Shown here: positions 1-64,000 of the stretch, piece by piece
Numbering within the stretch: position 1 is the stretch's first letter
Layout: the number at the start of each line of letters is the position of its first letter
NCBI RefSeq assembly: GCF_030269305.1
Contig: NZ_BSTC01000005.1
Location: 62,001 to 126,000 of the forward strand
DNA length: 64,000 nt
Direction: 5' to 3'
From: Kineosporia sp. NBRC 101731
GTDB taxonomy: Bacteria; Actinomycetota; Actinomycetes; Actinomycetales; Kineosporiaceae
Notes under the pieces: model-generated
What the model was told of the DNA's origin: nothing
Databases searched by the model: none
What the model saw: only the letters and a program-made list of their open reading frames with translations
Made by a program: the position numbers and the translations under genes

Positions 1-1
1 G

Positions 2-820
2 GTGCAGCAGCGGTTGGACGCGGCGGCCGGATCGGCGCAGTTGAGCGAGCAGGACCGCAGCGCTATCGGCAAGAGCCTGGACCGGGTGGTGGCCGTACTG
101 CTCATGGAGGAGGAGAACCAGGGCGGTGGTGCCCCGGCCGACCTGGCGGTGCAGTCGGGTCAGCAGGGGCTGAGCGTCGAACGGGTGACGGTGGTCGGAG
201 CCCTGATCGACGAATTGATCGATCGGCACTTCGGTCTGGGCCGCCCGCAGGCGCCCACACCGCGCTCGGCCTCGGGCCGATCACCGGTACTCTCCCGGGT
301 CGAAGCGCCTCAGCAGCGCAGCGAAGCCCGTGGCTATGACGTGCTCACCGCATTGATCGCCGGTCTCGACGATGCTCCGGCTTCAGTGGGGGCAGTGACG
401 GAACAGCCCGGCTCGCAGCAAGTCGTGCCGGATCCTGGTCAGCCACCGGCACCAGTACCGGGGGCGCTACCCCTGCACCCGGCTCCACTGCCGGAAGGCT
501 CCGAGGGGGGACACGGCACGTCGGCCGGAACCGGAGCATCGACAGGCTTGTGGGTCGAGCCCGTCCCCGCCGGACATTCGGTTCAGGTGCTGGTCGAGGA
601 TGAGGACGACGAGACGGACGACGGTGACGAGAACCCGGATTTGGCGGGCACCGATGACTCCGATGAGACCGAAACCCGCGACGACCCCAGGGCACAGGCC
701 CTGTCGCTGCTGATGACACATACGCAGCCGTCCCGTACGGGCAGGAGCGGCTCGCAAGCAGGCCAGGACCACCGTGGCGACAAGAGGTCGCCGCGCCACG
801 ACGATCTGAACAAGGAATGA
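2..820 (+). CDS. Hypothetical acidic protein, possibly 5'-truncated by the window edge
   Basis: The open frame starts at a GTG on base 2, so the true start may lie upstream. The visible 272 residues have a helical N-terminal third, a Pro/Gly/Ala-rich middle and a strongly acidic stretch near residues 198-220 rich in Asp and Glu. There is no signal peptide, membrane segment or recognised domain. The stop overlaps the next start (ATGA at 817-820), so it is translationally coupled to the lectin membrane protein that follows and probably works with it. The family is not recognised; the composition suggests a largely disordered protein. Confidence 0.6.
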   Translation: MQQRLDAAAGSAQLSEQDRSAIGKSLDRVVAVLLMEEENQGGGAPADLAVQSGQQGLSVERVTVVGALIDELIDRHFGLGRPQAPTPRSASGRSPVLSRVEAPQQRSEARGYDVLTALIAGLDDAPASVGAVTEQPGSQQVVPDPGQPPAPVPGALPLHPAPLPEGSEGGHGTSAGTGASTGLWVEPVPAGHSVQVLVEDEDDETDDGDENPDLAGTDDSDETETRDDPRAQALSLLMTHTQPSRTGRSGSQAGQDHRGDKRSPRHDDLNKE

Positions 821-1797
821 ATACAGTGACAGAGAAGCCGAATTCCCCTCGCCCGCCAGCAGGTGACGCCGGCCAGCAGGATGGCAAGCCCGACGAACAC
901 GCCGAGTTTCTCGAGTCGTGGAACCGGTCGCTCCTCGGGCGCCGTCCCTCGATCACGCTGCCCTGGCGCGGGCTACGGGGTGTGGCCGTGATCGGTGTCT
1001 CGTTCGTCGCAGTTGTTGGCGTGGTCCTGGGCGGCATGGCCACGGTTCAGGCAATGTCCCGGCCCGACGCCGACAAGGCGGCTCTCACCTCCAACAGTCT
1101 GCCCACCTCCACCGCCTCCTCCACCCCGACCGGCCTGGTGAGCCCCACATCCGGGCCCACCCGGACGAAGGCCCGGCAGCGCAACGGTGAGGAGGCGGTC
1201 AGGACCCGCACCCGTACGGTCACTCAAGCGGCTGCAGGCTCCACCGCCGGTACCGCACGGCCGAAGACGAAGGAAACGACCGAACCCAGCGCGAAGAAGA
1301 CCGCCACGCAGCAGGCGGCAGCCGGAGCGACGACGAAGGCGAAGAAGTCCAACGTCGCGGCGGTCGGTCTGGTGAAAAACCTGATCACCGGCTTCTGCCT
1401 GGACCTGCCGGGCCAGTCCACGCCGGCCGAGAACGTTCTGGTGCAACAAGATACCTGTGTCAGTGGGACCGGTGACAACCAGGAGTTCCAGACCGTCTCC
1501 GCCTCGAACGGAAGTTTCCTGCTGCGCCAGAGCACCTCCCGCTGGTGCCTGGACGCCACCGGGTCCGGCAGCGTGCTGGCGGGAACTCCGGTGAACACCC
1601 ACACCTGCCTGGCCGGGGCTGCCGACAACCAGATGTTCGTCAAAGAAGCGTCCGGATCTGGATTCTTCCTGGTCAACGTCAAAAGTGGCCTTTGCCTAGA
1701 TGTCTCGAACGACGACGGCATCGATCAGCCCGGTGCCAAGCTGACATTGTCGAACTGCTCCAGCCAGGACGACCACATCTGGACCTTCACCGGCTGA
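817..1797 (+). CDS. Single-pass membrane protein with C-terminal ricin-B (beta-trefoil) lectin domain
   Basis: 326 aa. A cytoplasmic N-terminus of about 50 residues is followed by one hydrophobic segment at roughly residues 55-77, a Thr/Ala/Lys-rich linker (about 80-180) and a C-terminal ricin-B fold from about 185 to the end. The repeated pattern of paired Cys, LCLD/WCLD and DNQxF/DHIW motifs marks the trefoil repeats. The topology implies an extracellular carbohydrate-binding domain tethered to the membrane. It overlaps the preceding acidic protein by ATGA. The lectin call is firm from the motifs; the sugar bound is unknown. Confidence 0.8.
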   Translation: MNTVTEKPNSPRPPAGDAGQQDGKPDEHAEFLESWNRSLLGRRPSITLPWRGLRGVAVIGVSFVAVVGVVLGGMATVQAMSRPDADKAALTSNSLPTSTASSTPTGLVSPTSGPTRTKARQRNGEEAVRTRTRTVTQAAAGSTAGTARPKTKETTEPSAKKTATQQAAAGATTKAKKSNVAAVGLVKNLITGFCLDLPGQSTPAENVLVQQDTCVSGTGDNQEFQTVSASNGSFLLRQSTSRWCLDATGSGSVLAGTPVNTHTCLAGAADNQMFVKEASGSGFFLVNVKSGLCLDVSNDDGIDQPGAKLTLSNCSSQDDHIWTFTG

Positions 1798-1906
1798 GCC
1801 CTTGTACGTCCACCGCCGGCGCAGCAACCCGGCTGCGCCGAGCGGGCGGGCGTCACTGCGACCGGCGATGCCGGACCAGTCACCGGGCAACGTTGGAGCA
1901 TACGAT

Positions 1907-2218
1907 GTGAAGATCATGAACCCAGACCCAGACATCGAGCGATTCCTCGACTTCTCAGCGGGCATGGTGAACATCAATGCTCTCTTCCAGAACTGGGAAG
2001 ACAACTTTGTCGAGGCGGTGGCGAACCTTCGTCTCGAAGCCGATCAGCAGAGTTTCCGAAAGGGCTTCGCCAAGAGCCTGGCCGGGATGGTCACACCCGA
2101 CGAGTACGAGAGCCGGACCGGTTGGGACTTCGACTCGGCCGAGGAACTCCACGATCACCTGAAGTCTCTCTGGGTGAGGTTCTACGGTGATGCGGTTCCG
2201 GCCGACAGTCTGCGCTGA
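1907..2218 (+). CDS. Small hypothetical protein
   Basis: 103 aa from the GTG at 1907, chosen because GGAG at 1895-1898 sits 8 nt upstream; the frame stays open back to 1802 but that part reads as non-coding. The protein is acidic and mostly helical, with a distinctive W/F-rich C-terminal half (GWDFDSAEELHDHLKSLWV). No signal or membrane segment is seen. The family is not recognised; small single-domain proteins of this kind can be immunity or adaptor proteins, but nothing here proves that. Confidence 0.6.
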   Translation: MKIMNPDPDIERFLDFSAGMVNINALFQNWEDNFVEAVANLRLEADQQSFRKGFAKSLAGMVTPDEYESRTGWDFDSAEELHDHLKSLWVRFYGDAVPADSLR

Positions 2219-2233
2219 CGAGTTAGCTTCGAT

Positions 2234-2425
2234 CTACTCTCCGACCGGTAGCGAGGGTGCCATCAGGATGACCGCCGACAGGGTGGTCCCGCTTCCGGGC
2301 GGACTGGACACCGTCAGAGTTCCTCCGGCCGTTTCGATCCGGTCCTGAGGCCGATCAGTCCGTAGCTGTCCGGGGTGTGGGCCACGCCCACGCCGTCGTC
2401 GCTGGCGGTGTGGACGGCCAAGTGG
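2234..2425 (-). pseudogene. Remnant of a NarL-type sensor histidine kinase (HATPase C-terminus)
   Basis: Reading the minus strand gives SDDGVGVAHTPDSYGLIGLR in one frame and then RIETAGGTLTVSSPPGSGTT in another. Joined, they form the G1 and G2 boxes that end a HATPase_c domain. One G is missing at the junction: AGG-ACC where AGG-GAC would keep the frame and encode RDRIE. An in-frame stop lies just upstream of the fragment, and no HisKA, sensor or membrane part is found. It is therefore a decayed fragment of about 65 codons, with no response regulator next to it. Confidence 0.65.
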
Positions 2426-2654
2426 TGGACCTACGCTGACACCCCCGGTGGTGTCGCGGGGGTCTGGACCGACAGCGGAACCTGCTGACCCCCGCAGGGG
2501 GGTGGTGCGCGTCCTCAATTCTGGATGTTCGCCACCCCTCTGTCCTGCGCGTTAATGAACGTAGCAAAACGTGACGTTACGGGTCTAAGATCGCGGCCTG
2601 TGAACTACTGGTCGGGGTGGTAGGGGGCCGAAGCCATGCTTCACGATCGACGTT

Positions 2655-4010
2655 GTGAGGGTCGTTGTGCCTGCTGAGACCCCGGTCGGAGTCAACTCGC
2701 GGATCTCGGCGCACACTTTTGACTCGGTCGTGCAGAAAGACCTGGTCGATGCCTGGTCGGAGACGGCGATCGACCGTGAGGTGCTTCAGCGGATCGTTCT
2801 GGGGCGGCTCCGGATCGAGGCCCTGTTGTCCGAGTGCCTCGTCTTGACCGATGCGCAGGTCTTCGACGGGGCCATCATCAAGCAGCTGGCGACCGGCAGA
2901 CTGATCACCAGCCTGTCGCGCGGCGGTGACTCCGGAATCTCGGTGCCCATCGAGATCCGCGGCCGCGCGGCCACACTCGAACAGTGCCTGCCTCAGATAT
3001 ACATGGACAAGAAGCGGCCCAGGCCCTTCCTACCGTCCATTGTGTCCAACGGTTACGAGGTGCGGGAGTCGCTGAGGAACCGTCGCTCGCTGCCCCGGAA
3101 GTCGGGAATCGCCGGCTGCCTGCGGCTGCTGAAAGACGCGGGCGTCGACAGCGCGGAACTTGAGGAGATCGAGGCCGGCTGGCGGTACCTGCTGCAACTG
3201 GAGCAGGAGCACCGGATCCAGTACCGGCCCTGGACTACCCCGATGACGGGGCATCTACCGCTGGCCGAGAGTTATTGGCCGCGATCCGATCTCGAGCATC
3301 AATTGATGACGCAGCAGGGCCACGAGGCGTTCCGGGAAGTTCTGGACCTGGGCACGGACCGCAGTCGGGTGCTCCAGTTCGTGCGGGCCGAGGCGCTCGC
3401 CCAGCGAACCATGTCGGTGGACGATCGCTCTCCGGCCGAGGTCGACCTCGACATCATCATGCACTGGTTCAATGAGCGCTACCTGCGGGCGCTGGCGTTC
3501 CAGCAGGACGCGAACTATCGCGGTTCCAGTGCAATTCCGGGGAAGGACACGTCGTTCCACCTGCTCGAGCAGCTCGAGTCGCGCAACGTGCGGGTCATCG
3601 AGATCGACGTTCCCAGTGGGCTTCTCACCCACGTGGGCAATATGGGCACGTTGTACTGGGAGACCTGCCAGCAGGCGATGATGCCGCGTCTGCGGGAGTG
3701 GTGGCTCAACGGTGACATCGACCAGTTGCGACGAGTCTTCGACTACCTGCACGACGACTTCTCGAAGAACTCGCCGGAAGGCGAAAAGCTTTCCCGGACA
3801 GCCAAGATGTTCGGTTCGCTGTCGGTCGGGCGACTGACGCTCAACGCCTCGATAGCGGTGGGTGGTGCAGCGCTCGGTGAGGTGATGCAGGGGGCGGCGG
3901 TGGCGGTGTTCCTGATGATCTCCGAGAGCATGGTGGAGAGTCTCGCCGGGCCGACGCCGAAGAGAGCGGGTGTGGAAGTGACCAGTTATCTCAACGAGCC
4001 GCCGGCCTGA
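2655..4010 (+). CDS. Uncharacterised 451-aa protein
   Basis: Starts at a GTG at 2655. The protein is soluble and mixed alpha/beta with no signal peptide. It has a basic central region around residues 120-160 and a Gly/Ala-rich, mildly hydrophobic segment near residues 395-425 (SIAVGGAALGEVMQGAAVAVF) that could pack against a membrane. No catalytic motif or family is recognised. It converges on the Nudix gene with no gap: the TGA at 4008-4010 abuts the other gene's stop at 4011. About 240 bp upstream contains only the kinase remnant and a GC-rich inverted repeat. Codon use is like that of its neighbours, so it is a real gene of unknown role. Confidence 0.7.
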   Translation: MRVVVPAETPVGVNSRISAHTFDSVVQKDLVDAWSETAIDREVLQRIVLGRLRIEALLSECLVLTDAQVFDGAIIKQLATGRLITSLSRGGDSGISVPIEIRGRAATLEQCLPQIYMDKKRPRPFLPSIVSNGYEVRESLRNRRSLPRKSGIAGCLRLLKDAGVDSAELEEIEAGWRYLLQLEQEHRIQYRPWTTPMTGHLPLAESYWPRSDLEHQLMTQQGHEAFREVLDLGTDRSRVLQFVRAEALAQRTMSVDDRSPAEVDLDIIMHWFNERYLRALAFQQDANYRGSSAIPGKDTSFHLLEQLESRNVRVIEIDVPSGLLTHVGNMGTLYWETCQQAMMPRLREWWLNGDIDQLRRVFDYLHDDFSKNSPEGEKLSRTAKMFGSLSVGRLTLNASIAVGGAALGEVMQGAAVAVFLMISESMVESLAGPTPKRAGVEVTSYLNEPPA

Positions 4011-4589
4011 TCACAGGCCGACCGCGGGAAGCAGTCCGGCCAGGAGAGCGCGCAGCAGGGCGACATCGGTGATGGCGTCGCGGGTGCAGTGCGGGTCGTT
4101 GCTCGATTCCCGGATGGTGCCCAGGAGATCTTCGACCGGCACCCACAGGAACTGGTCGATCTCGTTCACGTCTTCGGGCGTCGTTGGTGCCTCGGTGTCG
4201 GGCACCACGGCCGCGAACAGCCGGATCTGAGTGGCCAGCAGGCCGCCGTTGGGGAAGACCGCACCCAGGTCGATGAGAGCATCGGGAGCGATTTTCAGGC
4301 CGGTCTCTTCCTGGAGCTCGCGCACGGCCTCGGCCCTCAGATCTTCGGAATGGCCCATACCACGCGGAATCTCGAGCATCGACCGAGTGATCGGGGGGCG
4401 GTACAGCTGCACCATGCCGATGGACCGGCCGCGGATCGGGATGACGGCCACCCCGGGGATGCCCCAGTTCTCCACGATCCGAGCGAACCCGTTCTCGTGG
4501 TCTTGAGGATCACGGTCCACGTAGATCTGCACCCAGTCGCCGTGCGTCCACTCGGGAACTTCGGACTTCTGCAGGTTCCGGTGATCCAC
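4011..4589 (-). CDS. Nudix hydrolase, ADP-sugar/ADP-ribose pyrophosphatase-like
   Basis: 192 aa. The Nudix box lies at about residues 77-99, with the invariant REL-QEE-TGL core (REUXEEXGU) and the preceding EIPRGMG typical of ADP-ribose/ADP-sugar pyrophosphatases. The family hydrolyses nucleoside diphosphates linked to another moiety using Mg2+ held by the Glu residues of the box. The spacing between the leading Gly and first Glu is slightly compressed. The substrate cannot be assigned. It is convergent with the 451-aa gene and monocistronic as far as can be seen. Confidence 0.85.
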   Translation of the reverse strand: MDHRNLQKSEVPEWTHGDWVQIYVDRDPQDHENGFARIVENWGIPGVAVIPIRGRSIGMVQLYRPPITRSMLEIPRGMGHSEDLRAEAVRELQEETGLKIAPDALIDLGAVFPNGGLLATQIRLFAAVVPDTEAPTTPEDVNEIDQFLWVPVEDLLGTIRESSNDPHCTRDAITDVALLRALLAGLLPAVGL

Positions 4590-4811
4590 GACACTCCTCG
4601 GTCGATAACGAATCGCATCGAATTCTATCGCACGGCCTCTTCCCGGCCGATGGCTGAAGTGGGTGTGCGACAGGCAGACGTTCGGGCGTGACGACCCTAC
4701 CGGGCATGGAATCCTTTGTTGCGCGCGACGTCTCGTCGCAAGACATCAAAGCCATCACTGATGGACGCCCCATCGCCCAGTGCGCTCGGCTCGCCTTGGG
4801 CGGTCGGGAAC

Positions 4812-4850
4812 TCGACGGATTACACATGTAAGCTATAGAGTGTAATTACA
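4812..4850 (+). promoter_or_regulatory. Candidate promoter with overlapping palindromic operator
   Basis: A weak -35 (TCGACG, 4812-4817) and a -10-like TATAGA (4834-4839) are 16 bp apart. The perfect palindrome TGTAATTACA (4841-4850) covers the expected transcription start, and a second palindrome centred on ACATGT lies at 4823-4828. The AT-rich patch stands out from its surroundings. It resembles an operator for a GntR/YtrA- or TetR-type repressor, but none is adjacent. Confidence 0.4.
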
Positions 4851-4882
4851 TCATGATTCGACGACGCCAGCGGAGGAAGATT

Positions 4883-5218
4883 ATGCCCAGCACCCCGAAG
4901 CCGACCCCCAGAGCCGTCATCATCTCCGCGTGGGCCGTGCCCGTGATGGTGGCCGGCCAGTTCGCGATGCTGGCGATCATTCCGCTGGGCATTGCCGCGG
5001 CGGGCATCCTGCGCAACCGTCAACTACGTGGGCTGCGCGGATGGGTCGCGGCCCTCTCCGCGGCCTATGCTGCGGGTCTGCTGCTCTGGGCCATCGGCCC
5101 GGACCGCGAAACCAGCCTCTCCAAGGAACTTCACCCCGCGCACATGGTCGTGATCACCGCGCTGGGGGTCGCCCTGGCCGTGGCTTACCACCTGGGCCGG
5201 CGTCCGGTGGCCCGGTAG
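4883..5218 (+). CDS. Small multi-pass membrane protein
   Basis: 111 aa from ATG 4883, chosen over ATG 4853 because GGAGGA (4872-4877) lies 5 nt upstream. There are three likely membrane helices: near residues 10-34, 45-62 and 84-102. Short basic loops separate them. No family is recognised. It is convergent with the large NB-ARC/TPR gene. Confidence 0.6.
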   Translation: MPSTPKPTPRAVIISAWAVPVMVAGQFAMLAIIPLGIAAAGILRNRQLRGLRGWVAALSAAYAAGLLLWAIGPDRETSLSKELHPAHMVVITALGVALAVAYHLGRRPVAR

Positions 5219-5334
5219 GCGGTGCCGAGCAGGTCCACGAGAGGTGCGTTGTTACCTCCATGCAGAACGACCGCCAGCGTCCAGGCAGTGCGCTTTCCGC
5301 CATTGTTCGTGCTGCCTGCCCAGTAGGTGGCGGG

Positions 5335-8136
5335 TTAAAGGCGTTCCGGGGTGCTCTCGTCTTCCGGCGTCGTGAACTGCGCGGCCAGCGACACCGCCCG
5401 AACGGCCCGGTCTGACAACCCCATGTCGTGATATTCCTGAGCACATTGTTCCAAGGCGCGGCCATCGCCGTGACCTGCGCGTGCATGGAGTACAGCGAGC
5501 CCTTCCGTGCTTTTGGCGATCTCCAGGCGGGCTCCAAGTGTCTGCGCCAGCTCTAGGGCCGTTGCGAAGATGTCTTCTGCGCGGTCGTCTTCACGCTCGA
5601 GAAGACATCTGCCCCAGCTATTGAGCGTTACCGCTTCGTTGAGACGATCTTCCAGGTCGCGCTGAATCTGCAAGGCCTGGTCGAACAGGTCATCGGCCTC
5701 GATAGGCCGTCCGAGAAGGTACTCGGTCAGGGCGAGTTCACGGGTGCTCGTGCCTATCCCCGAGGAGCTGTCCACATCGTCATAAATCTCGACGGCTCTG
5801 CGGAGCGTGGCCAGAGCAGCTGGGAGGTCACCCTGCTCACGGGCCAAGATACCCAGGCCGCGCAGGGAGTTGGCTTCACCGAAGCGGTCGCCGACATCCT
5901 CGTACAGGCCCAGCGCCTCGCGGTGAGCCGCTTCGGCCTCGGTCAGACGGCCGCGGATACGCAGAACGGTTCCGCATTCGTTCAGGGCGTACCCCTGGTG
6001 AACACGGTCGCCGAGCATCCGGTAGATCGCGAGAGCCTGCTCCTGATTGCCCAATGCGGCGGCGTAGTTGCCTCGGGCGGATTCCACCAGGCCAAGGTCG
6101 CGGAGCGCGTTCGCCTGGCCGTAGGTGTCTCCGAGCTCACCGAAGATGCTCTGGGCCTGTGACTGGGCCTGCGCCGACTCGGCGAACTTTCCATTGATCC
6201 GCAGCACCATGCCCAGGTCGTGCAGGGCTCCTGCATGGGTCAGCGGGTCATTGGCTGTCAGCGCCGCGCTCAGCGCTCGGCGCTGACATTGCTCGGCCTG
6301 CTGGTAGCGGGAGGCCAGAAATTCGACGATGCCCAGATGGTTCAAGGCGAAGGATTCGTCCGCCGGGGCTGCCGATCCGGCGAGCAGAGCTACAGCCTTC
6401 TCCAGGGAACCGCGTGCCAGAGCATATTTCGCCTGGAGTCGATACAGAAGTCCCAGACGGGCCAGAGCCCTTCCCTCTTCGATCGGGTCGCCGATCATCT
6501 GAGCGCTGTCGATGGCGATCTCCTGGACCTTGACCGCTTGGTCCCAAGGGCCGGCATGCTGCAGGAAGGCGGAGAGCGCGGAACAGAGCAGCACGGTCGT
6601 CTCGTGGTTTCCCCTCTCCGCCCCGGTCTGCAGTACTGCCAGAAGATTTCCACGGTGACGCTCGAACCACCGGAGGGCGTCCTCACGGTTACGTGGTTCG
6701 TCGGGATCAGCCGGGAACTGTTCGGTTCTCGGCGTCGGCCGTACACGCCCGAGCCAGCGATCAGCCGCGTTCGCCTTCTCCAGGTAGTACGACTCCACGC
6801 GGTCACCCGCCATATCCCTCAGGGTCGGGCTCAGGTGCATCTGCGAGCGGGCTGATGCGTAGGCACGCACCAGGTCGTGAAATCGATAGCGTCCGGCGTC
6901 GGTCTCTTCGAGAAGGTGATCAGCGTGGAGTGACTCGATCTCATCGACCGCTGTAAACATCTCGGTGCCCGCCAGAGCCGCGGCGATAGGGGCATCGAGA
7001 TCCGAACCGGCGAAGGTTCCCAGATACAGGACGAAGTTCTGGCGAGAGACAGGCAGCTCGTCGAAGGACAGATCGAGCACGCTGGAGACGCCGTTCTCAC
7101 CGGCCAGGTAGTGCGGAAGGCGATCCCGGACCTGGGTCAGTCGGATGATCAGGTCTTCGATCGTCCATGACGGGTGGTAGCGAAACCGGGCGGCAAGGAG
7201 CGAGATGGCCAGGGGCAGATTGCCGCACATCGCGGTGACGACCTCGACCCGGTCGCGCGGCAGAGTCCGAGGATCGCGGCCGGCGAGATTCAGGAACAGA
7301 TCGGCGGCGTGGGTCAAGGGTAAGACATCCAGAACCTGCGCGGACTCGGCGAGCTCGAACAACCGTCGTCGGCTGGTCACCAGAACGAGGCTTCTCGGTG
7401 ACTCCGGCAGCAAAGGCTCGACCTGGGCGTAGCTGCGGACATTGTCGAAAACAATGATCAGCCGCTGATCAGCGACAAGGGCACGCCACACCAGACTCCG
7501 GGCACGGACGGTGGCCTGGTCATCGACTCCCTGGGGGATGGCGGATGCCGGTACTCCCAGAATGACCAGCAGGGACGACAGCGCCTCGGCCGGGTTGACC
7601 GGATCTCGGCCCGGCGTATAACCGTCCAGGTTCATGAATACCTGACCGTCGGGGAAATCCCCTGTGAGTAGGTGCGCCACGTGTGTGGCGAACGTCGACT
7701 TCCCTACCCCCGGCATTCCGTCCAAGGCCTGAACCGGCAACGGCAGGCCTGATGCCAGGATCTGCCGGCACCGAGCGATCAGGGCATCGGATTCCTGTTC
7801 GCGGTCGACGAAGGCAAGGGCCGGGGTGGGAAGCGTACGAAGAACTGTCGGCACATTGGTGTCGGTGACGGGATGATCGGCTACGACTTCTGCCGGTTCC
7901 TCGTCGTCGAGCATGGTGAGGGCGACCGCAATGAACAACCCGGCGACGGCTCCGATGCCCAGGAACACCCACGGATGGTCTTGAACCGGCTTCAGCCAGC
8001 TCGGCCACGAAGACTCAGCTGACGCAAGGTTCGTAGCCATCCCGACCAGAGACGTCACGAAGAAGGACAGAGCAGCCAGCAGTCCTATCCGCCAGCGACC
8101 CCGCCGGCGGGACGATGCAGTGCGGTCATCTGTCAC
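5335..8136 (-). CDS. Membrane-anchored NB-ARC (STAND) NTPase with TPR repeats, FxsT-like
   Basis: 933 aa from the GTG at 8136, which overlaps the upstream GNAT stop (GTGA). Two membrane helices lie near residues 17-37 and 54-73. An NB-ARC NTPase follows, with P-loop GMPGVGKST (140-148), Walker B LIIVFDN (226-232), LVTSR (252-256) and a GNLPLA motif near 305. Tandem TPRs fill roughly residues 520-920. STAND proteins of this build act as signal-sensing switches, with the TPRs as sensor. The gene ends an operon with an FxsB-like radical SAM enzyme; NB-ARC/TPR partners are known in FxSxx-COOH peptide systems. Unlike SARP regulators it has no DNA-binding domain. NTPase and TPR calls are firm; the link to the peptide is inferred from synteny. 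Confidence 0.85.
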   Translation of the reverse strand: MTDDRTASSRRRGRWRIGLLAALSFFVTSLVGMATNLASAESSWPSWLKPVQDHPWVFLGIGAVAGLFIAVALTMLDDEEPAEVVADHPVTDTNVPTVLRTLPTPALAFVDREQESDALIARCRQILASGLPLPVQALDGMPGVGKSTFATHVAHLLTGDFPDGQVFMNLDGYTPGRDPVNPAEALSSLLVILGVPASAIPQGVDDQATVRARSLVWRALVADQRLIIVFDNVRSYAQVEPLLPESPRSLVLVTSRRRLFELAESAQVLDVLPLTHAADLFLNLAGRDPRTLPRDRVEVVTAMCGNLPLAISLLAARFRYHPSWTIEDLIIRLTQVRDRLPHYLAGENGVSSVLDLSFDELPVSRQNFVLYLGTFAGSDLDAPIAAALAGTEMFTAVDEIESLHADHLLEETDAGRYRFHDLVRAYASARSQMHLSPTLRDMAGDRVESYYLEKANAADRWLGRVRPTPRTEQFPADPDEPRNREDALRWFERHRGNLLAVLQTGAERGNHETTVLLCSALSAFLQHAGPWDQAVKVQEIAIDSAQMIGDPIEEGRALARLGLLYRLQAKYALARGSLEKAVALLAGSAAPADESFALNHLGIVEFLASRYQQAEQCQRRALSAALTANDPLTHAGALHDLGMVLRINGKFAESAQAQSQAQSIFGELGDTYGQANALRDLGLVESARGNYAAALGNQEQALAIYRMLGDRVHQGYALNECGTVLRIRGRLTEAEAAHREALGLYEDVGDRFGEANSLRGLGILAREQGDLPAALATLRRAVEIYDDVDSSSGIGTSTRELALTEYLLGRPIEADDLFDQALQIQRDLEDRLNEAVTLNSWGRCLLEREDDRAEDIFATALELAQTLGARLEIAKSTEGLAVLHARAGHGDGRALEQCAQEYHDMGLSDRAVRAVSLAAQFTTPEDESTPERL

Positions 8137-8618
8137 TGTTCGGGTTTCGACCAACGGTAGTAGACCTTGCCCTCGTCCTCTTTGAATCCCTGAGCAGTGT
8201 AGAACCGTGTGGCTGTGGGGTTGTTGCGGTCGGCGGTCCATTCCACCCGCGAACAGTCCTCGCGCGAATTCGCGATCTGCAGTATCTGCTCGAAGAGCAA
8301 CGTGCCCAGACCTTTTCCGCGATGGCTCTCGGCCACGAACAGCTCTTTGACGAAGAGGGTATGGGTGGCTCCGGAGGCCGGCCAGAGAAATGAATACGAG
8401 GCAAAGCCTATGAGCGCCTGGCTCGAGCCGTCGAAGCAGACCAACGCCTGCGCCATCGGGAAGTCGCCGAACAGGGCCCGACGGGTTTGGGCGGTCAAGA
8501 CCTCAGTGGAATCAATATGGACTGCACCGTAATACTTTTCAATATCCCCGAGTAATTCGACGATGGCATCGAGGTCTTGTTCTTCAGCTGATCGGAGTGT
8601 TGCATCCAAGGTGGTCAT
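8133..8618 (-). CDS. GNAT-family N-acetyltransferase
   Basis: 161 aa from ATG 8618 (an ATG four codons upstream is possible). The acetyl-CoA binding motif A is clear: LFVAESHRGKGLGTLLFEQI at about residues 96-115, followed by a typical ATRFYTAQGF motif B. It lies between the radical SAM gene and the NB-ARC/TPR gene and overlaps the latter by GTGA, so all three are co-translated. It may acetylate the modified peptide (tailoring or self-protection), or an unrelated substrate. The role in a RiPP pathway is inference from position only. Confidence 0.85.
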   Translation of the reverse strand: MTTLDATLRSAEEQDLDAIVELLGDIEKYYGAVHIDSTEVLTAQTRRALFGDFPMAQALVCFDGSSQALIGFASYSFLWPASGATHTLFVKELFVAESHRGKGLGTLLFEQILQIANSREDCSRVEWTADRNNPTATRFYTAQGFKEDEGKVYYRWSKPEQ

Positions 8619-8663
8619 CCTCGCCCCCATTACGAGCGGTCAAGAGAGATCAACGCTACCCCA

Positions 8664-9785
8664 TCAGGTCGGCGAGATGGCCGTTAGACGCCTTTCGGTC
8701 GCGCTGGCCACATGCCTGATCAAGACCTGCAGGTCGTCGCAGTACACCGATGGATTGAGGTAACCGGTCCCGACGGCGAAACGATGGGGCTTGTACCCGC
8801 CGCCGCAGATGGATACCAGTTCACAGGAACGGCATACCTCACCAAGGTCGTCCCATGATCCACTGACCCGATCGTTCAGGCCCGGGTGCCCACAGGCGTC
8901 CTCAAGCGTGTTCTCGAAGACAGACAGCCCCAGCTGGCTTTCACCCGGGCGGACAGCGCGCAGAGCGTCATACCCCTCGATGCCGCCGTCGGACTCGATC
9001 GTGACCATGCCCGACCCGGCCAGCCCGAGAGAATCGACCGCTCCGCGAGCTCCCAGCCGCAGAGCCACGATGTCGTCGAACATGCGCACACGGACCCGGC
9101 CCGGGCTGGTGTGCCATCGATCGAACACATCGCACAGCCACCGCCCGTACTCGGCTGCGTGCCCCGGAGTTCGTAGAGGTGGCGCCTGATGGGTCGCGTG
9201 GGGGAGAGCGAAGTCGATCATCGGTGCGCCCAGGTCGGCAAGATAGTCGTACGTCGCTACTGGATCGGCCCGCAGGTCTATCACCGCCAGCACACCGGCC
9301 AGCACGTCGTCTTTCTGCCGGAGCAGTCGTACGCCCTCGGCCGCGCCCGCCGCTGTGGACTGGCCGCGATGCCCTCGACGATGCAGGTCGTTGACTTCGG
9401 GAGGCCCGTCCAGGCTCACTCCGACCTTGACCTGATACTCACTGAACAGATCCGCCCAGCGCTCGTCGACCAGGACACCGTTGGTCTGCAAGACGTACGA
9501 CACCTGGACGGGGGCCAATCGCGACCTGATGTCCGACAGCAGTTCGCGCATTCGCCGTAATCCCAGAAGCAACGGCTCGCCACCGTGAAAAACGACGTTG
9601 ACCGTTGCCAGGCCCTGGCTTTCGCAGTACTCCCGAATTCTGTCGGTCGTCGCGGTCACCACCGCGCTACTCATGCGCGCCGGTAGCGTCCGCGCGACCT
9701 GGTCGGCGGAGTTGAAGACGTAGCAGTAGTCGCAATCGATGTTGCAGCGGTTCGCGACCTTGAGAACGAACGTGTTGACCGGCAC
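8664..9785 (-). CDS. fxsB-like: FxsB-like radical SAM/SPASM peptide maturase
   Basis: 373 aa from GTG 9785, with GAGGAG 5 nt upstream. The radical SAM cluster motif CxxxCxxC is Cys14, Cys18 and Cys21, followed by YVF. FHGGEPLL, LQTNG and VSLDG are the SAM-binding and barrel motifs. The SPASM end has CRSC-ELVSICGGGYKPHRF and a late YCDD. The middle (IDLRADPVATYDYL, FALPHA, a VFDRWHT segment) and the NPSVYC end match what I know of FxsB, the FxSxx-COOH system maturase, whose relatives make cyclophane cross-links from an aromatic residue or His to a beta carbon. A 46-aa peptide gene lies just upstream. Enzyme class is firm; the exact chemistry is not visible. Confidence 0.88.
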   Translation of the reverse strand: MPVNTFVLKVANRCNIDCDYCYVFNSADQVARTLPARMSSAVVTATTDRIREYCESQGLATVNVVFHGGEPLLLGLRRMRELLSDIRSRLAPVQVSYVLQTNGVLVDERWADLFSEYQVKVGVSLDGPPEVNDLHRRGHRGQSTAAGAAEGVRLLRQKDDVLAGVLAVIDLRADPVATYDYLADLGAPMIDFALPHATHQAPPLRTPGHAAEYGRWLCDVFDRWHTSPGRVRVRMFDDIVALRLGARGAVDSLGLAGSGMVTIESDGGIEGYDALRAVRPGESQLGLSVFENTLEDACGHPGLNDRVSGSWDDLGEVCRSCELVSICGGGYKPHRFAVGTGYLNPSVYCDDLQVLIRHVASATERRLTAISPT

Positions 9786-9814
9786 GAACGCTCCTCAGGA
9801 GTGGCGGGGAGGGC

Positions 9815-9955
9815 TCAGGCCGTGGGAGTGGACGGTGAAGCGGGATGTGTGCCGGTGGCCAGCGCCGGCTCGTTGTGCTCACGCTCGATCTTCTGCTTCG
9901 CCAAGGCAATGGCCTGATCGAGCGCGTCGGGTGCGGTGACGTCGTGGTCTCTCAC
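9815..9955 (-). CDS. Candidate RiPP precursor peptide (46 aa)
   Basis: GTG start at 9955 with a strong GAAGGAG (9961-9967) 5 nt upstream; stop at 9815-9817, 29 nt before the radical SAM start. The N-terminal half is acidic then helical (APDALDQAIALAKQKIEREH), as expected of a leader. The C-terminal half is small-residue-rich with two His (HNEP and THPASPS), ending PTPTA. It lacks the FxSxx-COOH end of canonical FxsA peptides, so any cross-link would have to use His. GC at third codon positions is high, which supports coding. Size, position and ribosome site make it the natural substrate candidate. Confidence 0.7.
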   Translation of the reverse strand: MRDHDVTAPDALDQAIALAKQKIEREHNEPALATGTHPASPSTPTA

Positions 9956-10066
9956 AGCATCTCCTTCGTCGAAAATTCAACGTAGTACGTCCGCATCGGA
10001 CGCTAAAGAAGAGTCGGGCCTAGGTCAACGAGAGTGCAATTTGGGTGCCGAAAGCAGATCCGGACG

Positions 10067-10657
10067 TCAGTTGCGGGTGTTGACCAGCAGCCCGTCCAGA
10101 ACGAACCGCAGCCGGCGCCGGTAGTCGTCGCGGGGCTGCTGGTCGCAGGCCCGCACCACCACGCCGCGTTCCAGGATCAGCTGGTTGATGTCGTCCGGGG
10201 TGATGTCGGCCCGTACCGTGCCCGCCTGTTGCGCGGCGCAGAGCAGGCCGGAGGCGAACTGCTGGGCACCGGCACACAGGTGGCTGAGGGGTTCGGAGTC
10301 GGGGGTCGTGCGCATCAGGACGTCGTTCGCGGCCGGCTCGTCGAACTGCAGGAGCCAGATGCCCAGCAGATACTGCTCGAACCGGTCCCGGGGGTCGTGC
10401 AGTTGTTCCACCGTCGCGATGATGTCCTGGATGCGCTCGGCCACCAGCTCGTCGACGACCGCGTCGATCAGGCCGCGGCGGCTGCCGAATCGGTGGTAGA
10501 TGGTGCCTTTGCTGACCCCGGCGGCCTGGGCGACCTCTTCCAGGGGGGAGTTGAGGCCGCCGGAGCGGAAGACGTCGAGCGCGGCCCGGCGGATGCCCTC
10601 GGTGTTGCGCCGGGCATCGGCCCGCCGAGGCCGGCCCGGCGTCCCCGGAACGGTCAC
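10067..10657 (-). CDS. TetR/AcrR-family transcriptional regulator
   Basis: 196 aa. The N-terminal HTH is clear (PLEEVAQAAGVSKGTIYHRFGSR, about residues 38-60) and is followed by an all-helical ligand-binding domain of the SbtR/LmrA-like C-terminal type. It starts at a GTG overlapping the stop of the DsbA-like gene (GTGA at 10654-10657), so both come from one transcript. Two TTGAC-N6-GTCAA palindromes upstream of that operon are good candidates for autoregulation. Confidence 0.88.
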   Translation of the reverse strand: MTVPGTPGRPRRADARRNTEGIRRAALDVFRSGGLNSPLEEVAQAAGVSKGTIYHRFGSRRGLIDAVVDELVAERIQDIIATVEQLHDPRDRFEQYLLGIWLLQFDEPAANDVLMRTTPDSEPLSHLCAGAQQFASGLLCAAQQAGTVRADITPDDINQLILERGVVVRACDQQPRDDYRRRLRFVLDGLLVNTRN

Positions 10658-11331
10658 GCGGGCTGTGCGGCCCGGTCTTGCCAGGACAGATCCAGTGCCC
10701 GGCGGAACATTTCGACGGGCTGGGCACCGGAGATCGCGCGCTTGCCGTCGAACACGAAGAACGGCACGCCATTGATGCCCATCTGCTGGGCGGCGGCGAC
10801 ATCGGCCTCGAAGTCGGCCTCGTACGCGTCGCTACTCAGGGCGGCGATCACGGCCTCGCGCGAAAAGCCCAGTTCGACAGCCAGATCGGCGAGGACGCCG
10901 TGGTCGGCGAGGTCGAGGCCCTCGGTGAACTCGGCGCGGAACAGGCGCAGTACCATCTCGTGGTCGCGCCCCTCCGCCTTCGCGAAGTGGATCAGCCGGT
11001 GCGCGTCTTTGGTGTTGAAGACCAGCGAGTCGGCGAAGCGGTAGTCCAGCCCGGCCTCGGCGCCCTGGGCGGTGAGGTGCTGGTGCGAGGCGGCCAGCTG
11101 ATCGGGGGACATGCCCCGGTCTTTGATCAGGTACTCGGTGACCGGGCGGGTCTCGACGGCCCCGGGGTGCAGCTGGAAGCTGTGGTAGCGCACCTGAACC
11201 GAGGACGCGTGGGGGAACGCCTCGATCGCCTGCTGGAGATGGGCGTCGCCCAGGTAGCAGAACGGGCAGACGACGTCGCTCCAGACGTCGATGGTGATCG
11301 GCTCCGCGGCGGGCCCGAATGCCCCCGCCAT
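10654..11331 (-). CDS. DsbA-family (FrnE-like) oxidoreductase
   Basis: 225 aa from ATG 11331; an in-frame start 9 codons upstream is possible. The thioredoxin fold has CPFC at residues 22-25 in the FrnE/2-hydroxychromene-2-carboxylate isomerase context (DVWSDVVCPFCYLG), an inserted helical domain, and cis-Pro GVPFFVF near residue 190. There is no signal peptide, so it acts in the cytoplasm as a thiol oxidoreductase or polyketide-type isomerase. It is first in an operon with TetR, suggesting induction by a small molecule or redox stress. Confidence 0.88.
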   Translation of the reverse strand: MAGAFGPAAEPITIDVWSDVVCPFCYLGDAHLQQAIEAFPHASSVQVRYHSFQLHPGAVETRPVTEYLIKDRGMSPDQLAASHQHLTAQGAEAGLDYRFADSLVFNTKDAHRLIHFAKAEGRDHEMVLRLFRAEFTEGLDLADHGVLADLAVELGFSREAVIAALSSDAYEADFEADVAAAQQMGINGVPFFVFDGKRAISGAQPVEMFRRALDLSWQDRAAQPA

Positions 11332-11440
11332 CAGAGACACACTCCGTCGACGCCGCACACCGCGGACTCGTCGGATGATTCCAGCATGGTCAGCACCGGT
11401 ATCACCGGCAGAGCCGGCTCGACCTCGGTGCTCACAGAAG

Positions 11441-11487
11441 TTGACTCCATGGTCAAGGAGCCTGACTCATGTTGACGGCACCGTCAA
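11441..11487. promoter_or_regulatory. Two palindromic TetR-type operators
   Basis: TTGACTCCATGGTCAA (11441-11456) and TTGACGGCACCGTCAA (11472-11487) share the form TTGAC-N6-GTCAA. Their centres are 31 bp apart, about three helical turns, so two dimers could bind one face. The second has 7-bp perfect arms. They lie about 110-155 bp upstream of the DsbA/TetR operon start. Confidence 0.6.
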
Positions 11488-11567
11488 GATGGCCCACTCC
11501 CCGGCGCGTGAGAGGAATGCCGGTAAAAACAGGTCTGACGAGAGCCTCGGCCTGGGCTGAGGGTCGA

Positions 11568-12041
11568 TCAGACCTTGAGTGCCGTCAGCTCGGCCACGGC
11601 CCGGGCGACTTCACCGCTCTGGTAGCCGGTGATCCGGATCTCGGTCATGCCACTGGAAGACCCGGCGTCGGGGACCATCAACAGGAGCTCCTCGCGGGCC
11701 CGCACCGGGTCGTGCGGCATCTGGTTCTCCAGGCCCCCGACCGGGCCGGTGAGGTGGGCGGCCGACGCGACGATGACCCGGTGGCGGGGGAACACCCGGA
11801 CCAGACGCGAGGTGTCGTGAGCTCCTGGCTGCATCACCAGGCGGTGCGGGAAGGAGATGATCGCGAGCTCGTGCCGTTCGGGGCAGGCGTACACGGCCGC
11901 GTGGTCGGCGCCGCGTCCGGTGCCCTGACTGGTTCCGACCAGCAGATGCTTCCAGGTGTCGGCGCCGCTCAGCTGCTGCAGGGCGTGCAGGGCGTCCCGC
12001 AGAATCAGGTCGAGGCTGGTGGTTACGGCATCGTTCGTCAT
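11568..12041 (-). CDS. Hypothetical protein
   Basis: 157 aa from the ATG at 12041, preceded by GTGAGG about 7 nt upstream. It reads as a soluble alpha/beta protein with a conserved-looking core (LVGTSQGTGRGADHAAVYACPERHEL cut at mid-protein, then SGMTEIRITGYQSGEV). No signal peptide or known motif is seen. It is monocistronic between the TetR operon and the deacetylase. The family is not recognised. Confidence 0.6.
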   Translation of the reverse strand: MTNDAVTTSLDLILRDALHALQQLSGADTWKHLLVGTSQGTGRGADHAAVYACPERHELAIISFPHRLVMQPGAHDTSRLVRVFPRHRVIVASAAHLTGPVGGLENQMPHDPVRAREELLLMVPDAGSSSGMTEIRITGYQSGEVARAVAELTALKV

Positions 12042-12163
12042 CGATGATCCTCACGGTGACCGGCGGTAGGTCGTCTGTGGGGCTTGTTCGGCCAAGGACT
12101 CCCCGTGGTGAAGCACACCGGTGCGGTGACAGCCGATCGGGTCAACTATCACCGCGGGTGGTG

Positions 12164-13417
12164 TCAGCGCAGGAAGGATTTCCATCCCTGGGCCGGGCGC
12201 GTGCCGGGCGGCAGCTTCCGGAGCCGGGCCAGTACGTGCGGGTCCTGCACGTCGAGCCAGTCCACGAACTGCCGGAACGACACCAGCTTCACGCCGGGCT
12301 TCTTGGCCATCTCGACCAGGGCGTCCTCCACGGCGTCCATGTAGATGCCGCCGTTCCACTGCTCGAAGTGGTTGCCGATGAACAGGGGTGCCCGGTTGCC
12401 CTGGTGGGCCCGCTCGAAACCGGCGAGATAGGCGTCCCGGGCCTGGGCCCGCCACCGCGGCCACATGGCCGGGTCCCCGTAGGTGTCCGCCCCCGACTGC
12501 TTGTACATCAGGTTGTAGTCCATCGAGAGCACGTGCTTGCTCTTGCCGGCAGTGGCGTCGGGGAAGGGCAGGGCCTGCAGCGGAAGGTCCCACAGGCCGT
12601 GCTTCTTCGTGGGCCAGACCTGCGCCGCACCGGGTGACGACGCGTCGTAGCGCCAGCCCAGGCGCTCGGCGGTGGGCAGGAGGTGGGTCTGGCCCTCCAG
12701 GCACGGGGTGCGGCCGCCGATCAGTTCCTTCTCGTAGTCGAACGGCAGCGGTGGCAGGTCGCGGTCGCCGGTCGTGCCGGTGGTCGTCTTCCAGGTCTTG
12801 ACGAAGCGCTTGGCCTGTTTGATCTCGCTGTCCCAGTCGGCGGCCGACCATCGGGAGACGCCATTGGTCCCGCAGAAGTGACCGTTGAAGTGCGTGCCGA
12901 TCTCGTGCCCCTCCGTCCATGCTCTGCCGATCTGCCGCATGGTGGAGATGACGTGCCTCGTGGTCAGGAACGAGATGTCCGACGCCCCGACCGGGTGCTG
13001 GGGCGGGTGGTACAGCCGGCGGTGCCGTTCGGGCAGCGCGTAGAGGCCCGACAGGAAGAAGGTCATGCTGGCGCCGTTCTCCTGGGCGAGCCGGCGGAAG
13101 CGGGGGAACAGCCCGCTGTCCAGACTCGCCGAACCGTCCCAGGAGAACACCACGAACTGCGGCGGGACCTCACCCGGCTTCAATCGTTTCCAGCGCGGCT
13201 GATGCGGCTGGGGTCCCGTGTCGGCCGTCGACCCGTCCCCGATGGGACCTCCGGACGTCTTCGTCGCCGTGGGCGTTCTGGGGGCCGAGGTGGGCGGCGT
13301 GCTGATCCGAGGGGGATTCTCCTGGGCAGCCGGGATGCAGCCGGCGGTGACGGCAGCGGCGGACGCGCCGATCAGGAACGTACGTCGCGACGGCGCACGG
13401 CGGGGTGCGGGACTCAC
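12164..13417 (-). CDS. Polysaccharide deacetylase-like Tat lipoprotein
   Basis: 417 aa from GTG 13417, supported by GGAG (13423-13426) 5 nt upstream. The N-terminus has a twin-arginine signal (SRRTFLIG) ending in the lipobox AVTAGC, so it should be exported folded and lipid-anchored. A Pro/Thr-rich linker follows. The catalytic region begins at FVVFSWDGS, has MTFFLSGLY and then HEIGTHFNGHFCG, the order of carbohydrate esterase 4 motifs (D...HxxxH-like). The late FIGNHFEQWNGG resembles actinobacterial deacetylases with divergent motifs. The likely substrate is a cell-wall or environmental amino sugar polymer. The family call is good; activity is not certain because the metal motif is atypical. 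Confidence 0.75.
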   Translation of the reverse strand: MSPAPRRAPSRRTFLIGASAAAVTAGCIPAAQENPPRISTPPTSAPRTPTATKTSGGPIGDGSTADTGPQPHQPRWKRLKPGEVPPQFVVFSWDGSASLDSGLFPRFRRLAQENGASMTFFLSGLYALPERHRRLYHPPQHPVGASDISFLTTRHVISTMRQIGRAWTEGHEIGTHFNGHFCGTNGVSRWSAADWDSEIKQAKRFVKTWKTTTGTTGDRDLPPLPFDYEKELIGGRTPCLEGQTHLLPTAERLGWRYDASSPGAAQVWPTKKHGLWDLPLQALPFPDATAGKSKHVLSMDYNLMYKQSGADTYGDPAMWPRWRAQARDAYLAGFERAHQGNRAPLFIGNHFEQWNGGIYMDAVEDALVEMAKKPGVKLVSFRQFVDWLDVQDPHVLARLRKLPPGTRPAQGWKSFLR

Positions 13418-13560
13418 AGAAACTCCAGGTAGGTTGCGTGCGGAACACTTTCGGGGTTCAGCGCCCAAGATCTTGGATGCCGGTGTTCCGCCGGAAGTTC
13501 AGCAAAATCCCAGAAACTTCGTTGAGTGACCGGTCGTCACCGATAGCTCATTGCGGTGAC

Positions 13561-13788
13561 ATGCCGTGTGCTCGGTGCGGTCGGTGCGGTCGGTGCGGTC
13601 GGTGCGGTCGGTGCGGTCGGTGCGGCGAGGCCGGTGCGACAGCCCGCACGCCTTCGCCGGCGGATATCCTCGGCGCCATCAATGTCGAGTTCTCCAGTCG
13701 TCTCGTCAACGCCATCGACGCCCGCGAGGAATGGTTCGGCGTGCAGTTGAACGCCATGGCTGACGACCTGGGACTGTCTGTCCGATGA
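13561..13788 (+). CDS. Cys-Gly-Arg repeat micro-protein
   Basis: 75 aa. After MPCAR the frame runs through a 9-bp tandem repeat, giving CGR-CGR-CGR repeats and so six or seven Cys at 3-residue spacing. The C-terminal half (ADILGAINVEFSSRLVNAID onward) is a well-formed amphipathic helical region ending just before the HAD gene; the stop overlaps an ATG at 13785. All three frames are open through the repeat, so the N-terminal start is uncertain, but the C-terminal half reads as real protein. No close family is recognised. The Cys array could bind metal. Confidence 0.45.
   Translation: MPCARCGRCGRCGRCGRCGRCGEAGATARTPSPADILGAINVEFSSRLVNAIDAREEWFGVQLNAMADDLGLSVR
13574..13627 (+). repeat. 9-bp tandem repeat (GGTGCGGTC), five perfect copies plus one imperfect
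   Basis: Five identical head-to-tail GGTGCGGTC units (13574-13618) and a sixth with one change (13619-13627). The unit length is a multiple of three, so copy-number change would alter the CGR protein without breaking its frame. Confidence 0.9.
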
Positions 13789-13799
13789 GAGGACGAAAC

Positions 13800-14444
13800 A
13801 TGCTGCCCGTGCTGGCTGTCGACGTCGATGGGGTCGTGGTCCACCCGCTGGAACGCTTCGGCGACCACTCCTGGAATCACTTCGTCGCCGAGGATCTGGA
13901 CATTGACCCTCAGGATCTGGGCCAGCTGTTCTTCCGCACCTACTGGCCGGAGATCATCATCGGCGCCCGGGATCTGCGCGAGACCATGAATCAGTTGATG
14001 CCCCAGATTAATCCAGCGATCAGCGGCGATCAGCTGGTGGACTACTGGTTCGCCAACGACGCCCGGCTCGATCGGGCCGTGGCCGACGAGCTCCTGGCCT
14101 GGAAGCAGCGCACCGGGGGAGTGCTGGTGGCGGCGACCAACCAGGAACGTCACCGCATGGCCTACCTGATCGAGAAGGTCGGTCTGGGAGAGATCTTCGA
14201 CGATGTCATCTTCTCCGGCGAGGTCGGCGCGACCAAGAGCGACCTCGCCTTCTTCGCCCGCGCACTGACCCGGCTCGGCACGGACACCCCGGAGTCGGTG
14301 ATGTTCATCGACGACGACCCCGGCAACGTCGCCACCGCCACCTCAGCCGGCTGGAGCGCGTATCTCTTCACCGGAATCGACGGCCTCCGCCTGCTGCTCG
14401 CTCAGTACCCCGCTGCCGCCCGAGACCTGACGGCGGGTAGTTGA
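13800..14444 (+). CDS. HAD-superfamily hydrolase
   Basis: 214 aa from ATG 13800, chosen because GAGAGGA lies about 6 nt upstream (ATG 13785 is the alternative). Motif I is DVDGV with Asp8/Asp10, motif II-like AATNQ, a Lys in GATKSD for motif III, and IDDDPGNV for motif IV. It is a cytoplasmic phosphatase of the beta-phosphoglucomutase/GS-like subclass; the substrate is unknown. It is coupled to the Cys-rich micro-protein upstream. Confidence 0.85.
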   Translation: MLPVLAVDVDGVVVHPLERFGDHSWNHFVAEDLDIDPQDLGQLFFRTYWPEIIIGARDLRETMNQLMPQINPAISGDQLVDYWFANDARLDRAVADELLAWKQRTGGVLVAATNQERHRMAYLIEKVGLGEIFDDVIFSGEVGATKSDLAFFARALTRLGTDTPESVMFIDDDPGNVATATSAGWSAYLFTGIDGLRLLLAQYPAAARDLTAGS

Positions 14445-14474
14445 TCGCGCCGAAGAAACCTGGCGGAAGGCGAA

Positions 14475-14837
14475 TCAGCGACCCAGGAGATCCTGGCGAA
14501 GATCTGGGTCTTCACCCAGGATTCCGCCTGCGGTGTCGCGGTTGTGGCGGCCTGAGCTATCCGTGGACCAGGCATTCTCCGGATCATGGGTCGCAGTTAT
14601 CGTGGCGCCGAGCATGTTGACGATCTCGAACAGGCGTAGGGCCTAAAGGTTGGGTCTGCCCGATTCGATCTCATATATGTATCGACGGGAGATGCCGAGA
14701 CGCTGCGCCAATTCTTGCTGGGTCAGGTCGTTGGCGTAGCGCAGGCGGGCCACGAAGGCTCCAAGGTCCTCGGGCGATCGCACTACTGATCTGGCGGCGG
14801 TCGTGGAGGTGCCGGGGTCACTATTTACGGGCGTCAT
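14475..14837 (-). pseudogene. HipB-like XRE regulator interrupted by an in-frame amber codon
   Basis: From ATG 14837 the frame encodes a complete helix-turn-helix (LRYANDLTQQELAQRLGISR, then YIYEIESGRPNL) and meets TAG at 14643-14645. Reading through in the same frame continues ALRLFEIVNMLGATITATHD and on to TGA at 14475, which is what follows GKPNL in HipB-type proteins, where an aromatic residue normally sits at the stop position. A single TAC/TAT to TAG change explains this. The truncated 64-aa product keeps the DNA-binding part but loses the dimerisation helix and tail. It is divergent from the P-loop kinase gene. Confidence 0.75.
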
Positions 14838-14856
14838 TGAGCTTCCTTGGTGCGTT

Positions 14857-14915
14857 GATATCTTCCCAAAGATCCAATGAGAGGATATCGGCGCACGGCA
14901 TTGACGAGAGGATAT
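14857..14915. promoter_or_regulatory. Divergent promoter region with GATATC dyad and GAGAGGATAT direct repeat
   Basis: GATATCTTC (14857-14865) faces GAGGATATC (14881-14889), and GAGAGGATAT occurs at 14879-14888 and again at 14906-14915, 27 bp apart. HipB-type regulators bind TATCC-N8-GGATA sites, so these half-sites may be operators for the adjacent XRE gene. Confidence 0.4.
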
Positions 14916-14921
14916 TCGCCC

Positions 14922-15500
14922 ATGGCTCGCGTGGTCTTCATGTGTGGTCCGGCCGGATCAGGGAAGTCGACGTTCGCCCGGCGCCTGGAGGAGCGGGGGA
15001 TGGTGCGGCTCTCGTTCGATGTCGAGCTGTGGCGGCGAGGGCTTCCGGGGGCGCTGCCACCCGGGCCGGTTCGTGCCGAGGTCGAGAGCGAACTCAAAGA
15101 GAGACTTTTGTGGCTGGTTTCGGAAGGCCGCGACGTCGTCCTGGATTTCTCGTTCTGGTCGCGGGCGATGCGTGACGACTACCGCGGCCTGCTGGAGCCG
15201 TTCGGCGTGGTTCCCGAAACCATTTATCTGGCAACCGATCGCGAAACCGTTCTAGAGCGCGTGCGGGACCGGCGCGGGGCGCACGCGGACGACGCGGTGC
15301 TGAGTGAAGAGATGGCAGCGCAGTACTTCGACGGGTTCGAGGTTCCGACCGAAGCCGAAGGTCCCTTGCGCGTGGTCCATTTCCGGCGCAGCCGGGGCTC
15401 AGAGGTGGATGACGTGGAAATGGTCGAGCGCCACCACGATGCCGGCCAGCACCGCGATGAGGCCGGCAACGAGGGAGGAACTCATGGGCGGCGAGCGTAG
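14922..15500 (+). CDS. P-loop kinase (AAA_33/zeta-like)
   Basis: 192 aa from ATG 14922, with an upstream AGAGGA about 10 nt away. The Walker A is GPAGSGKS at residues 9-16. VVLDFSFWSRAMRDDYRGLL is the Walker B/lid region, and the LATDRETVLERVRDRRG segment carries the lid arginines. Such small kinases phosphorylate nucleosides, sugars or antibiotics; zeta toxins share the fold. The C-terminal 30 residues are His-rich, low in GC3, and overlap a better-looking reading frame on the other strand. Divergence from a HipB-like regulator recalls a toxin-antitoxin layout, but a toxin role is not shown. Confidence 0.75.
   Translation: MARVVFMCGPAGSGKSTFARRLEERGMVRLSFDVELWRRGLPGALPPGPVRAEVESELKERLLWLVSEGRDVVLDFSFWSRAMRDDYRGLLEPFGVVPETIYLATDRETVLERVRDRRGAHADDAVLSEEMAAQYFDGFEVPTEAEGPLRVVHFRRSRGSEVDDVEMVERHHDAGQHRDEAGNEGGTHGRRA
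15399..15485 (-). CDS. Possible 28-aa antisense membrane peptide
   Basis: The minus strand encodes MSSSLVAGLIAVLAGIVVAL followed by DHFHVIHL, one membrane helix with a short His-rich tail, using GC-rich third positions. It lies fully inside the 3' end of the kinase gene on the opposite strand. No clear ribosome site is present. The shape is like small type I toxin or membrane-regulator peptides, but chance is not excluded. Confidence 0.3.
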   Translation of the reverse strand: MSSSLVAGLIAVLAGIVVALDHFHVIHL

Positions 15501-15665
15501 GGGACGGTCGCAAGGCCGGCGGTGTACGGCAGATGAACCACCTCGTTGCCCGGCGATATGACCCTGAGTAACTCGATGATCACCTGAGGTGCCACTTGGG
15601 CGTTTGGTACCCTCTGGGCTGCGATTATGGGAGGGGCTCATGATGAAATCGCAGGGTGGGAAGCG

Positions 15666-17627
15666 GTGAGCGCGGCCTGGGCACAGGTGCGCGACTGGCG
15701 GTCGAGTGACCTGGAGGGCGCGGCGGCGAAGCTGCGTGACATCGAGGATCAGCTGATCGACACGGGCGACGGGCTGAGCAAGGTGGCGCCGCCGAGCTGG
15801 AGCGGTACGGCCTCCGACGGAGCCCGTGAACAACTGGATCAGCTCAAGGAACTGCTCGAGGACCGGATCGCCGAGGTGGCCGCGGTGCGGCGGGGGCTGC
15901 TGGACGCGTCGGACGGGGTCGTGGACGTCGAGCGGGCGGTGAAGCAGGCCGAGCAGTTCGCCGCGGACAACGGCCTGGAGATCACCGCGACGAACGTGCA
16001 GGACGTGCGCGGGCTGACCATGTGTTACGCGACCGAGCACGACGAGGAACTGGCCCGCGACGCGCGCTCGCTCCTGGTGGACGAGTGCGCCGCGTACGTC
16101 GCGGAGGCGGTGCGCCGCGCCGGGGATGTCGATCAGGACCTGTCCCAGGTGCTGAACGGCCAGGTGATGAGCGGTGCGCTGGCCCGGTACGACTACCGGA
16201 GCCCGGACGACGCGGCGCTGCGCGGTGAGAACGCCGGCGTTGCCGACCTCTACGGCCAGCCGGCGAAAGACGCTAAGCCGGCGCAGAACAAAGCCTGGTG
16301 GGACAGTCTCACGGAGGCCGAGAAGGCGGAGATCCTCAAGGATCACCCGGACTGGATCAACAACCGCAACGGGCTGCCCGCCGACGTCCTCGATGCGGCC
16401 AACACCGCCCTGCTGCCGGTCTACCAGGAGCAGGTGAAGGATCAGCTCTGGTCGCTCAAGAACGAGCTCGCCGGGCTCGGTCCCGACGACGAGGACCGGA
16501 AGAAGGCCCTGGAGAAGGCGATCGGCGAGCTCGAGGACAAGCGTGACTCGCTGGACACGGTGGATCGTCTGGGGAAGCAGGACAATACGATGATCCTCGG
16601 CCTGGACATCAGCAACCAGCGGGCCCAGGCCATCATCTCTAACGGGAACCCCGACACCGCAGACCATGTCGGCGTCTTCACACCCGGCCTGACCTCGACC
16701 GTGCAGGATATGGACGGTTACGCCGAGGACATGCGAAAGATGCGGCTGGGTGCGGAGCGTTCCCTGAACCGCGACCCGGCGACCGCCGGCGAGGACGCCG
16801 CCATGGTGACCTGGCTGGGGTATCAGGCCCCGCAGATCTCGGCCGAGAGCCTGACCGACTTCGACGGTGACTCGGTGGCCATGGCCAACAGCGCCCGTAC
16901 CGGCGGCGACAGCCTGGCCGAGTTCTACCAGGGCATCAACATCAAGAACGACCATGCCGACATCACCGCGCTGGGGCACTCCTACGGTTCCACCACCACC
17001 GGGTACGCCCTGCAGCACGCCAACACCGGGGTGGACCGGGTGGCCTTCTTCGGCTCGCCGGGCCTGGGCGTCGACGACGTGAACGACCTGAAAGTTCCCT
17101 CGGGCAAGGTCTTCTACGAGGAGGCCAACTGGGACGGGGTCGGCGACCTGCAACGCTTCGGAAAAGACCCGAGCGAGATGGACGGGGTGGTGCAGCTGGA
17201 CACCAACGAGGTCCAGGACGCCCAGGAGGGCAAGCTCTCGGGCATCACGCTGCACACCTCGTACCTCAACGAGGGCACGACCAGCCAGCACAACCTCCAG
17301 TCGCTCGTCGCGGGTCAGGAAGACCGGGTCGTGGAGGGCGACCACAACGTCCCGCTCGGCGAGATCCTCCGGGACGGCGTGACCAACCCCCTGGGGCCCG
17401 GCGGCGAGATCGGCGAGCGCCTGGGCGAGAAGATCGGCGAGGAACTGGTAGAGGTAAAGGACTCGGCCGTGGACCTGGCCGAGGCCGGGGCGAAGAAGGT
17501 CGCCGAGGGGTTCTCCGACGTGGCCGCCGGGGCGGCGGAGAAGAGCTACGAGGTGCGTCAGGGCGTCGGCAGTATCTACGAGCAGCTCAAACGGGCTGCG
17601 ATGGGCGATCCGGGCGGTCTGCGGTGA
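15666..17627 (+). CDS. WXG100-like N-terminus fused to DUF1023 alpha/beta hydrolase
   Basis: 653 aa from GTG 15666, where the protein begins AAWAQVRDW as in related proteins; ATG 15627 extends the same frame. The N-terminal 110 residues are helical with SWSG near residue 40, the WXG hairpin of ESX-type proteins. The C-terminal half is a DUF1023 hydrolase with nucleophile motif GHSYGSTTTG near residue 437. A 9-codon leader frame (ATG ATG AAA...) ends in a TGA overlapping this GTG. The family is usually next to type VII secretion or lipoprotein genes; an LppA-like lipoprotein follows with overlapping stop/start. It likely acts at the envelope on an ester or lipid. Confidence 0.82.
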   Translation: MSAAWAQVRDWRSSDLEGAAAKLRDIEDQLIDTGDGLSKVAPPSWSGTASDGAREQLDQLKELLEDRIAEVAAVRRGLLDASDGVVDVERAVKQAEQFAADNGLEITATNVQDVRGLTMCYATEHDEELARDARSLLVDECAAYVAEAVRRAGDVDQDLSQVLNGQVMSGALARYDYRSPDDAALRGENAGVADLYGQPAKDAKPAQNKAWWDSLTEAEKAEILKDHPDWINNRNGLPADVLDAANTALLPVYQEQVKDQLWSLKNELAGLGPDDEDRKKALEKAIGELEDKRDSLDTVDRLGKQDNTMILGLDISNQRAQAIISNGNPDTADHVGVFTPGLTSTVQDMDGYAEDMRKMRLGAERSLNRDPATAGEDAAMVTWLGYQAPQISAESLTDFDGDSVAMANSARTGGDSLAEFYQGINIKNDHADITALGHSYGSTTTGYALQHANTGVDRVAFFGSPGLGVDDVNDLKVPSGKVFYEEANWDGVGDLQRFGKDPSEMDGVVQLDTNEVQDAQEGKLSGITLHTSYLNEGTTSQHNLQSLVAGQEDRVVEGDHNVPLGEILRDGVTNPLGPGGEIGERLGEKIGEELVEVKDSAVDLAEAGAKKVAEGFSDVAAGAAEKSYEVRQGVGSIYEQLKRAAMGDPGGLR

Positions 17628-18226
17628 GATTGATGAAGCGTGGGCCACGGGCTCGACGAACCGGCAGCGTCGTCGCTGCCCTGACCATCGCCCTGACAAC
17701 CGCCCTGGCCGTGGCCGGGTGTGGTGACGGAGGAGGAGAGAGCGTGAACGCGTCGATGTCGCAGGCGGACGCCGAGAAGGAACTGCAGTCGCGACCCTCG
17801 TACGAACAGGGCTCGAAGGACTACCTGGCCATGCTCGCCGAGATGCGCGGGGTCTTCGACGAGTTGGCTCCCGACCTGAAATGGACGCAGAAGGAGCCGG
17901 CCGAGGTCAGCTCCGGCATCTGTGCCCCGCCCTTCCAGAAGATCGAGGCAGCCGAATCGGGCACCTTCGAGGCCGGTTACGCGCAGGGAAGCACCCCGGA
18001 CGCGGCCTGGCCGGAGGCCAAGCAGAAGCTCATCGACATCGCCGCCCAGTACGGCTTCACCGTGGTCAACGAGCTGAGAGACGCCCCCCAGGACCGGGCC
18101 ATCACGATCAGCAACGGTCAGGACGCCACCGTGGAGTTCGGCGACTACGGCAACACCACGCTGGCCGTGAACGGATCGTGTCTGCTGCACGAGACCGCGA
18201 AACCGGGGAACAGCAGTGGTGGCTGA
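17624..18226 (+). CDS. LppA-like lipoprotein
   Basis: 200 aa from a GTG overlapping the hydrolase stop. A basic N-terminus, a hydrophobic stretch and the lipobox AVAGC near residue 33 indicate a lipid-anchored surface protein. The remaining 165 residues are soluble with two Cys (SGICAPPF and NGSCLL) that could pair. The fold resembles the mycobacterial LppA/LppB group, which often sits beside DUF1023 hydrolases. It is the second gene of a three-gene operon. Confidence 0.75.
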   Translation: MRLMKRGPRARRTGSVVAALTIALTTALAVAGCGDGGGESVNASMSQADAEKELQSRPSYEQGSKDYLAMLAEMRGVFDELAPDLKWTQKEPAEVSSGICAPPFQKIEAAESGTFEAGYAQGSTPDAAWPEAKQKLIDIAAQYGFTVVNELRDAPQDRAITISNGQDATVEFGDYGNTTLAVNGSCLLHETAKPGNSSGG

Positions 18227-18410
18227 CGACGGCCGGATCCCGGATCCACTGAACCCGTACCGGACCCCTCCACCGCAACCACCCGCGTCCTCCGGTGGCC
18301 CGCGTCCCTCGTGGGAAGCGATCAGCATCGTGACGGCCATCGTGCTGGTGACGGTGGTGGTCGTCGTGGGGCTGGTCGGCGGATTCGTCCTGCTCATGGG
18401 TTTCTGGTGA
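18216..18410 (+). CDS. Small Pro-rich single-pass membrane protein
   Basis: 64 aa from a GTG that overlaps the lipoprotein gene by 11 bp. The N-terminal 32 residues are Pro-rich (NPYRTPPPQPPASS), followed by one strong helix at about residues 36-62. It is third in the hydrolase-lipoprotein operon. Function unknown; it may anchor or assist the lipoprotein. Confidence 0.6.
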   Translation: MVADDGRIPDPLNPYRTPPPQPPASSGGPRPSWEAISIVTAIVLVTVVVVVGLVGGFVLLMGFW

Positions 18411-18469
18411 TGAACCGGGTCGGGTGAGACCCGATGCCCTGTCGATGCCCTGTCGATGCCGGTAGCGAT

Positions 18470-19402
18470 TCAGTGGTGCGCGCGATACCAGGCGATGGTC
18501 TGTTCCAGTGCCTCCTCGTGGCTCGTCACCGAGAACGAGGAGAAGGTGTGGACGAAGGCCGAGTGGTCGACGATCCACGGCCGGGTGCGCTGGTGGTCGA
18601 GTTCCGAGTACCCGCGAAGTCTCCGGTCGAACAGAGACATCGCGCGTGGGGTCAGTGCCGGTAGGCGGATGAACCGGCGTGGCGTACCGGCGATCTCGCC
18701 CGCCAGCGCGGCGAAGGCGGAGACCGCCAGGGTCGGGGCGGCGGGGGTGTGCCAGGCCCGGCCGTCGGCCCGTTCGTCGTCGCCCAGCACGATCAGCGCC
18801 CGCGCCGTGTCGGAGGAGAAGGCGAAGGTGTGGGGGAGTTCGCGGGGTGCGAACCACAGGGGGTTGCGGCCCCGCACCAGACGCTCGATGATCATCTCGT
18901 CCGGCAGCGAGGTCCGGGAATCGGGGCCGTAGTAGTCGCTACTGCGCCCGAGCGTGACCCGCGCCCGGCCCTGGGCGTGCGCGGCGAGCAGCGTGCGTCC
19001 CAGGCGGGACCGCAGCTTCTCCTTGGGGCCGACCGGCCGCTCGGGGGTCTGCTCGTCGAACGGCCCGTCGACCGGGCCGTAGCAGTACAGGTTGTCGGCG
19101 AACACCAGCTTGGCGCCGGTCTCCTCGGCGGCCGCGATCGCGTTGTCGACCATGGCCGGGAACAGGTCGACCCAGTCGGGATAGGGCACGTTGGTGGCCA
19201 GATGGATGACGGACGCATCCCGGCACGCGGCGATCGCGGCCGAGCGGTCCAGGAGATCGGCCCGGTGGTTCTCCACGCCGTCCGGAAGGCCGGCCCCGCT
19301 GCGGGTGACACCGCGCACCGGCCGGCCCTGCTCGACGAGCTGACGGGCGATCTCGGCGCCCAGTCCGCTGCCCGCCCCCAGCACCACCGTCGTCTCGGAC
19401 AT
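18470..19402 (-). CDS. NAD-dependent epimerase/dehydratase (extended SDR)
   Basis: 310 aa. The Rossmann glycine motif is GAGSGLG near residues 8-14. ADNLYCYG carries the active-site Tyr region, and SDYYGPDSRTS follows, as in atypical extended SDRs that act on NDP-sugars or related substrates. It is divergent from a TetR gene with a shared 90-bp control region containing a perfect palindrome, so it is probably the TetR target. Confidence 0.85.
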   Translation of the reverse strand: MSETTVVLGAGSGLGAEIARQLVEQGRPVRGVTRSGAGLPDGVENHRADLLDRSAAIAACRDASVIHLATNVPYPDWVDLFPAMVDNAIAAAEETGAKLVFADNLYCYGPVDGPFDEQTPERPVGPKEKLRSRLGRTLLAAHAQGRARVTLGRSSDYYGPDSRTSLPDEMIIERLVRGRNPLWFAPRELPHTFAFSSDTARALIVLGDDERADGRAWHTPAAPTLAVSAFAALAGEIAGTPRRFIRLPALTPRAMSLFDRRLRGYSELDHQRTRPWIVDHSAFVHTFSSFSVTSHEEALEQTIAWYRAHH

Positions 19403-19426
19403 GGCTCCTCCTCGGCCGTGAACACA

Positions 19427-19442
19427 TCTAACAAAAGTTAGA
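19427..19442. promoter_or_regulatory. TetR operator palindrome between epimerase and TetR genes
   Basis: TCTAACAAAAGTTAGA is a perfect 6-4-6 inverted repeat, 25 bp from the epimerase start and 50 bp from the TetR start. A looser copy (GTTAC-GAAA-GTAC) lies at 19447-19459. Confidence 0.6.
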
Positions 19443-19492
19443 CCCTGTTACGAAAGTACACTGTCATCACGAGCAAGGGGAAGGGTCCATCG

Positions 19493-20104
19493 ATGACGGG
19501 GTCACCGGGCAACCGGCGCGAGCGCTACCGCCGTGAGGGAACGGACGAGATCAAGCGGCTGGCCATGCTGCAACTCGCCGAGTCCGGGTCGGCGGGCATC
19601 TCGCTGAGTGCCATCGCCCGGCAGATGGGGATGACCGGGCCGGCGCTGTACCGCTACTTCGCCAACCGCGACGCCCTGCTCACCGCCCTGATCCGGGACG
19701 GCTACGCCGACCTGGCGCAGGCCATCGAGCAGGCGGCCACCAGCGGCGCCGCCCTGCCACCGGACCGGCGGCTACGGCAGATGGCCGAGGCCTTCCGGGC
19801 CTGGGCGCTCGCCGATCCGCATCGCTACCTGCTGCTGTTCGGCACGCCGGTGCCCGGCTACCAGGCGCCGATGGACACGTTCGAGACGGCCTTCGGCACT
19901 CTGACGGTGCTCTCCACGGTCGCTGCCGAACTGCTGGGGTCCACCGAGGGCGGGGCCCCGCTCCGCCTGGCGACCGTGCTCTGGACGCGCATGCACGGCG
20001 TGGTCAGCCTGGAGGTCGCCGGTCAGTTCGCGCACCTCGACCTGGACCCGGGGGAGTTCTTCTCCGAGGAGGTGGAAAGTGCTGTCGCGCAGGCCGGTCG
20101 GTGA
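19493..20104 (+). CDS. TetR/AcrR-family regulator
   Basis: 203 aa. The HTH is ISLSAIARQMGMTGPALYRY near residues 42-61. The C-terminal domain (WTRMHGVVSLEVAGQF) is of the TetR_C_13/WHG type common in actinobacteria. It is divergent from the epimerase gene and probably represses it through the palindrome at 19427-19442. Confidence 0.88.
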   Translation: MTGSPGNRRERYRREGTDEIKRLAMLQLAESGSAGISLSAIARQMGMTGPALYRYFANRDALLTALIRDGYADLAQAIEQAATSGAALPPDRRLRQMAEAFRAWALADPHRYLLLFGTPVPGYQAPMDTFETAFGTLTVLSTVAAELLGSTEGGAPLRLATVLWTRMHGVVSLEVAGQFAHLDLDPGEFFSEEVESAVAQAGR

Positions 20105-20186
20105 ACGGTTGCGCTCACGTCACAGGCTGTAGATGAGCCCCTTCGCTCCCGCACCTGAGCGTCGGCGTCTGAGATCGCTCATCTGT

Positions 20187-20684
20187 TCAGTCGTCGCCGG
20201 TGACCAGCCGGTGTAAACGCACGGCGGTGATGCCCTCGGCCAGGGCCGGGCTCTTCAGCACGTAGGCCTGCTGGGGCACGATCCGGTAGCCCAGCTCGGC
20301 CACGGCGTGGTCGGCCTCGGCCCGGTCGCGGGTGTAGAAGTGGGCGCGTGCTCTCCTGTTCCAGAGTCGGTACAGCGCAACCGCATCGGGCGGAGCAGAC
20401 TTCGGGCTGCTCGCCCGGAAGACCCACAGTGAGTCCAGCCGCACCTCGTCGATGTACCTCGCCCGCCCGAGCAGCTGCGTGGCCTCGGCCCGGTCGACCG
20501 TGTAGATCTGGTCGCCGGTCCGGCGGTGGCGCAGCCGGTAGAGCGGTGTGGTGCGGATACCGACGTGGAGCACTGGCCGGCTGAACACGAACATGCTTGC
20601 GGACGAGTCGGTCTCGTCGCGGTAGCCCTGGTCCAGCCGGGCCCGTTTCTCCGCCGGGTCGGTCGTGTAGAAGTGTGTCTGCAT
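20187..20684 (-). CDS. DUF5648 beta-repeat protein, cytoplasmic form
   Basis: 165 aa from ATG 20684 with GAGG 5 nt upstream. It contains about three DUF5648-type repeats, each with a HFYT/QIYT and a PLYRL/ALYRLWN motif. No signal peptide is present at the chosen start. It follows a Tat-exported paralog by 20 bp in one operon. The family is often fused to peptidases or cell-wall enzymes; its role is unknown. Confidence 0.7.
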   Translation of the reverse strand: MQTHFYTTDPAEKRARLDQGYRDETDSSASMFVFSRPVLHVGIRTTPLYRLRHRRTGDQIYTVDRAEATQLLGRARYIDEVRLDSLWVFRASSPKSAPPDAVALYRLWNRRARAHFYTRDRAEADHAVAELGYRIVPQQAYVLKSPALAEGITAVRLHRLVTGDD

Positions 20685-20704
20685 CGGAGCCTCGGAAGGG
20701 TCGG

Positions 20705-21232
20705 TCAGCGCCGGCGGCGCAGCGGCGGGAGCGGGACGGTGACGGCATGCGGGGAGTCCGGGGCGGAACGGGGGACGTACGGGGCCGGGTACTCGGCCTG
20801 GAGTTCGTAGCGCTCCCGCTGGGCGGTGCGGGCCAGCGATTCGCTCGTCGTGGAGAAGTGCGCCCGCAGGCGGGGATTCCACAGGCGAAGGAGCTGGTCG
20901 GAGTCCGGGGGAGCGAGCGCGGGGTCGGTCACCGAGTAGACCCAGGCGGGATGTTCGTCCGACTCGTCGGTGTATCCGGCGGGGACCAACTCGGCGGCGC
21001 TGGTCGTGTAGAAGATGTCGCCCGTGGCCAGGCTGTGCAGTCGGCGCAGGCGCACGGTGCGGTTGCCCGCGAAGTACACCGACTGCGAGAACGCCCAGAT
21101 CGGTCCGGTCGCTCCTTCGGGTGGTGCCGCCTCGCCGGGTCGCGCGCTACCGGCGAGCGCGGCTCCCGCGAGCCCGAGCTGGATCACCCCTCGTCGGGAC
21201 AACGGCGATCTGAGCGCATCGGGCACAGGCAT
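20705..21232 (-). CDS. DUF5648 beta-repeat protein with Tat signal
   Basis: 175 aa. The N-terminus has SRRGVIQLGLAGAALAG and a cleavage-like ASARPGEA region, a twin-arginine signal. Repeats carry TVRLRRLHS, DIFYTTS, LLRLWNPRLRAHFSTT. It is the upstream gene of a tandem paralogous pair; the second copy lacks a signal. Confidence 0.75.
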   Translation of the reverse strand: MPVPDALRSPLSRRGVIQLGLAGAALAGSARPGEAAPPEGATGPIWAFSQSVYFAGNRTVRLRRLHSLATGDIFYTTSAAELVPAGYTDESDEHPAWVYSVTDPALAPPDSDQLLRLWNPRLRAHFSTTSESLARTAQRERYELQAEYPAPYVPRSAPDSPHAVTVPLPPLRRRR

Positions 21233-21384
21233 GCTTCCCCCACATCACTGGATCCAGGGACGAGGCTCTCACCTACTTGCCAGTCCATCGAATGCCACGC
21301 CCTGGCCCCCACCGCCTCTTCGCCTGATCACGAACCGGAGGGGGAGGGGGCGCCGCTGATGGGGTGATTCTCGCGCCGGGGCTG

Positions 21385-22200
21385 CTACTCGACGATCATG
21401 GCCGTACCGATCTGCCGGAATCCCAGGCGCCGGTAGATGCGCGCCACGTCTTCGTCGGCGGCGGAGAGGAAGACCGTCCCGATCCCGCGTTCGGTGGCAT
21501 CGGCCACCAGTGCTGAGGTGACGGCCGCGCCGTGTCCTTCGCGGCGTCGCGAGGGCAGGGTGCCGACCCCGACGATCTCGGTGACGCCGTCGAGGGGGTT
21601 GTGCTGGCCCGCGGCGACGGCGGTGCCGGTCTCCTCGTCCACTGCTGTGAAAACTGTTGCTTGTTTTCGGATTCGCATCCGGGAGTGCTCTACCGTGCCG
21701 TCGGCCTCGGCCTTCGCGCTCTCTTCGAGGAGCTCGGGCAGGCCGGCCGTGCCACCGGCGAAGGCCAGTCGCTGGGCGGCGATCGCGGAGGGCAGTACCG
21801 TGCTGTCGGCGTCCAGTACCCGTGCGACTGGAAGTGGCGATGTCCCGGTCCCGGTCCCGGCCCCGGCCTCGGCGAGCACCAGGAGTGGGCACTGAGTGAT
21901 GTGCAGGCCCGCGGCCTCGACGACGGACCTCAGACCGGGGGCGTTCTCCGCCACCCACTCGAAAGTCTCGGCCAGGCCGAGTTCACGCTGGCGGGCCTGC
22001 ACGGCGCGGACATGTTCCACCGTCACGGTTTCCCGGCTGCCGACCGTGGGGCGGGCGTAGAAGGGGAAACCACCGGCCGCCTGGCGCACGAACAAGGTGA
22101 GCGGACCGAAATCCTCGGTGCGGGCGCTCATTCGCGGCACAGCGTCGTAGTACCGCTCCAGCTCCTGGAGCTGCTGCCGGACATTCATCGATGTGGTCAT
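21385..22200 (-). CDS. GNAT-family N-acetyltransferase
   Basis: 271 aa from ATG 22200; the frame is open to 22368 but the extra part looks non-coding. The N-terminal half is a divergent GNAT-like domain. The C-terminal half has VGTLPSRRREGHGAAVTSAL, the acetyl-CoA loop, and ARIYRRLGFRQIG. Two-domain GNATs of this kind are common in actinobacteria; the substrate is unknown. It is divergent from the symporter gene. Confidence 0.82.
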   Translation of the reverse strand: MTTSMNVRQQLQELERYYDAVPRMSARTEDFGPLTLFVRQAAGGFPFYARPTVGSRETVTVEHVRAVQARQRELGLAETFEWVAENAPGLRSVVEAAGLHITQCPLLVLAEAGAGTGTGTSPLPVARVLDADSTVLPSAIAAQRLAFAGGTAGLPELLEESAKAEADGTVEHSRMRIRKQATVFTAVDEETGTAVAAGQHNPLDGVTEIVGVGTLPSRRREGHGAAVTSALVADATERGIGTVFLSAADEDVARIYRRLGFRQIGTAMIVE

Positions 22201-22455
22201 CCTGTTCTGCGGTTTCTGCGATTCTTCGGGTCGCAGTCTGGCATCTTCGGCCGTGAGGTCCCCTGCCTCCCCGGAACGGTCCGCATGGATCACGAACGGG
22301 CCCGGAAAAACGTTCGTGGCCACCGCGCCAGGGCAGGTGAGCTCGCCGGTTAACGAGATTGTGCGCATCCGGGTCGTCTGCGCGTAACTCGGGCCGGGTT
22401 ATCTGTCGGTTGATCGAAAGTCGCCCGTCAGATCCGCCTGACCGAGGAGTTGCCC

Positions 22456-23943
22456 GTGATCACCGCTGGTGTCGGACTGTCCGTGCTCATCGTGCTGGTC
22501 GTCGGCATAGCCGTGGCCCGCAAGGTCGACGGCGACAGCGCCAACTATCTCGTGGCCGGGCGCCAGCTCGGGGTGCCCCTGGTCGCGGTCGCCCTGACCA
22601 CGGCCGCCGTCGACAGCAACGCGACGGTCGGGAACACGGACCTCAGTGCGACGTACGGGTTCTGGGCCGGGGCCTCGCTCGCGCTGGGTCTTGCGGTCTG
22701 CCTGCTGCTGGCCGGGTTGTTCCTGGCCCGGCCGATGAACCAGATGGGGCTCTTCACCCTCGGCGACTTCTTCGCGCGGCGCTACAACCGGCCCGTCGAG
22801 GTGGTGTCGTCGGTGCTCATGGTTTTCGCCTTCACCATCCTGCTCGCGGGCAACCTGGTGGCGATGGGCTTTCTCATGGAGACCTTCACCAGCATGTCGT
22901 ACGACGCCGGCGTGGTGCTGGCCGTGTGCCTGGTGCTGGCCTACACGATCGGTGGTGGGCTGTTCTCCGACGCCTACACGGCCGTGATCCAGGCCGTCAT
23001 CACCGGGATCGCCACCGTCGTGCTCTTCGTCTGGGTCGCGAACGAGTACGGCATCGCGATTCCCGACGGGCTCGGGCCCTTCGATCTCGGTCAGCTCACC
23101 GACACCGGCCAGGGAGCGGCCGTGAACTGGGCCACCCTGATCTCCCTGGGCATCGGCGACCTCGTGGCCATCGACTTCATGCAGCGTATCTTCGCGGCGA
23201 AAAGCCCGGCCGCGGCGCAGAAGGCGTGCTTCATCGGGGCCGGCGCGACGGCCGTCGTCGGTGTGCTGTGGTCGCTCATCGCCCTGACCTCGGTCTCGGC
23301 GCTCGGCCTGACCAGCGAGAACGGCCCGATCATCTACCAGTTGCTCGACCATCACGCCCCCGTGATCCTGGCGATCCTGTCGCTGTCGGGCATCGTCGCG
23401 GCGTCGTTCTCCACGGCCTCGGGCGCCATCCTGGCCACGTCGGCCGTGGCCGTGCGGAACATCGCCGGAGTGCGCCGCGAGGTCGCTCCCGGCCACCACG
23501 ACCCGCTGCTGCGCTGGACCCGCGTGGCCATGCTCCCCGTCGTCGCCGTGGCCGTCGTCCTCGCGATCCGGGTGAGTCAGACCGGCATCCTGCTGACCCT
23601 GGCCTTCGACCTGATGCTCGCCTGTCTGGCCGGGCCCTTCCTGCTGGGCCTGTTCTGGAAGCGCTCCACCTCGACCGCGGCGCTGGTCGCCGCCGGTGTC
23701 GGCCTCGCCGTGCGGCTGGTACTGCTGGCCCTGGTGCCAACTCTCTACGGCGTCCCCAATGACCTCTTCTATATCGACAACACCATGGTGGACGCTGGTC
23801 TCGACGGCTGGGCGACCTTGGTCGCCGCTTCGGTGAGCCTGGTGGCGTTCGTGGTGACCTCGCTGCTCACGAGCTCGCAGCCCGACGAGGAGATCGACCT
23901 GCGCACCCTGCCCGCAGGGGAGATGTCCGTGTCGGGTGGCTGA
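22456..23943 (+). CDS. Sodium:solute symporter (SSS family)
   Basis: 495 aa from GTG 22456, placed 7 nt after GAGGAG. About 13 membrane helices are visible. NYLVAGRQLG near residue 33 and the GLFTLGDFFARRYNR segment are family signatures, as is the long helix with SGIVAASFSTASGAILATS, the Na+-site region. It imports a small organic solute with Na+; the substrate is not deducible. It stands alone between two unrelated genes. Confidence 0.88.
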   Translation: MITAGVGLSVLIVLVVGIAVARKVDGDSANYLVAGRQLGVPLVAVALTTAAVDSNATVGNTDLSATYGFWAGASLALGLAVCLLLAGLFLARPMNQMGLFTLGDFFARRYNRPVEVVSSVLMVFAFTILLAGNLVAMGFLMETFTSMSYDAGVVLAVCLVLAYTIGGGLFSDAYTAVIQAVITGIATVVLFVWVANEYGIAIPDGLGPFDLGQLTDTGQGAAVNWATLISLGIGDLVAIDFMQRIFAAKSPAAAQKACFIGAGATAVVGVLWSLIALTSVSALGLTSENGPIIYQLLDHHAPVILAILSLSGIVAASFSTASGAILATSAVAVRNIAGVRREVAPGHHDPLLRWTRVAMLPVVAVAVVLAIRVSQTGILLTLAFDLMLACLAGPFLLGLFWKRSTSTAALVAAGVGLAVRLVLLALVPTLYGVPNDLFYIDNTMVDAGLDGWATLVAASVSLVAFVVTSLLTSSQPDEEIDLRTLPAGEMSVSGG

Positions 23944-23960
23944 CCCCCGGGTGCCCGGTC

Positions 23961-25220
23961 TCAGGCGTGGGCCTCGCCGGCCTGCCAGAGGGCGCTGACC
24001 GGAACGGCTCGCATCTTCTCCCCGAAGGGCAGTGTCGCGGTGCCGGTGTAGAGCACGACACCGGTGACGAAATCGTCGCCGAGTCGCTCGGCCAACCGGC
24101 GTAGACCGCGGAAGTCGTCGGTTCTCACGGTCGAGGCCGCCTTCACCTCGATGCCGACGACCTGACCGGAACGACTCTCCAGCACCGCATCGACCTCGTA
24201 CTTGCTGTGGTCGCGGTAGTGGAAGAGGTTGACTGCCCGGTCGGACCAGGTGAGTTGCCGCGAGAGTTCCGACAGTACGAAGGATTCCAGGAGAGATCCG
24301 AACGGGGAGTCCGGACGCAGCAATGATCTCGCATCGGCGGCGATCTCGTTGGCGGCGATCCCGGAGTCGACAAAAATCAGCTTGGGCGTGCTCGTCGCGC
24401 GGGTACCGAGGTTACGTGACCAGCCCGGGACCCGCTTGATCAGGAAGATCTCCTCGAGCGCCTGGAGATAGCGGGCAATGGTCGGCCTGGTGATCCCCAG
24501 CTCGGACGCCAGAGAGCCCGGCACGATGAGGGTCGCTGATCGGGCGGCCAGGAGACGGACCATCTGCCGGAGAGCACCCTTGTGCTGGATCTCCGAGAGC
24601 TGACGGATATCGCGGTCGATGAGTGATTGGACGTAGGCGTCGAGGAAGCGTTCCCGGCGTCGGTTGTTCTCCCGGGCGGTGGCCTCCGGGAGGCCACCGC
24701 GCACGATCCTCGCGGCGTAGTCGGCCCGGGTGATGCTCGACTCGTGATGCAGATCAGGGCCGAGCTCGAAGATCGCGTCGACGAAGCCGTCCGGCTCACC
24801 GTTCAGCTCTCCCTGCGACAGCGGCCACAGCTCGACCGTCTCCATCCGGCCCGGAAGGGCGTCCGGGGCGTCGAGCATGCCGAACAGCTGCGAGGAGCCT
24901 GTGAGGAGGTACCGGCCAGGTCGAGGATCCTCGTCCACGGAGGCCTTGATGGCCAGCAACAGACTCGGAACGCGCTGGATCTCATCGATGACCAGAAGCT
25001 CGGAGAAGTCGACGAACCCGACCGGATCGGTGATGGCTGCCGCTCGTTCCTGCTCCCGGTCCAGGTCACGGCGCACCGCATCACGGTCTGCGGCGACGAC
25101 CCGTACCAGCGTGCTCTTGCCGGCCTGGCGGGCTCCACCGACCAGCACGACGCGCGTGTCCGCCAGGGCCGCCGCGACCTGCCGGGCGGCGTGACGGGGA
25201 ATCCAATCAGGGTTGGGCAC
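23961..25220 (-). CDS. AAA_14 ATPase with DUF4143 C-terminal domain
   Basis: 419 aa. Walker A is GGARQAGKST (28-37), Walker B is LLVIDEIQ (76-83), and LLTGSSQL is sensor 1. The central part has a winged-helix look (LASELGITRPTIARYLQALE), and the C-terminus has a PD-(D/E)XK-like strand-loop-strand: YEVDAVLE then GIEVKAAS. These ATPases are widespread, often horizontally mobile, and of unknown function. The start lies 22 bp from a set of phased direct repeats that may control it. Confidence 0.88.
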   Translation of the reverse strand: MPNPDWIPRHAARQVAAALADTRVVLVGGARQAGKSTLVRVVAADRDAVRRDLDREQERAAAITDPVGFVDFSELLVIDEIQRVPSLLLAIKASVDEDPRPGRYLLTGSSQLFGMLDAPDALPGRMETVELWPLSQGELNGEPDGFVDAIFELGPDLHHESSITRADYAARIVRGGLPEATARENNRRRERFLDAYVQSLIDRDIRQLSEIQHKGALRQMVRLLAARSATLIVPGSLASELGITRPTIARYLQALEEIFLIKRVPGWSRNLGTRATSTPKLIFVDSGIAANEIAADARSLLRPDSPFGSLLESFVLSELSRQLTWSDRAVNLFHYRDHSKYEVDAVLESRSGQVVGIEVKAASTVRTDDFRGLRRLAERLGDDFVTGVVLYTGTATLPFGEKMRAVPVSALWQAGEAHA

Positions 25221-25241
25221 GTTCGGATGCTACCCCCAGAT

Positions 25242-25299
25242 GTTCAATCTGCGACGTCGGCTCGTTCAATCCGCGACGGTAGCTTGTTCGTTCTGCGCA
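25242..25299. repeat. Three direct repeats with exact 22-bp period
   Basis: GTTCAATCTGCGACG (25242), GTTCAATCCGCGACG (25264) and GTTCGTTCTGCGCA (25286) share GTTCNNTCYGCG and start exactly 22 bp apart, about two helical turns. They lie immediately upstream of the ATPase start and look like binding sites on one DNA face. Confidence 0.65.
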
Positions 25300-25712
25300 T
25301 TGTCCGCTGATCGCCGGGGAGAGCTTTCCCTAGGTCAGAGGCGCTGCTCCTGGAGTGATCGACATCGGTGGCGACGTGGTTCACGAGCTCCATCGGCGGG
25401 GCTGACACGAACAGGGCGTTGCGGGCCCGCAGGCCCAGGCGGGTGCGAGGGCCGTCAGACGGCCGGCTGGCGGGGGTCGTCGCTGCGCAGAACCGGATTC
25501 TCCGCGAGCGGGTGGGTCAAGCGCCGGTCAAACTTCGAGGTGTCCGCCGAGCGATATTCTGGTGCGCGGTTACCCGTTGGTCGGGGACGATGGAGGACGA
25601 GGTCATCGGCGCCTCAAGATCGGCGAAAGTTTTCTTTGAGAAAATTCGTCCGCTGGCCGAAAACCGATCCGCCGTCAATTCATTCGACCTGTGAATGTGG
25701 TGGGATACGAAT
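25300..25712. other. Intergenic stretch without a supported gene
   Basis: About 410 bp between the divergent ATPase and TetR genes. Open frames here have no ribosome site or natural protein character. The last 80 bp are AT-rich compared with the surroundings and probably hold the promoter of the TetR gene. Confidence 0.5.
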
Positions 25713-26264
25713 ATGTCCACGAGCCGCAGTGTGATGGCGCCCGAGGTCATACTGCGCGGCGCCGCAGTGCACTTCCAGCGTCATTCCACCCTTGACATGG
25801 ATCTGCTGGCCCGGGAGCTGGCGATCAGCCGGGCTACGCTCTACCGCGCCGTGGGCAGCCGGGACCGACTGCTGGGCATGGTGTTCGGGACGATCAGCCG
25901 GTGGATCTTCCAGCTGGCCCGCGACGAGGTCCGGCCGGTCTGCGGGCCGGACGGCGTGCTGGCTGTCACCCGCGCCTACGTGAAACTGCTCGACCAGGCG
26001 GTGCAGCTGCGCACGTTCATGCAGGAAGATCCGCAGATTGCCGCGAGGGTGCTCTTCACCCCGGCGGGTGACGTGATGCGTCGGTCGGTGCAGGAGCAGA
26101 CGGCGACCTTCCGCGAGGCCGGCATCGGCGGTGACGACCTGGAAGATCGGGCTTTCCTCTACGTACGCCTCGTGGAATCGGTGCTCTTCTCGGAACTGCT
26201 GGGCACCGGCCAGGTTTCCCTGGCCGGTGCCGAAGGTGCCCTGCGTGCCCTGCTCAGGGAGTAA
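25713..26264 (+). CDS. TetR/AcrR-family regulator, QsdR-like
   Basis: 183 aa from ATG 25713; an in-frame ATG six codons upstream is possible. The HTH reads DLLARELAISRATLYRAVGS near residues 29-48. The C-terminal helical domain (FTPAGDVMRRSVQEQTATF) resembles the QsdR group. It converges on the cutinase gene with an 11-bp overlap. Target unknown. Confidence 0.82.
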   Translation: MSTSRSVMAPEVILRGAAVHFQRHSTLDMDLLARELAISRATLYRAVGSRDRLLGMVFGTISRWIFQLARDEVRPVCGPDGVLAVTRAYVKLLDQAVQLRTFMQEDPQIAARVLFTPAGDVMRRSVQEQTATFREAGIGGDDLEDRAFLYVRLVESVLFSELLGTGQVSLAGAEGALRALLRE

Positions 26265-27156
26265 AGCTGCTGCAGGTGTTCGAGTACTCAGACACGGCCA
26301 GGTCGGACGTCGGCCCGGGACAGACGAACTGGCGGTACCGCTCGTCGTTGTCGAGGAACAGTTTCAGCCACGAGATGCTGTACTTGGCGATCGTGGTGTT
26401 GGAGCTGTTCGGCGCGAAGTGCGAGGCGCTGCGCAGTTCCAGGTACGCCTTGCCCGGGGTGCTCGGCAGGCTCCGGTAGAACGGTTGTGCGTGCGAGGCC
26501 ACCGGTGCCACCGTGTCGGCCTGGGCCCCGACCACCAGCGTCGGAACCCGGTTGCCGGAGAACGACTTCGTGGTTTCCCAGGGAGTCAGCGGGATGGCCG
26601 CCTGCAGGGCCGGCCGGCTCTTGGACGCCTCCAGGGTGCCACCGCCGCCCATCGAGTGCCCGATGACCGCCTGGCGCGAGGCGTCGATGCGGGAGCTCAC
26701 CCGGCTGTCCTTGGTGACCTGGTCGAGCGCGGCCAGGAGCTGCCGGCCCCGGCTGTCGGGCTGGTCGGACGTGGTCAGCGTGTCGATGTTGAACACGACG
26801 AAACCTTGCGTGGCCAGGCGCTGGGCCAGCCACGCCATGCTCGACTTGTACGCGGTGAAGCCGGGTGCGATGGCCACGACACCGAACGTGCCCTGGCTGG
26901 TGTCGGTCGGGTAGTAGATGTCACCACCGCCGAAACCCGTTGCAGCAAGGCGAGAGACGGATACCTGGCTGGTGGCGAACGATCCGCGGGCAGCCTCGAT
27001 GCTCGAATTCGTGGGCGCCGGGCCTCGCTGGTACGACTCCTGTGCGCTGGCGTTCTGCGCGAACAGCAGGCCGGCGGCCACGAGTGAAGCAGAAACCATC
27101 GCTACCAAAGGCTTACGGCGCCTGGAACCACGTGTTCCGATTGTTGGGAGGGACAC
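26254..27156 (-). CDS. Secreted cutinase / PET-hydrolase-type polyesterase
   Basis: 300 aa from GTG 27156, with AAGGAG 6 nt upstream. A Sec signal ends at about ASAQ (residue 39). The mature protein closely follows Thermobifida-type cutinases: RGPAPT start, SRLAATGFGGGDIYYP, and DQPDSRGRQL. Catalytic residues are Ser168 (GHSMGGGG), Asp214 (QADTVAPV) and His246 (SHFAPN). Oxyanion residues are Phe100 and Met169; Trp193 is kept. Cys279 and Cys295 form the usual C-terminal disulfide. His before the Ser and Phe after the catalytic His match cutinases rather than IsPETase. Natural substrates are plant cutin and other polyesters. Similarity is recalled, not aligned. Confidence 0.93.
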   Translation of the reverse strand: MSLPTIGTRGSRRRKPLVAMVSASLVAAGLLFAQNASAQESYQRGPAPTNSSIEAARGSFATSQVSVSRLAATGFGGGDIYYPTDTSQGTFGVVAIAPGFTAYKSSMAWLAQRLATQGFVVFNIDTLTTSDQPDSRGRQLLAALDQVTKDSRVSSRIDASRQAVIGHSMGGGGTLEASKSRPALQAAIPLTPWETTKSFSGNRVPTLVVGAQADTVAPVASHAQPFYRSLPSTPGKAYLELRSASHFAPNSSNTTIAKYSISWLKLFLDNDERYRQFVCPGPTSDLAVSEYSNTCSSFTP

Positions 27157-27281
27157 TTCGAACTCCTTACCGAGACGGGTCGGGGTGCGAATCGATCGTG
27201 TCCGGCCCACGGTGCTGCGCACAACTGTCTCGGCCCAACGTGAGACGGACGTCCGGACAAACTGATTGACCTGACTTGCTT

Positions 27282-27926
27282 TTAGGCCGGGCTTAGGCCG
27301 TCCAGGTCGAGTACGGTGAGAGTGCGGCGCGGAGCTGGTGTGCCGTCGCCGCGCGGGAAACCGAACCGGGTCGCGATGCCGTCGCCGTAGGTGGCCGCGA
27401 ACTCGTGTGGCAACACCACTCCCGCCAGGACCGTGGGCCGCAAATAGTTGCGCCGGTCGTCGGCGATCTGATCGAGAACCCGCTCCGCGTCACCGCGCGG
27501 GGGCAGGCGCAGCAGCGTGAGATCGGCGCGTTCCAGGGGTTTGGCGTAGTTGTCGAGGTACTGCCGGCGGGTGTCGAGCGACGTCCAGCCCTCGCGGCGT
27601 GGATTGGCCCGGGCAGCGGCGGTCGCCGCCGGGTCGGGGTCTTCGGGCAGGGAGAGCTCGTCGAGCACCCCGACCGCGAACAGGTGAGGGCTGTAGCCAC
27701 GCTCGTCGGCGATGCTCTCCGCCGCCCGCCGGGCCGTCGCGAGTGCCACCCCGTAGGCCTGCCGCAGCGACGCCGATCGCACGTAGAGCGTGTGGGCCGG
27801 CTCCTGCGCCCAGCTCAGTGCCTGGCCGACCAGGTCTTCGGGGGCGGCCGCACTGAAGGCCGCCCAGGTGTGGGAGCGCCACTCGGGGCCGACGGCGCCG
27901 CTCCACCAGGAATCCGGTTCGGTCAT
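27282..27926 (-). CDS. Hypothetical protein
   Basis: 214 aa, soluble, rich in Ala, Arg and acidic residues. A helical N-terminal half (WSGAVGPEWRSHTWAAF) is followed by an alpha/beta C-terminus ending TLTVLDLDGLSPA. No catalytic motif, signal or membrane segment is seen and the family is not recognised. It lies between the cutinase and a divergent 33-aa membrane peptide. Confidence 0.6.
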   Translation of the reverse strand: MTEPDSWWSGAVGPEWRSHTWAAFSAAAPEDLVGQALSWAQEPAHTLYVRSASLRQAYGVALATARRAAESIADERGYSPHLFAVGVLDELSLPEDPDPAATAAARANPRREGWTSLDTRRQYLDNYAKPLERADLTLLRLPPRGDAERVLDQIADDRRNYLRPTVLAGVVLPHEFAATYGDGIATRFGFPRGDGTPAPRRTLTVLDLDGLSPA

Positions 27927-28007
27927 GGGGACTTTCTATCCGGTCCGATTCCCGGGGTCTAACCGTGCCCGGGAGGCGAGAATCGCCCGGGCGGGCATCA
28001 TGAGGAG

Positions 28008-28109
28008 ATGTTCCTCTTCTTCTCGAACCGTCTCGGATGTTTCGGCTCACTCATGGTCAGCCTGGTGGTGACGGTGATCCTCGTCGCCGTCCTCACGCGC
28101 GGTTTCTGA
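28008..28109 (+). CDS. 33-aa conserved-type actinobacterial membrane peptide
   Basis: The frame encodes MFLFFSNRLGCFGSLMVSLV then a short hydrophobic remainder ending LTRGF. The MFLFxSNRLGCxGS start is a pattern I associate with tiny membrane proteins of actinomycetes. GAGGAG directly abuts the ATG. One helix spans nearly the whole peptide. Function unknown. Confidence 0.65.
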   Translation: MFLFFSNRLGCFGSLMVSLVVTVILVAVLTRGF

Positions 28110-28354
28110 GGGTGCTTCAGGGCCCAGAACGATGACGCGGAGGGCCAGCCGGTCAGGCTGGTGCCAACTGATGGCCAGAGGAGAGCATCCATGACCTCAT
28201 GCTCATGATCCTCACCGGTCACCCCACTGGTCGCATGTCCAGGTTCGGGAGGTTTCACTGTGCTGTCCGGCCCGGCCGGGCGATAGCCTGAACCGGCACA
28301 GAAACGACAAAGGCGCCGGGCAGAGCCGCCTGGGCGTGGATCGGGAGGGGAACC

Positions 28355-29188
28355 GTGGCCGAGTCGGAGTCAACCGTGGAGTCGCAGGGAGAGAGCGAGA
28401 GCCTGACCACGCCTCATCCTGATCATCTGGTGCCGAACTCGGCCCGGATGTACGACTACTGGCTCGGGGGCAAGGACAACTACGCCGCTGACCGTCAGCT
28501 GGCCGAGCTGTTCCTTCAGAAGATTCCCTCGATGCGCGAGATGGCCAGGGCCAACCGCGACTTCGTCACCCGGGCCACGCACTACCTGGCCGCCCACGGG
28601 GTGCGGCAGTTCATCGACATCGGCACCGGCATCCCGACCAGCCCCAACCTGCACGAGACCGCGCAGAGCATTGCGCCGGACGCTCACGTGGTCTACGCCG
28701 ACAACGACCCGGTGGTGCTCGCCCACGCCCGGGCTCTGATGATCAGCAACGAGGTCGGGCAGGTCGCCTACATCGACGCCGACGTGCGGAAGCCGGAGCA
28801 GCTCCTGGGCAGTACGGAACTGCGGGAACAGCTCGACCTCGACCGCCCGGTCGCGCTCATGCTGGTCGCGGTGCTCATGCTCATCGATGACGCCGAAGAC
28901 ATCCACGCCACCGTGGCCCAGCTGCGCGACGCTCTGCCGTCGGGCAGCTACCTCGCGATCACCCACCCCACGGCCGACTTCGACCCGCCGGTGGTGCAAG
29001 AAGTCACCGACTCCGCCCGTGCCACCGGCATGACCTTCGTACCGCGCTCACGCGACGAGGTGGCCAGCTTCTTCGGCGACTGGGACGTGGTGGAGCCGGG
29101 CATCGTGCCGGTGCGGGCCTGGCCCGACGAGAACGTGGACGGCGCGAAATCGGCCTGGTACTGGGCGGCCATCGCCCGCAAGCCCTGA
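28355..29188 (+). CDS. SAM-dependent methyltransferase (DUF574/Methyltransf_19)
   Basis: 277 aa from GTG 28355 preceded by GGGAGGGG. The N-terminal NSARMYDYWLGGKDNYAADR is the hallmark of this actinomycete family. FIDIGTGIPT is the SAM-binding glycine loop and VVYADNDPVVLAHARAL follows. ATHPTAD-like and AWYWAAIARKP close the domain. Genomes of actinomycetes carry many copies; substrates are mostly unknown. A palindromic repeat follows its stop by 14 bp. Confidence 0.93.
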   Translation: MAESESTVESQGESESLTTPHPDHLVPNSARMYDYWLGGKDNYAADRQLAELFLQKIPSMREMARANRDFVTRATHYLAAHGVRQFIDIGTGIPTSPNLHETAQSIAPDAHVVYADNDPVVLAHARALMISNEVGQVAYIDADVRKPEQLLGSTELREQLDLDRPVALMLVAVLMLIDDAEDIHATVAQLRDALPSGSYLAITHPTADFDPPVVQEVTDSARATGMTFVPRSRDEVASFFGDWDVVEPGIVPVRAWPDENVDGAKSAWYWAAIARKP

Positions 29189-29201
29189 ACAGGTATCCCG
29201 T

Positions 29202-29306
29202 GTTCGTGATCATGTAATCCCTAGCCTCCGGCCGGGAGGGATCTCACCTCGCCGGGGAAGTGGTGACACCACCCGGCCGAAGGCTGGGGATCGCATGATC
29301 ACGAAC
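29202..29306. repeat. Palindromic dispersed element, copy 1 (convergent junction)
   Basis: GTTCGTGATCATG (29202-29214) pairs with CATGATCACGAAC (29294-29306). The right inner part (CCCGGCCGAAGGCTGGGG) is shared with copy 2. This copy lacks the inner TTCTAGAA palindromes. It sits between two converging stops and could act as a bidirectional terminator. Confidence 0.8.
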
Positions 29307-29322
29307 GGGGGATGAGGCCAGG

Positions 29323-31473
29323 TCAGCCCTGGGTTGCCCTCGGCTGGGCAGCACCGGTCGATGTGCTGCTGGTCGATGGCTGGATGGTGGCGGGTGTCGT
29401 GCCCAGCAGGGTCTGGCGCAGTTTGTACCTCACCAGGGCCGGGCTCAGTTGCTCCTCGAAGTACGGGGTGAGGGTGCGGGCGTAGGTGGCGGTGAGGTGA
29501 TGGTCGTCGCGGTACATGAGCATGTCGCCCATCACCGCGGGGCACCGTTCGGCCGCGCAGATCTTGTCGTTGAGGTCGATCACCGGGGTGTCGGTCTCGG
29601 CGGAGGCGGCCTTCACCATGCCGGAGTTACGCAGGGCGAACGGCCTCGATCGGGAACAGGCCATCAGGTCTTCCAGGTGCGTGCTGACGCACTCCGGCAT
29701 GTCGTGCAGCATGCGCGGGGTCTCGGCGATCGTGACCGTCGGGATGCCGGCGTTCTGCATCTCGTGCAGCCGCACGTTCAGGCCCCGGATCATCTCCTGC
29801 CGGTTTGCCTCGCCGGTGAGCCCGACCCCGTTCCTGACCGTGGCGTAGTACTCGAGCTGGGTGGTGACGAGCAGATCGGGATGCTCTTTCAGTGCCTCCT
29901 GCTTCACCGAGTCGTTCCAGGTCACACAGTTGGAGTACTCCACCTTCGGTGCCTGGTAGCGACGGGTGTCGGAGAACGCGCAGCCGGCCTTCGTGATCGA
30001 AGTCAGCTGCCAGTGATGCTCCTTGGCGATCTGGATCAGCGTCGGCAGCCACTGGCCCATCTTCGAGTCACCCACCGCCATCACCCGGGGGCCGACGCCT
30101 CCGGTGCGATAGTCGAAGACACACAGATTGATGGTGTCGTCGGCGTAGTTCGAGGGACAGTCCCGGTCGTAGATCTCGCCGTTGTCCACCGCGGCCTTCT
30201 CCGGGCGGGGGGTGAGAGCCGTCGCGGTCTGCTGTAGTTGTGTGGGGGCCGCGGCGCCCAGCGCATTGACCGGGTCATCAACGGATTTGGCCTGGGTCAG
30301 GGCCTGACCGGTGCCGGCCCCGATCACCACGAGCGCCAGCCCGGTGGCGATGCCGATGCGGGTGCGGGAGAGCAGTTTCGCCTGACGGGTGGGCTGCTCG
30401 ACGAGGTAGTAGGTGACGGTGGCCAGGACCACGCTGATACCGACGATCGCCCAGCCCTCCTGTGGGGTCAGTGTTCCGTCGCGCTCGGCGAACACGACCA
30501 GCGGCCAGTGCCAGAGGTAGAGCGAGTAGGAGATGTCGCCGATCCAGGTCAGCGGCCTCAGTGCCAGCACGGTCTTCACACTGTTCGGTGCGTCGCCGAA
30601 GCCCAGCACCAGAACGGTGCCGATGATGACCATGGCGGTGAGCGGACCGGGCCACATGGTGGTCGGCTTCACCACGAACAGGGACACGAAGATCAGGGCG
30701 AGCCCGGCCCAGCTGAGAAGACCGGTCCACCGTGGGCGCTCCGGCCCGTTCCGCCAGGCCGGGCGGCTCGCCATGACCACTGCGCACAGGGCACCGGCCG
30801 CGAGCTCCCAGACCCGGGTCTGCGTGGTGAAGTACGTCTGGGCGCTGTAGGTGGCCAGCGCGAGGGTGAACGAGCCGACGGTGATCAGGCCGATCACCGC
30901 GATCGCGACCTTGCGCGTGCGAGCCAGCAGCACCAGGCTCATGAGCAGCGGCCAGAAGACGTAGAACTGCTCCTCGATGGACAGCGACCAGTAGTGCTGC
31001 AACGGGCTCGCCGCCGCGCCCTCGGCCAGATAGTCCACCGAACTGGCGGCCAGCCGCCAGTTCACGATGTAGGTGCTGGCCGCGACGGCGTCGGAGCCGA
31101 TGCTCTCCCAGCGGGCGGGCGGTAGGTACCAGCGTGACACCACACAGGTCACCAGCAGCACCAGGGCGCTGGCGGGCAGCAGACGGCGCAGGCGCCGGGC
31201 CCAGAACGTCGGCAGCGAGATCCGGCCGGTGCGGTCGTGTTCACGCACGAGGAGGCCGGTGATGAGAAAGCCGGAAAGAACGAAGAACACATCGACGCCG
31301 ATGAAACCACCGCTCGGCCCGAGGCCGGTGTGGTAGAGCAGCACCGTCAGGACAGCCACGGCTCGCAGACCCTGGATGTCGTTGCGATGGGACGGCCTAG
31401 GAGCCGTCGGGACGCGTCCGGCGGGTGGCGGCGCGTCGACGGGAGCTTGCTTCACAACCCCATAAAAGCTCAA
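29323..31473 (-). CDS. OatA-like acyltransferase-3 with SGNH domain
   Basis: 716 aa. An N-terminal acyltransferase-3 domain (about residues 28-400) has RAVAVLTVLLYHTG with the key His, GFIGVDVFFVLSGFLI and some ten membrane helices. A linker leads to an extracellular SGNH domain (about 465-680) with VMAVGDSKMGQWLP holding the nucleophile Ser and a late DDHHLT with the Asp/His pair. Such proteins move acetyl groups across the membrane onto peptidoglycan or surface glycans. The usual GDSH is GDSK here; Ser, Asp and His are still present. Confidence 0.9.
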   Translation of the reverse strand: MSFYGVVKQAPVDAPPPAGRVPTAPRPSHRNDIQGLRAVAVLTVLLYHTGLGPSGGFIGVDVFFVLSGFLITGLLVREHDRTGRISLPTFWARRLRRLLPASALVLLVTCVVSRWYLPPARWESIGSDAVAASTYIVNWRLAASSVDYLAEGAAASPLQHYWSLSIEEQFYVFWPLLMSLVLLARTRKVAIAVIGLITVGSFTLALATYSAQTYFTTQTRVWELAAGALCAVVMASRPAWRNGPERPRWTGLLSWAGLALIFVSLFVVKPTTMWPGPLTAMVIIGTVLVLGFGDAPNSVKTVLALRPLTWIGDISYSLYLWHWPLVVFAERDGTLTPQEGWAIVGISVVLATVTYYLVEQPTRQAKLLSRTRIGIATGLALVVIGAGTGQALTQAKSVDDPVNALGAAAPTQLQQTATALTPRPEKAAVDNGEIYDRDCPSNYADDTINLCVFDYRTGGVGPRVMAVGDSKMGQWLPTLIQIAKEHHWQLTSITKAGCAFSDTRRYQAPKVEYSNCVTWNDSVKQEALKEHPDLLVTTQLEYYATVRNGVGLTGEANRQEMIRGLNVRLHEMQNAGIPTVTIAETPRMLHDMPECVSTHLEDLMACSRSRPFALRNSGMVKAASAETDTPVIDLNDKICAAERCPAVMGDMLMYRDDHHLTATYARTLTPYFEEQLSPALVRYKLRQTLLGTTPATIQPSTSSTSTGAAQPRATQG

Positions 31474-31706
31474 GAGACGAAAATGGTTGTCCGGTTTTGG
31501 GATTTTTTACACCAGGTTCTTTCGTCGTGCACGTTCATGATCGATCTGCTCCGGTTCTTGGGACGGCCCGTGCATAATCGCACGCGCCCGGAAGCTCCCG
31601 GCCTGGTTTGGATGTCCGGGCACCGGGCGATCGAATAAGAACGCTACCCGTGCATCCGGTCGCCGCGCAGCGTTAACCCGTTGTTCATGGCCACACAGAA
31701 AACGGA

Positions 31707-31735
31707 CAGGCCGGGGCCGCAAAAGCCCCGTCCTG
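31707..31735 (-). terminator. Hairpin after the protease gene
   Basis: CAGGCCGGGGC pairs with GCCCCGTCCTG across a 7-nt loop, about 20 nt downstream of the minus-strand protease stop. One bulged position; no long T tract. Confidence 0.6.
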
Positions 31736-31756
31736 CCCGTCGGTTGGTCACATGCG

Positions 31757-33355
31757 TCACTGGTTGATCGTGGTGATCCCGAAATCACTGCTGGCCGTGC
31801 GGAAGTCCTGGTATAAGACCCGGGTCTGCGGGCCCCAGCCCTGCTGTCCCGTGTTGTTGCAGTCCCACAGCTGCACCTTCGCGCCGTTCGTGTTGATGGC
31901 ACCCAGATGCGCGTCCAGGCAACGGTTGTTGTATATCGAGCGGATCGGTCCGGCTACTGAGCCGTTGAACTTCCACTGTTGCTGGGCGGAGCCGTTGCAC
32001 TGCCACAGCTGGACGATGGTGCCGTTCCCGTTGATCGTGCCCAGGTCGGCGTCCAGGCAGTACGCCTGATTCGTAGCACTACGGATGGAACCATCGTTGT
32101 TGAACACGAAATTCTGCTGCATGCTGTTGTTGCAGTCCCAGAGCTGAATCCTGGTGCCATTGCGATTCAGGTTGTTCGCGTCGGCATCCAGGCACTTCCC
32201 GTTGTACGAGACCTTGATCGGGTAGGAGGAACCGCTGCCCGAGATCGTTCCCTTCGCCGTCACCTTGTCACCGTTCAGGGTGAACACCGGTCCGCCGCTG
32301 TCGCCCGGGCGGGAGGCAATGCCGCCGACCGAATACGCCAGCACCAGATCGGTATAGGTCTCGCCGCCGAAGGAGTAGCTGTACGAGAAGTTGAGCGAGT
32401 TCTGGATGTTGCACTGCGCGCCGCTCGTCATACCCGACTGGCAGATCCACTCGTTCGGGAAGGTGTCGCCCCAGCCGCTGACGGCCTTCGTGAACTGGGC
32501 CCGGTCCTCATAGCGCTTGGTGCCGCCGCCGTCCCAGATCCGCCCCGAGGCGCCGGCGGTGATCAGCATGATGTCGTGTGCCAGGTTCTTGCGCTCGCCG
32601 GCGCCGACCGTGCGGGTGGCGTCGCCGTTCTTGAAGACGCCACCGGTCCAGCCGCAGTGCCCTGCCGTCAGGAGGTACTGGGTGCTGCCCTGCCGCACCG
32701 CGAAACCGCTCGAACACCAGCCGCCCCCGGGCGTGGTGATTCGGCCGCCACCGTAATAGGGGGCGTAGTCGTCTTGGCGCCAGCTGGGTTTCGGGGCCGG
32801 AGCCACCTCCATGCGGATCTTCACGGACGAGGAGTCGAGCGCCCGGGTCCGGAAACGGTTCACCGTGGCGGTGGAGATCGGGGAGGATGTCTGAGCGACC
32901 AGCCCGCTGCCGTCGGCCGGCACCCGGACCCCGTAGACCGGGCCGTCCGTCGCGGTGATGTAGACCATGGCCTGCTTCTCGGCCTTCCTCAGCTCGGTGC
33001 GGGAATACCGGGCCGGATGCAGAGAGGCGGTTTTCTCGCCGCGCACCAGCGCTTGGATGCCGGCCGGCGCGGTGCCCTTCCAATACACGCTGACGCCTTT
33101 CGATGTCAGCGAAATGCCGGTGTAGCCCGCGTGCGGCCCGGACTCGATGCGGTCGCGCAGGCGCTGGGCCGCCGCCACGAGTGGAGCCTGCTGCTGCATA
33201 CGCGACTTCTGGGCGGCGGGCACGTGTGCGAACGGTTGTTCCTCGGTGTGGGTCGGCTTGGGATCGTCCGGAGCGGCCTGAGCCGCGATCGGTGTGGCGA
33301 CGAGACATCCGGCGATGAGCGCGGGAACGCCCAGAATTTGCCAGCGATGGAACAT
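31757..33355 (-). CDS. Secreted S1 (trypsin-fold) serine protease with ricin-B lectin domain
   Basis: 532 aa from ATG 33355. A Sec signal ends near AQA (residue 27), followed by a pro-region of about 150 residues of the streptogrisin type. The catalytic triad is His233 (LTAGHC), Asp261 (AHDIMLI) and Ser353 (RPGDSGGPVF). Cys pairs around 214/234 and 305/315 fit the fold. From about 383 on there are three ricin-B repeats with CLDA and QLWDCN/QLWQCN motifs. The lectin domain probably targets the enzyme to glycan-bearing surfaces. Confidence 0.92.
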   Translation of the reverse strand: MFHRWQILGVPALIAGCLVATPIAAQAAPDDPKPTHTEEQPFAHVPAAQKSRMQQQAPLVAAAQRLRDRIESGPHAGYTGISLTSKGVSVYWKGTAPAGIQALVRGEKTASLHPARYSRTELRKAEKQAMVYITATDGPVYGVRVPADGSGLVAQTSSPISTATVNRFRTRALDSSSVKIRMEVAPAPKPSWRQDDYAPYYGGGRITTPGGGWCSSGFAVRQGSTQYLLTAGHCGWTGGVFKNGDATRTVGAGERKNLAHDIMLITAGASGRIWDGGGTKRYEDRAQFTKAVSGWGDTFPNEWICQSGMTSGAQCNIQNSLNFSYSYSFGGETYTDLVLAYSVGGIASRPGDSGGPVFTLNGDKVTAKGTISGSGSSYPIKVSYNGKCLDADANNLNRNGTRIQLWDCNNSMQQNFVFNNDGSIRSATNQAYCLDADLGTINGNGTIVQLWQCNGSAQQQWKFNGSVAGPIRSIYNNRCLDAHLGAINTNGAKVQLWDCNNTGQQGWGPQTRVLYQDFRTASSDFGITTINQ

Positions 33356-33578
33356 TTCGGCCCCCAGGAAGACGGGTGGCTCACAGGGAGTGTGAGGTGC
33401 CCAGGAGAGCCGCACCCGGCCGGGCCGGATGCAGAAGATGATCAAACTCCATCGTTCGGACGAGCGGTCCCCCCACCTTCCCCGTTCCGCCGGTGAAATC
33501 CGCACGTGTGGGGGAATGATGAGCGGGGCGTGGTGTTGCCGCCTGTGGACATCCAACGGTGGAAGGAAACGTTCGAGC

Positions 33579-34550
33579 ATGGAGTACACCCGTCTTGGCC
33601 TCTCCGGGCTCAAGGTCAGCCGGATCGCGCTGGGCTGCATGAGTTTCGGAACGCCCGAACCCGGTGCCGGCTGGCCGCTCGCGCAGGACGCCGCTGAGCC
33701 CCTCTTCCGGCGGGCTCTCGATCTGGGCATCACGTTCTGGGACACGGCGAACGTCTACCACCACGGCACGTCGGAGGAGTTCACCGGCCGGGCCCTGAAG
33801 AAGTACGCCCGGCGCGACGACATCGTGCTGGCCACCAAGGTGTTCTTCCCGGTGCACGAGGGGCCGGGCGGATCGGGTCTGTCGCGCAAGGCGATCATGG
33901 AGCAGATCGACGCCTCGCTGACCCGGCTGGGTACCGACTACGTGGACCTCTACCAGATTCACCGCTTTGACCCGCAGACCCCGGTCGAGGAGACGATGGA
34001 GGCCCTGCACGACGTGGTGAAGGCCGGCAAGGTGCGCTATCTCGGCGCCTCGTCGATGTGGGCCTGGCAGTTCTCGAAGTTGCAGTACACGGCCGATCTT
34101 CACGGCTGGACCCGGTTCGTGTCGATGCAGAACCAGTACAGCCTGGTGCAGCGGGAGGAAGAGCGGGAGATGTTCGGCCTGCTCGCCGATCAGGGGGTGG
34201 GCAGCATCCCGTGGAGTCCTCTGGCCAAGGGCTGGCTGGCCCGGCCGTGGAACACCACGACCTCCCGTACCGGTACCGACGACCTGACCCGGCGTTACAA
34301 CGAGGAGGCTTCGCACAGGCCGATCGTCGAGGCGGTCGAGCAGGTGGCGGCCGCGCGCGGTGTGCCGATGGCCCAGGTGGCCCTGGCCTGGCACTTCACC
34401 AACCCGTCGGTGGCCGCACCGATCGTGGGCCCGTCCACGGCGAAACACCTGGAGGACGCGGCGGCCTCGGTGGACATCCAGCTGACGGACGACGAGGTCA
34501 AGATCCTCGAGCAGCCCTACACCCCGCGCCTGCCCAGCGGTTTCAGCTGA
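33579..34550 (+). CDS. Aldo/keto reductase
   Basis: 323 aa from ATG 33579 (the frame extends upstream without coding character); GGAAGGAA lies 10 nt before. The catalytic tetrad is Asp55, Tyr60 (DTANVYHHG), Lys87 (ATKVF) and His128 (YQIHRFD). The NADPH site is at GPSTAKHLEDA near the C-terminus. It is a cytoplasmic carbonyl reductase of the YajO/GSP69-like branch. A palindromic repeat follows its stop by 14 bp. Confidence 0.92.
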   Translation: MEYTRLGLSGLKVSRIALGCMSFGTPEPGAGWPLAQDAAEPLFRRALDLGITFWDTANVYHHGTSEEFTGRALKKYARRDDIVLATKVFFPVHEGPGGSGLSRKAIMEQIDASLTRLGTDYVDLYQIHRFDPQTPVEETMEALHDVVKAGKVRYLGASSMWAWQFSKLQYTADLHGWTRFVSMQNQYSLVQREEEREMFGLLADQGVGSIPWSPLAKGWLARPWNTTTSRTGTDDLTRRYNEEASHRPIVEAVEQVAAARGVPMAQVALAWHFTNPSVAAPIVGPSTAKHLEDAAASVDIQLTDDEVKILEQPYTPRLPSGFS

Positions 34551-34564
34551 CCCCTCCGCCCTCT

Positions 34565-34678
34565 GTTCGTGATCATGCAAAATCTTCCCGGCGTTCTAGA
34601 ACTGTTCGGCTGAGAGTTCTAGAACGCCGGGGAGTGGGGGCACCTCCCGGCCGAAGGCTGGGGGATTTGCATGATCAC
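34565..34678. repeat. Palindromic dispersed element, copy 2 (convergent junction)
   Basis: The outer arm GTTCGTGATCATGCAAA (34565-34581) faces TTTGCATGATCAC (34666-34678). GTTCTAGAAC occurs twice inside. The right end carries the CCCGGCCGAAGGCTGGGG segment also found in copy 1. Confidence 0.85.
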
Positions 34679-34696
34679 GGAGGTTTTTGGGGGGTG

Positions 34697-35674
34697 TCAG
34701 GCGGGGGAGGGGTGGGCTTTCAGCCAGGCCTCGATCACCTCGTAAGCCCTCTCCCGCACCGGTGGCAGGGACAGGAGAACGTCGTGGCGTGCGTCCGCAA
34801 TCGGCACCACGGTGGTCTCACCACCGAGACAGCCCGCCCAGCGGGCGATCTGGCGCACGTCGAGCACTCCGTCGCTGCGGTCGCTGGCCTCGGTGTACTC
34901 GGGCCCGAAGTTCGACGTGTCGGAGCGCAGCACCAGCGAGGGCACGCCGATGTCGAGGCCGCGGTGCAGCTGGGCGTGGCCCCGCCGGATCGCGTTGAGC
35001 CAGCCCGCGGTCACCGGGAAGCCCTCGAGCGGTTTGAGGGCGATGTCGAAGTCCCATTCGCCGCTGACACTGGTGTGAAGCGTGCTGCCGTAGATGCTCG
35101 GCGGCAGGCTGAACACGCGGAAGGGGCTGGTGCGGGCCAAGATCCGGAGCATCCAGGTGCCCGGTCCGCGCAGGGCCGCCCGGCCCTGGAGATCGAACCA
35201 CGGGCTGTTCAGGATGACGCCGACCACGGGGGTGTTCACGCCGGTGCGCCGCTTGCGGTCGAGGTACAAGGGGACGATGAGCCCTCCCGTCGAGTGGGCG
35301 AGGAGGGTGACGGGAGTGCCCGGGTGATCCTGTTCGATCAAGGCCAGCGCCTGATCGAGCTCCGCGTCGTACTGCTGCAGGTCGGCGGCGTAGTGCGGGG
35401 TCTGGCCCGGCGTGCGCGCCCGCCCGCACTTGCGCAGGTCCAGCGCGTAGACGGCGAGGCCGCGGGCCGCGAACCAGTCGGCCATCTGCGTCTGGAAGAA
35501 GTAGTCCGAGAACCCGTGCACGTAGAGCACCGCCCCGCGCACCTCCTCGTCCGCCCGGGGGGTGCGGCGGACCACGACGGCCCGGACCTCGCCCTCACCG
35601 TCCGGATCGGTGCCCAGCATCAGCGTGTGCTGCTCGTAGCCGTCGCCGAGGAGATCTCCGGTCCAGGAACTCAT
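34697..35674 (-). CDS. Alpha/beta hydrolase, serine aminopeptidase/monoacylglycerol-lipase type
   Basis: 325 aa from ATG 35674. YVHGFSDYFF is the oxyanion region and LLAHSTGGL the nucleophile elbow (hydrolase_4 family). The late IADARHDVLLS contains the catalytic His. It is cytoplasmic and probably hydrolyses monoacylglycerol-like esters. It is divergent from the orphan sensor kinase, with 34 bp between starts. Confidence 0.85.
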   Translation of the reverse strand: MSSWTGDLLGDGYEQHTLMLGTDPDGEGEVRAVVVRRTPRADEEVRGAVLYVHGFSDYFFQTQMADWFAARGLAVYALDLRKCGRARTPGQTPHYAADLQQYDAELDQALALIEQDHPGTPVTLLAHSTGGLIVPLYLDRKRRTGVNTPVVGVILNSPWFDLQGRAALRGPGTWMLRILARTSPFRVFSLPPSIYGSTLHTSVSGEWDFDIALKPLEGFPVTAGWLNAIRRGHAQLHRGLDIGVPSLVLRSDTSNFGPEYTEASDRSDGVLDVRQIARWAGCLGGETTVVPIADARHDVLLSLPPVRERAYEVIEAWLKAHPSPA

Positions 35675-35708
35675 CTGCTGATCATCTCTATCCGTACGCT
35701 GGGACCTG

Positions 35709-37307
35709 ATGGAACTGCTGAGGCAAAAAGTAGACACTGCGGCTCGGGCCGTGCGCCGGGCGGGCTGGCTCCGGGTCGTCTACGAGGCCGCCCTCGCCCT
35801 GTTCTGCGCCTTCACCGAGGTCGTGCTGTGCGCCGCCTACGCGCCCACCCAGCAGAGTCTGGTCGTGATCGGGCTCTTCGGCCTGGCCGGGATGTGCGCG
35901 GCGCTGGTGATCGTGCCGCTGCGTCGGCTGCGCCCGATGACCGCGCTGGGCCTGGGGGCGGCGCTCGGTCTGGTGCACTTCGGCACCGGCTTCATGCTGA
36001 TCGTGCTCGCGGCCGGGGCCGGGTACCGCGCGCGGCGTGCGCCGGCGATCCTGCTCGGCTTCGGGTTCGTGCTGGTCATGAGCATGATCGGTGCGGTCGC
36101 CCAGACCGACAGCGGGCTGCTGTTCGGTCTCCTCGTCGGGGTGATGCTCTTCTGCCTGAGCGCCGTCGCGCCCGCCGCCGTCGCCGCGATGATCGCCCAG
36201 CGCCGTCTGCTCGTCATGACCATGCACCAACGCAACCTCGAGCTGCACCAGGAACGGCTGCTGGTCGCCGGCCAGGCCCAGGCCCGTGAGCGCAACCGGA
36301 TCGCGGCCGAACTGCACGACTCCCTGGGCCATCGCCTGACGCTGATGTCGCTGTACACGGGTGGGCTGTCGCAGTCCCTCGTTCCCGCCGGGGCGAGCTC
36401 AACGACGTCCACCATGACCGCTACCCCACAGGTGACCGAGGCGCTCAGCCTGCTGCGCGACACCTCCGCGCAGGCGATGGGGGAGCTGCGGCAGATTCTG
36501 CGGATCCTGCACCAGGACGGTTCGGTCGAGGCGGGGCGGTCACTGGACGAGGTGGAGGCCACCGTCGCCTCGGCGCGGGCGACCGGCACCCCGATCGAGC
36601 TGGTGCGCAGTGGCGAACCCCGGCCGCTGAACCTGCTGGCCGAGCACGCCGCGTTCCGGGTGGTGCAGGAAGGGCTGACGAATGCGCTGAAGTATGCCGG
36701 GGGAGCCTCGGTGAAGGTCGAGGTGCGGTTCGAGGACGACGCGTTGTTCGTCGAGGTGCGCAACCGTCCCGGGCGCTTCTGGGAGGGTCCGAGTACCGGC
36801 CAGGGTTTGCTGGGGCTCGCCGAACGCGTGCGGCTGGCGGGTGGCGTGTTGTCCCACGGGCCGGTGGACGCCGGTGGCTTCCGTCTGGGGGCCCTGCTGC
36901 CCTACGAGTCGGAGGTCCCGGAGACGATGCTCGACCCGGGCGACTTCCCGCAGGAGATCCGGCGCAGCGGCCGCCGGCAGCGCAACGGGCTGATCGCGGT
37001 GGTGGGTGCGCTGGGCGTGGCCCTCGTCGCCGCGGTCGGGGCCTACGTGACCGCCGGATCGCCGGAGCCGTTGCCGGAGAACGTGTTCAACTCGTTCCGG
37101 GCGGGTGATGACGAGGTCCGCACGCGCGAGCTGCTCCCCACCGCCCCCCTCGGCTCGCGCACCACCGACCAGGGCGCGTCCTGCGAGACCTATCTGGCCG
37201 ACCTCTCCGTGCAGCCGGAGAGCGGCGGCGAGGTGCGCTACGAGGTCTGCTTCCGGGGCGGGGTGGTGGACAGCAAACGCGTGCTCCAACCGCGGGGGAG
37301 CGGGTGA
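35709..37307 (+). CDS. Orphan NarL-type sensor histidine kinase with C-terminal extracytoplasmic tail
   Basis: 532 aa. Five or so membrane helices fill residues 20-165. A HisKA_3 domain follows with ARERNRIAAELHDSLGHRLT (phospho-His) and a HATPase with GLLGLAERVRLAGG. Instead of ending there, the protein has a basic linker, another membrane helix (about 425-447) and an outer segment with two Cys (ASCETY and YEVCF). No response regulator is adjacent. It is paralogous to the kinase at 51355-52977, which shares the tail and has a regulator, so it may cross-talk with that partner. Confidence 0.88.
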   Translation: MELLRQKVDTAARAVRRAGWLRVVYEAALALFCAFTEVVLCAAYAPTQQSLVVIGLFGLAGMCAALVIVPLRRLRPMTALGLGAALGLVHFGTGFMLIVLAAGAGYRARRAPAILLGFGFVLVMSMIGAVAQTDSGLLFGLLVGVMLFCLSAVAPAAVAAMIAQRRLLVMTMHQRNLELHQERLLVAGQAQARERNRIAAELHDSLGHRLTLMSLYTGGLSQSLVPAGASSTTSTMTATPQVTEALSLLRDTSAQAMGELRQILRILHQDGSVEAGRSLDEVEATVASARATGTPIELVRSGEPRPLNLLAEHAAFRVVQEGLTNALKYAGGASVKVEVRFEDDALFVEVRNRPGRFWEGPSTGQGLLGLAERVRLAGGVLSHGPVDAGGFRLGALLPYESEVPETMLDPGDFPQEIRRSGRRQRNGLIAVVGALGVALVAAVGAYVTAGSPEPLPENVFNSFRAGDDEVRTRELLPTAPLGSRTTDQGASCETYLADLSVQPESGGEVRYEVCFRGGVVDSKRVLQPRGSG

Positions 37308-37431
37308 TCGACCTTGCACCAGGCAGGACAAGGGAGGTCTCGGCGCCGTCGTACGTACGGATCTGGTGGCTGATCGGACTTGCGCGAGCGTCCGGAATTC
37401 TTGCTTTTCCGGTCTGGTGACCGGTGATCTG

Positions 37432-38388
37432 TCACACAGCGTGCCCGGTCAGGGCGGGCGTATCGGCGTTGCGGCGCTGCCCGCGGTAACGACCGGGGGA
37501 AATGCCGTGGATGCGCTTGAAGGCGTGGCTGAACGACGACTCGGTGGAGTAGCCCAGGGAGTGTGAGAGGGCGGCGATGGTGACGTCGTCCTCCGTGAGC
37601 GCGCGTTCGGCCAGGCGCATGCGCCAGTGCGTGAGGTAGGTCAGCGGGGGCATGCCGGCGGCCTCGCGGAAGCGCTCGGCGAACGTGGTGCGCGACATGG
37701 CGACGGTGCGGGCGAGGTCTTCGAGGGTCCAGTTGCGCTGCGGGTCGGCCTGCATCCGGTGCACGGCCGGGGCCAGGCTGGGCGTGGCCAGTACCCGCAG
37801 CCAGCTGGGCGGGCAGGCGGTCGGGTCGGCCAGGTAGCCGCGCAGCACCTCGACGAACAGCAGGCTCGCGTACTGCTGGGCGGCGAACTCGGAACCGCCC
37901 TGCTCATTCTCCATCTCGCCGAGGAGACGGTCGAGCAGCCAGCGCAGCGCCGGGGCCTGGCCGTCACTCGCCCGGATATGGGTGAGGGGTTCCAGTGCGG
38001 CCAGCAACAGTTCCTCGCCGCTGCGGTCGAGCGCGATGTGACCGCCGACCAGGGCCACGTCGGGTCGCTCGCCCAGCTGCACGGTCTGGCTGTTCCGGTC
38101 GTGGCGCCGGAACAGCGCCTCCCCGTCGGTGGGGCTCAGGCCGGGATCGCTGGACATGATCTGCCGCAGGTCACCGTGCACCACGGCGATGTCTCCCTCG
38201 GCCAGCCGGATCTGCCGGTCGGCACCGGGGACGGTCAGCCAGAACTCACCCCGGACCGGGGCGACGAGCATCAGCGGGGCGTGGGCCTGCAGCGTCAGCG
38301 ACCAGGGCCCCTGGGCCTTGAGGGCCCGGGCGAGCACGCACCGGGCGTCGATCAGGGACAGGGCGGCTGACAGAGGGTCACTGGACAC
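37432..38388 (-). CDS. AraC-family regulator with cupin_6 sensor domain
   Basis: 318 aa from GTG 38388; the frame runs much further upstream across the divergent hydrolase gene, but the protein begins SSDPLSAALSLIDARCVLAR as in relatives. The N-terminal cupin_6 domain senses a ligand. The C-terminal double HTH has LARTVAMSRTTFAERFREAA and SLGYSTESSFSHAFKRIHG. It is divergent from the alpha/beta hydrolase, its likely target. Confidence 0.88.
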   Translation of the reverse strand: MSSDPLSAALSLIDARCVLARALKAQGPWSLTLQAHAPLMLVAPVRGEFWLTVPGADRQIRLAEGDIAVVHGDLRQIMSSDPGLSPTDGEALFRRHDRNSQTVQLGERPDVALVGGHIALDRSGEELLLAALEPLTHIRASDGQAPALRWLLDRLLGEMENEQGGSEFAAQQYASLLFVEVLRGYLADPTACPPSWLRVLATPSLAPAVHRMQADPQRNWTLEDLARTVAMSRTTFAERFREAAGMPPLTYLTHWRMRLAERALTEDDVTIAALSHSLGYSTESSFSHAFKRIHGISPGRYRGQRRNADTPALTGHAV

Positions 38389-38502
38389 CTCCGTACTTTC
38401 GCGCAAGTTCCCCGAACTCTCAAGCACAGTCAGGGCGGCTCCTGACCGAGACGATGGAAGCGTCCCCCGGCACGTTCGACACCGCGAGAAAGCACGAGGC
38501 AC

Positions 38503-39318
38503 ATGCCCACCATCACCACCCCCGACGGCGTTGACATCTACTACGTCGAGCACGGCACCGGGCAGCCGATCATCTTCAGCCACGGCTGGCCGCTGAACTC
38601 CGACGCCTGGGCCCAGGAGCTCAAGGTCTTCGCCGACGCCGGCTACCGCGCCATCGCCCACGACCGTCGTGGTCACGGCCGCTCCAGCGCGACCACCACC
38701 GGCAACGACATCGATACCTACGCGCGTGACCTCGCGGCCCTGGTCGAGGCCCTCGACCTGCGGGACGTGGTCGTCGTCGGCCACTCCACCGGTGGTGGCG
38801 AGGTGGTGCGCTACGCCGCGCAGTACGCCGCCGGCCGGGTCGCGAAGGTCGTCACCATCGGCGCCGTCCCGCCGCAGATGGTCGCGAACGACGCCAACCC
38901 CGACGGTGTGCCGATCGAGGTCTTCGACGGTATCCGCGAGAGCGTGCTGAAGGACCGCTCGCAGTTCTGGAAGGACCTGTCCGAGTCGTTCTTCGGGGCC
39001 AACCACGGCCGTGACGTCTCCCAGGGCGCGAAGGACGACTTCTGGCGGATGGGCATGACGGCCGACCTGGTCTCTGCCTACGACTGCGTGAAAGCCTTCT
39101 CCGAGACCAACTTCGTCGAGGACCTGAAGGCCCTCGAGGTGCCGATCTTCATCGGCCACGGCGACGACGACCAGATCGTGCCGCTGGCCAACGCGGCCGA
39201 GAAGTCGATCAAGCTGGTCAAGGACGGCACGCTGAAGATCTACGCGGGCGCCCCGCACGGTGTGCACGGCGACTTCCAGCAGCAGTGGCAGAAGGACGTC
39301 CTGGCCTGGCTGGCCTGA
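38503..39318 (+). CDS. Alpha/beta hydrolase, non-heme chloroperoxidase/arylesterase type
   Basis: 271 aa. FSHGWPLNSDAW and HDRRGHGRSS are family hallmarks. The triad is Ser95 (GHSTGGGE), an Asp in HGDDDQIVP (about 221-223) and His252 (GAPHGV). These cofactor-free enzymes act as esterases and can perhydrolyse acetate. No signal peptide. It is divergent from the AraC regulator and followed by a strong terminator. Confidence 0.92.
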   Translation: MPTITTPDGVDIYYVEHGTGQPIIFSHGWPLNSDAWAQELKVFADAGYRAIAHDRRGHGRSSATTTGNDIDTYARDLAALVEALDLRDVVVVGHSTGGGEVVRYAAQYAAGRVAKVVTIGAVPPQMVANDANPDGVPIEVFDGIRESVLKDRSQFWKDLSESFFGANHGRDVSQGAKDDFWRMGMTADLVSAYDCVKAFSETNFVEDLKALEVPIFIGHGDDDQIVPLANAAEKSIKLVKDGTLKIYAGAPHGVHGDFQQQWQKDVLAWLA

Positions 39319-39328
39319 TTTCTTTCCT

Positions 39329-39361
39329 GATGTGGCCGGTGCGGTTAGCACCGGCCACATC
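39329..39361 (+). terminator. Perfect 14-bp hairpin terminator
   Basis: GATGTGGCCGGTGC, a 5-nt loop, then GCACCGGCCACATC, starting 11 nt after the hydrolase stop. Confidence 0.85.
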
Positions 39362-39534
39362 GTCATTTCCAGACGAAGACGCGCAGCGGGAGCCGTCGCC
39401 CCGGGCGATCGTGAACCCTCGCCGGGCTGGTGTACACAACGCAGACCAGCCGCTCCGCCCTGGGGCTACAGCCGACCGGACCCGGCGGGTCACGAACGGG
39501 TGGCAGTCCGGGGCGCACTCACCCGAAATCCCGT

Positions 39535-39581
39535 GATCGTGGGCGTTCGGTACGGTCACGGTGGACCGAACGCACACGATC
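39535..39581. repeat. Inverted repeat, 17-bp arms
   Basis: GATCGTGGGCGTTCGGT faces ACCGAACGCACACGATC with one mismatch and a 13-nt loop. It lies in the 488-bp gap between the hydrolase and the PAS protein and may terminate the latter or act as an operator. The rest of this gap shows only the terminator at 39329 and a possible TetR remnant. Confidence 0.6.
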
Positions 39582-39655
39582 TGCAGCATGGCCCTGGCCG
39601 CAGTTCACTGACGGCGCAGTAACTTCGTCCACGGTGCGTGGACCGGGCCGTGCGC

Positions 39656-39790
39656 TCAGTCGGTTCGGGAGGCCCGAACGCCGTCCAGAGCCATGGTCAG
39701 GACGCGCTCGCGTTGTTCGTCGTCGGCGAAGGAGGATCCGCTGACCGCATCTGACGGGCAGCGGGACCGCAGCGGACGTGCGTCCCTCAT
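39656..39790 (-). pseudogene. Possible C-terminal remnant of a TetR-type regulator
   Basis: A 44-codon minus-strand frame ends DDEQRERVLTMALDGVRASR-TD, which resembles the last helix of TetR-family proteins. No HTH precedes it; upstream is the PAS protein stop. It may be a decay fragment or chance. Confidence 0.25.
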
Positions 39791-39806
39791 CGACCGTCGT
39801 GCGGGC

Positions 39807-42665
39807 TCACGCGTAAGCGCCGAAGGACTCGTAGCCCCCGGGCTCCTCGACCGGGGGCTCGGGTGCGGGCTCGGGCTCTTCCGGCGCCGGCCCGGAGACC
39901 TCTTCCAGGTCGTCGATCAGGCGGATGATGTCGGCCACGAGCACCTGCTGGCCGCGTACCAGCTCGGCTGCGGTGTCGACGTTCTCGCGTACCTTGCCGA
40001 CCGCGCCACCGACCTTGCCGAAGGCGGACTCGCCGCGCCGGGAGGCCTCGTAGCCGTGGTTGATATCCAGCCGGACGTCGTCCACCAGGCGGATGACCTC
40101 CATGGCGGCCTGGCTGGAGCGCTCGGCCAGGCGCCGGACCTCCTCCACGATCACCGCCAGGCTCTCCTTGGCGACCTGGTCGCGGCCCAGCTCGATCGAC
40201 ATGGTGAAGGCCGCCGCGTTGGACTGCCGTGCGAGATCGGCGAGGAACTGGGAGACCTCGCTGACGTGGTTGGCGGTGCGCTGGATCATGGAGAGCGAGG
40301 TCAGGGTGGCGGGCGCCGAGTTGGTGCCGGTCATGGCCTCGTCGTGGGCCTGGCTGAGCATCACGTCGGAGCGGGTACAGCGGGCCGCCACCAGGGCGGT
40401 GATCTCGGAGAGCTTCTGCGCGGTCTCGGACATCGCCCGGCTCTTCACCTGCAGGCGGTACTGAAGGCTGACGAAACTGCTGACGTCGTAGGAGTAGTGG
40501 ACTACACGCAGAGGCTTTCCGTCGAGGTCGAGGATCGGGTTGTAGCTGGCCTGGATCCATACGTCGCGACCGTACTTGCCCTTGCGCTGGAACCGCCCGG
40601 AGATCAGCTCGCCCTTGCGCAGGCGCATCCAGAAGTCGCGGTACTCCTCCGAGGTGACGTACTCGCGGGAGCAGAACATGCTGTGCGGCTGCCCGAGCAC
40701 CTCCTCGGCCGCGTAACCCATGGTGCGCAGGTAGTTCTCGTTGGCTGAAAGAGTCTTTCCGGAGAGGTCGAACTCGGCCACGGACTGGGCCCGGTCGATG
40801 GCCTCCAGCTTTCCGCCCAGGTCCACGCTGCGGGTCTTCTCCTGGGTGACGTCGACGGCGAACTTGACGATCTTGGTCGGGATCCCGTCGGCGTCCAGCA
40901 CCGGGCTGTAGGTGGCGCGGATCCACACCTCGGCACCGGACTTGGTGACGCGGCGGTACTCGCCCCCGTCGTGCTGGCCGCGCCCCAGGCGTTCCCAGAA
41001 CTGCTGGTACTCGGGGGCCTGGGCCTCGTCCGGGCGCACGAGCAGGCTGTGGTGGCGGCCGATGAGTTCCTCCGCCTGGTACCCGAGCAGATCGAGGAAG
41101 TTCTGGTTCGCGCCGATGATCTTCCCGGACGTGTCGAACTCGATCATCATCTGGGACCGGTTGATGGCCGCCATCTTCCCGGCGTAGTCGGCGCTGCGCC
41201 GCTTCTCCTCGGTGACGTCGAGCGCGTACTTGATCACTTTCCAGGGCCGGCCGTCCGGGTCGAGCACCGGGTTGTAGGTAGCACGCAGCCACACGTCGTC
41301 GCCGTAGCGCGAGCGGCGCCGGAACTCCCCGGTGACGAACTCGCCCCGCCGCAGCCGGCGCCAGAACTCCTCGTACTGCACCGGATCCTCGTCCTCGGCC
41401 AGGAAGATCCGGTGCTGCCGGCCGATCACGTCGCCCAGCTCGTAACCCATGATCATGAGGAAGTTGTCGTTGGCCGTGAGGACCGTCCCGTCCAGGCCGA
41501 ACTCGATCACGGCCTGGGACAGGTCGATCGCGGCGACCTTGCCCTCGAACTCGGCCGTGCGGTTCTTCTCCGCCGTGATGTCGAGGGCGTACTTGACCAC
41601 CTTCCAGGGCCGGCCGTCCGGATCGAGCACCGGGTTGTAGGTGGCCTGCAGCCAGATGTCGCGCCCGTCGCGCCCGACCCGGTGGAACTCGCCGGAGACG
41701 AACTCACCGGCGCGCAGCCCGGCCCAGAACTCCTGGTAGGCGGCCGACGCGGCGTACTCCGGGTCGACGAAGATCTGGTGGTTGAACCCGACCACCTCGG
41801 CGCGGTCGTAGTCCACGATCGCCAGGAAGTTGTCGTTCACGGCCGTGACCGTGCCGTCGAGCGCGAACTCGATCACCGCCTGGGACCGGTTGATCGCGGC
41901 GACCCGGCCCTCCAGATCGGTCTGCCGGCGCATCTCACCGTCGATGACCCGGGCGATCAGCACGACCCGGACGATGCGGCCGTCGGTGCCGGGGATCGGT
42001 ACGTAGTGTCCGCGCAGCCAGACCGGTTCGCCCTGCCGATCGCGGCGCCGGAACACCCCGCCCGCGGACTGGCCGGCGCAGACCCGGTCCCACAGGTCGT
42101 GCAGGGCCGCGCTGTCCGCCTCCTCCGGTGAGCACAGCCGGGTGTGCGGCAGGCCGGTGAACTCGTCCGCCGCGTACCCGAAGCGTTCCAGGGCCCAGCG
42201 GTCGGCGGTGATGATCTCGCCCGAGGTGGTGAACTCGATCTGCATCGTGCCCTCGGTGAGGGCCTGGAGCTCGGCCTGCCACTCCGCCATCGCCGCGACC
42301 GTCTCGCTGAGGTCGCGCAGCATCAGCAGGGTGCGTGCCCCGGTCCGGGCGCGGTGCGACAGCCGGACGGCGCGCACGTGGTCCGGTGTCAGGGTCAGCG
42401 CCAGCGGGCGGTCCTGCGAGGCCCAGCCGGGACGGGGCTGCGCGTCGGGCAGGTTCTCCAGGGAGCGGCCCAGCAGTTCCTCGACGGTCGATCCGGTCAG
42501 CGTCTGAGGTTCGATGCCCAGGGCCTGTGCGGTCTGCCACGTCAGCGAGACGACACGCTGGGTGTCGGTGTCCACCACCAGCACCAGATACCCGGACAGC
42601 ACGGTCTCGACACACGCAGCTGACAGCGCGGCCTCGTCCACCTCGAGAACCTCGGATTCACCCAC
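39807..42665 (-). CDS. Soluble six-PAS methyl-accepting chemotaxis-like sensor
   Basis: 952 aa, no membrane segment. Six PAS domains lie at about residues 15-120, 130-245, 255-367, 377-489, 499-611 and 619-730. The last four are near-copies with a 122-aa period, each starting near VAAINRSQAVIEF and containing a FWxxLRxGEF and an ATYNPVLDPDG motif. A short MCP signalling helix pair follows (about 740-920, core ESLAVIVEEVRRLAERSSQA) and then a Glu/Pro-rich tail. The build recalls BdlA-type cytoplasmic receptors. No che genes are nearby. The GTG start at 42665 is tentative. Confidence 0.85.
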   Translation of the reverse strand: MGESEVLEVDEAALSAACVETVLSGYLVLVVDTDTQRVVSLTWQTAQALGIEPQTLTGSTVEELLGRSLENLPDAQPRPGWASQDRPLALTLTPDHVRAVRLSHRARTGARTLLMLRDLSETVAAMAEWQAELQALTEGTMQIEFTTSGEIITADRWALERFGYAADEFTGLPHTRLCSPEEADSAALHDLWDRVCAGQSAGGVFRRRDRQGEPVWLRGHYVPIPGTDGRIVRVVLIARVIDGEMRRQTDLEGRVAAINRSQAVIEFALDGTVTAVNDNFLAIVDYDRAEVVGFNHQIFVDPEYAASAAYQEFWAGLRAGEFVSGEFHRVGRDGRDIWLQATYNPVLDPDGRPWKVVKYALDITAEKNRTAEFEGKVAAIDLSQAVIEFGLDGTVLTANDNFLMIMGYELGDVIGRQHRIFLAEDEDPVQYEEFWRRLRRGEFVTGEFRRRSRYGDDVWLRATYNPVLDPDGRPWKVIKYALDVTEEKRRSADYAGKMAAINRSQMMIEFDTSGKIIGANQNFLDLLGYQAEELIGRHHSLLVRPDEAQAPEYQQFWERLGRGQHDGGEYRRVTKSGAEVWIRATYSPVLDADGIPTKIVKFAVDVTQEKTRSVDLGGKLEAIDRAQSVAEFDLSGKTLSANENYLRTMGYAAEEVLGQPHSMFCSREYVTSEEYRDFWMRLRKGELISGRFQRKGKYGRDVWIQASYNPILDLDGKPLRVVHYSYDVSSFVSLQYRLQVKSRAMSETAQKLSEITALVAARCTRSDVMLSQAHDEAMTGTNSAPATLTSLSMIQRTANHVSEVSQFLADLARQSNAAAFTMSIELGRDQVAKESLAVIVEEVRRLAERSSQAAMEVIRLVDDVRLDINHGYEASRRGESAFGKVGGAVGKVRENVDTAAELVRGQQVLVADIIRLIDDLEEVSGPAPEEPEPAPEPPVEEPGGYESFGAYA

Positions 42666-42734
42666 GGAAGGTTGTCTCGACCCCTGGCCCCTCCTGGTTG
42701 AGCCGGGCCGGGCGGTCAGATGATCGCCGGCCCC

Positions 42735-42765
42735 TTGACCTCAAGCAGAGTTCAGGTCCTAGCGT
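42735..42765 (+). promoter_or_regulatory. MerR/SoxR-type promoter upstream of flavin reductase
   Basis: TTGACC (42735-42740) and TAGCGT (42760-42765) are separated by 19 bp, longer than normal and typical of MerR-family control. The spacer carries an imperfect dyad ACCTCAAGCAGAGTTCAGGT. Confidence 0.65.
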
Positions 42766-42794
42766 GGGGCGGACGAGTACCTGGAGGCCCGTAC

Positions 42795-43343
42795 ATGACG
42801 TCTGCACGCCCCGATCCGAACGTTACGCCCGCCGCATCGCTCAACGAGCGCTTCCGGGCCGGCTTCCGGCGGCACGCCGCCGGTGTGAGCCTGGTGACCT
42901 GTGCCACGCCGGCCGGGCCGGTCGGCCTGACCGCGTCGAGCCTGGCCTCGGTCAGCGCCGTGCCGCCCATGCTGTCGTTCTCCGTGGCCCACAAGAGCTC
43001 CGCGGGCGCCGACCTGGTGGCCAGCGACCGGATCGGGGTGACGATCCTGGGGGAGGACGACGCGCTGGTGGCCGCGGCCTTCGCCCGGCACGGGGCCGAG
43101 CGGTTCACACCGGAGCAGGGCTGGGAGGACGGCGAGGACGGCCTGCCGGTGCTGAAGACCGCCCCGGTGACCATGTGGGGCCACCCGGTGCACGTGCTGC
43201 CCGCGGGGGAGTCATGGCTGGTCCTGGTCGAGGTGACCCGCGTGGAGTTCGGGCCGGCGGGCGGGCCGCTGATCTATCACGACCGGGCCTTCCGGTCGCT
43301 GCAACAGCTGCCCATCGTGCTCGAGCGCCCAGCCTCCGCTTGA
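42795..43343 (+). CDS. Flavin reductase domain protein (FMN-binding split barrel)
   Basis: 182 aa from ATG 42795, 7 nt after GGAGG. FRRHAAGVSLVTCATPAGPVG and LTASSLASVSAVPPMLSFSV are the FMN-binding flavin reductase motifs; YHDRAFRSL is the usual end. It reduces FMN/FAD with NAD(P)H for a partner oxygenase or for redox relief. It lies behind a SoxR-type promoter and directly before the NiSOD promoter, suggesting a shared redox-stress response. Confidence 0.88.
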   Translation: MTSARPDPNVTPAASLNERFRAGFRRHAAGVSLVTCATPAGPVGLTASSLASVSAVPPMLSFSVAHKSSAGADLVASDRIGVTILGEDDALVAAAFARHGAERFTPEQGWEDGEDGLPVLKTAPVTMWGHPVHVLPAGESWLVLVEVTRVEFGPAGGPLIYHDRAFRSLQQLPIVLERPASA

Positions 43344-43370
43344 CCTCAACCGAGGTTGAGGTCCTAGCGT
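43340..43370 (+). promoter_or_regulatory. MerR/SoxR-type promoter upstream of sodN
   Basis: TTGACC (43340-43345) and TAGCGT (43365-43370) flank a 19-bp spacer containing the near-perfect dyad ACCTCAACCGAGGTTGAGGT (9-bp arms). The same -35, spacer length and -10 occur at 42735-42765. The -35 overlaps the stop of the flavin reductase gene. Confidence 0.75.
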
Positions 43371-43412
43371 CCTGCGAACGAACCGGAACGTACCCGAAGA
43401 CCGGAGACCACC

Positions 43413-43811
43413 ATGCTTCTCGCCCCCACGCACGATGTCTCGGCCCACTGTGACCTGCCCTGCGGCGTCTACGACCCGGCCCAGGCCCGGCTCGAGGCCG
43501 AGTCGGTGAAGGCCGCCATCACCAAGGCCCTGGCCAGCGACGACGACGTGTTCAAGGCCCGTGCCCTGGCCGTCAAGGAAGAACGCTCCGACCTGGTCAA
43601 GCACCACCTCTGGGTGCTGTGGACCGACTACTTCAAGCCCCCGCACTTCGCGGCCTACCCGCAGCTGCACGAGCTGTTCAACGAGGCCACCAAGCTGGCC
43701 GGGGCCGGCGGAACGAAGGGTTCCTGGGACCCGGCGGTCGCCGACGAGCTGCTCGCGAAGATCGACGAGATCGCCGGGATCTTCTGGGAGACCAAGAAGG
43801 TCGCCGCCTGA
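43413..43811 (+). CDS. sodN: Nickel superoxide dismutase precursor
   Basis: 132 aa. The nickel hook HCDLPCGVYDP starts at residue 12, so His12, Cys13 and Cys17 become the Ni ligands once the 11-residue leader (MLLAPTHDVSA) is removed. The remaining helical bundle matches NiSOD: LVKHHLWVLWTDYFKPPHF and the end IFWETKK. The enzyme dismutates superoxide in the cytoplasm. It needs the SodX peptidase to expose the hook, and no sodX is next to it. Expression probably comes from the SoxR-type promoter 43 bp upstream. Confidence 0.96.
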   Translation: MLLAPTHDVSAHCDLPCGVYDPAQARLEAESVKAAITKALASDDDVFKARALAVKEERSDLVKHHLWVLWTDYFKPPHFAAYPQLHELFNEATKLAGAGGTKGSWDPAVADELLAKIDEIAGIFWETKKVAA

Positions 43812-43815
43812 CCGC

Positions 43816-44820
43816 TCAGGAGGCCCGGAGCTGATCCGGGTCGACACCCAGTACCCGCAGCAGCCGCACGCTGCGGTTGGCGGGCTCGCTGATCAGGCGT
43901 TCCAGCAGCTCGGAGGTGTCGCGCGGCCAGTCCTGGCCCAGCAGCCGGCGCGGCGGCACCATGTCGTCACCCAGGCTGCTGTTGGCCATGGCCGTGCGCA
44001 CCCGATCGTGATCCAGGCCGGCGGCCACCAGGGCCCGGGCGCCCTCGAACGTCTCCGTCGAGTTCCGCAGTAGCTGCGGATAGGCCTGTGCCACGGTGTA
44101 GGTCGTCAGGAGCGCGAGCAGCACGTCGTCGGTGCGGGCCTTCCCGCCGTCCCGGCGCTCGGCGATGTCGCCGGCCTCCAGCCGGACCCACAGCACCGCC
44201 TGTCCGGAGAAATTCTGCGGCAGCACCTTCACCAGCTGTGACAGCCAGAACTTACCCAGATCCCGCGGTACGTAACGACGGTGACCGGCCAGGGCGTCGC
44301 GGGTGGGCCGCAGTTCGGGCGGCATCGGGTCGTCCCGCCCGGGCACCTCGTCCCGGCGCAGGCCGGCCTCCAGCTGGTCGATGTCGACAGCCAGCTCGGT
44401 GAGCACCTGGACCGCGCGGCACTCGCGGTCGGCGAGCAGGGCCAGCAGCAGGTCGACCGGGGTGGCCCCGGTGGTTTCGCCGGCTCCGGTGTTCACGGAC
44501 GCCTGCTCACGGCAGCGCTCCAGCGCGGCCCGCGCCGCGTCACTGACGTACACCGGCTTCCCGGCCAGATACTCCAGCTCCGGCATCTCGTGGCGGCCGG
44601 CCTCGGGCTGTGTGTCGTCGTCCGACCAGGCAGCCCGGCGCACGTGCCACAGCGTGAGGTCGTACGGCGCGAGAAACTCCTTGATCCGCTCGCGCGAGGC
44701 CAGACCGGCCAGCAGATGGTTGGTGCCGACCCCGTTCATGCCCCCGCCCTGGGCGTGGCCGTGGGACAGGGCCCGCCGCAGTTCCTTGTCGGCCGGGTAG
44801 TCCGTCGCCTGTGTCGTCAT
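43816..44820 (-). CDS. ClpN-like (Clp repeat) protein without ATPase, paralog A
   Basis: 334 aa from ATG 44820. Two helical repeat regions resemble the Clp N-domain: NGVGTNHLLAGLASRERI near the start, VDLLLALLADRECRAVQVL mid-protein, and a third DDVLLALLTTYTVAQAYPQL. No AAA+ motifs follow. Such proteins could act as adaptors or decoys for ClpC. A paralog of the same layout is at 49691-50677. It converges on sodN with a 4-bp gap. Confidence 0.7.
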   Translation of the reverse strand: MTTQATDYPADKELRRALSHGHAQGGGMNGVGTNHLLAGLASRERIKEFLAPYDLTLWHVRRAAWSDDDTQPEAGRHEMPELEYLAGKPVYVSDAARAALERCREQASVNTGAGETTGATPVDLLLALLADRECRAVQVLTELAVDIDQLEAGLRRDEVPGRDDPMPPELRPTRDALAGHRRYVPRDLGKFWLSQLVKVLPQNFSGQAVLWVRLEAGDIAERRDGGKARTDDVLLALLTTYTVAQAYPQLLRNSTETFEGARALVAAGLDHDRVRTAMANSSLGDDMVPPRRLLGQDWPRDTSELLERLISEPANRSVRLLRVLGVDPDQLRAS

Positions 44821-44910
44821 ACGGACGATCCTCGACGAGAGGGGCCGTCCCGGGCGTCGGCCAGTGGTCGCATCCGGGCCGGTACGACGAAAGTGGTACG
44901 GCGCAAAGGG

Positions 44911-44949
44911 GCGCACCCCCGCTCGGGTCAGGGCCGACCGGGGGTGCGC
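44911..44949 (-). terminator. Hairpin downstream of the GH87-like gene
   Basis: GCGCACCCCCG (44911-44921) pairs with CGGGGGTGCGC (44939-44949), with an inner TCGG/CCGA pair, 11 nt after the minus-strand stop. Confidence 0.75.
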
Positions 44950-44959
44950 GTTCGGGGGG

Positions 44960-46786
44960 TTAGGAAAGACTCCCGCAGGAGGAGGAACTGGTCGACCAGC
45001 CGGAGTTGCCACCCTCGTCGGTGACCGTAAAACCGCTCCCGCAGTCGTAGACCGGCTGGGCGGCGCCGACGTTCGTAGCGGTCACGTCTTTGAACGTGGC
45101 TGAACCGGGGGCCTGGAGCTGAAGGACGAAGGAGCCCGTGCCGTCGACGGTCACGTCGGAGAAGCTCACCCCGGTCACGCTGCCCTCGACGACATGGATC
45201 GCGGCGTAGGAGCTGTCGAGGATCGTGGTGTCGCTGACCTTGATCCGGGCACCGCTGATGCCCTCGTTCAGGCCGTCGAACCAGAGGGCCCCGACCCCGA
45301 ACTTCCAGTTGCTGTCCAGGTTCCCGGCCCGGATCAGGGTGTTGCCGCTGAGGTCGAACGTGCCCTGTACCGCGGTCTTTCCCTGCACACCGGGATACCG
45401 GTTGCCCACGTGGATGCCGCCGCCGTTCACCACCGTGTCGGACACCACGTTCTTCGTGACGGTGATGTCCTGACCGCCGTAGATCGCGATGTTGTTCGCC
45501 AGAATCGGTGCCACCACGGTGTTCTGGGTGAAGGAGTTTCCGGCGTTGTCGTCGTCCTGCGCCCACATCGCCAGGCCGTCGTCACCGGTGTTGCGCACGA
45601 ACGTGTTCTGCACCCTCGAGTTGGTCACGCCCTGGTGGAAGTTCACGCCGTCGGCCGTGGTGTCGAGGATCCGGCTGTTGCGCAGCGTGAAGTTGTCCAT
45701 CGGGCCGTCCATCCAGGCGCCGACCTTGGTGTGCTGCATCCAGACGTTGTCCACGACGGAGTCGCTCATCGCGCCGCCGATCGCCTGCCGGGGCGCGCTG
45801 TCGTCGCGGTCGGTGGTCTCGCCGATGATCGCGAGGTTCTTCACCGTGACGTTCCGGCTGGGGCCGCCGTCGACGACGTACCTGCCGTAGAAGCCGACAT
45901 TGTCGCCCGTCAGCACGCTGTGCCAGGGGCCGGCTCCGGCCACGGTGACCCCGTCCACGATCAGGTGGTCGGTGACCTTGAACGTGCCTTCGGGCACCCA
46001 CACCGACTTCCCCTGGGAAGCCCCGTCGTACAGCGCCTTCTGGATCGCGGCGGTGGCGTCGGTGCGGCCGGTGGCGTCGGCGCCGTAGTCCCTGGCCACG
46101 TCGAGAGCGCCCGCCGGGGCCTCGCCCGCCTCGTCCACCATCTCGAAGTCGGCCAGATCAACCGTGAAGGTGGGGGATTCGCTGATCGAGGTGACGCTCA
46201 CACGCACCTTCGAGCCGGCGGTGAGGGTCTTGCCGAAGAGGGTGCGGGCCTCGTCGTAGAAGTGGTGCGGGTTCTCGCCCGGGGTGTTCGTGAACGGATA
46301 GGCGCCGTAGAACCAGCCGTACCGCGAGGTCAGGCCGAGATCCGTGAGCCGGTCGCCGTCGGTCTCCACCGCCACGCTCGTGTCGCGGCCGGTGCCCGCC
46401 GCGTTGTCGGGCAGGCTGTAGCGCAGCACCATCGAGTTGGCGTCGGCGGGCAGGGTGAACTCGACGTACTCGCCCACCGCGTCGAGCGTCACCGCGCGGC
46501 GGCCGGAGGCCTCGGAGGGCAGCGTGCCGTAGGTGCGGCCGGGGCCGATCATCGTGCCGTCGGTCGCGGCGTCCTCCGCCTCGACCTCCTGGAACGGTAC
46601 CTGCGCACCCCGTCCTTCGACCCCCACCGGTGAGATCGCGGAATGGGAGGACGTCGTGGTCGCCGCGGTCTCGTCGGTGCCGTTCCCGGTCTCCTCGGCG
46701 GCGGTCGCGCTCATCGCGGCGATGCCGGCCGTGAGCAGGCCCGCGGCGGCCACGGCCGCCGTGGACCGGCGATGGATGCTCTTCAT
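44960..46786 (-). CDS. Secreted right-handed beta-helix glycosidase, GH87 (alpha-1,3-glucanase/mycodextranase)-like
   Basis: 608 aa. A Sec signal ends near ATAAEE (residue 31). Residues about 60-225 form a CBM-like beta-sandwich (VEAEDAATDG start). From about 235 a parallel beta-helix begins with DYGADATGRTDATAAIQKAL. The catalytic zone has DGVNFHQGVTNSRVQ and RNTGDDGLAMW, whose Asp cluster matches GH87. The enzyme would cut alpha-1,3-glucan of fungal walls or related glucans. The family call rests on motif memory; a generic pectate-lyase-fold enzyme is the alternative. Confidence 0.82.
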   Translation of the reverse strand: MKSIHRRSTAAVAAAGLLTAGIAAMSATAAEETGNGTDETAATTTSSHSAISPVGVEGRGAQVPFQEVEAEDAATDGTMIGPGRTYGTLPSEASGRRAVTLDAVGEYVEFTLPADANSMVLRYSLPDNAAGTGRDTSVAVETDGDRLTDLGLTSRYGWFYGAYPFTNTPGENPHHFYDEARTLFGKTLTAGSKVRVSVTSISESPTFTVDLADFEMVDEAGEAPAGALDVARDYGADATGRTDATAAIQKALYDGASQGKSVWVPEGTFKVTDHLIVDGVTVAGAGPWHSVLTGDNVGFYGRYVVDGGPSRNVTVKNLAIIGETTDRDDSAPRQAIGGAMSDSVVDNVWMQHTKVGAWMDGPMDNFTLRNSRILDTTADGVNFHQGVTNSRVQNTFVRNTGDDGLAMWAQDDDNAGNSFTQNTVVAPILANNIAIYGGQDITVTKNVVSDTVVNGGGIHVGNRYPGVQGKTAVQGTFDLSGNTLIRAGNLDSNWKFGVGALWFDGLNEGISGARIKVSDTTILDSSYAAIHVVEGSVTGVSFSDVTVDGTGSFVLQLQAPGSATFKDVTATNVGAAQPVYDCGSGFTVTDEGGNSGWSTSSSSCGSLS

Positions 46787-47009
46787 GAAGGTAATTCCTT
46801 GCGTCAGGGTGCTCGGAACTGTACAGATGAATGAAAGTTATTGGCAAGAAAGCATTTTTATGGGCAAGGGATTCGCACTGCCTTGATTTTCGGTTAGCGC
46901 GGAGGGTTTTTCTTGAGGGTTATTTAGCTACTGGGCGAAAGTTGCTTTATGGGTGGGTGGGAGTGGCGCACCCGCTGTGCCGGGAACGCGATGTGCCTGG
47001 GGTCGCGGT

Positions 47010-47325
47010 ATGACCGACGGGCGCATCGCCTCGGTGGGAGGGGTGGTGGTGACCCGTGGGGGAGTCGAGGTGTTCCTGGAGCCGCGGCCGGAGGGGGACG
47101 CGCGGCTGGGGGCCTGGGTCGACCGCACCGGACATCTGCATCAGGAACTCGATGCGCGGGGCCGGTACGACGAGACCCGGGCGGGCCGGCGTCACGCCTG
47201 GAAGGGCGGTACCGGGTCCGGGGGAACGGGTCGTCCATCTCGACGACACCGGATTCTGGGCTTTCGGGGAGTTCGCCGACGCGGAACTGCATCACGCCGG
47301 TTACGTCATGAGTCCCGGGGAGTAA
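47010..47325 (+). pseudogene. Atu4866-family protein gene with two single-G deletions
   Basis: The product starts MTDGRIASVGGVVVTRGG in one frame, continues GRYRVRG in a second and finishes ERVVHLDDTGFWAFGEFADA in a third. Joined, GRYDETRAG..GRYRVRG..LDDTGFWAFGEF..LHHAGYVM is the Atu4866 family pattern. Frame is lost by one missing G after AAGGG (near 47205) and one in the G run near 47220. Both are in homopolymers, so sequencing error is as likely as real decay. Confidence 0.65.
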
Positions 47326-47411
47326 CGACCGGTGAAATAATCGCCCGGGTGTTCGGCGCAGACCACGGTGTTTTCGTGAACCGGCACACCTGTGCTTATC
47401 GTGATCCGGAC

Positions 47412-48575
47412 ATGATGAATTCTTTGACGGCCGAGCGCCATGACCAGGTGCTGGGCACCGGTCTGAACGTCGTGGTTTTCAGGATGGCCGAAAGTCCCGC
47501 CTGCCGGCAGTTCCAGCCTGAGCTCGACGACCTCGTCAGACGCCGGCCGGAGATCGCGGTGTGGACGGTCGAGGCGATGAAGGAACGCGCGCTCTCCACC
47601 CGTCATCATCTGAAGGCCCTGCCCAGCATCGTCATCTATCGCGACGGGCTGCCCTGCCGGCGGTTCGCCGGGGCGATGGCGGCCGACGCGCTGTCGGACG
47701 CGATCGACGAGGTGGCCGTCGCCGACATGGGCGAGGAGCATCAGGACTGGATGCTCTGGATGGCCGAGACCGGTGAGGCCGGTTCGCCGTACATCGATGG
47801 CCAGGCCTCGGCAGATCCGGGCGAGGTGGGTACTCCCGGTGGCCTCGACCACTCGGCGTCCCGGCGCCCGGATTCCCGCGGGCAGGCCGTGGAGCTGGAC
47901 CCGGTGGTGCCTTCCCGGCCGGGAGTCCCCATGACGGAAGGCGTGGGCGAACCGCTCGCGCCGATGATGCCGGCCGCCTCGATGAGGCCGGCCAGGCCGA
48001 TGAGGTCGGCGATGGCGGCCACGCTGGCCACACCGATGGGGGCTGTCGTACCCGCCGGGGCCGGGTTCGCACCCCGGCGAACGGATGACCCCGTTTCGGG
48101 TAGAAATCTGGAATCCCTCATGAATTCGGCCACGATCGCCTGGTACGCCGGGGATGCGGCTACAGCTATTCGCGACTTCACTACTCTTCTCGAGATGGAT
48201 CCGACATCGGAACAGGTCCTGAGCTCGCGAGGGCAGGTGCTGGCCGACAACGGAGGAGGCGTCACTGCCGTGAAAGACCTCGACCGGGCAATCGCCGGAT
48301 CGATCGACGAATTCTCCGCGGCCTATGCGCGATCGGCCCGGGCCCTGGCCCTGGCCCAGAGCGGGCGGCACGACGAGGCCGACATCGACATGGCCGAGGC
48401 GCTCGCGGTCACCCCGAACAGTGCGTGGGCGCATTTCCGCAAGGCCCGCATCCTGTTGCTGCGCGGTGATCTCGCCGGCATGGACTCCGCGTTGCGCCGG
48501 GCCATGGAGACGGCCGAGCCGCCCCTGACCGAGCACCAGCGGGCGATGGCGCAGGCGTTGCTGCAGCTGACCTGA
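47412..48575 (+). CDS. Thioredoxin-fold protein with C-terminal TPR repeats
   Basis: 387 aa from ATG 47412 (a second ATG follows at once; no strong ribosome site). The N-terminal 105 residues have a thioredoxin fold: VVVFRMAESPACRQFQPEL, then LPSIVIYRDG with the cis-Pro. The first active-site Cys is replaced (SPAC instead of CxxC), leaving a monothiol. A Pro/Met/Ala-rich linker follows and then two or three TPRs (about 250-385). It may bind or glutathionylate partners instead of reducing disulfides. Cytoplasmic. Confidence 0.7.
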   Translation: MMNSLTAERHDQVLGTGLNVVVFRMAESPACRQFQPELDDLVRRRPEIAVWTVEAMKERALSTRHHLKALPSIVIYRDGLPCRRFAGAMAADALSDAIDEVAVADMGEEHQDWMLWMAETGEAGSPYIDGQASADPGEVGTPGGLDHSASRRPDSRGQAVELDPVVPSRPGVPMTEGVGEPLAPMMPAASMRPARPMRSAMAATLATPMGAVVPAGAGFAPRRTDDPVSGRNLESLMNSATIAWYAGDAATAIRDFTTLLEMDPTSEQVLSSRGQVLADNGGGVTAVKDLDRAIAGSIDEFSAAYARSARALALAQSGRHDEADIDMAEALAVTPNSAWAHFRKARILLLRGDLAGMDSALRRAMETAEPPLTEHQRAMAQALLQLT

Positions 48576-48594
48576 CCTGACCTGACCTGACCTG
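48567..48594 (+). repeat. CTGAC tandem repeat spanning the stop codon
   Basis: Five CTGAC units run from 48567 to 48591, followed by CTG. The stop TGA (48573-48575) is inside the array, so slippage there would change the C-terminus by only a few residues. Confidence 0.85.
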
Positions 48595-48600
48595 CGCAGA

Positions 48601-49566
48601 CTAGGGTTTCCGGGCGGACGCGGCCAGGCTGGCCACCGTGGTCACGACCAGCGTCCCGATGATGACCGTCAGGGACAGCCAGATCGGGATCTCGCCGCCG
48701 AAGGGAGCCCAGTCCGCCCAGTGGTACTCGTGCATCGCGTGCAGCACGAGCTTCACACCGATGAAGGCCAGGATGAACGACAGGCCCAGCGACAGGTAGA
48801 TGAGTCTCTGCAGCAGCCCTCCGATGAGGAAGTAGAGCTGCCGCAGGCCCATCAGGGCGAAGACATTGGCGGTGAAGACCAGGTACGGCTCCTGGGTGAG
48901 GCCGTAGATGGCGGGGATCGAGTCGAGGGCGAAGAGCAGGTCGGTGCTGCCCAGGGCGATGATGACGAAGAGCATGGGCGTGATCAGCCGTTTCCCGTCC
49001 CGCACCACGGTCAGGGCCCGGCCCTCGAAGTCGTCGGTGGAGGGGAAGCGGCGGTTGACGAAGCGCATCAGGGCGTTCTCGGTGACCTCGTCCTCCTCGT
49101 CACCGTGATTGCGGTAGTCGGCCACCAGCTTGGCGGCGGTGTAGACGAGGAACGCGCCGAAGATGAAGAAGACCCACGAGAACCGGCTGATCGCGGCCGC
49201 GCCCACGGCGATGAAGACCGCCCGGAACACCAGGGCCAGGATGATGCCGATGGTCAGGGCGTACTGCTGGAGATGGCGGGGCACGCCGAGTTTCCCCATG
49301 ATGATGAGGAAGATGAACAGGTTGTCGACCGACAGGCTGTACTCGGTCAGCCAGCCCGCGAAGAACTCACCCGCGTAAGCGCTTCCGGCGGTGGCCCAGA
49401 CACCCAGGCCGAAGATCACCGCCAGCGCCACGAACACCGTGACGGCGATGCCGGCCTCGCGCATCGACGGTTCGTGCACGTTGCGCCCGATGACGAACAC
49501 GTCGAGGCCCAGCACGGCGATCAGCACGATCGCGGTGATGACCCAGGTGTACAGGTGAACGTCCAC
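48601..49566 (-). CDS. TerC-family integral membrane protein
   Basis: 321 aa from a GTG at 49566. About eight membrane helices. SVDNLFIFLIIMGKLGVP and the later ALGSTDLLFALDSIPAIYGL carry the acidic metal-binding residues of the family. TerC/Alx proteins export Mn2+ and support metalation of secreted proteins or tellurite resistance. Monocistronic. Confidence 0.93.
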   Translation of the reverse strand: MDVHLYTWVITAIVLIAVLGLDVFVIGRNVHEPSMREAGIAVTVFVALAVIFGLGVWATAGSAYAGEFFAGWLTEYSLSVDNLFIFLIIMGKLGVPRHLQQYALTIGIILALVFRAVFIAVGAAAISRFSWVFFIFGAFLVYTAAKLVADYRNHGDEEDEVTENALMRFVNRRFPSTDDFEGRALTVVRDGKRLITPMLFVIIALGSTDLLFALDSIPAIYGLTQEPYLVFTANVFALMGLRQLYFLIGGLLQRLIYLSLGLSFILAFIGVKLVLHAMHEYHWADWAPFGGEIPIWLSLTVIIGTLVVTTVASLAASARKP

Positions 49567-49690
49567 GATCGGGTCAATCGGCAGCCGGACGGGTCGCCTT
49601 CACCCCGACCCGCGGGTACGACTTCCGTCGTACGGCGGTGTAGACGGATGGGCGACGCGTCCGCGGGTGCTGCCGCAGCAGGATCAGGAC

Positions 49691-50677
49691 ATGACGACGA
49701 CGGCCCGCGCACCCTTCCCCGGCAGCGACGAGTTCAACCAGATCTGGACCCGTGCCTTCATCCACGCCGACGAGAGTGTCGGCACCCACCACCTGCTGCG
49801 CGGCATGATGCACAGGCAACCCGTGCGCGACGCGCTGGACGCCTACGACATCACCGAGCAGGTGCTGCGCGGACTCGTCCAGCAGGAGGCGGACGAAACC
49901 GGTGACGTCGGGCGGATGCTGGCCGTCACGGTGGAGCCGACGCAGTTCTCCTCCGCTGCCGCGGCCGCCCTCGACCGTGCCCAGGACAGCGCCTCGGTGA
50001 CGGGCCGGGCCGACCGCAGCCCGGTCGACGTGCTGCTGGCGATGCTCGGGGACTCGCAGTGCCGGGCCACGGGCATCCTCGCCGAGTGCGGCGCCGACAT
50101 CGCCGAACTGCGCGATGCCCTGCGCGAGGGACGGGTGCCGGCCCGCCACGAGCGACTGCCCGCCTCCCTGCACCGGACCCGCGACGCCCTGATCGGCCGG
50201 GTCCGCTACGAGCCCCAGGGCCGGGGCGTGGTGCGCTGGCTGCGGAAGGTCGTGCTGAGCCTGGCCGACCAGAACCTGGCCGCGAACCCGGTGTTATGGG
50301 TCCGGCTGGAGGCCGCCGAGCTGGCCCGGGAGAAGGGCCGCCGGCTGAGTTCCGACGACGTGCTGCTGGCGCTGCTCACCACCCACCAGGTGGCCCTGGC
50401 GTACCCGCACCTGGTGGGGGGCGGTCAACACCGCTACGGCGGCGGTCAGGCGCTGGCCGCCGCCGGGCTCGACCACGACCACGTGCGCGACACGATGGCC
50501 GTCACCGACCTGGGCCGCGACGCCCTGCCCCCGCCGGCCAGCTTCGGCGACTGGCCGCAGGACACCCGCCAGGTGCTCGAGCGGCTGGTCTGTGTGGAGG
50601 GAAACCGCAGCGCCCGGCTGCTGAGCGCCCTCGGCGTCGGCCTAGTTCCGGACCACACCCAGCCGATGTGCGATTAG
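49691..50677 (+). CDS. ClpN-like protein without ATPase, paralog B
   Basis: 328 aa from ATG 49691. Same plan as the protein at 43816-44820: ESVGTHHLLRGMMHRQPVRD, then VDVLLAMLGDSQCRATGIL, a KVVLSLADQNLAANPVLWVRLE region matching KVLPQNFSGQAVLWVRLE in the paralog, and SSDDVLLALLTTHQVALAYPH. No AAA+ domain. It overlaps the response regulator gene by 36 bp at the 3' ends. Confidence 0.7.
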   Translation: MTTTARAPFPGSDEFNQIWTRAFIHADESVGTHHLLRGMMHRQPVRDALDAYDITEQVLRGLVQQEADETGDVGRMLAVTVEPTQFSSAAAAALDRAQDSASVTGRADRSPVDVLLAMLGDSQCRATGILAECGADIAELRDALREGRVPARHERLPASLHRTRDALIGRVRYEPQGRGVVRWLRKVVLSLADQNLAANPVLWVRLEAAELAREKGRRLSSDDVLLALLTTHQVALAYPHLVGGGQHRYGGGQALAAAGLDHDHVRDTMAVTDLGRDALPPPASFGDWPQDTRQVLERLVCVEGNRSARLLSALGVGLVPDHTQPMCD

Positions 50678-51355
50678 GGCTGCCTGCACCCGGTTCTCAC
50701 ACCCCAGCTTGGTCAGCACCCGGCTCACGTGGGTCTTCACCGTGGCTTCGCTGATCCACAGCTGCGTGCTGATCGCGGCGTTCGAGAGGCCCTGCGCCAC
50801 GAGCACCAGCACCTCGCGCTCGCGGGCGCTGAGCTCCCGCAGACCCTTCTCGGCGAACTCGGGCAGCTCGATCCCGGGCGCGGGTGAGGCCTGGGTCGAC
50901 GCTCGGGGCGACGCGGCGGGCGTGGGTGCGTTCAGGCCGTCGAGCAGCTGACGGGTGACCGCGGGGGAGAGGAACGCGTCCCCGTTCGCCGCCGCCCGCA
51001 CGGCCCGGGCCAGGTCCTCGGCCGCCGCGTCTTTCAGCAGGAACCCGGCCGCCCCACCGGCCAGCGCCCGGGTCACGTAGTCGCTCTCGCCGAACGTGGT
51101 CAGGATGATGACCACCGCCTCCGGCCAGCTCTCGCGCAGCCGGATCAGGGCGGTCAGGCCGTCGGTGCCGGGCATCTGCACATCCATGAGCACCACGTCG
51201 GGCCGGTGCTCGAGGGCCTTCTCGACGGCCTCGGCGCCGTCGCCGGCCTCCCAGGCGACATCGATGCCCTCCACCATCGACAGCACGAACCGGATCCCGC
51301 CGCGCACCAGGGCGTCGTCGTCCGCGATCAAGACCCGTACCGGTGCGTCCGTCAT
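50642..51355 (-). CDS. NarL/LuxR-type response regulator
   Basis: 237 aa. The receiver has ADDDALVR, the phospho-acceptor Asp in VVLMDVQMPGTDG (about residue 57) and the Lys in FLLKDAA. The C-terminal LuxR HTH is LSAREREVLVLVAQGLSNAA then TVKTHVSRVLTKLG. Its start overlaps the kinase stop (TGATG), so it is the partner of the upstream kinase. Confidence 0.95.
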   Translation of the reverse strand: MTDAPVRVLIADDDALVRGGIRFVLSMVEGIDVAWEAGDGAEAVEKALEHRPDVVLMDVQMPGTDGLTALIRLRESWPEAVVIILTTFGESDYVTRALAGGAAGFLLKDAAAEDLARAVRAAANGDAFLSPAVTRQLLDGLNAPTPAASPRASTQASPAPGIELPEFAEKGLRELSAREREVLVLVAQGLSNAAISTQLWISEATVKTHVSRVLTKLGCENRVQAALIAHRLGVVRN

Positions 51356-52977
51356 CAGGTTCCCTCCGTGCGTACCCGTTGCTTGCTCACCAGAACGTCA
51401 TCCTCATAACAGAATTCGTAGTTGATCTCGTAGTCTTCGTAGTCCGGTTGCTCGGAGATGTCGCCCGCGTAGGTCTCGCAGCGCTCCCCGTTCTCGGTCA
51501 CCCGGGCCGACACCTTCTGGTCGTCGGTCAGCAGATGACGCAACCGGTCCTGGTCGTCACCCACCCGGATCGACCGGTACACACCGATGTCCACCGGCAT
51601 CGGCGCGGGAATCGTCACTACCGCCCCGATGCACGAGCCCAGCGACAGCACCAGCGCCGCGATCACCGCGACCAGGCCGATCCGCTGCCGCCGGCTGCTG
51701 CGCCGGATGTCCTGCGGGAAGTCACCGGTCTCGGCTGTTCTGACCGGCGTCGGTACATCGGCCCCGTACGGGAGCATCGCCCCCAGACGGAAACCACCGG
51801 CGTCCACCGGCCCGTGGGACAGCACGCCACCCGCCAGCCGAACGCGTTCGGCGAGCCCCAGCAAACCCTGCCCGCTGCTCGGCCCGACGTGTGGGCGCCC
51901 GTCGAGATTGCGGACCTCGACGAACAGCGCGTCGTCCTCGTACCGCACCTCCACCCGAACTGCCGCCCCACTGGCGTGTTTCAGGGCGTTCGTGAGCCCT
52001 TCCTGCACCACCCGGAACGCCGCGTGCTCGGCCAGCAGCGTGAGCGGGCGGGGTTCGCCCACGCGCACCAGCTCGATCGGGGTACCGGTCTGCCGCGCGG
52101 CCGTGACCGTCTGCTCGACCTCACCCAGCGTGCGGGCGCTGCCGGTGACCGACTCGTCCTGGTGCAGCACCTTGAGAATCTGCCGCAGCTCACCCATCGC
52201 CTGGGCCGAGGTGTCCCGTAGGAGCCCGACGGCTTGGGTGCTTGAGGACGTCGGCCCGCTCGCCGGCGTGGGTGTCGCGCTCTGGGTTTCGCTCTGGGCC
52301 AGCCCACCCGCGTACAGCGAGATCAGCGTGAGGCGGTGGCCGAGGGAGTCGTGCAGCTCGGCGGCGATCCGGTTGCGCTCGCGGGCCTGGGCCTGCCCGG
52401 CCACGAGCAGTCTTTCCTGATGCAGTTCGAGGTTGCGCTGATGCATGGTCATCACCAGCAGACGGCGCTGGGCGATCATCGCGGCGATCGCGCCCGGCAG
52501 CACGGCGAACGAGGCGAACGTGGTGACCGCGATGAGTACCGCTCCGCCCCGCCCGAGTTCCTGGTTCTCGGGCTGGAGCAGGATCCCGGCCAGGCTGGCA
52601 GCCAGTGCGATCAGGTAGCCCCCGACGATGGCCAGGGGTTTCTTGGCCCGGTAGCCGGTGGAGGCGCTCAGCACGGCGACGAGCAACGTGATGCCTCCGG
52701 CCGGGATGCTCGCGAGTGAGCCCAGCACCAACGCGGTGACGGGGCGCGTGAGCCGCAGCGGAACCAGGATCAGGGAGGACAGTCCGGCACCGATCGCCGC
52801 CAGCACCTGGGCGGCGGTCGGCGTTTCGCCGGGGCTCCAGATGATGACGGCACTGAAGTTGACGGCGCTGCAGAGCAACACCAGGCCGCACTCATACACG
52901 ACCCGGCCGGCGCTCGCCCCGCGAACCGCCTTCCACCAGGTCGCCAGGGTCCGGGTCACGGCTCTCAGGGCTGCCAT
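51355..52977 (-). CDS. NarL-type sensor histidine kinase with C-terminal extracytoplasmic tail
   Basis: 540 aa. Five to six N-terminal membrane helices, then ARERNRIAAELHDSLGHRLT (phospho-His) and a HATPase ending GLLGLAERVRLAGG. As in the orphan kinase at 35709, a basic linker, another helix (about 432-452) and an outer segment with paired Cys (GERCETY and YEFCY) follow the HATPase. The tail may sense redox or a ligand outside the cell. Coupled to its response regulator. Confidence 0.9.
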   Translation of the reverse strand: MAALRAVTRTLATWWKAVRGASAGRVVYECGLVLLCSAVNFSAVIIWSPGETPTAAQVLAAIGAGLSSLILVPLRLTRPVTALVLGSLASIPAGGITLLVAVLSASTGYRAKKPLAIVGGYLIALAASLAGILLQPENQELGRGGAVLIAVTTFASFAVLPGAIAAMIAQRRLLVMTMHQRNLELHQERLLVAGQAQARERNRIAAELHDSLGHRLTLISLYAGGLAQSETQSATPTPASGPTSSSTQAVGLLRDTSAQAMGELRQILKVLHQDESVTGSARTLGEVEQTVTAARQTGTPIELVRVGEPRPLTLLAEHAAFRVVQEGLTNALKHASGAAVRVEVRYEDDALFVEVRNLDGRPHVGPSSGQGLLGLAERVRLAGGVLSHGPVDAGGFRLGAMLPYGADVPTPVRTAETGDFPQDIRRSSRRQRIGLVAVIAALVLSLGSCIGAVVTIPAPMPVDIGVYRSIRVGDDQDRLRHLLTDDQKVSARVTENGERCETYAGDISEQPDYEDYEINYEFCYEDDVLVSKQRVRTEGT

Positions 52978-53043
52978 CGCACCACGAGCCTAGGGCATGG
53001 GGGTAGCTCACCGGGTGCCCCAAAGTGCTCCGTGGGAGTCACT

Positions 53044-53112
53044 TTCCGTGATGAATGCGGTTGATTGCGTAACGGTCGACCTGGGGAGTGGGGCTCCCGA
53101 CCGTGATCACGG
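53044..53112. repeat. Possible degenerate copy of the palindromic dispersed element
   Basis: TTCCGTGATGAATGC (53044-53058) faces CCGTGATCACGG (53101-53112), with GGGGAGTGGGG between. It has the outer GTGATC arms of the family but no TTCTAGAA core. Confidence 0.4.
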
Positions 53113-54102
53113 CAGAGGTGTCGTTGCTGGGTGGAGGAGACGGCGCAGCCAGTTCAGGCGGGTCGCTACCGTCTCCTGCGAGATCCGGGCCTGCGGGGCC
53201 AGCACTGCGTATCCGTGGATTCCGCCGGGCCAGACGTGCAGTTCGGCCTTCCCGCCGGCGGCCCAGATGGCTCCGGCATAGGCAATATCCTCGTCGCGGA
53301 ACGTCTCCGCGGAGCCGACGTCGATGAAGGTCGGGGGCAGGCCGGACAGGTCCGTGGCCCGGGCCGGGGCCGCGTAGGCAGAGACGTCCGGGTCGCCGTG
53401 GGCCGGGCCGAGAAGGGCCTCCCAGCCCGTCTCGTTGCTGATGCGGTCCCAGTTGCCGGTGCCGTTCATCTGCTGCGCGGAGACCGAGTCGTTGCGGTCG
53501 TCGAGCATCGGGCACAGCAGCATCTGGCCGAGCAGGGCGGGGCCGCCCCGGTCGCGGGCCATCAGCGTCACCGCGGCGGCCAGGCCGCCGCCCGCGCTGC
53601 CCCCGGCACAGATGATGCGGGCCGGGTTGATGCCCAGTTCACCGGCGTGCCCGGTGGTCCAGACCAGCCCGGCATAACAGTCCTCGGCCGGTGCCGGATG
53701 CGGGTTCTCGGGGGCCAGCCGGTACTCGACGGAAACCACGGCCAGGTTGAACTCCCGGGCCGCGATCAGCGCCTCGCCCATCCCGCCACGGTTGTCGCCG
53801 AGGATCATGCCGCCACCGTGGATCCAGTAGAGCGCCCCGGTTGGTGCTGTCGTGGCGGTGGGGCGCAGGATCAGCAGCGAGATCTCCGGCGCCCCGTCCG
53901 GACCGGGCACCGAGCGGTCTTCGACGCTGAAAAACCCCTCACACCGTAGGTCTTCGTCGGTCATGGGGCTCAGCTGGGATCTCTGCGACCGGAGGAAGGG
54001 GATCAGGTCGGGGGTGACCGAGGCCGGCTGGGTGGCGGCCAGCGGCTGCCAGGCCACATTGACCTCCGGGTCGAACTCCGGGGCGGGGCCGATGATGGGC
54101 AT
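53107..54102 (-). CDS. Alpha/beta hydrolase of the hormone-sensitive-lipase family
   Basis: 331 aa. The HSL oxyanion motif IHGGGMILGD is near residue 92 and the nucleophile elbow CAGGSAGGGLA near residue 168. The C-terminal DVGSAETFRDE and GGIHGYAV supply Asp and His. No signal peptide; an intracellular carboxylesterase for short acyl esters. Confidence 0.92.
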   Translation of the reverse strand: MPIIGPAPEFDPEVNVAWQPLAATQPASVTPDLIPFLRSQRSQLSPMTDEDLRCEGFFSVEDRSVPGPDGAPEISLLILRPTATTAPTGALYWIHGGGMILGDNRGGMGEALIAAREFNLAVVSVEYRLAPENPHPAPAEDCYAGLVWTTGHAGELGINPARIICAGGSAGGGLAAAVTLMARDRGGPALLGQMLLCPMLDDRNDSVSAQQMNGTGNWDRISNETGWEALLGPAHGDPDVSAYAAPARATDLSGLPPTFIDVGSAETFRDEDIAYAGAIWAAGGKAELHVWPGGIHGYAVLAPQARISQETVATRLNWLRRLLHPATTPLP

Positions 54103-54166
54103 CCGTGCCTCCTGATACGCGCGAAACTGCTGTCGGCTCGTCAGTATTGCAATATCAAGTCGCGTA

Positions 54167-55012
54167 TCAGGGCGACTCGGTGAGCATCGCGTGAATCGAC
54201 CAGGTCAGGGCGTAGCCCACGCAGACCACGGCGTGCAGCACCCAGAGCCAGAGCAGCAGGCCGGTCGTGACCCCGACGATGGTCAGGCCGCCGAAGGGGC
54301 GGCCGAGATCGACGGGCAGGGCCAGGAACAGCGTGAAGCCCTGGAGGAAGCCGGAGATGAAGGCCGCGGTCACCACGGCGGAGATCCAGGCCGCCCGCCA
54401 GCTCGGTCGTCCGGGGGCCACCACGCGGAACATCCAGGCCAGCGGTGCCCAGAGGATCACCCAGACCAGGTTGAGCCCGAGGTACGAGGCCACGGCGACA
54501 CCGACCAGGCCGTTCTCGGTCTCCAGGTTCTCCACGGTCGGCGTGATCACCAGCAGGGCCAGCAGCATGAGCGGGGCCAGGCCGAGCAGGGGCAGCGTGA
54601 GAATCCGGGCCCGGATCGAGGGCGGGGGAGCGGAGCGGTGCCCGGCCGGCATCAGCCGGGCCAGCGCCTTGCCCAGTCCCCGCCCGTAGGCCGAGGCCAT
54701 GAACACGGCGAGCAGCACGGACGGCACCGACAGCGACAGGCCGGCGTTGAACAGCCCTATCACCCAGCGGTCGGCGCCCTGCTCGGCCGGGATCGCCGAG
54801 GCCAGGTCGGCACCGTGCTCGGCGATCAGCTCACGGCCGAACAGCAGCCCGGCCGAGGCGATGGCGACGAGCAGGGTGGGCACCGCGGCCAGCGCCCCGT
54901 AGAGCGCGGCACCCGATGACAGCAGGGCCATGTCGGTGCCGGTCAGAAGCACGCGGGTACCCGCCACCGCCCGGGTCACTGCAGATCGAACTCGTGACCA
55001 CCGGGTAAGCAC
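54167..55012 (-). CDS. YihY/BrkB-family membrane protein
   Basis: 281 aa with about six membrane helices. The early ALYGALAAVPTLLVAIASAG and the middle AYGRGLGKALARLMP are the family pattern; the loop between the fourth and fifth helices holds LNLVWVILWAPLAW. Role unknown, though often linked to envelope integrity. Confidence 0.85.
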   Translation of the reverse strand: MLTRWSRVRSAVTRAVAGTRVLLTGTDMALLSSGAALYGALAAVPTLLVAIASAGLLFGRELIAEHGADLASAIPAEQGADRWVIGLFNAGLSLSVPSVLLAVFMASAYGRGLGKALARLMPAGHRSAPPPSIRARILTLPLLGLAPLMLLALLVITPTVENLETENGLVGVAVASYLGLNLVWVILWAPLAWMFRVVAPGRPSWRAAWISAVVTAAFISGFLQGFTLFLALPVDLGRPFGGLTIVGVTTGLLLWLWVLHAVVCVGYALTWSIHAMLTESP

Positions 55013-55067
55013 CGGCCCAGCATCACGTAAGCAGCAAGCATCGGCACGCCAAGCCCCCCACCCCCTT

Positions 55068-55155
55068 GTTCGTGATCATGCAAAACCTCCCCGCAGTTCT
55101 AGAACTGTGATCGCGAGAGTTCTAGAACTCTGGGGAGTTTTGCATGATCACGGAA
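55068..55155. repeat. Palindromic dispersed element, copy 3 (divergent junction)
   Basis: GTTCGTGATCATGCAAAACC (55068 on) faces the complementary TTTTGCATGATCACGGAA end at 55155. Inside are two perfect 14-bp palindromes, CAGTTCTAGAACTG and GAGTTCTAGAACTC. Unlike the other copies it lies upstream of both flanking genes. Confidence 0.88.
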
Positions 55156-55280
55156 GGTTGGGTGGTTGTGCGGCTGCCCCTCTTCGGGGACGCGAGGGTT
55201 GGGCGGGGCTGTCAGTGGCTGGTGGGGGCGATGGGGGCTGGACTTTCTGTTGGAGGGGTTTGGTCTGGCATCGTCAGTTC

Positions 55281-55949
55281 GTGGGGAAATCGACGGGATA
55301 CGACGGAGCTGTGTTGTTGCTCGACCTCGAGAGCTGTCTGGGGGCCCAGCCAAAACTGCAGACGGTGCGCACGAAGGTGCCGGCTCTGATGGCGGCCGCG
55401 CAGCCGGTGGAGAGAGTGGTGGCGGCCTGCGCCTCCTCGCGCATCGAGCTGGACCGGCGGGCCGAGCTGATCCGCCTCGGCGTCGATCTGCATCTGGTGG
55501 GTGACGAGCGGGACGCCGCCGACATTGCGCTCCTGCAGGTTGCCGAGGCCTGGGCAGGCAAGGGATGCAGACGGTTCGTGGTCGCGTCGTCGGACGGGCG
55601 CTTCGCCCGGCTCGCGCAGTTCGGGAGGCTGGAAGTCCTGGTCTGGGAGAGCAAGAGCCCACCGCTGAGCAAGGTGCTGAAGGCGGCCGGGCAGGTTCGC
55701 CGGGTGCCGGTGCCCGGCACCCGGATCCCGGTGCAGTCGTCGCCCGCGAAGCCGGCACACCAGCCTCTGCTCACGATCGTGCCGGACGGATCGCGCGACC
55801 CGGTGGGCGAACGACCGGGCGTACCCGGGCGGATGCTGGGTGACTGGAGCTCGAAGGCCGCCGTCACCTTCGCCGCCGGGGTGCTGTTCGGCGCCGGTTC
55901 GGCTTTCGGCTCGGCCATGGTGAACAGGGCCGTCAATAGAGGGATTTAG
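55281..55949 (+). CDS. NYN-domain (PIN-like) nuclease with C-terminal hydrophobic tail
   Basis: 222 aa from GTG 55281 (GTG 55311 is an alternative; neither has a strong ribosome site). AVLLLDLESCLG, the DERDAADIALLQVAEAW segment and RFVVASSDGRFARLAQFG carry the acidic residues of NYN/PIN-like RNases. The C-terminal VTFAAGVLFGAGSAFGSAMV may be a membrane-associated helix. It may act on RNA near the membrane; partner unknown. Confidence 0.7.
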   Translation: MGKSTGYDGAVLLLDLESCLGAQPKLQTVRTKVPALMAAAQPVERVVAACASSRIELDRRAELIRLGVDLHLVGDERDAADIALLQVAEAWAGKGCRRFVVASSDGRFARLAQFGRLEVLVWESKSPPLSKVLKAAGQVRRVPVPGTRIPVQSSPAKPAHQPLLTIVPDGSRDPVGERPGVPGRMLGDWSSKAAVTFAAGVLFGAGSAFGSAMVNRAVNRGI

Positions 55950-55968
55950 GCAAGATTTGAGGCGAGGT

Positions 55969-56027
55969 GGTGCGCGCCCGGTCCCCGAGGGGGCCACCCC
56001 CACGGGGGCCCGAACCGAGCGCGCACC
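55969..56027 (+). terminator. GC-rich hairpin after the NYN gene
   Basis: GGTGCGCGC (55969-55977) pairs with GCGCGCACC (56019-56027), with further CGGT/ACCG pairing inside, 20 nt after the stop. The next 300 bp up to 56329 show nothing further that can be named. Confidence 0.6.
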
Positions 56028-56329
56028 TGCACCGCGGCCGCGACGGAGGGATGTCTGCTGGACGCGATGCCTTCCAGCCGCAGCGAACTCCAGAGGTAGG
56101 GAGCCGCACCGCGGCGGTTCTGGCCGCACTCTCAGTGGACCGCGTGCCGGGCCCGTAGCCAATCGCCCCGAAGCGGACACCCCGTTTGTCTCCATGATCC
56201 ACGCGCTGTGCCACCTCGTCCTCAATTCTTGTTGTTGCAGGTCAAGGCCATGTTCGGAGCCCGGCCGAAAATAATTCCCGGCGAGGGGCAACCTTTCGGC
56301 CCCGCCGACTGACTAAGGGGACGTCAGAA

Positions 56330-56439
56330 GCGCGGGGCGCCGGTGAGTACGGCGGTTCCCAGGACCTGTTCAGGGCAGGTTCTCAGGAACACGATTCAGG
56401 CCTGTTCAGGGCAGTCCTGATGACTCACCGGCCCCGCGC
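56330..56439 (+). promoter_or_regulatory. Structured 5' leader of the pectate lyase gene
   Basis: GCGCGGGGCGCCGGTGAGT (56330-56348) can pair with ACTCACCGGCCCCGCGC (56423-56439), a stem of about 17 bp with a 2-nt bulge. The enclosed loop holds the direct repeat CCTGTTCAGGGCAG at 56365-56378 and 56401-56414. It ends 54 nt before the ATG. It is not a riboswitch class I can name. Confidence 0.5.
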
Positions 56440-56493
56440 GGACACTCCTTCGATGCCTCGGACGCATCACCCGTCTGCCCAGGAAAGGGAGCC

Positions 56494-57396
56494 ATGCAGT
56501 CGCATCGCACGAATCACGGGAAGACCGGTAGCGGTCTCACCCGTGGCCGCATGTCGCGCATGTTCAGTGGCAAGCGCCGTCTCTGGACCGGTCTGGTTGC
56601 CGGTATCGCCCTGGCCGCGGCCGCGGGCACCGTCGCATCGGCTGCCAACAGCAGCTCGTCCTCGACGAGTTCCGTTAGCGTTGCCGCAGTTTCGACGCCG
56701 ACCGGCCCGACCTCGCTGAGCAAGACCTGGCCGACGCCGACGGGTACCACCAACCTCACCGCGACCAAGGCGATCAGCGGCACCTACGACGGTGGCATGA
56801 AGCGCTTCCAGGGCTGGGGCGGTACCCAGGACGAGGGTCAGGACCCGCTGTTCACGGTCGCCAACGGCGGCACCATCAAGAACGTGATCATCGGCGCGAA
56901 GGCCGGCGACGGCATCCACTGCCTGGGCACCTGCACCATCCAGAACGTCTGGTGGGAGGACGTGGGCGAGGACGCCGCCACCCAGAAGGGCAAGGTCTCC
57001 GGTCAGGTCATGACGATCGACGGTGGTGGCGCGAAGAAGGCCAGCGACAAGATCTTCCAGCAGAACGGCCCCGGCAAGACGGTCATCCAGAACTTCGTGG
57101 CGCAGGACTTCGGCAAGCTGTACCGCTCGTGCGGTAACTGCTCGACGCAGTACCAGCGCTCGGTGGCGTTCTACAACGTCATGATCGTGGAGCCGGGCAA
57201 GTCGCTCGCCGGCATCAACACGAACTACAAGGACACGGCGACCTTCAAGTGGGTGCGTCTCTACGACGCCAACAAGAAGATCTCGATCTGTGACCGCTTC
57301 ACGGGTAACAGCAGCGGCAAGGAGCCGACCAAGACCGGTTCCGGCGCCGACGGCACCTACTGCAAGTACACGTCCTCGGACATCACCTACAAGTAG
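56494..57396 (+). CDS. Secreted pectate lyase, PL3 family
   Basis: 300 aa, ATG preceded by AAAGGGAG. A long basic Sec signal ends near ASAA (residue 51), then a Ser/Thr linker. The PL3 beta-helix begins at about residue 87. GDGIHCLGTCTIQNVWWEDV is the PL3 core, with GEDAAT, GKLYRSCGNCSTQYQRS and a C-terminal YCKYTSSDI. It cleaves de-esterified pectin outside the cell with Ca2+. The structured leader upstream suggests post-initiation control. Confidence 0.94.
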   Translation: MQSHRTNHGKTGSGLTRGRMSRMFSGKRRLWTGLVAGIALAAAAGTVASAANSSSSSTSSVSVAAVSTPTGPTSLSKTWPTPTGTTNLTATKAISGTYDGGMKRFQGWGGTQDEGQDPLFTVANGGTIKNVIIGAKAGDGIHCLGTCTIQNVWWEDVGEDAATQKGKVSGQVMTIDGGGAKKASDKIFQQNGPGKTVIQNFVAQDFGKLYRSCGNCSTQYQRSVAFYNVMIVEPGKSLAGINTNYKDTATFKWVRLYDANKKISICDRFTGNSSGKEPTKTGSGADGTYCKYTSSDITYK

Positions 57397-57430
57397 GCGA
57401 TAGTCGCTGCCTGACGGCAGCTTTTCGAGA

Positions 57431-57470
57431 AGATCCGGTCCGGTCCCGTTGCAGGGGCCGGGCCGGATCT
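57431..57470 (+). terminator. Strong hairpin terminator after pectate lyase
   Basis: AGATCCGGTCCGGTCCC, a GTTGCA loop, then GGGGCCGGGCCGGATCT; 17-bp stem with two wobble pairs, 34 nt after the stop. Confidence 0.85.
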
Positions 57471-57580
57471 CGTGCGTTCATGGTGGACGCGGTCCCTCAC
57501 CCTTCGGGTGCGCCGAAGTCACCCCCGCGCTCCGGTGAAAGCGGAAGCAGAGCTTCCGGTATCGGTGCCAGGCTGGCCGT

Positions 57581-58162
57581 ATGGACGCAGAGAACCCGGA
57601 CTGGAACCACCTCCTGCGCGAGCAGTGGGAATTCCACTGGAATCAGCAGCTACGGCCCCGGCTGGAGGGCCTGACCGACGACGAGTACTTCTGGTCGCCG
57701 GTGCCGGACGCCTGGAACGTGCGGCCCCGCGGCACCTCGTCCGCACCGGTGCAGGGTGGCTCCGGCCATTTCACCATCGACTTCGCCCATCCCGAGCCCG
57801 ATCCGGCCCCGTTCACCACCATTGCCTGGCGACTGGGGCACGTCATCGTCGGCGTGCTGGCGGCCCGCAACGCCGCGCACTTCGGAGCGCCCGCCGCGGA
57901 CTATTTCACCTGGGACTACGCCGGTGACGCGGCCACCGCCCGGACCCAGCTCCAGGAGCAGCTCGACGTCTGGTCGGAGGGCCTGCGAGAGGTCGGCACG
58001 AAGGGTCTGCTGGTGCCGGTGGGCGAGGCGGAGCCATACCCGCAGGCCCCGATGGCCGAACTGGTGCTGCACATCCACCGCGAGCTGATCCATCACCTGT
58101 CCGAGGTCGCGCTGCTGCGTGACCTGTACCGACACATGTACCGGCACACCGTCAAGGGCTGA
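57581..58162 (+). CDS. DinB-family protein
   Basis: 193 aa. The four-helix DinB/YfiT bundle is visible: an N-terminal LLREQWEFHWNQQLRPRLEG helix, TIAWRLGHVIVGVL and the final HIHRELIHHLSEVALL helix with metal-ligand His residues. These metal-binding proteins include thiol-dependent S-transferases (bacillithiol or mycothiol). Monocistronic. Confidence 0.88.
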   Translation: MDAENPDWNHLLREQWEFHWNQQLRPRLEGLTDDEYFWSPVPDAWNVRPRGTSSAPVQGGSGHFTIDFAHPEPDPAPFTTIAWRLGHVIVGVLAARNAAHFGAPAADYFTWDYAGDAATARTQLQEQLDVWSEGLREVGTKGLLVPVGEAEPYPQAPMAELVLHIHRELIHHLSEVALLRDLYRHMYRHTVKG

Positions 58163-58291
58163 GGCAGGGCATTCGGACGGGCGGGGAGCCGGACGAGGTA
58201 TCAGGATGGGCGCTGAACGGACGCGCGCCGGCTGCACGCGTCGAGCAGCCCGTGACCCCGTCCGGACACCGACCCAGGGAGCCGTGCCGTC

Positions 58292-59557
58292 GTGACGACC
58301 ACGTCCGCCGTCGAACTCTCGCCCCATGACCGTACCCGCATCCTGATCCGATCGATCGGGCTGTGTGTGCTGCTCGCCGCCCCCGCGGTGGTGATCCGCC
58401 TGTCCGGTCTCCACGTCGAGCCGGTGGTCGCGATGATCGTCTACGGAGGAGCGGTCTTCGCGGCCTCGTTCGTCCTGGCCTGGGCGGCGGAGGCGGCTCA
58501 GGTCGACATCTCCGGGGGCCTGGCGATCGCCATCCTGGCGCTGATCGCGGTGCTGCCCGAGTACGCCGTCGACCTGTACTACGCGTACACGGCCGGCAGC
58601 GATCCGGAGTATGTGCAGTACGCCGCCGCCAACATGACCGGTTCCAACCGGCTGCTGCTCGGCCTGGGCTGGCCGGTGGTGGTGCTGGTCGGGCTCTGGG
58701 GCCTCAAGCGCGTGCACCAGCGGCGCGGCCACGTGCTGCCGCTGGACGCCGGCAACCGGCTGGAGATCGGATTCCTGCTGCTGGCCGGGATCTTCGCCTT
58801 CATCATGCCGCTGACCGGGCAGATCCACGTCTGGATGGGCGGCGTGCTGTTCATCTGGTTCGGTTACTACGCCTACCGGCTCAGCCGCGGCGCCGTCGAG
58901 GAGCCGAAGCTGCGTGGCGCGTCGGCCGCGATCGGCACGCTGCCGCAGACCGCGCGCCGCCGCACCCTGATCGGGCTCTTCGTGTTCGCCGCCGCCGTGG
59001 TGCTGATCGCCGCCGAGCCGTTCGCCCACAGTCTGGTCGAGGGCGGGAAAGACCTTGGGGTAGACGAGTTCCTGCTGGTGCAGTGGGTGGCCCCGCTCGC
59101 CTCGGAGGCCCCGGAATTCATCATCGCCATCATGTTCGCGGCCCGCGGCAATGCCACGGCCGCGATCGGCACCCTGATCTCGGCGAAGGTCAATCAGTGG
59201 ACGCTGCTGGTGGGTTCGCTGCCGATGGCCTACTGGGCGGGCGGCGGCTCCCCGGCGCTGCCGCTGGACGGCCGCCAGGTGGAAGAGGTGCTGCTGACCG
59301 CCACGCAGACCATGCTCGGCATCGCGCTGATCCTCGGCCTGCACTTCCACCGCTGGTCGGCCTGGATCCTGCTCGCGCTCTTCCTGGTGCAGTTCCCGGT
59401 CACCGGTACCCACGGGCGGATCGTGCTCAGCATCGTCTACGCGGTGGTCGCGCTCATGGCCCTGGCGTGGAACTACCGGCACCTGGTGCCCACCCTGCGC
59501 GCACCGTTCGCCCGGGAGCTGATCCCTGAGTCGGAGTACGCCGGGCACCAGCCCTGA
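58292..59557 (+). CDS. Sodium/calcium-type cation antiporter (CaCA family)
   Basis: 421 aa from GTG 58292, 8 nt after GGAGCC. About eleven membrane helices. The two inverted alpha repeats are ALIAVLPEYAVDLYYAYTAG and PLASEAPEFIIAIMFAARGN, each with the key Pro-Glu, and GTLISAKVNQWTLLVGSLP follows. It would exchange Ca2+ or another divalent cation for Na+ or H+. Confidence 0.9.
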   Translation: MTTTSAVELSPHDRTRILIRSIGLCVLLAAPAVVIRLSGLHVEPVVAMIVYGGAVFAASFVLAWAAEAAQVDISGGLAIAILALIAVLPEYAVDLYYAYTAGSDPEYVQYAAANMTGSNRLLLGLGWPVVVLVGLWGLKRVHQRRGHVLPLDAGNRLEIGFLLLAGIFAFIMPLTGQIHVWMGGVLFIWFGYYAYRLSRGAVEEPKLRGASAAIGTLPQTARRRTLIGLFVFAAAVVLIAAEPFAHSLVEGGKDLGVDEFLLVQWVAPLASEAPEFIIAIMFAARGNATAAIGTLISAKVNQWTLLVGSLPMAYWAGGGSPALPLDGRQVEEVLLTATQTMLGIALILGLHFHRWSAWILLALFLVQFPVTGTHGRIVLSIVYAVVALMALAWNYRHLVPTLRAPFARELIPESEYAGHQP

Positions 59558-61543
59558 TCATTTGCCGTAGCCGGCGGCCTGGAGATTGAACAGCTCCGCG
59601 TAGCGCCCGCCGCCGGCCAGGAGCTCGGCGTGCGAACCTGTCTCGACGACCAGGCCCTCGTGCATCACGAAGATGCGGTCGGCATGTACGACGTTGGCCA
59701 GGCGATGCGTGATGAGGATCGTGGTGCGCACGCCCTGACGTGCCCGCAGGTCCTGGAACAGGGCATCTTCCGCACGCGGGTCGAGCGCCGACGACGGCTC
59801 GTCCATGATCAGCAGATCTGCGTCGCGGTAGAACCCTCGGGCCGCGGTGATGCGCTGCCATTGACCTCCCGAAAGGTCTTGCCCCTCTTTGAAAGTACGG
59901 TCGAGCAGTGTCTGGTAGCCGTGCGGTAGTTCGATGATCATTTCGTGGGCCACCGCACGGTGCGCCGCCAGCTCGATCTTCGCCTGATCGGCGGTGGTGG
60001 CCAGATCGCCCATCGCGATGTTGGTAGCGGCCGAGTACGGCCACTGGTGATGGTCCTGCAGCACCACACAGATCCGGCCGGTCAGGGCAGCGCGATCCCA
60101 TTCCTCGTAGGGCCGGTCGTTCCACAGCAGCGCACCGTCGGTGGGCTGACGCAGCCCGGCGATCATGGCTGCCAGGGTGGACTTACCCGAGCCGTTCTCC
60201 CCGACGAGTGCGATGGTCTGCCCGGCGGTGATGATGAGTGAGACGTTGTCCACGGCGGGGGCGGGGCGCTCGGGATACTGGAGGTTGATGCCCCGCAGTT
60301 CCAGGTGGTGCAGCGCGGCCGGACGGGCCAGGCCTTCGTCGACCTCGGGAGTGAAGTCGCGGGTGCGCTCCAGGAAGGCGATGTGCTCGCGAACGTACTG
60401 ACCACTCTCGAAGACGTTCTCGAGCTGGAACGTGACGGAGGACAGACCGGCCTGGGCGGCTTGGACCGCGACCACGCAGGTGACCGCGGCCGAGAGGGGG
60501 ATGCGGTCTGAGGCCAGGAGCAGACCCAGCAACGCCCACACACCGGTCAGGCCGATCCCGCCGAGCACAGCCCCGACCGCGGTGGTCGCCGTGACCCGGC
60601 GGGCCAGGCGGAGTTCTTCGGTCGTCTGCGCCTTCATGACCATGTCGTACTGCCCGAGAAGGAAACCCCGCAGGCCGTAAGACCGTAGCTCCGGGGCGGA
60701 AGCCCGCTCGGCCATCTGACGCTGGAGAACCCACAGACGGCGGCGGCGGACGGAACTCGCCAGATAGCTGGCGTACTGCAGGTGGCCCGTGCGCAGCGCG
60801 GCGTAGCTCCTCGGCAGGGTCGCGACGACAAGTGCCAGCAGTAACAACGGGTTGAGAACCAGCAGGGCCACCGCCACCGCGAGCAGGTTCACCAGGCCGG
60901 CAAGAGCGTCGGCGGTGGAACGGACCAGGTCGTTCATGTGGTCACCGCCGCGGCTGGCCCGTTCCATGTCGTCGGAGAAGGTGTCGGCGTCGAACGCCTC
61001 CAGCCGTACCGCTGTGGTGGCTTCGAAGAACCTGCGCTCCGCTGCCTGCCTCACCCGCGGACTCAGCCCGGTCTGGGCGTGCCCCACCACGATCGCGAGG
61101 GAGCCACGGATCGCAGCCACCCCGGCCAGCACGAGCAGGGCGGGAAACGCTGCCCGGACCCGGTCGGGGGTGGGGCCGTTGCCGAACAGCTCCACCAGGA
61201 CCCGCTGGGTGGACAGGAGCCCGAACGTCGACATGACTCCGCCGCCCAGGGTCGCCAGCCCCACGAGAAGCGTGCGGAGACGGTCGGCGCGCCAGGCCAC
61301 CGACACGGCGTGCACAGCCAGGTACGGGAGCTCGGCGAAGACCCCGGCCACCGGCGTCTGCACGCGGAGTTTCACGCCGTGTTCCCACCAGGCTGATCGC
61401 AGCTCGGGAAGTACTGACAAGTCAATGTTTTCGTTGTTGTTCTCGGCTGTCCGGGGCACCGTGCTCGCGTCCACCGGCCCACTCTCGCGGGGTACCTGGA
61501 GGTAGTCGATGCCGGGTGCAGCGGGAGGTCCGTGGCTCCCCAC
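59558..61543 (-). CDS. ABC exporter half-transporter (membrane plus ATPase domain)
   Basis: 661 aa from GTG 61543 (GTG 61474 is an alternative). Five to six membrane helices occupy about residues 90-385. The ATPase has Walker A GENGSGKST, signature LSGGQWQR, Walker B LLIMDEPSS and H-loop LITHRLANV. The N-terminus is long and hydrophilic. No partner subunit or substrate gene is adjacent, so it probably homodimerises. A run of ten C residues lies directly upstream of the start. Confidence 0.9.
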   Translation of the reverse strand: MGSHGPPAAPGIDYLQVPRESGPVDASTVPRTAENNNENIDLSVLPELRSAWWEHGVKLRVQTPVAGVFAELPYLAVHAVSVAWRADRLRTLLVGLATLGGGVMSTFGLLSTQRVLVELFGNGPTPDRVRAAFPALLVLAGVAAIRGSLAIVVGHAQTGLSPRVRQAAERRFFEATTAVRLEAFDADTFSDDMERASRGGDHMNDLVRSTADALAGLVNLLAVAVALLVLNPLLLLALVVATLPRSYAALRTGHLQYASYLASSVRRRRLWVLQRQMAERASAPELRSYGLRGFLLGQYDMVMKAQTTEELRLARRVTATTAVGAVLGGIGLTGVWALLGLLLASDRIPLSAAVTCVVAVQAAQAGLSSVTFQLENVFESGQYVREHIAFLERTRDFTPEVDEGLARPAALHHLELRGINLQYPERPAPAVDNVSLIITAGQTIALVGENGSGKSTLAAMIAGLRQPTDGALLWNDRPYEEWDRAALTGRICVVLQDHHQWPYSAATNIAMGDLATTADQAKIELAAHRAVAHEMIIELPHGYQTLLDRTFKEGQDLSGGQWQRITAARGFYRDADLLIMDEPSSALDPRAEDALFQDLRARQGVRTTILITHRLANVVHADRIFVMHEGLVVETGSHAELLAGGGRYAELFNLQAAGYGK

Positions 61544-61601
61544 CCCCCCCCGGAGGTGGGGTGCGGGTGCGGGAACCTCGCGGCGGTGTCAGGGTCGGAC
61601 C

Positions 61602-61874
61602 ATGACCGACCCAGTGAACAAGGCCGCCGCAACTGCCTCGAACCTCGTCGAGGGGCAGGGCGTGAACGCGGGCGAGCAGGACCAGGCCGCGTCGGCCCAC
61701 GACGACGTCCGGCGCGGCGGCGACCCGCAGAACGCCCCGGACCCCCGTGAGGGCTTCGCCGGATACCCGTCGCAGAAGTCCGACGAGGAACTGACGGGCG
61801 GCTCGATCTCGAACGACCCGCAGGCGGAGCAGAAGGACGGCACCTCCGGCCAGGACGAGGGCCTGATGAACTAG
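61602..61874 (+). CDS. Small hydrophilic, disordered protein
   Basis: 90 aa from ATG 61602. Very rich in Asp, Glu, Gln, Gly and Ser (EQDQAASAHDDVRRGGDPQN), with no hydrophobic core, signal or Cys. Its composition is like hydrophilin or stress-type proteins. It is followed 10 bp later by palindromic element copy 4. Confidence 0.6.
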   Translation: MTDPVNKAAATASNLVEGQGVNAGEQDQAASAHDDVRRGGDPQNAPDPREGFAGYPSQKSDEELTGGSISNDPQAEQKDGTSGQDEGLMN

Positions 61875-61883
61875 AACAACTCC

Positions 61884-61973
61884 TTCCGTGATCATGCAGA
61901 ACCTCCCCGGAGTTCTAGAACTCTCAGCTTCACAGTTCTAGAACGCTGGGGAGGTTCTGCATGATCACGGAAG
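61884..61973. repeat. Palindromic dispersed element, copy 4 (convergent junction)
   Basis: TTCCGTGATCATGCAGAACC (61884 on, then TCCCC) is exactly complementary to the right end at 61949-61973: 25 perfect base pairs. Two TTCTAGAA palindromes lie inside. A run of T follows on the plus strand, so it could terminate both converging genes. Confidence 0.92.
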
Positions 61974-61988
61974 GTTTTTTGGGGGGGG

Positions 61989-62663
61989 TCAGGGGGTTCG
62001 CTCGCCGGGCTTGACCAGGCCGATCTCGTAGGTCAGCACCACCGCGTGCACCCGGTCGCGTAGTTCCAGCTTCATCAGGATGCGGCCGAAGTGGGTCTTC
62101 ACCGTCGCCTCGGCCACGTGGAGGTCCCGGGCGATCTCGGTGTTCGACAGGCCCAGCCCGACCAGCCGCAGCACCTCGCGCTCGCGGTCGGTGAGCACGT
62201 CGAGGCGGCCCTGGGGGTCCACGGCGTCGTGGGCGGGGTCGAGGCGGCCGGCGAAGCGGTCGAGCAGCACCCGGGTCACCCGCGGGGCCACCACCGACTC
62301 ACCCGCCGCGACCACCCGGATGGCGCTGAGGAGTTCTTCCGGGGGAACGGTTTTGAGCAGGAATCCGCTGGCGCCGGCCTGGAGGGCGGCGAACGCGTCC
62401 TCGTCGGTGTCGAACGTGGTCAGCACCAGAACCTTCGGCCCGTCGGGGTCGGCGCAGATCGCGTGGGTGGCCTCGACACCGTCCATCACGGGCATCCGGA
62501 TGTCCATGACCACCACATCGGCCGGCACGGACTTCAGTAGCCGCAGGGCCAGGGCGCCGTCGGAAGCCTCACCGACCACGTTGATATCGGGCTGCGCCTC
62601 CAGCAGCATCACGAAACCCGCACGGATCAGAGGCTGGTCGTCCACCACTGCCACCTTGATCAT
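61989..62663 (-). CDS. NarL/LuxR-type response regulator
   Basis: 224 aa. Receiver with VVDDQPLIR, phospho-Asp in VVVMDIRMPVMDG and Lys in FLLKTVP. LuxR HTH: LTDREREVLRLVGLGLSNTE and TVKTHFGRILMKLE. The start overlaps the kinase stop (TGATG). Confidence 0.95.
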   Translation of the reverse strand: MIKVAVVDDQPLIRAGFVMLLEAQPDINVVGEASDGALALRLLKSVPADVVVMDIRMPVMDGVEATHAICADPDGPKVLVLTTFDTDEDAFAALQAGASGFLLKTVPPEELLSAIRVVAAGESVVAPRVTRVLLDRFAGRLDPAHDAVDPQGRLDVLTDREREVLRLVGLGLSNTEIARDLHVAEATVKTHFGRILMKLELRDRVHAVVLTYEIGLVKPGERTP

Positions 62664-63871
62664 CAGCTCAGTAATCCTCTCACCGGCATCCGCGCCGTGA
62701 CCCGCCAGCCCACGCCCGCGTGCGGACCGGCCTCGAAACTACCGCCGTGCGAGGCGATCCGCTCCTGCATGCCGGCCAGACCCGTGCCCGACCGCCCGGT
62801 GTCCACCCGTGGTGTACCGACACGTCCGCCGTTGTCGGTCAGCTCGACCACTGCACCGTCGTCGCCGAACGTCACCGACACCCGCACCCGCGTACCCGGG
62901 CCGGCGTGCCGCAATACGTTGGTAAGCCCCTCCTGCACGATCCGTACGATCGTGAGCTGCTCTCCCTCGGTCAGTTCGACCATCGGGGACGTCATGGCCA
63001 GGTCGACCTCCAGGCCTGCCTGACGGGCCTGGTCGGTGAGCGGTCCGAGCCGTTCCAGGCTCACCCGGCGCCGGTCGTCGTCCTGCTCCTTCCCGCTGCC
63101 CCGCAGCACGTCGACGATGCGGTGCATGTCGTCGAGGGCCTCGCGGCCGACTGCGGCAATGGTGCGGAGCGAGGCCTCGGCCTTGTCCGGGCTACTGCGC
63201 AGGGCGTACCCGGCCCCGTCGGCCTGCACGATCATCACGGCCAGGCTGTGGGCCACCACATCGTGTAGCTCGCGGGCGATGGCGGCCCGCTCGTCGGCCA
63301 AGGCGATCTCGTTCAGGTGCTCGCGCTCTCGCTCGGCGGTCAAGGCCCGCTCCTGCAGCGAACTCACCAGCAGGCGGCGGGTGCGCAGTACGTAAGGGGT
63401 GAGCCAGACGGCCGTGAACAGACCGAGCACGGCGATCGAGTAGGCGATCTCCGGGCCGTCGGGCCGGACCGTGGTCAACGGCCAGGCCGAACGAACGGTC
63501 AGCGCCGCCAGCCCCAGGAGCCAGAGGAGCCCGGCGAGGTAGGCGTGCCGCAGCCGGGGCGCGTGATAGACCACCGTCACCATGGCCACGGCGACCGCCA
63601 CGTCGTGCGCGAGCGGCATCTCGGGACTGAACAGCACCTCGAGCACCCCGAGCAGACTGACCACCGCGAACACCCCGACCGGCCGGTGGCGCCGCCAGAC
63701 CAGGGCCACGGCCATGGCCACACCGGTCAGGACCCCGGGCAGCCACTCCCGGCTGTCATTGCTCGCGGCGGTGGCCACGATCATGGCAATGGTCAGATCG
63801 ACCACCGTGCCGGGCCAGTGCCCGAGGTCGTCGCGGAACCGGCGGATGCTCTCCCTGACATCGCCAGGCAT
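62663..63871 (-). CDS. NarL-type sensor histidine kinase
   Basis: 402 aa. Four to five membrane helices in the first 170 residues, a HisKA_3 domain with LADERAAIARELHDVVAHSL (phospho-His) and a HATPase with DNGGRVGT and GTGLAGMQERIASHGG. It ends there, unlike the two tailed kinases in the window. It lies between an FtsX-like permease and its response regulator, so it may control or sense that transporter. Confidence 0.95.
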   Translation of the reverse strand: MPGDVRESIRRFRDDLGHWPGTVVDLTIAMIVATAASNDSREWLPGVLTGVAMAVALVWRRHRPVGVFAVVSLLGVLEVLFSPEMPLAHDVAVAVAMVTVVYHAPRLRHAYLAGLLWLLGLAALTVRSAWPLTTVRPDGPEIAYSIAVLGLFTAVWLTPYVLRTRRLLVSSLQERALTAEREREHLNEIALADERAAIARELHDVVAHSLAVMIVQADGAGYALRSSPDKAEASLRTIAAVGREALDDMHRIVDVLRGSGKEQDDDRRRVSLERLGPLTDQARQAGLEVDLAMTSPMVELTEGEQLTIVRIVQEGLTNVLRHAGPGTRVRVSVTFGDDGAVVELTDNGGRVGTPRVDTGRSGTGLAGMQERIASHGGSFEAGPHAGVGWRVTARMPVRGLLS

Positions 63872-63875
63872 GCCC

Positions 63876-64000
63876 TCAGCCTCCCGCGCCCAGAGCCGCG
63901 ATCGGGCTCACCCGGGCTGCCCGGCGCGACGGTAGCAGGCCGGCCAGCGGGGTGACGAGGAGGAGCAGCAGGACCATCGCGACCAGTTGGAGTACCGGCA
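63876..64000 (-). CDS. C-terminus of an FtsX-like ABC transporter permease (partial, cut by window edge)
   Basis: The minus strand from the window end encodes a hydrophobic helix VLQLVAMVLLLLLVTPLAG, then LLPSRRAARVSPIAALG and a short Gly tail before TGA at 63876-63878. This is the standard end of MacB/FtsX permeases. Only about 41 codons are visible. It is 4 bp upstream of the kinase start, giving a permease-kinase-regulator operon typical of peptide or antibiotic export and resistance. Confidence 0.8.
   Translation of the reverse strand, partial: PVLQLVAMVLLLLLVTPLAGLLPSRRAARVSPIAALGAGG

Follow-up and report, generated by a model that had tools for sequence, protein, structure and literature searches.

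Judged by sequence, the minus-strand operon described here is a far-diverged, outlying relative of the named haaA-haaB-haaN-haaT cassette. By homology to that cassette, its small peptide probably acquires a cross-link between a histidine and an alanine. The operon lies within a window of 64,000 nucleotides (the whole stretch under study) from a soil-type actinobacterium, in whose numbering all gene coordinates are given (Table 1).

Operon layout and family assignment

Four minus-strand genes were confirmed, encoding a 46-aa peptide, a radical SAM/SPASM enzyme, a GNAT and an NB-ARC/TPR protein. The tight coupling claimed in the first-pass annotation was borne out, with 29 nt between the peptide and radical SAM genes, 33 nt between the radical SAM and GNAT genes, and a 4-nt overlap of the GNAT gene 3' end with the NB-ARC/TPR gene start. 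Given these short gaps and the overlap, a single transcript is expected. As read from the sequence, a second ATG at 8615 in the GNAT gene has a better ribosome-binding site and so provides an alternative start. The NB-ARC/TPR frame opens at 8241, with the GTG at 8136 as its likely start.

Table 1 Features of the Haa-like operon and its leader region
Feature	Position	Strand	Description
haaA-like precursor peptide	9815..9955	-	46 aa from a GTG start; leader followed by the core ...GTHPASPSTPTA
haaB-like radical SAM/SPASM maturase, FxsB subfamily	8664..9785	-	373 aa, GTG start
haaN-like GNAT N-acetyltransferase	8133..8630	-	165 aa
haaT-like protein	5335..8136	-	933 aa; membrane hairpin, NB-ARC NTPase, TPR array
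P-loop GMPGVGKST of HaaT NB-ARC domain	7693..7719	-	read from sequence
Two-segment HaaT membrane hairpin, short loop with WPSWL	7903..8094	-	predicted from hydropathy
H37-P38-A39-S40, predicted C2(His37)-Cbeta(Ala39) cross-link site	9836..9847	-	motif and homology
Intergenic leader region	9956..10066	-	CTACGTT 9979-9985; perfect palindrome CGTCCG-ATG-CGGACG 9988-10002

The radical SAM enzyme scored 377.2 bits against the FxsB subfamily model TIGR04269 (cut-off 370; E 7.9e-113), in line with its earlier description as FxsB-like. The best NCBIfam matches of the GNAT and the NB-ARC/TPR protein were HaaN (NF041716; 161 bits, under the cut-off of 250; E 1.8e-47) and HaaT (NF041717; 815 bits, under the cut-off of 1125; E 6.8e-245), respectively, and no match of the peptide to the HaaA model NF041708 was reported. 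The E values of the three matches are not those of chance. Since three of the four products (peptide, HaaN and HaaT) missed the curated cut-offs, the operon was filed as a variant rather than an equivalog. Likewise, the Actinoplanes precursor scored under the NF041708 cut-off (31.8 vs 55).

In a tree with 30 actinobacterial FxsB-like enzymes as the comparison group, the window enzyme fell inside the Haa clade (37 rows on one side; support 100/97; 100% of 200 bootstrap trees), as its deepest branch, a long one (1.02) that the tree program flagged as unsure. C14, C18, C21 and C318 were conserved in 37/37 enzymes, and C321, C327 and C349 in 36/37.

The first-pass annotation had read the operon as a possible new subtype of the FxSxx-COOH systems with an added GNAT, which now appears scarcely credible. 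The radical SAM enzyme does exceed the FxsB subfamily cut-off, but it groups with the Haa enzymes, apart from the 30 FxsB-like enzymes. The peptide contains no Phe and ends PSTPTA in place of an FxSxx end, and the TPR protein reached 78 bits against the FxSxx TPR model NF040586 (cut-off 300). No match to the FxsC domain (TIGR04276, E <= 1e-5) was found in the organism's own genome, the domain being present in three of the seven genomes searched. The subtype was rejected on these four grounds (peptide end, FxsC absence, FxsT score and tree). The annotation had correctly picked out the differing peptide end, the missing FxsC and the linked GNAT; its new combination, though, is already named in NCBIfam (HaaA NF041708, HaaN NF041716, HaaT NF041717), and its overall reading is partly supported.

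Related loci and the precursor peptide

The related set comprised 36 fetched loci whose radical SAM enzyme is at least 50% identical to that of the window; as they were found by two short peptide patterns, they represent a biased sample. In 36/36 of these loci HaaN and HaaT are encoded, and a frame containing H-x-A-S lies between haaT and haaB. By the refutation test set in the first-pass annotation, this neighbourhood favours a real unit. The commonest flanking family was found in 8/37 loci. No HaaN or HaaT match was detected in 12 remoter radical SAM loci (33-44% identical; L038, L039, L042-L044, L080-L085 and L087), searched at E <= 1e-10 apart from L039, which comes from a separate search. 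Searches for further relatives outside Streptomyces, run without a positive control, returned 0/251, 0/35 and 0/250 genomes at E <= 1e-100. With the window, the Haa cassette reaches a deep branch beyond the fetched Streptomycetaceae and Micromonosporaceae loci, and what survives in this branch are the four genes and H-x-A-S. The peptide was strictly associated with an SSAT-like GNAT and an AfsR-like membrane STAND protein. The annotation of NZ_CP108236.1 reads haaT-haaA-FxsB family-haaN.

The window peptide gene sits directly upstream of the radical SAM gene, and its product carries H-x-A near the C-terminus (H37-P38-A39-S40). L12, E26, H37, A39 and S40 are common to all 36 related precursors, the invariance of H, A and S being partly a product of selection because the frames were chosen by H-x-A-S. 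The variable position is occupied by A (28), Q (5), S (2) or H (1) in the relatives and by Pro in 0/36. The predicted ring with Pro in the window peptide would be a natural test of HaaB tolerance. A Trp-bearing tail, present in 35/36 relatives, is lacking in the window peptide.

Taken alone, the peptide is the weakest of the four gene calls. When a profile of the 36 related precursors was run against 665 window ORFs, the peptide ranked third (E 0.59), with two other ORFs above it. This weak score, together with the absent NF041708 match, would fit a scenario in which HaaB modifies some other peptide in place of the 46-aa product. We consider that very unlikely given the position of the gene, its H-x-A-S and the 37/5,000 shuffles of the peptide that reached the real score against the profile. 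Furthermore, it was the sole ORF with H-x-A-S inside the last 13 residues among the 236 window ORFs of 40-80 aa, and the same pattern occurred in 5/2,364 other ORFs of this size from the loci examined.

Upstream of haaA, the 7-mer CTACGTT was exact in 25/37 loci (window included) and present with at most one mismatch in 34/37, compared with chance means of 0.25 and 5.3, respectively, in 300 base-order shuffles. The relatives carry it inside a longer box. By a matrix of this box (18 representatives of the 33 relatives having it), the window site ranked 8,533rd of 127,860, and a shared promoter was rejected; as the window shares only the 7-mer, none is claimed. A promoter scan upstream of haaA in the window reported no site. 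The palindrome at 9988-10002 was rejected as an operator, having one window match vs a chance mean of 1.74.

The acetyltransferase and the membrane NB-ARC/TPR protein

HaaN resembles polyamine acetyltransferases. Its predicted fold is closest to 3i9s (an integron cassette protein) and to spermidine/spermine acetyltransferases, and its nearest solved proteins are 3i9s and thialysine and diamine acetyltransferases. HaaN is unlikely to act on a lysine side chain, since lysine is absent from 30/36 related precursors; in the window peptide, lysine acetylation may be possible as the leader contains K20 and K22. HaaN could instead stand outside maturation, either silencing the finished peptide by acetylation as self-protection or acting on a small amine such as a polyamine-like metabolite. 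The nearest solved proteins are consistent with such a role, as are HaaN-like GNATs found apart from haaB, next to XRE/HTH regulators (L127, L128), in G138, and near HAD and phosphotransferase genes in NZ_CP109170.1. However, HaaN accompanies haaB in 36/36 related loci, an association as tight as for a maturation enzyme, and the protein N-terminal acetyltransferases NAA60 and NatD also turned up further down the ranking of fold matches. We therefore view a role outside maturation as a real but doubtful possibility.

Membrane anchoring of HaaT, an earlier claim, was upheld by prediction. Two hydrophobic stretches in the hydropathy profile (residues 15-35 and 54-78) are consistent with a membrane hairpin, and a two-helix hairpin was predicted in 36/36 HaaT proteins tested, window included. 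The NB-ARC domain was detected with PF00931 (E 8.7e-6). The NB-ARC and TPR region is akin to AfsR (PDB 8k60, 8jke), the match to 8k60 covering HaaT residues 107-791 (E 3.1e-57). It begins at AfsR residue 300, and the hairpin takes the place of the SARP part, which is the DNA-binding part of AfsR. HaaT resembles an AfsR that lacks the DNA-binding part and bears a conserved two-helix membrane hairpin instead. The cut-off of the AfsR model NF053617 (1430) was not reached, HaaT scoring 341 bits with a match from profile position 282.

Peptide sensing by a STAND switch, as suggested in the first-pass annotation, is a rather unlikely function for HaaT; the cross-linked peptide would be detected at the membrane as a signal or a threat marker. 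The NB-ARC and TPR architecture, the AfsR kinship and a conserved loop predicted by the positive-inside rule to face outward all point towards sensing, as does the solved STAND-TPR protein 6mfv at rank 7 in the fold search. Against this, the fold matches were mostly generic TPR proteins, the predicted model was moderate (pLDDT 78, pTM 0.58), HaaT has no effector domain besides the hairpin, and NCBI labels it a biosynthesis protein. PADLOC gave HaaT a generic TPR model only. A defence system was rejected, as this model and weak viperin matches were all that PADLOC returned.

Proposed mechanism and comparison with known systems

Gene content, motif and kinship were read directly from the data, and from them we propose the following scheme. 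The N-terminal part of the 46-aa HaaA precursor would guide it to HaaB, which with S-adenosylmethionine would form a bond between His37 C2 and Ala39 C-beta. The resulting H-P-A ring would span three residues, and 2 H would be lost in closing it. Homology argues strongly for both steps, and jointly we regard them as highly likely. A general protease may then remove the leader, being proposed because no protease or exporter gene recurs next to the cassette, and HaaN may acetylate the freed alpha-amine and not a lysine; we advance this step tentatively. In a more speculative and rather improbable last step, membrane HaaT, as an AfsR-like NTPase/TPR machine, would bind the precursor or product, with its ATP-driven switch linked to signalling, maturation or release. 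It is less probable still that HaaT is a dedicated receptor of an N-acetylated His-Ala cyclophane peptide, as a membrane-anchored NLR-like STAND ATPase with an AfsR core and a hairpin for the DNA-binding part. If true, the cassette would be a self-contained four-gene bacterial peptide-sensing circuit, and the window version, with Pro in its ring and lacking the hydrophobic tail, a distinct specificity class.

The expected chemistry has precedent. In a review (PMC11002830), HaaB is described as acting on His-Ala-Ala, joining His C2 to Ala C-beta, and ScaB as a radical SAM enzyme that also acts on His-Ala-Ala. By its published chemistry, ScaB would share the predicted His-to-Ala linkage. The closest solved radical SAM enzyme by sequence is the multiple-cyclophane synthase ChlB (PDB 9gm3; E 2.7e-73), which belongs to a radical SAM and hydroxylase fusion according to a reference title in PMC12636437, whereas HaaB is a single enzyme. 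FxSxx-COOH systems (FxsA, FxsB, FxsC, FxsT) have a maturase of the FxsB subfamily and a TPR/NB-ARC protein in common with the window, and differ from it in their peptide end; the window also lacks FxsC, matches FxsT weakly and has the added GNAT. The Haa cassette (NF041708, TIGR04269, NF041716, NF041717) has the same four adjacent gene kinds (precursor, FxsB-type radical SAM, GNAT and NB-ARC/TPR), H-x-A-S in its precursor and the same radical SAM clade. The window departs from it in gene order (A-B-N-T vs T-A-B-N in 36/36 relatives), in Pro as the variable residue, in its missing Trp-bearing tail and in sequence, with 50-55% identity to the Haa relatives in HaaB, 41-47% in HaaN and 39-41% in HaaT.

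Gene content and family assignment of the cassette

The four minus-strand genes described by the first-pass annotation were confirmed, and their spacing (29 nt, 33 nt, then a 4-nt overlap) fits one operon. The best NCBIfam match of the NB-ARC/TPR protein was HaaT (NF041717; 815 bits, below the cut-off of 1125), and that of the GNAT was HaaN (NF041716; 161 bits, below the cut-off of 250). The radical SAM/SPASM maturase (rSAM) best matched the FxsB subfamily (TIGR04269; 377 bits, above the cut-off of 370). The peptide had no NCBIfam match. Pfam likewise detected NB-ARC and TPR domains in the HaaT-like protein.

Features of the window, in window numbering
Feature	Position	Strand	Description
Four-gene cassette	5335-9955	minus	46-aa peptide, 373-aa radical SAM/SPASM protein, 165-aa GNAT, NB-ARC/TPR protein
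NB-ARC/TPR gene	8136	minus	likely start
Palindrome	9988-10002		perfect, CGTCCG-ATG-CGGACG, close upstream of the gene for the peptide
TetR-family regulator	10067-10657	minus	just upstream of the cassette; third-position GC above that of the cassette
DsbA-like oxidoreductase	10654-11358	minus	just upstream of the cassette; third-position GC above that of the cassette
326-aa protein	817-1797		ricin-type beta-trefoil lectin domain
952-aa protein	39807-42665		five PAS_3 domain stretches, methyl-accepting chemotaxis signalling domain

Related loci and kinship of the maturase

A single scan of genome contigs, queried with an alignment of two HaaB sequences, yielded 106 relatives, 80 of which were kept; 36 (L045–L079 and L086) were 50–55% identical to the window rSAM and the remaining 44 were 25–38% identical. 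The closer loci comprised 34 Streptomyces, Streptantibioticus or Actinacidiphila records, one further Streptomyces and one Actinoplanes, and all 36 carried both HaaN and HaaT, arranged T-B-N (tblastn). Neither protein was among the matches listed for L080–L085 and L087 (seven loci; tblastn, E ≤ 1e-10) or for L088–L124 (tblastn), an absence that is weak evidence because some contigs are short. The haaT frame of L073 ends after 79 aa as extracted and haaB of L078 continues into a 544-aa frame; both are frameshifts or sequencing errors.

In a tree of 74 rSAMs (37 Haa, 30 actinobacterial FxsB-like and 7 proteobacterial), all Haa proteins, including that of the window, fell on one side of a branch (support 100/97). 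The window rSAM split off first, leaving the other 36 grouped (100/95), on a long branch (1.02) of the kind whose placement the tree program warns is unsure. Amongst 394 genomes of the class, 76 had an rSAM match at E ≤ 1e-75. Besides the window's own, only one exceeded 50% identity (G642, 54%, with the contig and context of L048), the next best being 45%, and in five further genomes from this genus no match went above 41%. The distribution of the cassette is therefore sporadic. The four cassette genes had a third-position GC of 0.70–0.77 versus 0.91 and 0.89 in the two genes upstream, which is compatible with horizontal gain of the cassette.

No fifth gene recurred within 6 kb either side, and so nothing pointed to a protease or exporter dedicated to the cassette; the commonest flanking family occurred in 8/37 loci, and the window had none of the 14 commonest. 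The lack of FxsC proposed by the first-pass annotation was borne out, as its domain had no match in the window's own genome.

The precursor peptide and its upstream region

An H-x-A-S frame lay between haaT and haaB in all 36 related loci, two of which had a second, unrelated frame. The x residue was A (28), Q (5), S (2) or H (1), and the tail contained Trp in 35/36 (commonest LIWPWPL, 12/36), whereas the window peptide has HPAS followed by PSTPTA. L12, E26, H37, A39 and S40 (window numbering) were identical across the 37 precursors, for H, A and S partly because frames were selected by H-x-A-S. In the HaaA (NF041708) search (cut-off 55), a Streptomyces precursor scored 110.7 bits and the Actinoplanes precursor 31.8; the window peptide was not reported. 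Against window ORFs, a profile of the 36 precursors ranked it 3/665 (E 0.59), and shuffled versions scored as high in 37/5,000 cases. H-x-A-S with 1–9 residues to the end occurred in 5/2,364 ORFs of 40–80 aa outside haaA slots (window plus 43 loci), and the peptide was the sole such ORF of 236 in the window. Its identification therefore draws on where it lies, on the motif and on the relatedness of the neighbouring genes rather than on peptide similarity by itself.

In 33/36 related loci, the noncoding stretch separating haaT from haaA holds a conserved box (roughly TGGCCgg.tTc....TGcCg...(about 13 nt)...CTGCTACGTT), a conservation inflated by the relatedness of these loci. The box probably serves as the promoter or an operator of haaA; the window shares only CTACGTT with it. 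In the window, the palindrome is about as frequent as expected by chance.

HaaT, HaaN and comparison with known systems

HaaT residues 107–791 match AfsR from its residue 300 onward (E 3.1e-57). In place of the AfsR N-terminus are two hydrophobic segments before residue 140 in 36/36 proteins tested (window plus 35 relatives; L073 was excluded because its frame breaks). The loop between them carries W-P and spans 15–20 residues in all except Actinoplanes; N36, S39, W44, P45, L48, Q52 and W56 are invariant in a 20-sequence alignment. HaaT also contains P-loop, Walker B-like and sensor motifs. Its model was moderate (pLDDT 78.2, pTM 0.58) and matched mostly generic TPR proteins, with the STAND-TPR protein 6mfv at rank 7.

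By sequence, the solved relatives of HaaN included 3i9s, a thialysine acetyltransferase and diamine acetyltransferases. Its predicted structure (pLDDT 85.9) came closest to 3i9s and to spermidine/spermine acetyltransferases; peptide N-terminal acetyltransferases ranked lower. Lysine was absent from 30/36 related precursors and single in six, whereas the window precursor has two, both in the leader. Our preferred reading of the putative HaaN target is the alpha-amine. HaaN-like GNATs without haaB occurred in four further loci, adjoining XRE or HTH regulators (L127, L128), an XRE-like protein (L040), or HAD and phosphotransferase genes (L125); the NCBI name haaN in L125 is possibly an over-call.

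NCBI annotates NZ_CP108236.1 as haaT-haaA-FxsB family-haaN. According to PMC11002830, HaaB links C2 of His to Cbeta of Ala, and ScaB acts on His-Ala-Ala. A His-Ala cross-link is very likely in the window product. The first-pass interpretation is supported in part: systems of this kind are known and already named, while the present copy stands out from them by its sequence, gene order and core peptide.
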